DNA from: an uncultured Oscillospiraceae bacterium
GTDB lineage: Bacteria > Bacillota > Clostridia > Oscillospirales > Acutalibacteraceae
Direction: 5' to 3'
Length of the DNA: 21,818 nt
Assembly (NCBI GenBank): GCA_900539845.1
Contig: UQDP01000026.1
Span: 1-21,818 of the forward strand
Made by a program: the position numbers and the translations under genes. This document shows, in pieces, positions 1 through 21,818 of the stretch (the stretch's first letter is position 1; the number at the start of each line of letters is the position of its first letter). The notes below the pieces were generated by a model. That model worked only from the letters and a program-made list of their open reading frames with translations. It did no database searches and was not told where the DNA came from.

Positions 1-1
1 T

Positions 2-58
2 GATTCCGATGGTGTAACATCTGTTTACTATGCAGATGTTCAGAACTATACGGTTTAA
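2..58 (+). CDS. C-terminal end of an upstream gene (partial)
   Basis: Reading frame 2 is open from the window edge to a TAA at 56-58. It encodes about 18 residues ending ...DVQNYTV. Only the tail is present, so no family can be assigned. It is called a gene because the frame is open to the edge and a ribosome site and small gene follow 46 bases later with no terminator between, as in an operon. The Val/Tyr/Asp-rich end could be a beta-strand of a secreted or surface domain, but that is a guess. Confidence 0.45.
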   Translation, partial: DSDGVTSVYYADVQNYTV

Positions 59-103
59 TTACTTTAATTTTGTATAAATATGATTCGGAAAGGAGTTCTT
101 CTG

Positions 104-205
104 ATGAAAGATATCTACACAAAGCCGATATCTGAAATTGAAAAATTCAAACAGGTAGAGATTCTTACACTTTCAGGTACTGAAGAAGGAGAAGTAGAAA
201 TCTGA
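104..205 (+). CDS. 33-residue peptide, unknown function (RiPP-precursor-like)
   Basis: ATG at 104 is preceded by a strong ribosome site (AAAGGAG, 89-95), and the frame runs 33 codons to TGA at 203-205. The peptide starts MKDIYTKPISEIEKF, continues through KQVEILTLSG and ends in an acidic tail (TEEGEVEI). It has no Cys and no membrane segment. The arrangement (basic start with a YxKP motif, amphipathic middle, LSG turn, short acidic tail) resembles many short orphan peptides of Clostridia, some of which are annotated as leader or precursor peptides of modified peptides. That likeness is from memory. No radical-SAM, protease or ABC exporter gene lies in this window, so no function can be given. 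A strong terminator follows 21 bases after the stop, which supports a real transcribed unit. Confidence 0.6.
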   Translation: MKDIYTKPISEIEKFKQVEILTLSGTEEGEVEI

Positions 206-226
206 TCGGTTTTATTTAAAGTAACG

Positions 227-253
227 GAGGGCGCTTTCGCGCCCTCTTTTTTA
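227..253 (+). terminator. Intrinsic terminator after the 33-residue peptide gene
   Basis: A perfect 8-bp GC-rich stem (GAGGGCGC/GCGCCCTC) with a TTTC loop is followed by seven T. It ends the upstream unit before the promoter at 262. Confidence 0.9.
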
Positions 254-261
254 AATTTTTA

Positions 262-290
262 TTGACAACACGCTGATTCTGCATTATAAT
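262..290 (+). promoter_or_regulatory. SigA-type promoter for the T-box / oxidoreductase operon
   Basis: A consensus TTGACA (262-267) and TATAAT (285-290) are separated by exactly 17 bases. Transcription should begin near 296-299, directly in front of the T-box leader. Confidence 0.9.
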
Positions 291-295
291 TAGAA

Positions 296-554
296 AAAAA
301 TGTGAAACACGTTGACGGGAACAAAAAGCACTCTTCACCTTTTTTCAGAGAATTGCCGGTCGGTGCAAGGCATAAAAAGAAAGCGTGTAATATCCTCCCC
401 GAGTGGCTGCGTTGAAATTTCAGTAGGCGCGGACGGCAGCATCCGTTAGAATTGCAGCGAATGATTGTTCGCATGAGTGCATCTTTTGATGAATAAGAGT
501 GGTACCACGGTATTGATTATCGCCTCTTTGCTATTTTGCAAAGAGGCGTTTTTT
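296..554 (+). promoter_or_regulatory. T-box leader (tRNA-sensing riboswitch), specifier probably Ile (ATC)
   Basis: The leader senses the charging state of a tRNA and decides whether the operon is read. Elements seen: Stem I lower helix (CAC 308-310 with GTG 403-405, CGGGA 316-320 with 396-401); the AGAGA bulge at 347-351; a distal loop containing GGTGCAA (362-368) closed by GCC/GGC; Stem III (ACGG 433-436 with CCGT 443-446); the T-box sequence AGAGTGGTACCACGG (496-510) with the UGGU bulge (500-503) that pairs with a tRNA NCCA end; and an antiterminator in which AAGAG (495-499) pairs with CTCTT (524-528), competing with the terminator at 521-548. The specifier loop 3' side is AATATCC (389-395). 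By distance to the following helix the specifier is ATC at 392-394 (Ile). Shifting one base gives TAT (Tyr, 391-393). C-ending specifiers are usual, which favours Ile. UGGU fits the A discriminator of both tRNAs, so it does not decide. Confidence 0.92.
521..554 (+). terminator. T-box terminator hairpin
   Basis: A perfect 11-bp stem (521-531 with 538-548, loop TATTTT) is followed by six T. Its 5' arm includes CTCTT (524-528), the same bases used by the antiterminator, so the two structures are mutually exclusive. It lies 30 bases before the first operon start codon. Confidence 0.93.
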
Positions 555-584
555 ATGTCTTAATTTCAGAGAGGAGCTAATTTT

Positions 585-1157
585 ATGCAAAACTGTGTTG
601 AGATCCGCTGGCATGGCAGGGGAGGACAGGGCGCAAAAACAGCAGCGCTTCTTCTTGCCGACGTTGCCTTTAAAACAGGTAAGTATGTTCAGGGCTTTCC
701 CGAATACGGTCCTGAAAGAATGGGCGCGCCCATTACGGCTTATAACCGAATCAGCCCGCAGGAAATAAGGGTACATTCAAATATATATCATCCCGATTTT
801 GTTGTCGTTGTTGACGAGGGTCTGCTCGATACGGTGCATGTGACGGACGGTCTGTCCGAAAACGGGGCAATACTTGTTAATACGGCCAAGAGCAAGGAAG
901 AGATTATCCCGAAACTGAACGGGTATAAAGGCGCGGTTTACACGATTGACGCCAAAAAAGTTTCAAAAGCCTGCCTTGGCAGATATTTTCCCAACACGCC
1001 GATGCTTGCGGGTATCGTCAAGGTGTCCGGCGTTATGGAATGGGAATCTTTTCATAAGGAAATGAAGGCTTCGTTTATGCATAAATTCTCTTCAAAGCCT
1101 GAGGTCATTGACGGCAATATGAAAGCGCTAGAAATGGCGTTTGATGAAGTCAGATAG
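585..1157 (+). CDS. porG: 2-oxoacid:ferredoxin oxidoreductase, gamma subunit
   Basis: Gamma subunit of a four-subunit, CoA-dependent 2-oxoacid:ferredoxin oxidoreductase (pyruvate or branched-chain 2-oxoacid type), a cytoplasmic enzyme that interconverts a 2-oxo acid plus CoA and an acyl-CoA plus CO2 using ferredoxin. The 190-residue length is normal. Family signatures seen are GRGGQGAKTA (residues 11-20, the glycine-rich start of this domain) and EYGPERMGAP (40-49). ATG at 585 has a GAGGAG ribosome site at 571-576 and is the first gene after the T-box terminator. The symbol names the subunit family only: substrate preference cannot be read from this subunit. The T-box in front argues for an amino-acid-biosynthetic direction. 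Confidence 0.92.
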   Translation: MQNCVEIRWHGRGGQGAKTAALLLADVAFKTGKYVQGFPEYGPERMGAPITAYNRISPQEIRVHSNIYHPDFVVVVDEGLLDTVHVTDGLSENGAILVNTAKSKEEIIPKLNGYKGAVYTIDAKKVSKACLGRYFPNTPMLAGIVKVSGVMEWESFHKEMKASFMHKFSSKPEVIDGNMKALEMAFDEVR

Positions 1158-1168
1158 GAGGGTGAATC

Positions 1169-1471
1169 ATGAAATCAGATGTGAATAAGCTGAATCTTGA
1201 ATGTAAATGGCAGGATCTTACGGAGGGTATGCAGATCTACGGCGAGGCAACCTCGCTTGAATTTAACACCGGCGAGTGGACTTCGGTAAAGCCGGAGCTT
1301 CATGAGGAGCTTTGTGTTCACTGCCTTATGTGTGTTCCTGTTTGTCCAGACAGTGTTATTTCCGTCAAAGACGGTAAAAGAGGTCCGTTTGATTATGATC
1401 ACTGCAAGGGCTGCGGCATTTGCGTGAAAGCCTGCCACACCGGCGCGATCACGATGAAAGGAGTAAAGTGA
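1169..1471 (+). CDS. porD: 2-oxoacid:ferredoxin oxidoreductase, delta (ferredoxin) subunit
   Basis: A 100-residue subunit carrying two [4Fe-4S] clusters that pass electrons between the catalytic beta subunit and external ferredoxin. Two motifs are complete: C49-x2-C52-x2-C55-x3-C59-P and C79-x2-C82-x2-C85-x3-C89. In the second, the usual Pro after the last Cys is His, which is common. The first 45 residues form the extension typical of delta subunits. The ribosome site GGAGGG lies in front of ATG 1169, 11 bases after the gamma stop. The alpha subunit begins one base after this stop, indicating tight translational coupling. Confidence 0.93.
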   Translation: MKSDVNKLNLECKWQDLTEGMQIYGEATSLEFNTGEWTSVKPELHEELCVHCLMCVPVCPDSVISVKDGKRGPFDYDHCKGCGICVKACHTGAITMKGVK

Positions 1472-1472
1472 T

Positions 1473-2654
1473 ATGCCAAGAAAAGACCGATTAAGCGGAA
1501 ATGAGGCGGTGGCAGAAGCGCTCCGCCAAATCAATCCCGATGTTATGGCTGCGTTCCCAATCACTCCGTCAACGGAGATACCGCAGTATTTTTCAAAACT
1601 CGTTGCAAACGGTCAGGTGGATTCTGAATTCGTTCCCGTTGAATCCGAGCACTCCGCAATGTCCGCCGTAATAGGCGCCGAAGCTGCAGGCGCGCGTTCC
1701 GTAACCGCCACATCATCGGCAGGTATGGCGCTGATGTGGGAAGAACTTTACCTTGCCGCTTCAAACAGACTGCCTTGCGTGCTCACTCTTGTGAACCGAG
1801 CGCTTTCCGGCCCGATCAATATTAACTGCGATCACAGCGATTCAATGGGCGCACGAGATTCCGGCTGGATTCAGATATACGCTGAAAACAATCAGGAAGT
1901 CTATGATAATCTTGTTATGGCTTATAGGATCGGTGAGCATAAAGATGTAATGCTGCCCGTTATGATCTGCCAGGACGGTTTTATAACCTCTCATGCCGTT
2001 GAAAATATCGAGCTTCTTGATGATGAGGCTGTAAAGAAGTTTGTCGGCGAATATAATCCCGAGCACTGCCTTTTGGATCCCGAGTGTCCGATGGCTGTCG
2101 GTCCTTACAGTGTAACCAATTATTATTTTGAGGCAAAAAGGGCGCAGGCGGAGGCACTGAAACATGCAAAGCGGGTTACGCTTGACGTTGCAGCCGAATA
2201 TGAGAAGATAAGCGGCAGAAAATACGGTCTTTTTGAAGAATACAAAATGGACGATGCCGAAGAAGCCGTTGTTATAATCGGTTCAGCCGCCGGCACAACC
2301 AAAGAGGCTGTTGATGAGCTGAGAGCGCAGGGCAAAAAGGTAGGACTCGTAAAGATCCGCCTATTCAGACCTTTCCCTGCAAGTGAGATCGCGGAAAGCC
2401 TTAAAAACTGCAAAGCCGTTGCTGTTATGGACAGAACGGAAAGCTTTAACGATAACTGCGGTCCGCTCGGTTCGGAAGTTACAACTGCTTTATACAGAGC
2501 CAAGGCAGATACCCTCGTGCTTAACTATGTTTACGGTCTTGGCGGCAGAGATGTTCGTGTTGACGATATGAAAGGCATTTATGCCGAGCTTGAGAAAACA
2601 GCCGAAAGCGGCAGGGTCGATGAACCGTACCGCTATATGGGCGTAAGAGAGTAA
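1473..2654 (+). CDS. porA: 2-oxoacid:ferredoxin oxidoreductase, alpha subunit
   Basis: Alpha subunit (393 residues, normal length) with the pyrimidine-binding TPP domain followed by the transketolase C-terminal-like domain. Seen are the FPITPST motif (residues 28-34), PVESEHSAM (55-63), TATSSAGMALMWEE (78-91), NRALSGP (108-114) and RDSGWIQIYAENNQEVYDN (128-146). T31 and R109 sit where, from memory, pyruvate enzymes place substrate contacts, but related branched-chain enzymes keep similar residues, so they do not settle the substrate. The loop after NRALSGP reads ININCDHSD, where I recall NIWNDxQD-like sequences in characterised pyruvate enzymes. The ribosome site AAAGGAG (1457-1463) lies inside the delta gene. 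The sequence is PorA-like rather than like the distinct VorB type, so this could be a pyruvate or a branched-chain enzyme. Confidence 0.93.
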   Translation: MPRKDRLSGNEAVAEALRQINPDVMAAFPITPSTEIPQYFSKLVANGQVDSEFVPVESEHSAMSAVIGAEAAGARSVTATSSAGMALMWEELYLAASNRLPCVLTLVNRALSGPININCDHSDSMGARDSGWIQIYAENNQEVYDNLVMAYRIGEHKDVMLPVMICQDGFITSHAVENIELLDDEAVKKFVGEYNPEHCLLDPECPMAVGPYSVTNYYFEAKRAQAEALKHAKRVTLDVAAEYEKISGRKYGLFEEYKMDDAEEAVVIIGSAAGTTKEAVDELRAQGKKVGLVKIRLFRPFPASEIAESLKNCKAVAVMDRTESFNDNCGPLGSEVTTALYRAKADTLVLNYVYGLGGRDVRVDDMKGIYAELEKTAESGRVDEPYRYMGVRE

Positions 2655-2667
2655 GGAGGCGGCTTTT

Positions 2668-3609
2668 ATGTATAATTTCAAAGAATTTGTAGGCAGGGAA
2701 GACCGCCTTGCGGGCGGCCACAGAATGTGCGCAGGCTGCGGCGGCACGATTGCCGTAAGAAATGTTTTAAAGGCTATCAAGCCCGGTGATAAAGCTGTTG
2801 TCGGCAACGCAACAGGCTGTCTTGAAGTTTCTTCTTTCCTTTATCCGTACACTGCTTATAAAGACAGCTATATCCACAACGCCTTTGAAAACGCCGGCGC
2901 GACCATGGCAGGCGTTGAGAGCGCTTATAATGTTCTGAAGCGCAAAGGCAAGCTTGACGATACATATAAATTCATAACCTTCGGCGGCGACGGAGGTACT
3001 TACGATATCGGATTTCAGTCTCTTTCCGGCGCGATGGAAAGAGGTCACGATATGGTCTATGTGTGCTACGATAACGGTGCGTATATGAATACGGGCATTC
3101 AGCGTTCTTCCGCTACGCCGATGTTCGCCGACACCACAACAACACCGGTCGGCAAGGTATCAAACGGTAAACCGCAGTACAGAAAGAACCTTGCCGCTAT
3201 CATAGCGGAACATCAGGTTCCTTATGTTGCGCAGACTACTTTTGTTCAGAATTTTAAGGATCTTCATATCAAGGCTGAAAAGGCAATCTATACCAAAGGT
3301 CCTGCATTTCTGAATATCATGGCTCCCTGTCCGCGCGGCTGGCGTTATAACACTTGGGATATTATGGAAATCTGCAAGCTTGCTGTTGAAACACGCTATT
3401 GGCCTTTGTTTGAGGTAAAGGACGGCGTGTGGACACTTAACTATGAGCCGAGAAAGTATGTTCCCATCGAGGAATGGCTCGTTAAGCAGGGCAGATTCAA
3501 GCATATGTTCAAGCCGGACAACGAGTGGATGATCGAGGCGTTTCAGAAAGAGGTAGACCGCCGCTGGGATGAGCTTCTCCGCCGCTGCACCCGCCATATG
3601 GGCGCTTAA
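2668..3609 (+). CDS. porB: 2-oxoacid:ferredoxin oxidoreductase, beta (TPP-binding) subunit
   Basis: Catalytic beta subunit, 313 residues, binding thiamine diphosphate and one [4Fe-4S] cluster. Seen are CAGCGGT (C21, C24), NATGC (C51) and MAPCPRGW (C221), which are the four cluster cysteines of PorB proteins. The TPP/Mg motif runs from GDG (107-109) to YDNGAYMNTG (134-143). Ribosome site AAGGAGG (2653-2659) lies 8 bases before the start, 13 bases after the alpha stop. As last gene of the operon it is followed by a strong terminator. All four subunits are intact, so the complex should be functional; no separate maturation or ferredoxin gene accompanies it. Confidence 0.94.
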   Translation: MYNFKEFVGREDRLAGGHRMCAGCGGTIAVRNVLKAIKPGDKAVVGNATGCLEVSSFLYPYTAYKDSYIHNAFENAGATMAGVESAYNVLKRKGKLDDTYKFITFGGDGGTYDIGFQSLSGAMERGHDMVYVCYDNGAYMNTGIQRSSATPMFADTTTTPVGKVSNGKPQYRKNLAAIIAEHQVPYVAQTTFVQNFKDLHIKAEKAIYTKGPAFLNIMAPCPRGWRYNTWDIMEICKLAVETRYWPLFEVKDGVWTLNYEPRKYVPIEEWLVKQGRFKHMFKPDNEWMIEAFQKEVDRRWDELLRRCTRHMGA

Positions 3610-3633
3610 GTCAGAAAATCCAAAAAATAATTT

Positions 3634-3663
3634 GATCCTCCGCTCGCCGGAGGATCTTTTTTT
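3634..3663 (+). terminator. Intrinsic terminator of the oxidoreductase operon
   Basis: A perfect 9-bp stem (GATCCTCCG/CGGAGGATC) with a five-base loop is followed by seven T, 24 bases after the beta-subunit stop. Confidence 0.93.
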
Positions 3664-3741
3664 GGTTATTTACTTGAGTTGAATTATATGATATTATCAT
3701 TTTGCAAACCGTTTTATATTGTGAATGATGGGAGAAATCTA

Positions 3742-4467
3742 ATGCCGAGTTCTATCAAAGATTACAGAGAACTTATTCAAAAGCCATGGGGCAGAATGTT
3801 TTATGAGATGATTTTCAGGCAGCTGAACCTTTCGGACGGAAAGCCGCTTAAGATTCTTGATTTCGGAGCAGGTTTTTGCGTTACGGCAAGCCATTATGCG
3901 GAAAATCATAATGTAACGGCTGTTGAGCCGGATGAAAATATGCTCCGCTTTCGAATCGACGCCGAATATCAACTGATAAACGGTTGTGATGATGTACTGA
4001 ACAGTTTTGAAAGCAGTGCGTTTGATCTTGTTATCTGCCATAATGTTTTGGAATATGTTCAAAATAAAGAGTTTATTCTGAAACAGTTATCCAGAGTTTT
4101 AAAATCCGGCGGTAAACTGTCCATCGTTAAGCATAATCTGACGGGCAGAATTTTGGCTAATGCAGTATTCGCAGACGACCCCAAGACTGCGCTTGAACTT
4201 CTTGAAAACGGAGATAATCAGAAAAACATGTTCGGCAGCAGGAATACATACAGTAACGAATATCTGACGAATTTTTTAAACTCCTGCGGACTGACGCTTT
4301 CCGATTGCTTCGGTATACGTACTTTTTTCGGTCTGTCATCAAATGATGATATAAAATTCACCGATGAATGGTATGAAAATATGCTGAAGCTTGAGATGAA
4401 GGCTTGCAATGCAGATCAATACAAAAGCATAGCTTTTTTTAATCATCTCATTTTTACAAAGCTCTGA
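3742..4467 (+). CDS. Class I SAM-dependent methyltransferase (CmoM/SmtA-like)
   Basis: The protein has a Rossmann-fold methyltransferase core: motif I ILDFGAGFC, the ribose-binding acidic strand end TAVEPDENML, and FDLVICHNVLEYV (motif IV region) followed by LKSGGKL. The C-terminal half, with LEMKACNADQYKSIAFFNHL near the end, recalls the layout of E. coli CmoM/SmtA (a tRNA carboxymethoxyuridine methyltransferase), but this is a likeness of pattern only and the substrate is unknown. I chose ATG 3742 (241 residues) because GGGAG at 3730-3734 is at good distance and the sequence MPSSIKDYRELIQKPWG starts a conserved-looking region; an in-frame ATG at 3679 has no ribosome site and adds 21 residues. 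It stands 78 bases after the previous terminator; no strong promoter is visible. Confidence 0.85.
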   Translation: MPSSIKDYRELIQKPWGRMFYEMIFRQLNLSDGKPLKILDFGAGFCVTASHYAENHNVTAVEPDENMLRFRIDAEYQLINGCDDVLNSFESSAFDLVICHNVLEYVQNKEFILKQLSRVLKSGGKLSIVKHNLTGRILANAVFADDPKTALELLENGDNQKNMFGSRNTYSNEYLTNFLNSCGLTLSDCFGIRTFFGLSSNDDIKFTDEWYENMLKLEMKACNADQYKSIAFFNHLIFTKL

Positions 4468-4550
4468 CCGTATTATTTATATTATAGTTTTAATTAAAGA
4501 CGGGATAATAATACTGTATAGTTGAATTTTTCAGGCAGGTGTAAAGCAAA

Positions 4551-5081
4551 ATGAGCAGAAAAGTTATTCTGTATATTGCCCAGAGTCTGGACGGGTTTAT
4601 AGCGGACAGTGCGGGAAGTGTTGACTGGATCAGCGGCGATGACAGACACTATGAAGGCGACTATGGATACAGTGATTTCATAAACGGAATAGATACGGTC
4701 ATTATAGGATATAAAACTTACCGGCAGATTGTGGATGAATTATCTCCCGGGAAATGGATGTATGATGATCTGAACAGCTACGTCCTAACCAATCATGACT
4801 GCGAAGATACGGAAAATATCAAATTTGTGAAAACACAACTGCCTGTTTTGATGAATGCATTAAAGCATCAAGATGGGAAAGATATCTGGATATGCGGCGG
4901 CGCGGATGTTCTGAATCAATGCGTTCGCGAAAACCTTATCGATCGGTATATTATTACGACTGTTCCCGTAATTCTAGGCGCAGGAATAAGGCTTTTTGCT
5001 GAGAACGGTGTAACGGAGAGTCTGAAATTGAAAGATGTGAAAACGGAAAACGGACTGATCACGGCTGTTTATGACAGATAG
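4551..5081 (+). CDS. Dihydrofolate reductase / RibD C-terminal family protein
   Basis: A 176-residue protein of the NADPH-dependent reductase family that includes RibD C-terminal domains and YwjB/YyaP-type stand-alone proteins. Seen are ILYIAQSLDGFIA (residues 6-18), DTVIIGYKTYRQI, DIWICGGADVLNQC (cofactor-binding GG turn) and TVPVILGAGIRLF near the C-terminus, in the usual order. The length is normal for stand-alone members. Most such proteins have no known substrate and are not true folate reductases, so only the family is given. The gene lies 83 bases after the methyltransferase with no terminator between. A modest AGGCAGGTG sequence at 4534-4542 may serve as ribosome site. Confidence 0.88.
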   Translation: MSRKVILYIAQSLDGFIADSAGSVDWISGDDRHYEGDYGYSDFINGIDTVIIGYKTYRQIVDELSPGKWMYDDLNSYVLTNHDCEDTENIKFVKTQLPVLMNALKHQDGKDIWICGGADVLNQCVRENLIDRYIITTVPVILGAGIRLFAENGVTESLKLKDVKTENGLITAVYDR

Positions 5082-5100
5082 TGCTTGAAAGGGAAAACGA

Positions 5101-5271
5101 ATGAACAAGAAAAATCTATTACTTATATCAGGATTTATCCTTTATATTGTTTTGACCGGAATTGACAGATTCGTTTACGAAGTGCCAGACATAATCTATT
5201 TTCCTTTGGTAATAGCCGGATTGGTCTTGGTTATTGCCGGCGTGATTGTAAATAAAAGAAAAAGCGGATGA
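5101..5271 (+). CDS. Small two-helix membrane protein, unknown function
   Basis: ATG at 5101 has an AAAGGG ribosome site at 5088-5093 and begins 19 bases after the preceding stop. The frame runs 57 codons to TGA at 5269-5271. The 56-residue product starts MNKKNLLLISGFILYIVL and contains two hydrophobic segments (about residues 5-20 and 34-50) separated by a short polar turn with FVYEVPD, then ends in a basic NKRKSG tail. It is probably a hairpin in the membrane with both ends inside. No family is recognised. It is the last gene before the shared terminator. Confidence 0.65.
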   Translation: MNKKNLLLISGFILYIVLTGIDRFVYEVPDIIYFPLVIAGLVLVIAGVIVNKRKSG

Positions 5272-5275
5272 TATG

Positions 5276-5313
5276 AAAAAAGGCTGCCTCAGATTCATGA
5301 GACAGCCATTTTT
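5276..5313. terminator. Bidirectional terminator between converging genes
   Basis: A 10-bp stem with one mismatch (5282-5291 with 5298-5307, loop GATTCA) is flanked by an A run on the left (5276-5281) and a T run on the right (5309-5313). It can therefore stop transcription from both sides, serving the small membrane protein gene on plus and the zinc-ribbon gene on minus. Confidence 0.85.
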
Positions 5314-5314
5314 G

Positions 5315-5620
5315 TTATTTGTTCTTTTTAACGGGCTTGCACCACTGCCTTGATTGACAGTGAGGGCAGTATAACTTTTTTACGTCTCCGCCGTTTATGC
5401 CGAAAAGCTTTTCCTTAGCGCTCGGATCAAATACAGTGCCGCATTTTTGGCATTTATAATTGTATTTAACGATGGACTTTATCAGCAGATATATCGCTTC
5501 GATCAAGATCAGCGCAAGAAAAAGATAAAACAGCCACATAATCTGCGCGGACGCAGAAATGACCATGATAATGATCTCGGCGAGAAACAGAAGCGTGTAT
5601 GATATAATACTGTTTTTCAT
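5315..5620 (-). CDS. Two-helix membrane protein with C-terminal zinc ribbon
   Basis: A 101-residue protein. Two hydrophobic helices fill about residues 5-50, followed by a cytoplasmic zinc-ribbon-like end with CQKC (57-60) and CPHC (84-87) plus one further Cys (C93). Two CxxC pairs about 24 residues apart suggest a structural zinc site. There is no enzyme motif and the function is unknown; similar small membrane zinc-ribbon proteins are common orphans in Clostridia. The start has an AGAAGG-like ribosome site 9-10 bases upstream. It lies 24 bases downstream of the pyrophosphatase and is likely co-transcribed with it from the promoter at 6208-6236. Confidence 0.75.
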   Translation of the reverse strand: MKNSIISYTLLFLAEIIIMVISASAQIMWLFYLFLALILIEAIYLLIKSIVKYNYKCQKCGTVFDPSAKEKLFGINGGDVKKLYCPHCQSRQWCKPVKKNK

Positions 5621-5644
5621 TTGTTAGAACCTTCTTTGATACGA

Positions 5645-6178
5645 TCACATCTGAAATCTTTTTACATATTCTTCAATGCAGTTTTGAATGATCTCTTCCG
5701 CAGCCTCACGGTTCTGATATTCGTTTACCGTAGTGCGCTTGTCGCTTTCAAGGATCTTATAGACCTCAAAAAAGTGCCTGATCTCATCAAATCTGTGCTT
5801 GGGAAGTTCGCTTATATCATGATAGCAGTTATAGTTCGGATCATTTACGGGCACAGCGATGATCTTTTCGTCTTTCATACCGCTGTCTTCCATAATAAGC
5901 ACGCCGATAGGCGAGCACTCAACGATGGTCATGGGCTGAATTTTTTCACTGCACATTACAAGCACATCAAGCGGATCTTTATCGCTTGCGTAGGTTCTCG
6001 GAATAAATCCGTAATTGGCAGGGTAGTGCGTAGAGGTAAAAAGCACTCTGTCCAGCTTGAGCATACCCGTTTCCTTGTCAAGCTCATATTTGTTCTTGCC
6101 GCCCTTAGGGATCTCAATAACGGCATAAAATCTGTTTTTCTTGATTCTTTTGGGGCTTATATTGTGCCAGATGTTCAT
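5645..6178 (-). CDS. ppa: Inorganic pyrophosphatase, family I
   Basis: Hydrolyses pyrophosphate to phosphate with Mg2+ in the cytoplasm, pulling biosynthetic reactions forward. The 177-residue product has the family I active-site set: E22, KYE (30-32), R44, YGFIPRTY (57-64), the signature DKDPLDVLV (66-74, with D66, D68 and D71) and DEKIIAV (103-109). The start is ATG 6176-6178, with an AGGAGG ribosome site 7-8 bases upstream; an in-frame upstream start at 6229 would place this ribosome site inside the gene and add 17 unusual residues. It reads away from azlC, with a divergent promoter pair between them. Confidence 0.95.
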   Translation of the reverse strand: MNIWHNISPKRIKKNRFYAVIEIPKGGKNKYELDKETGMLKLDRVLFTSTHYPANYGFIPRTYASDKDPLDVLVMCSEKIQPMTIVECSPIGVLIMEDSGMKDEKIIAVPVNDPNYNCYHDISELPKHRFDEIRHFFEVYKILESDKRTTVNEYQNREAAEEIIQNCIEEYVKRFQM

Positions 6179-6207
6179 ACGAACGCCTCCTTGGTATTTA
6201 TATCCTA

Positions 6208-6236
6208 ATTTTAGCATTAAACGCAGCAAATTACAA
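6208..6236 (-). promoter_or_regulatory. Promoter for ppa
   Basis: On the minus strand TTGTAA (6231-6236) and TAAAAT (6208-6213) are spaced 17 bases apart. The start point would be near 6201, giving a short leader before the ppa ribosome site. Confidence 0.6.
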
Positions 6237-6253
6237 TACGCTATATATTTTTA

Positions 6254-6282
6254 TTGAAAGCCACTTAAATATGCTATATAAT
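6254..6282 (+). promoter_or_regulatory. Promoter for azlCD
   Basis: TTGAAA (6254-6259) and TATAAT (6277-6282) are separated by 17 bases, with transcription expected from about 6289, just before the azlC ribosome site. Confidence 0.8.
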
Positions 6283-6312
6283 ATGGTTTGAAAAAATTCA
6301 AGAGGTCTAGTG

Positions 6313-7023
6313 ATGAACGAAAAAAGTAAAGCGGCAACAATAAAATATGCTTTTAAAAAATCTCTGCCGGTCCTTTTCGGATATCTTTTTCTCGGTTCGG
6401 CGTTTGGCATAATGCTTTATGACGCCGGGTATAACTGGGTTTGGGCAATTCTGATATCCGTTGCTGTGTATGCCGGTTCGGGTCAGTTTCTGCTTGTGTC
6501 GTTGTTGTCATCAGCAGCAAGTATCCCCACTGTTGCCATGATGACTCTTTTTATCAATTCACGCCACATGTTTTACGGGCTTTCACTTATAGATAAATTC
6601 AAAGCTGGCAGGTGGCGGTATCCTTTTATGATCTTTACGCTTACTGATGAAACCTATTCCGTCAATATTTCCGTTCACAGCGTTCCGAAAAACGTGGACG
6701 AGCCGCGCGCGCGGTTTTTGATCGGCGAGCTTGACCATTTATACTGGATTGCCGGCTCTGTTATCGGCTCACTGCTGGGTCAGAATCTGCCGATAGATTT
6801 TACGGGGATCGACTTTTCGATGACAGCGCTTTTCACGGTTATATTTGTTGATTTGATCGTCGATACAAAAAACAGGATATGCGGCGCCGTGGGATTGTTC
6901 TGCGCGTTTATCTGCCTTATGATCTTCGGTGCGGACAAATTCCTTCTGCCCGCGCTTATTCTTACGGTCCTTCTGCTCGTTGGCGCGAAACCGTTTCTTG
7001 ATAAGAAGGAGGTCGAAAAGTAA
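6313..7023 (+). CDS. azlC: AzlC family branched-chain amino acid exporter, large subunit
   Basis: Membrane subunit of the two-part AzlCD exporter, which in other bacteria exports branched-chain amino acids or analogues. Seen are LPVLFGYLFLGSAFGIML (first helix, residues about 18-36), VYAGSGQFLLVSLL, LFINSRHMFYGLS and TLTDETYSVN, all typical AzlC motifs, and about seven hydrophobic helices. The length of 236 residues is normal. ATG 6313 is preferred: AGAGG (6301-6305) lies seven bases upstream, while the GTG at 6310 is too close. The stop overlaps the azlD start (TAATG). The cargo is inferred from the family. Confidence 0.92.
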   Translation: MNEKSKAATIKYAFKKSLPVLFGYLFLGSAFGIMLYDAGYNWVWAILISVAVYAGSGQFLLVSLLSSAASIPTVAMMTLFINSRHMFYGLSLIDKFKAGRWRYPFMIFTLTDETYSVNISVHSVPKNVDEPRARFLIGELDHLYWIAGSVIGSLLGQNLPIDFTGIDFSMTALFTVIFVDLIVDTKNRICGAVGLFCAFICLMIFGADKFLLPALILTVLLLVGAKPFLDKKEVEK

Positions 7024-7355
7024 TGCCTCTTTCCGTTAAAGATACTTTGATTATCGTAGCCGTTGCCGCAGCGTGTACATTCGCAACGCGCCTTGTGCCG
7101 TTCGTGCTTTTCAGCGGCAAAAAAGAACCGCCGAAGTTTGTGCGTTATCTGGGCGGCGTGCTGCCGGTGGCTATCATCGGTGTTCTGATTGTCTACGGTG
7201 TCGGTGACGTCAGGGACAGCGGCATTTACGATCTGATTCCTAAGCTCATAGCTGTGGCGGCAACCGCGCTTGTGCATCTGTGGAAGAGAAACACACTGCT
7301 CAGTATAGCCGTAGGCACTATCGGATATATGTTGCTGATAAATTTTGTTTTTTAG
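7023..7355 (+). CDS. azlD: AzlD family branched-chain amino acid exporter, small subunit
   Basis: A 110-residue membrane protein with four hydrophobic segments, the small partner of AzlC. The N-terminal stretch FATRLVPFVLFSG and the following VRYLGGVLPVAIIG match the conserved AzlD start region. Its ATG overlaps the azlC TAA by one base, so the two are translationally coupled at equal dosage. A new promoter candidate follows within six bases of its stop. Confidence 0.92.
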   Translation: MPLSVKDTLIIVAVAAACTFATRLVPFVLFSGKKEPPKFVRYLGGVLPVAIIGVLIVYGVGDVRDSGIYDLIPKLIAVAATALVHLWKRNTLLSIAVGTIGYMLLINFVF

Positions 7356-7360
7356 TTTGC

Positions 7361-7389
7361 TTGACCGACGGCGGCATTTATTATAAAAT
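7361..7389 (+). promoter_or_regulatory. Candidate promoter for the MIF-like / sirtuin / lipoprotein genes
   Basis: TTGACC (7361-7366) and TAAAAT (7384-7389) are 17 bases apart, 45 bases before the next start codon. No terminator separates azlD from this site, so some read-through from azlCD is possible. Confidence 0.55.
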
Positions 7390-7433
7390 AAATCTATGCC
7401 TTAACAGGTAAATCGTTAAAAGGGGGCTTTTAT

Positions 7434-7772
7434 ATGCCTTTTGTAAATGTAAATACCAATACGGAAATCTCAAAAGAACAGGCAATTGCTTTAAAATCAC
7501 AATTCGGTAAAGCAATTGAAAATCTCGGCAAAACCGAGAGCTGGCTTATGGTTGGCTTTAACGGTGGTATCCCGCTTTATTTTAAAGGTGATGACGCGCC
7601 TGCCGCTTTTGTTGACATATCTGTTTTCGGCAGTTCAACGGATGCGCAGTGTGAAAAAATGACTGCAGCCGTCTGCGGAATCATCGAAAAAGAACTCGGA
7701 ATACCGGCAGACAGAACCTATGTGAAATATTCCGGCACATCGCAGTGGGGCTGGAACAATATGAATTTTTAA
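7434..7772 (+). CDS. Macrophage migration inhibitory factor (MIF)-like tautomerase
   Basis: A 112-residue member of the MIF branch of the tautomerase superfamily, whose proteins tautomerise keto-enol substrates such as phenylpyruvate using the N-terminal proline as base. Seen are MPFVNVNTN at the start (P2 becomes the N-terminal residue after Met removal, as in MIF), K33 at the position of the MIF active-site lysine, DRTYVKY (93-99) and the near-terminal GWNNMNF, matching GWNNSTF of vertebrate MIF. The CxxC redox motif of human MIF is absent (the region reads PAAFVD). There is no signal peptide. A long GGGGG ribosome site lies about 8 bases before ATG. It is followed 12 bases later by the sirtuin gene. 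Physiological substrate unknown. Confidence 0.9.
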   Translation: MPFVNVNTNTEISKEQAIALKSQFGKAIENLGKTESWLMVGFNGGIPLYFKGDDAPAAFVDISVFGSSTDAQCEKMTAAVCGIIEKELGIPADRTYVKYSGTSQWGWNNMNF

Positions 7773-7784
7773 GAGGTTTCTGTA

Positions 7785-8495
7785 ATGACCCTTCAGCAGA
7801 TCATTGATGAAAGCAATAATATCGTGTTTTTCGGTGGGGCAGGCGTCTCAACAGAGAGCGGAATCCCTGATTTTCGCTCGGTGGACGGGCTTTATCATCA
7901 AAAATACGATTACCCGCCGGAAGAGATCCTTTCGCATACGTTTTTTGAACGCCATACAGATTATTTTTATAAGTTTTACCGCGATAAAATGCTTTGCCTT
8001 GACGCACAGCCGAATGCAGCGCATCTAAAGCTTGCCGAACTTGAGCGGGCTGGGAAATTGAGCGCTGTTGTAACGCAGAATATAGACGGGCTTCATCAGA
8101 AAGCAGGAAGCAAAAATGTTTTAGAGCTTCACGGTTCCACGCTGAGAAATTATTGTGTTCAGTGCGGCAGATTTTTTACTGCCGAATATATGGTCAATAC
8201 TTCCGGCATACCTCACTGTGATGAATGCGGCGGTCTGATCAAACCGGATGTCGTCCTTTATGAAGAAAGCCTGGATTCAAATGTTATAAACGCATCGGTA
8301 GCAGCGATCTCCTCTGCAGATTGTCTGATTGTTGCAGGCACAAGTCTTGTCGTTTATCCCGCTGCCGGATTTATCCGTTATTTTAAGGGCAGGCACTTTG
8401 TGCTTATTAATAAAACGCCCACTTCAGCGGACTCGCTTGCAGATCTTGTTATTCATGACAGCGTCGGCAAAGTCCTTTCCGAAATCAAAGTGTGA
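7785..8495 (+). CDS. cobB: NAD-dependent protein deacylase, Sir2 family
   Basis: Removes acetyl or related acyl groups from protein lysines, consuming NAD and releasing nicotinamide and O-acyl-ADP-ribose. All core motifs are present: GGAGVSTESGIPDFRS (residues 17-32, NAD binding), TQNIDGLHQKAG (97-108), the catalytic His in LELHGS (H116), two zinc pairs C124/C127 and C145/C148, and GTSLVVYPAAG. At 236 residues it is a compact bacterial sirtuin. The ribosome site AGAGG lies about 9 bases upstream. It sits between the MIF-like gene and a lipoprotein gene and is probably co-transcribed with both. Confidence 0.93.
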   Translation: MTLQQIIDESNNIVFFGGAGVSTESGIPDFRSVDGLYHQKYDYPPEEILSHTFFERHTDYFYKFYRDKMLCLDAQPNAAHLKLAELERAGKLSAVVTQNIDGLHQKAGSKNVLELHGSTLRNYCVQCGRFFTAEYMVNTSGIPHCDECGGLIKPDVVLYEESLDSNVINASVAAISSADCLIVAGTSLVVYPAAGFIRYFKGRHFVLINKTPTSADSLADLVIHDSVGKVLSEIKV

Positions 8496-8513
8496 ATTTA
8501 AGGGGAGTTTTCA

Positions 8514-9404
8514 ATGAGAAAAATCATTTCGTTTTTGTGTGTGATTTTTACAGTGACTGCCGTCTTTGCCGGCTGTTCCGACAGCTCTGCCCGCTCTGCC
8601 GGATTTTCGCTGAGCATGGTATATGACGCGCATTATTCCGATATGGAAAGCGGTGCTGTAGAAGCGTATGATACACTTTGCAATGCCGTTATCGGCGGAG
8701 AAAGCAGCATTACGGTCAATAATGCCTATTATGACGATGCAAGCAGACTGTTTTACGTGAGTTTTCCTCTTTCACAGCTCGTAAGTGATATCAAGCTGAA
8801 TTCTGACGGAAGTCTCAGAATCATATATACCGAAACCACCTCGCAGCATCGTGAGTCGGTTGAGAATTTTACCGACAGGGTATATTCGATATTATCCGAC
8901 TGCGGATATCCCGAAGCTTCAAAAAATGAATTGCTGCTTAATCTTTATACTTATGTTTCTAAAAATATTAAACAGAATCTTGAATATTCCACAGCATATG
9001 ACGCTATCGTTTCAGGTCAGGGCTCGTCATCGTCCTATGAAGCAGCTTTCCGTTATCTTGTTCAACAGGCCGGTTTATCCGCGTCCAGGGTGTACGGAGT
9101 TTCATATGACGGCACACACTTTATGACTGAAGTTGAAGTTGACGGGGAGATATATTATTTTGACCCATGCGCAGAAAATGCTTATTCGGGAGGAAAGGGA
9201 CTTTCTTATTTCGGAATGGGCGTTATCGGTCTTCAGCAGATAGGCGTAGGCAGGGAAGTCAGTTATTCTGACGATGCTCTGATACCTTTTGAAGAAAACT
9301 CGGGAAGATTTGACAGTCTGTTTCAAACAGTCTCTTATTCCTATGAAAACGGGCTCATTTCGGCTGAAAAAAGCAGCGGAGAAATCGTTGAAGTTAAATT
9401 GTAA
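8514..9404 (+). CDS. Lipoprotein with a transglutaminase-like domain lacking the catalytic Cys
   Basis: A 296-residue predicted lipoprotein. The signal ends in VFAGC, with C21 the lipid-modified residue, so it should be anchored outside the membrane. Residues 140-225 follow the transglutaminase-like (papain-fold) pattern: a helix (LLLNLYTYVSKNIKQN), then GQGSSSSYEAAFRYLVQQAG, then GTHFMTEVEVDGEIYYFDP. In active members the Gly-x-Cys-x-Gly-Tyr motif carries the nucleophile. Here the aligned position is Ser (about S172), while His (H202) and Asp (D217) remain. This suggests a non-enzymatic or altered enzyme; that is inference from pattern alignment. AGGGGAG precedes the ATG, 18 bases after the sirtuin stop. 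It is the last gene before the terminator at 9435. Confidence 0.75.
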   Translation: MRKIISFLCVIFTVTAVFAGCSDSSARSAGFSLSMVYDAHYSDMESGAVEAYDTLCNAVIGGESSITVNNAYYDDASRLFYVSFPLSQLVSDIKLNSDGSLRIIYTETTSQHRESVENFTDRVYSILSDCGYPEASKNELLLNLYTYVSKNIKQNLEYSTAYDAIVSGQGSSSSYEAAFRYLVQQAGLSASRVYGVSYDGTHFMTEVEVDGEIYYFDPCAENAYSGGKGLSYFGMGVIGLQQIGVGREVSYSDDALIPFEENSGRFDSLFQTVSYSYENGLISAEKSSGEIVEVKL

Positions 9405-9434
9405 TAATGAAATTAATTGATATTTATATTCATT

Positions 9435-9470
9435 GCGCCTCAAAGCGGTCTGTTTTTTGGGGCGCTTTTT
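9435..9470 (+). terminator. Intrinsic terminator after the lipoprotein gene
   Basis: A 10-bp stem (GCGCCTCAAA with TTTGGGGCGC, one G-T pair) is followed by T5-A-T6. It closes the MIF/sirtuin/lipoprotein unit. Confidence 0.88.
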
Positions 9471-9563
9471 ATTTTTTAATACTTATTTAAAATATTAATA
9501 TATGTTCGCTGTTGATTTTTTATAAGTTTTTTTGATTAATTTATAAATTAAGGCAAAAATTTG

Positions 9564-9592
9564 TTGATTAACGGTCTGAAATATGTTAAAGT
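9564..9592 (+). promoter_or_regulatory. Candidate promoter for the GPH-type transporter
   Basis: TTGATT (9564-9569) and TAAAGT (9587-9592) are 17 bases apart in a very AT-rich stretch. This leaves a leader of about 50 bases before the start codon at 9652. Other AT-rich boxes nearby could serve instead. Confidence 0.45.
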
Positions 9593-9651
9593 TATATATA
9601 GTGTGCAGTCTGCTCTTAGGGATACTGCAATTATAAACAAGGGGTGATTTA

Positions 9652-12177
9652 ATGGCAGGAGCAAATGCCGGTATTAAAGAAAAAGTCGGGGGGATTATAA
9701 ACAACTTCCGATACTATTGGAACGAGCCGCCTAAAGGCAGGTATATGACATTTAAGGAAATTGTTTCATATGCCGGTGGCGGTATTGGTTGCTATTTTAT
9801 TATATTGTTCGGAACTCAGCTTGCTGTTTCAACAACAAATATGATCGTCGGCGGCGCCATAGGAATAGGCCCCACCGATATGTATATTCTTTACATAATT
9901 TCAACGCTTGCCGGTATTCCGCTGACAGCTGTGCGCGCAAATATGGTAGACAATACCCGAGGGCGGGGAGGCAAGTACAGACCTTATCTTATATCGATAG
10001 GAATACCCACTATCATATGTGCTCTCGGTTATGTATACTTTCCTTATGAAAGCCTTGAGACTCTGGTGTCGGGTCAGATTTTCGGCAGAGATTCTTATTA
10101 TGTTTTAAAATGCGCGGTAGTTTTGGTATTCAACCTACTGTTGTCTTTCTTCTATGCGTTTTTTAATGACGCATATACGAATCTTATTCATGTTCTCTCT
10201 CCGAATACGCAGGAAAGAACGGATGTTCTGGCGATCAAATCGGTTGTTTATTCGCTGGCTCCTTCCATTTCAAATATCGTTCTGCCGCTTGTTGCCCAAG
10301 TGTTTACTGATAACGACCTTTATGATATCAATGTTTACAGAATAGCATACCCGGTTTTTGCTTTGGTAGGTGCTGTTGGAACCGTAATCGTTTATGCAAA
10401 TACACAGGAAAAAATCGTTCAGGCAAAAACACATACGATCCAGATCGGTTTCTGGGACGCGCTTAAAGAAGTTGCTAAAAATAAGTATTTCTGGATCATT
10501 TCGCTTGCGGGCTGGCTCGGTTTCCTTGAAGGTGCATACGGCAATATCCTTACATGGTCATACAATTACGGTCATACCGCTTCGGGCGCGGAGTTTGCGC
10601 TTATTCAGACTCTCACGGGCAACGCGTCTCTTTGGGGCATGCTTCTTGCTCCTCTGTGTATCAGAAAATGGGGTAAAAAGCGTGTTCTGCTGGCAATAAA
10701 TACTTTAAATGTAGTGTTTATACTTGCGATGGGTCTTAATATGGACAGCATTTGGTGGCTGTTTATATGTGTTTATTTCAACTGGCTTGTAGGTGCGTTT
10801 GAGCAGATCACAACGCCTGCTATTCAGGCAGATATACGTGATTATCAGCAGTATAAATCCGGCGAAAGAATCGACGGAATGTTTGCTGCCGTTACCACAA
10901 TAGGCGGAATTATCACTTTATTTACGTCAGGCGTTCTTCCTGCCGTTCAGGAAATGTACGGTATCAAGGAGGGCAACGGTTATGAAAGCCCTTATGATAT
11001 TCTTGACGTAACCACAGGTCAGCCGGGGCTTCTTCATGATATGATGCTTGCTCTTATCATTATGGCGGCAGTCGGCGCGTTTCTGAATATGGTTCCGTAT
11101 TTCTTCTATGACTTTACGGAGAAAAAGCAGAAATCCGTTGTACGTGTTCTTCAGGTCCGCGCGCTGTTTGAGGATTACGGCAACAACGCGCTGGACAATC
11201 ATCAGATCGTTGAAGCAATTGATATGGTTGAAGAGGCTCGTAAAATGTCTGTAGCAGAGCCTAAGTCCGTTTCTAAGAGTATTTACAGAAATGTTACCAA
11301 AGAGTATAAGAAGCAGCGTAAAAATGTATCAGACAAAGATAAACTTGCGCTTCTTAAAAAGGATTACAAAGCAAATCTCAAGGCCGCTAAACTTGAATAC
11401 AGAGAGGCGCTTGCGTTTAACGAAGAAATCGATATTTCCAAGTTTGTCTGCGATGAACTTGAAAAATTCGATTCTAATCTGTATAAATATCAGATCGATG
11501 TTTATCAGAAGATCTATGACGGCGGTATTGAGGGAATTGTAGATTCCTCTTATGATGAACTGCGCAAAGATCTTGCAAATGCAAAGGCTATGCCGCAGAA
11601 TACGCATGAAGAAAAAGAGATTCGCAAATTCGCTGTTACGCTTGCAAAGAAAAAGATTTCAGCAAAAAAAGCTTTTGAAAAATATTACGGTTCGGTTAAA
11701 GATTTTGTTGAACCCGATATGGCTGAACTTACGGCTATCTTTGAAGAGGAAGACAGCACAGAAGCGCAGATCTTTGATCTTGTAAAAGAAAAGACCGCGG
11801 CAAAGAAAGCCAAAAATAAGGCTGAATATGATGAAATACAGGCTAAAATCAAAAGGCTTAATGCTCAGCTCAAGGAAATACGTGCAAGAGAAAAGAAAAA
11901 GATGGATGAGTTTGCTCAGTTCAACCGTGCTGCTAAGCCGTTTGTTGACGCAAGAAAGCTTTTGCTTCAGAAAGAAAATTACAGTCACTTTGAAGAGATA
12001 GCCGACCTTTATGATGAGGCTAAGATCAACGCTGATGCTGAGGACCGTGAGAAGGAAGAACTGGCGGCGCTCAAGCGCAAGGAGCAGGAAGCGGAACTTG
12101 AAAAAAGGAAGGCTGAAAAAGCTCTTAAAAAAGCACAGAGATCCGAGAAAAAATCTTCAAGAAAAAAAGATAAGTAA
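9652..12177 (+). CDS. GPH/MelB-type MFS transporter with long charged C-terminal extension
   Basis: Residues about 30-490 form a 12-helix major facilitator of the glycoside-pentoside-hexuronide:cation symporter type. MVDNTRGRGGKYRPYLISIG matches the conserved loop (D-x-T-R-x-R-x-G-x-[FY]-R-P) after the second or third helix, and ERTDVLAIKS and IQADIRDYQQYKSGERIDG are further family loops. Membrane helices end near PYFFYDFTEKKQ (about 483-495). The remaining ~345 residues are hydrophilic and rich in Lys, Glu and Ala, with long stretches predicted as helix or coiled coil and a very basic end (SEKKSSRKKDK). Ordinary members have about 450-500 residues, so this extension is unusual. It is not the EIIA domain found on LacS-type relatives, since no such motif is seen. 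Substrate unknown. AGGGGTGA precedes ATG. Single-gene unit between its own promoter and terminator. Confidence 0.88.
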   Translation: MAGANAGIKEKVGGIINNFRYYWNEPPKGRYMTFKEIVSYAGGGIGCYFIILFGTQLAVSTTNMIVGGAIGIGPTDMYILYIISTLAGIPLTAVRANMVDNTRGRGGKYRPYLISIGIPTIICALGYVYFPYESLETLVSGQIFGRDSYYVLKCAVVLVFNLLLSFFYAFFNDAYTNLIHVLSPNTQERTDVLAIKSVVYSLAPSISNIVLPLVAQVFTDNDLYDINVYRIAYPVFALVGAVGTVIVYANTQEKIVQAKTHTIQIGFWDALKEVAKNKYFWIISLAGWLGFLEGAYGNILTWSYNYGHTASGAEFALIQTLTGNASLWGMLLAPLCIRKWGKKRVLLAINTLNVVFILAMGLNMDSIWWLFICVYFNWLVGAFEQITTPAIQADIRDYQQYKSGERIDGMFAAVTTIGGIITLFTSGVLPAVQEMYGIKEGNGYESPYDILDVTTGQPGLLHDMMLALIIMAAVGAFLNMVPYFFYDFTEKKQKSVVRVLQVRALFEDYGNNALDNHQIVEAIDMVEEARKMSVAEPKSVSKSIYRNVTKEYKKQRKNVSDKDKLALLKKDYKANLKAAKLEYREALAFNEEIDISKFVCDELEKFDSNLYKYQIDVYQKIYDGGIEGIVDSSYDELRKDLANAKAMPQNTHEEKEIRKFAVTLAKKKISAKKAFEKYYGSVKDFVEPDMAELTAIFEEEDSTEAQIFDLVKEKTAAKKAKNKAEYDEIQAKIKRLNAQLKEIRAREKKKMDEFAQFNRAAKPFVDARKLLLQKENYSHFEEIADLYDEAKINADAEDREKEELAALKRKEQEAELEKRKAEKALKKAQRSEKKSSRKKDK

Positions 12178-12183
12178 TCTGCT

Positions 12184-12217
12184 GATCCGGTCGGATGTTC
12201 CGACCGGATCTTTTTTT
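12184..12217 (+). terminator. Intrinsic terminator of the transporter gene
   Basis: A perfect 12-bp stem (GATCCGGTCGGA/TCCGACCGGATC) with a TGT loop is followed by seven T, six bases after the stop. Confidence 0.96.
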
Positions 12218-12288
12218 GCTTTTTTGAAATAAACTTAAACCCTGTTTCGGCATATTATGTAGTATGACTTGAAATGGGGTTTTATATT

Positions 12289-12504
12289 ATGGTTTATTAT
12301 ATAAAAATCGGGTCTATAACCAATGCCCAGAGAGGCAGAGCTGTTCTGCATGGCAATTCGGTAAAGGCCCGTATAAAAAGAATCGAAAACCCGCAACCGG
12401 GTGACGGCTGCGGTTATGTGCTTGCTGTTGACGGCGATGCTGATGAAGCAGTAAGACTGCTGAAAAAAAGCGGGCTGCGTGTGCTGGGGGTGGATGAGGC
12501 TTGA
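12289..12504 (+). CDS. DUF3343 protein (putative Se/S carrier-like)
   Basis: A 71-residue protein of the DUF3343 type, described as a possible selenium/sulfur carrier partner of a cysteine-desulfurase-like protein. The pattern seen is a ferredoxin-like fold start (VYYIKIGSITNAQRGRAVL), then GDGCGYVLAVDG, where the single Cys in the CGY motif is the conserved family residue, then a C-terminal helix-strand (AVRLLKKSGLRVLGV). ATG 12289 is chosen because GGGG at 12276-12279 can act as its ribosome site; an in-frame ATG at 12274 has none. The stop overlaps the next gene start by four bases (TTGA), a coupled pair seen widely in Clostridia. The carrier role is a family hypothesis. Confidence 0.82.
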   Translation: MVYYIKIGSITNAQRGRAVLHGNSVKARIKRIENPQPGDGCGYVLAVDGDADEAVRLLKKSGLRVLGVDEA

Positions 12505-13631
12505 TCTATCTTGATAACGGGGCAACGTCTTATCCGAAACCCAGGAATGTTCTTGAAACAGCATCACTCGCCATGAAAAAATTCAGTTTTAATTCAGGCA
12601 GGGGCGGCTATAAACAGTCCGTTCATGCAGCTGAAAAAATATATAATGTAAGATGCAAGATCGGCGATATGTTCGGGTTTGAGCCGCAGAACATCGCGTT
12701 CACCAAAAACTGCACCGAAGCCCTGAATATTGCCATAAAAGGCAGTGTCAAAAAGGGAGATCATGTAATCCTATCCTCGCTTGAGCACAATGCTGTTTGG
12801 CGCGTTATAAGCAAGCTGGCAGAGGATGGAATAATCGATTATGACATTGCGGATTTTTGCAGCGATGAGGATAAGTGTGCTTCAAATTTTGAAAAGCTTA
12901 TAAAACCAAAGACTTCACTCATTGTCTGCATGTCGGCATCAAACGTTTTCGGAGTTGTTTTTCCGATAAGAAAAATCGGTGCTGCAGCTGCTGCGCACGG
13001 TATAAGGTTTATTGTTGACGGCGCGCAGTCTGCCGGATTACTTGATCTGAAATCTGAAAGAGATCATTTTGATATCCTCTGTGCGCCCGGCCATAAATGT
13101 CTTTTCGGACCGATGGGAACGGGCTTTTTGTGCGTCAGGGAAGGTCTGTATCTTAATACCTTTGAAGAGGGCGGTACGGGTAGCAACTCGCTTGAGTCCT
13201 CTCAGCCCGATTTTATGCCAGACAGATTCGAAGCGGGAACTCTGAACAATTCGGGTATCATTTCGCTCGGCGCCGGTATAGATTATATCAACCGAACGGG
13301 AATGAGAAAGATTTATTTGCATGAAATGCGGCTTGCTCGTTTTTTGTTCGACGGGCTAAAACAAAATCAAAACGCTGTTTTGTATGCTCCGAGGCCTGAA
13401 GATGATAAAAGCGTTCCGCTGATATCTTTCAACTATAAGGATTTTTCAAGTGAAAAGACGGCAGCCGGGCTTGCCGAAAGGGATATAGCCGTAAGAGCGG
13501 GATTTCATTGTTCTCCTCTTGCTCACCGTTTTTTCGGAACGACTGAAAGGGGAACGGTAAGATTGTGTCCTTCCGTGTTCACATCGCGCAGAGATTGTGA
13601 AGTTTTTTTAAACACATTAAAAAAACTTTGA
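12501..13631 (+). CDS. Cysteine desulfurase family aminotransferase class V protein
   Basis: PLP-dependent enzyme expected to take sulfur (or selenium) from cysteine as a persulfide. It matches the subgroup usually paired with DUF3343. Seen are YLDNGATSYPKP (residues 3-14), SLEHNAVWR (93-101, with H96 stacking on PLP), FIVDGAQSAG (170-179, D173), the PLP lysine in APGHKCLFG (K199) and the catalytic Cys in AVRAGFHCSPLAHRFFGT (C337). The 376-residue length is normal. The start codon is TTG at 12501 inside the upstream stop, with GGGGGTGG at 12486-12493 as ribosome site; no nearby ATG would keep the conserved N-terminal IYLDNGAT. It is not an IscS or SufS with a neighbouring scaffold gene. Confidence 0.9.
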   Translation: MIYLDNGATSYPKPRNVLETASLAMKKFSFNSGRGGYKQSVHAAEKIYNVRCKIGDMFGFEPQNIAFTKNCTEALNIAIKGSVKKGDHVILSSLEHNAVWRVISKLAEDGIIDYDIADFCSDEDKCASNFEKLIKPKTSLIVCMSASNVFGVVFPIRKIGAAAAAHGIRFIVDGAQSAGLLDLKSERDHFDILCAPGHKCLFGPMGTGFLCVREGLYLNTFEEGGTGSNSLESSQPDFMPDRFEAGTLNNSGIISLGAGIDYINRTGMRKIYLHEMRLARFLFDGLKQNQNAVLYAPRPEDDKSVPLISFNYKDFSSEKTAAGLAERDIAVRAGFHCSPLAHRFFGTTERGTVRLCPSVFTSRRDCEVFLNTLKKL

Positions 13632-13643
13632 TTATTGCTTTAT

Positions 13644-13672
13644 TATTTTAATTTTTTATGCTAAAATATAAT
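13644..13672 (+). promoter_or_regulatory. Weak candidate promoter for cdaA-cdaR
   Basis: A consensus TATAAT (13667-13672) lies in an AT-rich gap, with only a poor -35 (TATTTT, 13644-13649) 17 bases upstream. No terminator follows the previous gene, so cdaA may also be read from upstream. Confidence 0.3.
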
Positions 13673-13700
13673 TAAATAAACACAGAAACGGATGTTTTAA

Positions 13701-14570
13701 ATGCTGGACAGTATTTCCGAATTTTTTAATAAAATATTCAGCGTGTTTTCCACGTTCCGATTCGCTGATTTTCTGGATATAGTTCTTGTGGCTGTTCTTA
13801 TTTATCTTTGCGTAAGGATAATCCGGGAAACAAGAGCGATGCAGCTTGTTAAAGGCATAATGTTCATTGCCTTTATATATCTCGTTGTCAATCTTCTCGG
13901 TATGGAAGCGTCAACAAATATTTTCAGAACCATCTTTAGTAACATCATTCTGATCGTGTTTGTTTTGTTTTCTCCTGAGATCAGAAAGATCCTTGAGCAG
14001 ATAGGAAAGGGTACTGCAAGAAAAAATTTCAAAACGATCATCCATCCCGGCGTGGCGGTCGAGCTGGATGAGATTGAAAACGCTATTGAATGCACCATTA
14101 AAGCGTGCTCAAATATGAGCGACAGCCGCACAGGCGCGCTTATCGTTTTTGAAAACGACACGTTGCTCGGTAATGTAATAGACAGCGGCACGGTCATTAA
14201 CGCTAAGCCTTCAAGAGAACTGATAGAAAATATCTTTTATCCCAAAACGCCCCTTCATGACGGAGCCATGGTCATAAGAAACGGTGAGATCATTGCGGCG
14301 GGCTGCATACTGCCTTTAACAAAGAAACCGCTGAAATCCAAATTCGGCACAAGGCACAGAGCCGCAGTCGGGCTTTCAGAAGAAAGCGATGCTGTTGTTG
14401 TGGTGGTTTCAGAGGAGACAGGAGCGATCTCCGTTGCGCGCGGCGGGGTGCTTTCCAATGACATATCAGACGGTGAATTGCGCGATATTCTTATGAGTAC
14501 TTTTATTCCTAACGGTTCCTCTTCTGATGATAAAATCATATCCAAACTTGTAAGGAGGGTGAAAAAATAA
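13701..14570 (+). CDS. cdaA: Diadenylate cyclase CdaA (membrane-bound)
   Basis: Makes cyclic di-AMP from two ATP; this messenger controls potassium and osmolyte uptake and cell-wall balance in Firmicutes. The 289-residue protein has three N-terminal membrane helices (about residues 24-42, 48-66, 78-92) followed by the cytoplasmic DAC domain. The catalytic motifs are intact: LHDGAMVI (DGA 187-189) and FGTRHRAAVGLSE (RHR 218-220). The order matches CdaA (YbbP/DacA) rather than DisA, which lacks the membrane helices and has DNA-binding domains. Its TAA overlaps the ATG of cdaR (TAATG). Confidence 0.95.
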   Translation: MLDSISEFFNKIFSVFSTFRFADFLDIVLVAVLIYLCVRIIRETRAMQLVKGIMFIAFIYLVVNLLGMEASTNIFRTIFSNIILIVFVLFSPEIRKILEQIGKGTARKNFKTIIHPGVAVELDEIENAIECTIKACSNMSDSRTGALIVFENDTLLGNVIDSGTVINAKPSRELIENIFYPKTPLHDGAMVIRNGEIIAAGCILPLTKKPLKSKFGTRHRAAVGLSEESDAVVVVVSEETGAISVARGGVLSNDISDGELRDILMSTFIPNGSSSDDKIISKLVRRVKK

Positions 14571-15847
14571 TGCCTTCCAAAAAGAATAAAAAGCATAAAT
14601 TTTCAATCAGAAAACTGATTTATAATGATAAATACCTGATCGTTATCTCAATCATAGCCGCGGTAATTATCTGGGTAGCTACTTCGATCAGCTTAAGCCC
14701 CGAAACAAGAAAATCCGTTACCGTTCCCGTAACGGTGGATTTTTCAGGCACTCTTGCCGAGCAGCTGGGCATTCAGTATTTTGATTCGACGGATATAACT
14801 GTTGATGTGACCGTATCCTGTCAGCGGTATATGGCACGCGATATCACAGCTGATGATATTTCGGCTTCGCTGAGAACTGATACAGTTACTTCGACCGGCT
14901 ATCAGTCGGTACAGATCCTTGTTTCAACGGTGGGAAACGATGATTTTTCGATAGAGAGTTATTATCCCACGTCCGTAGCAGGCCTGTATGATGTATACCA
15001 GGAGGCAAGCTTCCCGGTCGAGTTGAATTATACGAACACAAATTTTGCCGCGGACGGTTATGTTGCCGGCACAACGACCTTAAGTGAGGATCAGGCAATC
15101 GTCAGCGGGCCGAGGACATATGTTTCTCAGATAGACCGTGTGAAAGCCGATATTACGCTTGAAAGCAATTTGACCGAATCTCAGCTCGTTGATCTTAAGC
15201 TGGTTCCGCTTGACGCTTCGGGCAATCAGCTTGATTATATCACGTTTAATAATTCCATAACCGCGAGTATTCCCATCCTCAGGGTCGCCACACTTCAGCC
15301 GCAGGTCAATTTTGTGAATGCTCCCGTCAATGCGCAGGATATATTTGATATACAGTATTCTGTGAGAAGCGTTCAGGCAGGTGTGCTTGATTCTGCTGAT
15401 TCAACCACGCTTACCCTTGGAAATATTGATTTTTCGACGATCCGTTCCGGCGAGAATGAGTTTGTATTCGACCTGTCAAATCTGAGCGGCATTGTGGTGC
15501 TGGACGGCACAACGGAGATTACGGTTACCGTTACTGTTCCCGAAGATTTTGAAACCAAGGAGATTAGCGTGTCTGCCGGCGACATAACGGTCAATGCGCC
15601 GGACGGCTATACCGCAAGCGCCGTCTCGCTTCCCGATTCAACAATCACGGTTGTGGGAAGCCCGGAGGATCTTGAAAATCTAACTTCGTCAAATCTTGTG
15701 CTCTCTTGTGATCTTCGGCAGTCCGCGGATACTCTTACCGCCGGTACATCCTCTTATTCTTTTATGGTATCGGTTACGGATGCGCCGAATGTCTGGGTCT
15801 ACGGTTCATACAGCGTAAGGGTCAATGTTTCGGAATCCGAACAATAA
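14570..15847 (+). CDS. cdaR: CdaA regulatory protein CdaR (YbbR domains)
   Basis: A single-pass membrane protein that controls CdaA activity from outside the membrane. A basic N-terminus (KKNKKHKFSIRKLIYNDK) precedes one helix (about residues 23-41), then about 380 extracytoplasmic residues in beta-rich YbbR-type repeats, with recurrent patterns such as VTVSCQ, VSGPRTYVSQIDRVKADI and TVVGSPEDLENLTSSNL. The 425-residue length fits about four repeats. It is coupled by one-base overlap to cdaA. In many Firmicutes glmM follows as a third gene; here a terminator and a converging gene follow instead, so glmM must lie elsewhere. Confidence 0.9.
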   Translation: MPSKKNKKHKFSIRKLIYNDKYLIVISIIAAVIIWVATSISLSPETRKSVTVPVTVDFSGTLAEQLGIQYFDSTDITVDVTVSCQRYMARDITADDISASLRTDTVTSTGYQSVQILVSTVGNDDFSIESYYPTSVAGLYDVYQEASFPVELNYTNTNFAADGYVAGTTTLSEDQAIVSGPRTYVSQIDRVKADITLESNLTESQLVDLKLVPLDASGNQLDYITFNNSITASIPILRVATLQPQVNFVNAPVNAQDIFDIQYSVRSVQAGVLDSADSTTLTLGNIDFSTIRSGENEFVFDLSNLSGIVVLDGTTEITVTVTVPEDFETKEISVSAGDITVNAPDGYTASAVSLPDSTITVVGSPEDLENLTSSNLVLSCDLRQSADTLTAGTSSYSFMVSVTDAPNVWVYGSYSVRVNVSESEQ

Positions 15848-15863
15848 ATTACCAATAATGAAC

Positions 15864-15896
15864 AAAAAACCTTTTGCTTTCGCAAAAGGTTTTTTT
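15864..15896. terminator. Bidirectional terminator between cdaR and rodA-type gene
   Basis: A stem of AAAAAACCTTTTGC with its complement GCAAAAGGTTTTTT (loop TTTC) has A and T runs on both sides, so it works on either strand. The TTA complement of the minus-strand stop codon (15895-15897) overlaps its right-hand T run, so the minus gene ends directly at the hairpin. Confidence 0.9.
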
Positions 15897-17061
15897 AATC
15901 TGAATAGAACAATGCATTTGTTTGGTTTTTACTGTATCTGTAAACTGAAAATACGATTCCGAGAGCAAGATAGATACTTAAACTCGAAGAACCTCCGGCA
16001 GAAAACAGGGGAAGCGTTATTCCTATACATGGCAGCAGTGATAACGCCATACCGATGTTAACGAAAACCTGACCGAGCAGCATAACGCCGACACCCATAC
16101 ACATCAGGTAACCAACATTGTCTCGTGCTTTAAGACCTGCTGAAAAGACTCTTATGATCAACAGGGCAAGCAGAAGTATCACCGCCATTGCTCCTACAAA
16201 ACCGAATTCTTCACCTGCTACGGTGATGATGAAGTCGTTTTGATTTGCCGGAACAAGTTTCGGGTCGCTCTGCGTCATTCTTCCGTTTAGAAATCCCTGA
16301 CCGAACCAGCCGCCGCTTCCGATCGCTATTTTTGCGTTCGTCTGCTGATACATGACATCCTCATAATTTTCCGGGTAAAACAGCGCAACGATCCTCTGAC
16401 GCTGGATTCCGCTTATAAGATTTGTCTGCCAGGCCACTATAAAGCCAACAATCAGCGCGCAGAAGCCTGCAATGAAATAACCGAAGTTTATTTTAGCCAT
16501 AAAGAGCATGCCTATAAACATGATCAGGAATATGAGCGCAGAACCGGCGTCACCCGTCAGTATAACAAGACCGATAGGAATCATACCGTGAATGACAAGC
16601 GGTATGATGGTCTTGATCTTATTCAGTCTGTCCTTTACCATATCGAGATGATATGAAAACGTTATTATAAAACCGACCTTCATGATCTCTGAAGACTGAA
16701 GGGTAAATGACCCTATACGCAGCCAGCTTCTGGCAGATTCACGGGCGGACGGCGCTTCGCCGAAAATAAATGTTATTATCATAAGAATGACGCAGCCGAC
16801 AGCGATTATAGGCCAAAGCTTACTGATGACCTCATAGTTAATCATGGAAAGCGCAAGCGCAATAATGGCGCCGCCCGCCACGGTTATGAACATAGCAAGG
16901 AACTCTCTTGAGAACAGTTCACCGTCCTCAAGCGATGAATAAGTGGCGCTGTATACCAGCGAAAGTCCGTATGCTGAGGCTGTAAACGCAGTTATAACAG
17001 TAAAAATATCAAGACCCGAGAAAAAATCAAACGCAGTTGTTTTTTTTCTCAGTGTGTTCAA
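15895..17061 (-). CDS. rodA: RodA/FtsW/SpoVE family peptidoglycan glycosyltransferase (SEDS), RodA-like
   Basis: Polymerises lipid II into glycan strands together with a class B PBP during cell elongation. The protein has about ten membrane helices. SEDS patterns seen are ARSWLRIGSFTLQSSEIMK, LTGDAGSALIFL (aligned to the usual QPDLGTAL, keeping the Asp and Gly), IGSGGWFGQGFLNG, ANQNDFIITVAGEEFGFVG and FSAGGSSSLSIYLALGI near the C-terminus. I start it at TTG 17059-17061 (388 residues, MNTLRKKTTAF...): GGAGGTGAG lies at ideal distance upstream, whereas a TTG at 17082 would place this ribosome site inside the gene. RodA rather than FtsW is suggested by general pattern, and SpoVE cannot be excluded. 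No partner PBP or mre genes are adjacent. Confidence 0.88.
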   Translation of the reverse strand: MNTLRKKTTAFDFFSGLDIFTVITAFTASAYGLSLVYSATYSSLEDGELFSREFLAMFITVAGGAIIALALSMINYEVISKLWPIIAVGCVILMIITFIFGEAPSARESARSWLRIGSFTLQSSEIMKVGFIITFSYHLDMVKDRLNKIKTIIPLVIHGMIPIGLVILTGDAGSALIFLIMFIGMLFMAKINFGYFIAGFCALIVGFIVAWQTNLISGIQRQRIVALFYPENYEDVMYQQTNAKIAIGSGGWFGQGFLNGRMTQSDPKLVPANQNDFIITVAGEEFGFVGAMAVILLLALLIIRVFSAGLKARDNVGYLMCMGVGVMLLGQVFVNIGMALSLLPCIGITLPLFSAGGSSSLSIYLALGIVFSVYRYSKNQTNALFYSD

Positions 17062-17091
17062 AGCCTCACCTCCGAAAATCAAGATAGTAAT

Positions 17092-17120
17092 ATTATATTA
17101 TTATTAATTATTAAATTCAA
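17092..17120 (-). promoter_or_regulatory. Promoter for the rodA-type gene
   Basis: On the minus strand TTGAAT (17115-17120) and TATAAT (17092-17097) are 17 bases apart, about 30 bases before the TTG start. This short leader supports the TTG 17061 start. Confidence 0.7.
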
Positions 17121-17137
17121 GGTATAATTAATAACTG

Positions 17138-17165
17138 TTGAAATAATTTATAATTATGATATAAT
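17138..17165 (+). promoter_or_regulatory. Promoter for fhs-tsaE-tsaB-rpiB
   Basis: TTGAAA (17138-17143) and TATAAT (17160-17165) are 16 bases apart, with an extended -10 TG at 17157-17158. It is divergent from the rodA promoter. The leader of about 37 bases places the start codon at 17209 well downstream. Confidence 0.75.
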
Positions 17166-17208
17166 AAACTAAGTCAACAAATTGAAAATATTTTGCCGGG
17201 GGATTACT

Positions 17209-18876
17209 ATGCTTACAGATATTGAAATAGCGCGCGGCGCTGAAATGAAAAAAATAACAGATGTTGCATCAGCACTGGGAGTGGAGCCTGATGAACTTGA
17301 GCTTTACGGAAACTACAAGGCGAAACTTTCCGATTCGCTGCTTAAAAAGCTTGAAGAAAAAAAGTCCGGCAAACTTGTTCTTGTGACCGCGGTCAATCCC
17401 ACACCTGCGGGCGAGGGAAAAACGACCGTAACGATAGGACTCGGAGATTCTATGAACAGAATCGGCAAAAAAACGGTTATCGCGCTAAGGGAGCCTTCGC
17501 TCGGTCCTGTGTTCGGAATCAAAGGGGGCGCTGCCGGCGGCGGCTACAGCCAGGTCGTTCCGATGGAAGATATCAACCTGCATTTTACAGGGGATATGCA
17601 TGCGATTACAAGCGCAAATAATCTGATGTGCGCTGTTCTTGACAATCATATTCAGCAGGGAAATGAACTTGGTATTGATCCGCGCAGGATTCTTGTTAAA
17701 CGTTGTTTGGATATGAATGACAGAGCGCTCAGAAATATCGTGTGCGGTCTCGGCGGAGCGGTAAACGGTGTCCCGCGTGAGGATCATTTCATTATCACTG
17801 TAGCGTGTGAGGTCATGGCGATACTCTGCCTTGCGTCCGATCTGTTTGATTTGAAGAAGAGGCTCGGCAATATTATTGTTGCTTATACATATGACGGAAA
17901 GCCTGTTTATTGCAGGGATATAAAGGCAAACGGCGCTATGACGGTTTTACTCAAGGACGCAATCAAGCCCAATCTTGTCCAGACTCTTGAAAACAATCCC
18001 GCGATCATGCACGGCGGACCGTTTGCAAACATTGCGCACGGCTGCAACAGTGTTCGGGCAACCAAGGCTGCACTTGAACTGGGTGATTACTGCATAACCG
18101 AGGCAGGATTCGGTTCGGATCTCGGTGCTGAAAAATTCCTTGATATAAAATGCCGCCTTGCCGGTTTGAAACCGAACTGTATCGTGCTTGTATCTACTGT
18201 CCGCTCAATGAAATACAATGGCGGAGTGCCTAAAGAAGAGCTTACAAAAGAGAATCTGGAAGCGCTTAAAAACGGCTCGGTAAATCTTGGTGCCCATATC
18301 GATAACCTGAAAAAGTACGGTGTTCCTGTCGTTGTGGCAATCAATCATTTTTATGCAGATTCAGAAGCTGAAATTCAGTTTATAAAGGACTTTTGTGCCG
18401 AAAAAGGTGTGGAAGCAGCGGTTACCAAATGCTTTGCCGAAGGCGGAGCGGGAGGATGCGAACTTGCGCAGAAGGTCGTTGACGCCTGTGAGCGGACAAA
18501 TGATTTCAAGCCCATATATCCGCTTGATATCCCTGTTTGTGAAAAGATTGAAACGATTGCAAAGGAGATTTACGGGGCGGACGGTGTTGAATATTCCGCT
18601 GCTGCGAAAAAGAGCATTTCGGAGTTTGAAGCGCTCGGAGTAGATTCGATGCCTGTCTGCATCGCTAAAACGCAGTACAGCCTTTCCGATAACGCTAAGC
18701 TTCTCGGCAGACCGCGTAATTTCAAGCTTCACATAGAATCTGTTGAGCTTTCAAACGGCGCCGGCTTTATCGTTTGCAGAACGGGCTCCGTAATGACGAT
18801 GCCCGGTCTTTCAAAATCGCCTGCGGCATACAATATTGACATTGATGAGAACGGAAATACCGTCGGGCTTTTCTGA
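17209..18876 (+). CDS. fhs: Formate-tetrahydrofolate ligase
   Basis: Joins formate to tetrahydrofolate with ATP to give 10-formyl-THF, feeding purine and one-carbon pathways and, in acetogens, the methyl branch of acetyl-CoA synthesis. The 555-residue product has the family length. Signatures seen are [18 protein letters not shown] (residues 63-80, ATP site), [39 protein letters not shown] and, near the C-terminus, [19 protein letters not shown] 17209 follows GCCGGGGGA at good distance; an in-frame TTG at 17182 lacks a ribosome site. tsaE begins one base after the stop. No folD or other Wood-Ljungdahl gene is nearby, so acetogenesis cannot be claimed. Confidence 0.96.
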
Positions 18877-18877
18877 T

Positions 18878-19309
18878 ATGAAAGTTTTTTATTCAAAAAG
18901 CAGGCAGGATACTGTTCAATTCGCGTCTGATTTCGCGCGCAGTCTGCCTGCAGGAAGCGTCGTTGCATTTTTGGGTGATCTCGGAGCGGGGAAAACAGCT
19001 TTTGTTACTGGAATGGCAAAAGGTCTCGGTATAGACTGCGACGTCACTTCCCCCACATTTGCCATATGCAATGAGTATAGAGGAAAGGATACCGCGCTTT
19101 ATCATTTTGATATGTACCGTGTTGACGGCTGGGATGATCTCTATTCCACGGGATTTTTTGACTGCCTTGATAAGAATGCTTTTGTTGCGGTTGAGTGGAG
19201 CGAGAATGTTTACGGCGCTTTGCCGGACGGCTCCTATATAGTAGAAATAACAAAGCTTTCAGAAAATGAAAGAGAATTTAAAATATATAAAAAAGGTGAC
19301 AGCGATTAA
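18878..19309 (+). CDS. tsaE: tRNA t6A biosynthesis ATPase TsaE
   Basis: ATPase that works with TsaB and TsaD to transfer threonylcarbamoyl to adenosine 37 of ANN-decoding tRNAs. Residues seen are Walker A GDLGAGKT (33-40), VTSPTF (56-61), LYHFDMYRV (74-82) and VAVEWSEN (103-110), in the usual order; 143 residues is normal. ATG 18878 lies one base after the fhs stop; an upstream in-frame start at 18836 would overlap the fhs coding end by 41 bases and adds residues that do not fit the family. The ribosome site is weak, so translation is probably coupled to fhs. It overlaps tsaB by TAATG. Confidence 0.94.
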   Translation: MKVFYSKSRQDTVQFASDFARSLPAGSVVAFLGDLGAGKTAFVTGMAKGLGIDCDVTSPTFAICNEYRGKDTALYHFDMYRVDGWDDLYSTGFFDCLDKNAFVAVEWSENVYGALPDGSYIVEITKLSENEREFKIYKKGDSD

Positions 19310-19983
19310 TGCTTATGCTTTCTGTTGAGTCCTCGGCAGTCACGGCGTCCGCCGCTCTGAGTGACAACGGTAAAATACTGAATAGTGAATTTATAAATAA
19401 TGGGCTTACACACAGTGAAACGCTTTTGCCTCTCGTAGAGAAAGTTATGAAAGGGTATTCCTACCGTTCTCTTGACGCTGTTGCCGTTACGGCGGGTCCC
19501 GGCTCTTTTACCGGAGTAAGGATAGGCGTTGCAACTGTAAAAGGTATAGCGTTTCCGTATGATATTCCGTGTATCGTAGTCTCAACGCTTGAGGCGATTG
19601 CGTATCATTTTACTGATGAAAACGCTGTTATATGTGCGGTTATGGATGCAAGGCGCATGCAATTCTATAACGCGTTGTTTAAAGCTGAAAACGGTGAAAT
19701 AAAGCGCCTTTGCGCAGACCGAGCAATAGCCGCTGCCGATCTGCAAAATGAGATCAGGTCATTGGGAAGAGTAATCATCGCAGGTGACGGCGCGAAACTG
19801 TTTTACGACTGTCTGGATACGGGGAATGCTGAACTTGCGCCGGAAGACAGAATCTATCAGAGTGCCGCCGGAGTTGCCGCTGCGGCTCAAAACGGGAAAA
19901 AAATTTCCGCGTCCGCTCTTATGCCGGTTTATTTAAGGCAAAGTCAGGCGGAGAGGGAATTAAAATTAAAAAAGAAAAGTTAA
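19309..19983 (+). CDS. tsaB: tRNA t6A biosynthesis protein TsaB
   Basis: ASKHA-fold partner that scaffolds TsaD and TsaE in t6A synthesis. Signatures seen are MLSVESSAVTASAAL at the start, LTHSETLLPLVEKVM (33-47), VTAGPGSFTGVRIGV (60-74, the hallmark) and CAVMDARRMQFYNALF (near 109-124). The length of 224 residues is normal. The ATG overlaps the tsaE stop by one base, with AAGGTGA upstream. The gene that often follows in Firmicutes, rimI, is absent; rpiB follows 11 bases later instead. tsaD is not in the window. Confidence 0.94.
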   Translation: MLMLSVESSAVTASAALSDNGKILNSEFINNGLTHSETLLPLVEKVMKGYSYRSLDAVAVTAGPGSFTGVRIGVATVKGIAFPYDIPCIVVSTLEAIAYHFTDENAVICAVMDARRMQFYNALFKAENGEIKRLCADRAIAAADLQNEIRSLGRVIIAGDGAKLFYDCLDTGNAELAPEDRIYQSAAGVAAAAQNGKKISASALMPVYLRQSQAERELKLKKKS

Positions 19984-19994
19984 GGAGAATAATT

Positions 19995-20444
19995 ATGCTT
20001 GCATTGGGTTCTGACCACGCCGGTTTTCCTCTTAAGGAAGAAATCAAAAAATATCTTGATTCAAAAGGTGTTGCGTACAAAGATTACGGCTGCTTTTCGC
20101 CTGAAAGATTCGATTACGCAATAGCCGCTCAGAAAGCATGTGATGCAGTTGTAGCCGGAGAATGTGAAAAAGCGATTCTGTGCTGCGGAACGGGAATCGG
20201 TATTTCCATGGCGGCAAATAAGGTGAAGGGGATACGTGCCGCAGCTTGTTCGGATTATTTCAGCGCAAAATATACTCGTGCGCATAATGACGCAAACTGC
20301 CTTTGCCTCGGAGCGCGCGTCGTAGGCGCGGGTCTTGCCGATGAACTGGTTGAGGTGTTTCTGAACACTGAATTTGAAGGCGGCAGACATAAAACAAGAA
20401 TCGATCAGATCGCTGATATTGAAAACGGCAAAAAATTATATTGA
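19995..20444 (+). CDS. rpiB: Ribose-5-phosphate isomerase B
   Basis: Interconverts ribose-5-phosphate and ribulose-5-phosphate in the pentose phosphate pathway. Some relatives of the RpiB/LacAB family act on other sugar phosphates, but this looks like true RpiB. Seen are LGSDHAGFPLK (D7, H8), LCCGTGIGISMAANK (catalytic Cys C64) and TRAHNDANCLCLGAR (H97, N98). The 149-residue length is normal. AAGGAGAA precedes the start, 11 bases after tsaB. It is the last gene before the terminator at 20575, though 130 bases of unassigned sequence lie between. Confidence 0.95.
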   Translation: MLALGSDHAGFPLKEEIKKYLDSKGVAYKDYGCFSPERFDYAIAAQKACDAVVAGECEKAILCCGTGIGISMAANKVKGIRAAACSDYFSAKYTRAHNDANCLCLGARVVGAGLADELVEVFLNTEFEGGRHKTRIDQIADIENGKKLY

Positions 20445-20466
20445 TTTGTGTTTTCAAGGATACTTA

Positions 20467-20483
20467 TTGAAAGGTTCTTTCAA
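20467..20483. repeat. Short perfect inverted repeat downstream of rpiB
   Basis: TTGAAAG and CTTTCAA are separated by GTT. No T run follows directly, so it is not an obvious terminator. It lies in a 130-base unassigned stretch (20445-20574) in which I see no open frame with a ribosome site. It may be an mRNA 3'-end structure or an operator, or chance. Confidence 0.35.
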
Positions 20484-20574
20484 CCTACATAAAGCCCACG
20501 AAACACACAGAAAACATATGGATTAAAAATGAAGCTTATAGGGCGCAATGCCTATATCCTTCGTTTTCAATAAT

Positions 20575-20615
20575 AAACCCGCTCAAGTTAAGAACTTGGG
20601 CGGGTTTGCGCTTTT
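20575..20615 (+). terminator. Intrinsic terminator after the fhs-rpiB operon
   Basis: A 15-bp stem (20575-20589 with 20593-20607, one G-T pair, loop AAG) is followed by GCGCTTTTT. The T run starts four bases late on plus. On minus only a weak TTTATTATT follows, so it may partly serve the converging lipoprotein gene, whose stop is 93 bases away. Confidence 0.82.
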
Positions 20616-20699
20616 TGCTGTTGTCAATTCTAACGTACTTCTGTACGCCTGTGCATTTCCAAACACAACATTCAATTGGATTTCTTGTTAATTCTATGC

Positions 20700-21647
20700 T
20701 TAACTCCATTTTAAAGCCTTTACGGAAAAACCTAATGATGTGTCAAGCTTGTTTTTCTGTATTATGGCAATGACCTGTGTTTTATCACATTTTTTATCAA
20801 TCGCGTCAACTTCGGCTATAACCTTGTAGTAATTATTATTACCGAGATCCTGTATCTGCGTTATATTTACCGTATGCGTATGGGATTCATAGGAACCTGA
20901 TGTGATAGAAAAAGTATCTTTTGAACTGTTATATGAAATGGGAGCGGCATCTGCTATGTCTTCGGAAGTGTAACTGTTGCATTTTGTTTTGAAAGAAACA
21001 ACTGTTCGTGCGAAATAATTGAACAGATCGATTACAACTGTATTGCTGGCAAATGTATTCATATCCATATTTTCCCGTTGCAGCATCCAGCATGCAACAT
21101 GTGTTGCGATCTCGATGGGAACATTATCTGTATTCTCGTAGTCAGCAAGATACAGATAAGGCACTTCCAGCATATTTGTAACGGTTGTGACATCCTTGTC
21201 GCTGAACTGCACTTTTTCACCATCTGCTGATGTGGAAGGAACACGATCCTCGCTGATCGGAAGTGTCGTCAGTTCGGAAGAGGTTGTGCCGGGTGAGCCG
21301 CCGGTGTTGTTGCCGACATCTTCTCTGTCCCCAACATTATCTGGACCTTTTTGATTTTGCTCATCGTTGTCCGCATCTTCAGACGAATGATTATCTTCAG
21401 GCATGTTTTGGGGTTCTGAAATGATCTTGCCTGTTTTTTTGCCTTCCGCGTCAAGCACGTAGGCTTTTCCGTCCTCATATATTACCGCAACAGTATTGCC
21501 GTCTTCATCCGTTTCAAAGCCGTACTCAACAACGCTGTCGCCGAGTCCGCCCGCCGGTTCTGTAGATTCATCTTCTGAACTGCAGGCAACAAAGCAGCTT
21601 GCAACAAGACAAACACACATAAAAAGTGCACTTATTTTTTTTACCAT
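20700..21647 (-). CDS. Lipoprotein of unknown function
   Basis: A 315-residue predicted surface lipoprotein. The N-terminus (MVKKISALFMCVCLVASC) is a lipoprotein signal with two possible lipobox cysteines, VASC (C18) and FVAC (C22); Ser, Asp and Glu follow as expected after cleavage. Residues about 35-75 contain a beta-rich EYGFETDEDGNTVAVIYEDG type motif. Residues about 76-150 are a low-complexity linker rich in Glu, Asp, Asn, Gly and Ser, as in wall-spanning tethers. Residues about 150-315 form a globular domain with aromatic helices and beta-strands ending in FSVKALKWS; no known family is recognised. GGGGTG lies about 8 bases before ATG. It has its own promoter. Confidence 0.8.
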   Translation of the reverse strand: MVKKISALFMCVCLVASCFVACSSEDESTEPAGGLGDSVVEYGFETDEDGNTVAVIYEDGKAYVLDAEGKKTGKIISEPQNMPEDNHSSEDADNDEQNQKGPDNVGDREDVGNNTGGSPGTTSSELTTLPISEDRVPSTSADGEKVQFSDKDVTTVTNMLEVPYLYLADYENTDNVPIEIATHVACWMLQRENMDMNTFASNTVVIDLFNYFARTVVSFKTKCNSYTSEDIADAAPISYNSSKDTFSITSGSYESHTHTVNITQIQDLGNNNYYKVIAEVDAIDKKCDKTQVIAIIQKNKLDTSLGFSVKALKWS

Positions 21648-21677
21648 CAGATAACACCCCGTACCTCTTTTTTATAC

Positions 21678-21706
21678 ATTATAAATAGTTTTTATTTAAA
21701 AGTAAA
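21678..21706 (-). promoter_or_regulatory. Candidate promoter for the lipoprotein gene
   Basis: On the minus strand TTTACT (21701-21706) and TATAAT (21678-21683) are 17 bases apart, about 30 bases before the start codon. Confidence 0.55.
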
Positions 21707-21744
21707 TATAATTTTGCATATAGAACACAATAATTAACGAATAA

Positions 21745-21775
21745 TTTACAATAAATACACAAATTATGGTATAAT
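21745..21775 (+). promoter_or_regulatory. Candidate outward promoter at the right edge
   Basis: TATAAT (21770-21775) has an extended TG (21767-21768). A TTTACA lies at 21745-21750, but the 19-base spacing is long. It would start a transcript near 21782 that leaves the window. Confidence 0.5.
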
Positions 21776-21784
21776 AACCTCACG

Positions 21785-21818
21785 AAGCGTTTACCAAAAT
21801 CAAAGATTTTGACCGCTT
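21785..21818. other. Imperfect hairpin at the window edge
   Basis: AAGCG (21785-21789) pairs with CGCTT (21814-21818), and AAAATC (21796-21801) pairs with GATTTT (21805-21810) around an AAA loop; TTTACC and GAC form an internal loop. It lies immediately after the -10 box at 21770, so it would be the first structure in the outward transcript or an operator. The sequence is cut off by the window end. Confidence 0.4.

Follow-up and report, generated by a model that had tools for sequence, protein, structure and literature searches.

A carbon-fixing enzyme of the POR family appears to be switched on in a gut bacterium when tRNA-Ile runs empty

In the window analysed here (21,818 nt; contig UQDP01000026.1, positions 1 to 21,818, forward strand), a T-box leader directly precedes the four genes porGDAB (585–3609), which encode a 2-oxoacid:ferredoxin oxidoreductase. 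The locus raises the question of which amino acid the leader senses, and what such an enzyme would make for it. The features are listed below, all coordinates being window positions.

262–290, + strand: sigma-70 promoter, TTGACA-17-TATAAT, 12/12 consensus matches
303–530, + strand: T-box leader (RF00230), 109 bits, E = 1.2e-23
392–394, + strand: specifier codon ATC (Ile), register calibrated on other T-boxes
496–510, + strand: T-box core AGAGTGGTACCACGG, sequence motif
496–529, + strand: antiterminator (alternative fold), from the predicted fold and the Rfam alignment
521–548, + strand: intrinsic terminator, 11 pairs and T6, overlapping the antiterminator 3' strand
585–1157, + strand: porG, gamma subunit, 190 aa (TIGR02175, 210.6 bits, cut-off 81.1)
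1169–1471, + strand: porD, ferredoxin-like delta subunit, 100 aa (TIGR02179, 88.1 bits, cut-off 60.05)
1473–2654, + strand: porA, alpha subunit, 393 aa (NF040682 PorA, 507.1 bits, cut-off 550)
2668–3609, + strand: porB, beta subunit, 313 aa (NF008819 PorB, 338.3 bits, cut-off 405)
3634–3656, + strand: operon terminator, after porB

According to cmscan, the leader matches the full RF00230 model (1–219) with a score above the gathering score of 93, and this is the only Rfam match above the gathering score across the window. Like the Ile-type T-boxes, the leader has a full stem I, specifier loop, core, antiterminator and overlapping terminator; the Infernal search thus agrees with the preliminary description of this DNA, which had reported a T-box with all core parts. 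The 3' strand of the antiterminator shares sequence with the 5' strand of the terminator, and therefore the two folds are mutually exclusive, as had also been proposed. The core motif was found in 48 of 50 close loci as well as in the window, and all 49 leaders having the core, the window counted, carry the terminator. A promoter match precedes 48 of 49 leaders when a looser pattern without a measured chance rate is used. In an alignment of 21 of the 49 leaders, compensatory changes were observed in 34 of the 52 predicted pairs. The UGGU of the core would pair with a tRNA acceptor end having A73; the Tyr tRNA would have the same discriminator base as the Ile tRNA at this pairing.

The specifier was assigned by calibration on 39 T-boxes from six sister genomes, none of them on por. 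In 35 of these, the codon fitting the downstream gene lies six bases before GAG (GAA once), and in the remaining four, all of them pheS leaders, the distance is seven bases. According to the six-base spacing, ATC at 392–394 is the specifier of the window leader. The frame downstream of the TGG T-box L125 is unannotated, and AAC (Asn) rather than an Asp codon is read in two aspS leaders. ATC is invariant in the 48 readable por leaders of the clade (the loci L037 and L039 are truncated by contig ends), and the isoleucine assignment made previously from the window alone is thus borne out by the homologous operons.

The four open reading frames between 585 and 3609 correspond to a 2-oxoacid:ferredoxin oxidoreductase, with matches to its gamma, delta, alpha and beta subunits in that order. 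No strong terminators were found between the four genes, and one follows porB; the four-subunit enzyme described earlier is thus encoded in one operon. The operon shares the subunit set, the best specific models and the pocket residues of the four-subunit POR, PorABCD. Unlike PorABCD, it is under an Ile T-box, and it falls short of the equivalog cut-offs for pyruvate synthase (PorA 507/550, PorB 338/405, PorC 194/270, PorD 81/120), so that PorGDAB is not classed here as an established pyruvate synthase. The models for VOR, the 2-ketoisovalerate oxidoreductase, are also below their cut-offs for alpha (PRK08366 353/646, VorB 136/399), beta (289/405) and delta (67/166). For alpha and beta the POR models outscore the VOR models, and by these model scores the enzyme is placed closer to POR than to VOR. 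The equivalents of Thr31, Arg114 and Ile123 of the Desulfovibrio PFOR, which we take to be pocket residues of the pyruvate enzyme, are kept in the alpha subunits of all 87 sequences. They are identical between the T-box and the T-box-less enzymes, and therefore no substrate change is visible. The clade is set apart from the loci without a T-box at thirteen alpha and eight beta positions, none of them among the pocket positions examined. No 2-oxobutyrate synthase model is among the model matches of the PorGDAB subunits.

The association between the leader and por is conserved in the clade of the window. A profile trained on 51 non-por T-boxes, those having full flank, recovers the leader in 48 of the 49 full-length upstream stretches, the miss being L004. 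The same profile detected a T-box in none of the 26 testable near relatives (out of 30; L061 and L078 are without a real upstream stretch and two are without porG), and in none of the upstream stretches tested from 54 of 70 other class-level PorG genomes. Rfam at the gathering score was applied to nine T-box-less loci and L004, and this threshold would miss the order-level leaders described next. Within the same order, a por lineage distinct from that of the window has predicted ATC T-boxes in all five genomes found, and this is new. These five leaders score 44–77 bits with RF00230, under the gathering cut-off, with E values of 2e-7 to 5e-16. A tree placing the por loci with an ATC T-box in one clade is rejected by the AU test (p = 0.000936). 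The test is based on a quick tree with SH-aLRT support only, having 56 rows: 22 hand-picked of the 51 clade loci, 28 of the 30 near relatives, the five order-level loci and G737. L004, which is without a T-box, is included among the clade rows and in the AU test group.

The remaining T-boxes were read from the sister genomes. Among 45 T-boxes of six clade genomes, only the six por leaders have an Ile codon. In the five order-level genomes, whose other T-boxes were scanned for Ile codons and partly assigned, CTC (Leu) is found on leuA-type genes, and ilvB has GTC (Val) in three of five by the six-base rule; the ilvB leader of G098 reads GTC solely through the GAA-N context, and that of G082 is ambiguous between CTC and ATC. 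A recheck confirmed ilvB in all five genomes and one leuA. As Val- and Leu-specific T-boxes sit elsewhere in the related genomes, por looks like an Ile-only branch, and judging from the predicted specifiers no other biosynthetic gene in these genomes is clearly under Ile control. In G737, por is without a detectable T-box, and ATC T-boxes are located on ileS and ilvB.

We infer the response to tRNA-Ile, the direction of the reaction and its substrate as follows. Transcription would start just past the promoter and give the leader RNA. Uncharged tRNA-Ile (anticodon GAU) would pair with the ATC specifier, its free acceptor end would pair with the UGGU of the core, and the stabilized antiterminator would allow RNA polymerase to read into porGDAB. 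With charged tRNA-Ile, the terminator at 521–548 would form. Since a T-box of this kind turns its genes up in response to uncharged tRNA, a biosynthetic, reductive reading is adopted, in line with the preliminary description. Under Ile shortage the POR-family enzyme would thus be made and run reductively, most likely converting propionyl-CoA, CO2 and reduced ferredoxin to 2-oxobutanoate, which acetolactate synthase, IlvC, IlvD and a transaminase would carry on to Ile. 2-Oxobutanoate is the Ile-only precursor reachable by a POR-like enzyme. We give this Ile-tRNA-controlled reductive carboxylation of propionyl-CoA a probability of roughly 50%. The proposed reaction is that of 2-oxobutyrate synthase, which we take to be EC 1.2.7.2.

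Of the genes for the later steps, ilvB and ilvC were found in 28/28 genomes searched, and ilvD in 27/27 (one fragment under cut-off). The ilvA-type threonine ammonia-lyase (TIGR01127) is above cut-off in all 34 genomes searched (28/28 and 6/6). Therefore the reductive route as the sole source of 2-oxobutanoate was rejected, and por would be an auxiliary route running beside threonine ammonia-lyase. Pyruvate formate-lyase, present in 15/21 clade genomes and 3/5 order-level genomes, could do the same job, which argues against the 2-oxobutanoate reading. No conserved neighbour hinting at propionyl-CoA was found in the clade of the window; the commonest por neighbour there is the unrelated GroEL, upstream in 26 loci. 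At the nearest T-box-less por, L052, a CoA transferase is located 55 bases downstream. In G737 the gene order is agcS, a putative PLP enzyme of Cys/Met metabolism (under every cut-off of its models), RidA and porGDAB. These two contexts accord with the 2-oxobutanoate reading but are single cases, both T-box-less.

The product proposed previously was 2-oxo-3-methylvalerate (3-methyl-2-oxopentanoate), which is one transamination from Ile and would be formed from 2-methylbutyryl-CoA derived from gut or rumen branched-chain fatty acids. Many record titles of the relatives name gut or rumen samples, 2-methylbutyrate is a rumen Ile precursor according to a passage of PMC7356843 citing Robinson and Allison 1969, and the route would be Ile-specific if that acid is limiting. 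Such a reaction calls for a VOR-like enzyme, however, and the VOR models score under the POR models and the pocket is POR-like. Moreover, a VOR would also serve Val and Leu, whereas the leader would sense only Ile, and ilvB, ilvC and ilvD are retained though this route would not need them for Ile. Thus the Ile-specific transcriptional T-box, the four subunits and the biosynthetic direction of the earlier interpretation stand, its product is now considered unlikely, and 2-oxobutanoate is the more likely one. Somewhat less probable still, the enzyme would be a pyruvate synthase, or a POR of general use, with the Ile T-box standing in for a sensor of amino-acid shortage, for example so that more pyruvate is made for biosynthesis. 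The closest specific models (PorA and PorB) and the three conserved pocket residues accord with it, but all readable por leaders, in both lineages, have an Ile specifier, and a separate single-chain PFOR is already present in 19/21 clade genomes. An oxidative role, converting 2-oxobutanoate from Met or Thr breakdown to propionyl-CoA, is improbable: the neighbours of por in G737 would suit it, but that por has no detectable T-box, and elsewhere the T-box would step up the removal of an Ile precursor just when Ile is scarce. Hardly credible is a TAT (Tyr) specifier with por unrelated to Ile, for although TAT overlaps ATC in 47/48 readable leaders and the seven-base spacing of the four pheS leaders would yield TAT in the window, the base preceding ATC varies (AATC in place of TATC in the L032 leader, and AATC in three of the five order-level leaders, in the context GAA-N-ATC-A), which excludes TAT, and the ileS leader of G737 shares the string GAAAATCAC with these order-level por leaders.

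According to a passage of PMC7778990, AUC is the preferred Ile specifier. The leader of the window differs from the known Ile-type T-boxes in its target, a 2-oxoacid:ferredoxin oxidoreductase; the term oxidoreductase is absent from the main text of the T-box papers PMC2494555, PMC7778990 and PMC11477304. A search confined to open-licence papers, mostly at listing level, found no link between T-box and POR; papers containing both terms use them in unrelated places of the portions seen. The carboxylation of propionyl-CoA to 2-oxobutanoate by a ferredoxin enzyme belongs to older biochemistry, including Buchanan 1969 as cited in a passage of PMC7476758, where it is also argued that formate-lyase may explain some 2-oxobutyrate synthase data. 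For this activity, reported since 1969 according to the same passage and genetically unassigned, the window offers a candidate operon with matching regulation. An Ile-codon leader in two separate lineages makes the propionyl-CoA question directly testable, and the T-box targets gain a CO2-fixing ferredoxin enzyme. If the 2-oxobutanoate reading is true, propionate would be led into isoleucine by a CO2-fixing step that is under amino-acid control. Tentatively, and just short of an even chance, gut Clostridia may have put a POR-family enzyme under Ile-tRNA control twice, marking a dedicated 2-oxobutanoate synthase, as part of a wider T-box scheme.

In methanogens, an aryl-acid route uses IorAB and phenylacetate-CoA ligase. 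It is likewise a reductive acyl-CoA carboxylation to an amino-acid precursor, and differs from the window enzyme in being aromatic, with a two-subunit IOR and another substrate. G188 has such an operon, Ior-PaaK (IorAB and phenylacetate-CoA ligase), under a probable Tyr T-box. Taken with por, and if the reading above is true, T-boxes would control the salvage of short-chain and aryl acids by anabolic enzymes of the 2-oxoacid:ferredoxin oxidoreductase type. In the few database entries that carry a name, the enzymes of the por loci are labelled pyruvate ferredoxin oxidoreductase, and for enzymes so named the specifier codon offers a hint of the substrate.

The por operon of the window is preceded by a T-box, which is matched over its full length by the Rfam model with 109 bits against a gathering score of 93. 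It is the sole Rfam match above a gathering score in the window. The elements of the leader and the operon are listed below.

Elements of the por leader and operon (window coordinates)
262–290, sigma-70 promoter, perfect match, upstream of the T-box
303–530, forward strand, T-box (Rfam, 109 bits)
521–548, intrinsic terminator, 11 pairs and a run of T
585–1157, porG, gamma subunit (model match)
1169–1471, porD, delta subunit (model match)
1473–2654, porA, alpha subunit (model match)
2668–3609, porB, beta subunit (model match)
3634–3656, terminator after the operon

The antiterminator and the terminator share a strand (3′ in the former, 5′ in the latter), and the two structures are therefore mutually exclusive. 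The T-box, this exclusive pair and a four-subunit 2-oxoacid:ferredoxin oxidoreductase (gamma, delta, alpha and beta frames at 585–3609), all proposed in the preliminary description, are confirmed. The T-box itself is canonical; its target is unusual. The same terminator scan gave two weak five-pair matches inside the por genes. Upstream of the T-box promoter the window carries a lone 33-aa ORF (104–205, MKDIYTKP...), with a terminator-like hairpin behind it (226–247). The branched-chain amino-acid transport pair AzlC and AzlD (6310–7355) has no Rfam T-box.

The reading frame of the specifier was calibrated using 45 T-boxes found with the Rfam model in six sister genomes, 6 upstream of por and 39 upstream of other genes. 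The downstream genes were named by annotating representatives and clustering the first downstream protein.

Specifiers of the 39 non-por T-boxes in the six sister genomes
valS, 6 T-boxes, GTA
pheS, 6 T-boxes, TTC
leuA, 6 T-boxes, CTC
cysE, 5 T-boxes, TGC
thrS, 5 T-boxes, ACC
asnS or aspS, 4 T-boxes, AAC
trpE or trpB, 6 T-boxes, TGG
unannotated frame, 1 T-box, TGG

Six bases separate the codon from the conserved GAG in 35 of the 39 T-boxes (one cysE leader has GAA in its place) and seven in the other 4, all pheS. The six-base spacing gives ATC in the por leader. By the database convention described in PMC7778990, two to four bases separate the specifier from the end of its loop; this gives the same codon. 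ATC is invariant in all 48 readable por leaders, including that of the window (L002, L003 and L049 were counted by eye, and the cut leader L037 was left out). The preceding base is T in 47 leaders and A in one (L032). Since this base varies, TAT is not the conserved unit. The isoleucine codon proposed from the window alone is thus upheld, and the leader is read as Ile-specific from the sequences of many leaders.

With PorA as the query, 80 loci were found in genome contigs. At 82–92% identity, the T-box core is located about 1 kb upstream of porA in 48 of 50 loci; L039 is cut by a contig end, and L004 lacks the core. At 68–72% identity, the core was found at the leader position in none of 30 loci (four are cut there). 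Compensatory changes occur in 34 of the 52 pairs predicted in an alignment of 21 leaders. L004 (4680–5110) belongs to the clade (PorA 88% identical), and its leader is replaced, with an apparent terminator remnant upstream of porG.

Among 197 sampled genomes from the order of a sister genome, porG was found in seven: two belong to the window clade, and five show 64–71% identity. All five have a T-box upstream of porG (44–77 bits, E 2e-7 to 5e-16, below the Rfam cut-off) with the motif GAA-N-ATC-A-CTCC and GAG six bases past ATC; A precedes ATC in three. The specifier comparison over homologous operons thus gives ATC in 48/48 clade and 5/5 order-level leaders. At class level, porG was present in 71 of 391 sampled genomes; upstream stretches were taken from 54 of the other 70 genomes, without a T-box at E 0.01 in any of them. 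A sequence profile trained on 51 T-boxes of other genes scored 26–118 bits in 48 of 49 full-stretch clade loci (the miss is L004) and in all five order-level loci. It scored zero or less in 26/26 testable near relatives, 54/54 class-level stretches and G737, a relative of the five. A tree built from the gamma, alpha and beta subunits nests the window clade among relatives without the T-box and places the five order-level enzymes in a separate clade together with G737, whose por has none. A single clade of both T-box groups was rejected (p 0.000936). Therefore, por came under the T-box on two separate occasions, or the association has been lost more than once; judged from the leaders, the Ile codon stayed with por under either history. 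Upstream of por in L218 (G561, 135–265), several microRNA models match both strands below their cut-offs, suggesting a long inverted repeat.

According to the preliminary description, the product would be the branched-chain 2-oxo-3-methylvalerate. The enzyme models do not bear this out. The best specific models are those of pyruvate synthase (alpha 507, beta 338 and gamma 194 bits; cut-offs 550, 405 and 270, none reached), and the 2-ketoisovalerate models score lower (alpha 353 of 646, beta 289 of 405). The residues that line the pyruvate pocket are kept and do not suggest a branched-chain substrate. T-box-less enzymes keep the same residues, so the pocket leaves pyruvate and 2-oxobutanoate undecided.

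We infer the direction and the substrate of the enzyme, which would form 2-oxobutanoate from propionyl-CoA. Acetolactate synthase and IlvC are present in 28/28 genomes searched and IlvD in 27/27 (one a fragment below cut-off); therefore 2-oxobutanoate could be used. A separate single-chain PFOR is present in 19 of 21 clade genomes. In G737 (L343, 1522–7901), porGDAB without a detectable T-box follows agcS (amino-acid carrier), a Cys/Met-metabolism PLP enzyme (below cut-off with every gamma-synthase and gamma-lyase model that it matches) and RidA. In the nearest T-box-less por locus (L052, 3579–9702), a CoA transferase (PF01144) begins 55 bases after porB, and aspartate kinase is located upstream. 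These contexts, single cases outside the window clade, point to 2-oxobutanoate and acid activation. The other annotated near-relative neighbours are unrelated genes or an amino-acid carrier.

Other sources of 2-oxobutanoate have to be considered. Threonine ammonia-lyase is above cut-off in 34/34 genomes searched, and therefore another source exists. Pyruvate formate-lyase can form 2-oxobutanoate from propionyl-CoA and formate (PMC7476758); among the clade genomes, 15 of 21 have this enzyme above cut-off, as do 3 of 5 order-level genomes. For anaerobes, the same paper cites a route that leads from propionate to 2-oxobutanoate and depends on ferredoxin, and it argues that formate-lyase may account for some of the data behind this route. 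PMC7356843 cites 2-methylbutyrate as a rumen isoleucine precursor. A search for 'oxidoreductase' gave no hit in the main text of the T-box papers PMC2494555, PMC7778990 and PMC11477304, and no link between a T-box and POR was found in the open-licence papers searched, taken without supplementary tables. What makes the finding noteworthy is the target and the recurrence of its pairing with a T-box: together they point to a candidate operon for a biochemically described reaction.

The placement of the T-boxes is as expected if the por product is needed by isoleucine alone. Among the T-boxes of the six clade genomes, only the por leaders carry an Ile codon. In the five order-level genomes, leuA-type genes are under CTC T-boxes, and the identity of ilvB was confirmed in all five. 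Its T-box reads GTC by the six-base rule in G063, G188 and G210 and by the GAA-N context in G098; that of G082 is readable as CTC or ATC. One further ATC T-box was flagged in these genomes (L315, G082 contig C24), upstream of a CstA-like transporter far below that model's cut-off. The Ile T-boxes of G737 are located upstream of ileS and ilvB. As read from these codons, the T-box at the first leucine step is specific for leucine, that at acetolactate synthase, a shared step, mostly for valine, and that at por for isoleucine.

ATG (Met) T-boxes by the six-base rule are located upstream of a 167-aa protein of one cluster in L292 (G063) and L311 (G082). In L344 (G188 contig C17, 33500–42500, minus strand), the T-box, within L284, reads TAC (Tyr) by the six-base rule and ACT by the GAA-N reading. 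It is followed by acyl-CoA ligase, sodium/solute symporter, IorA, IorB and PaaK-like phenylacetate-CoA ligase genes. This operon resembles a Tyr-controlled pathway for salvaging aryl acids through reductive carboxylation, parallel to isoleucine and por.
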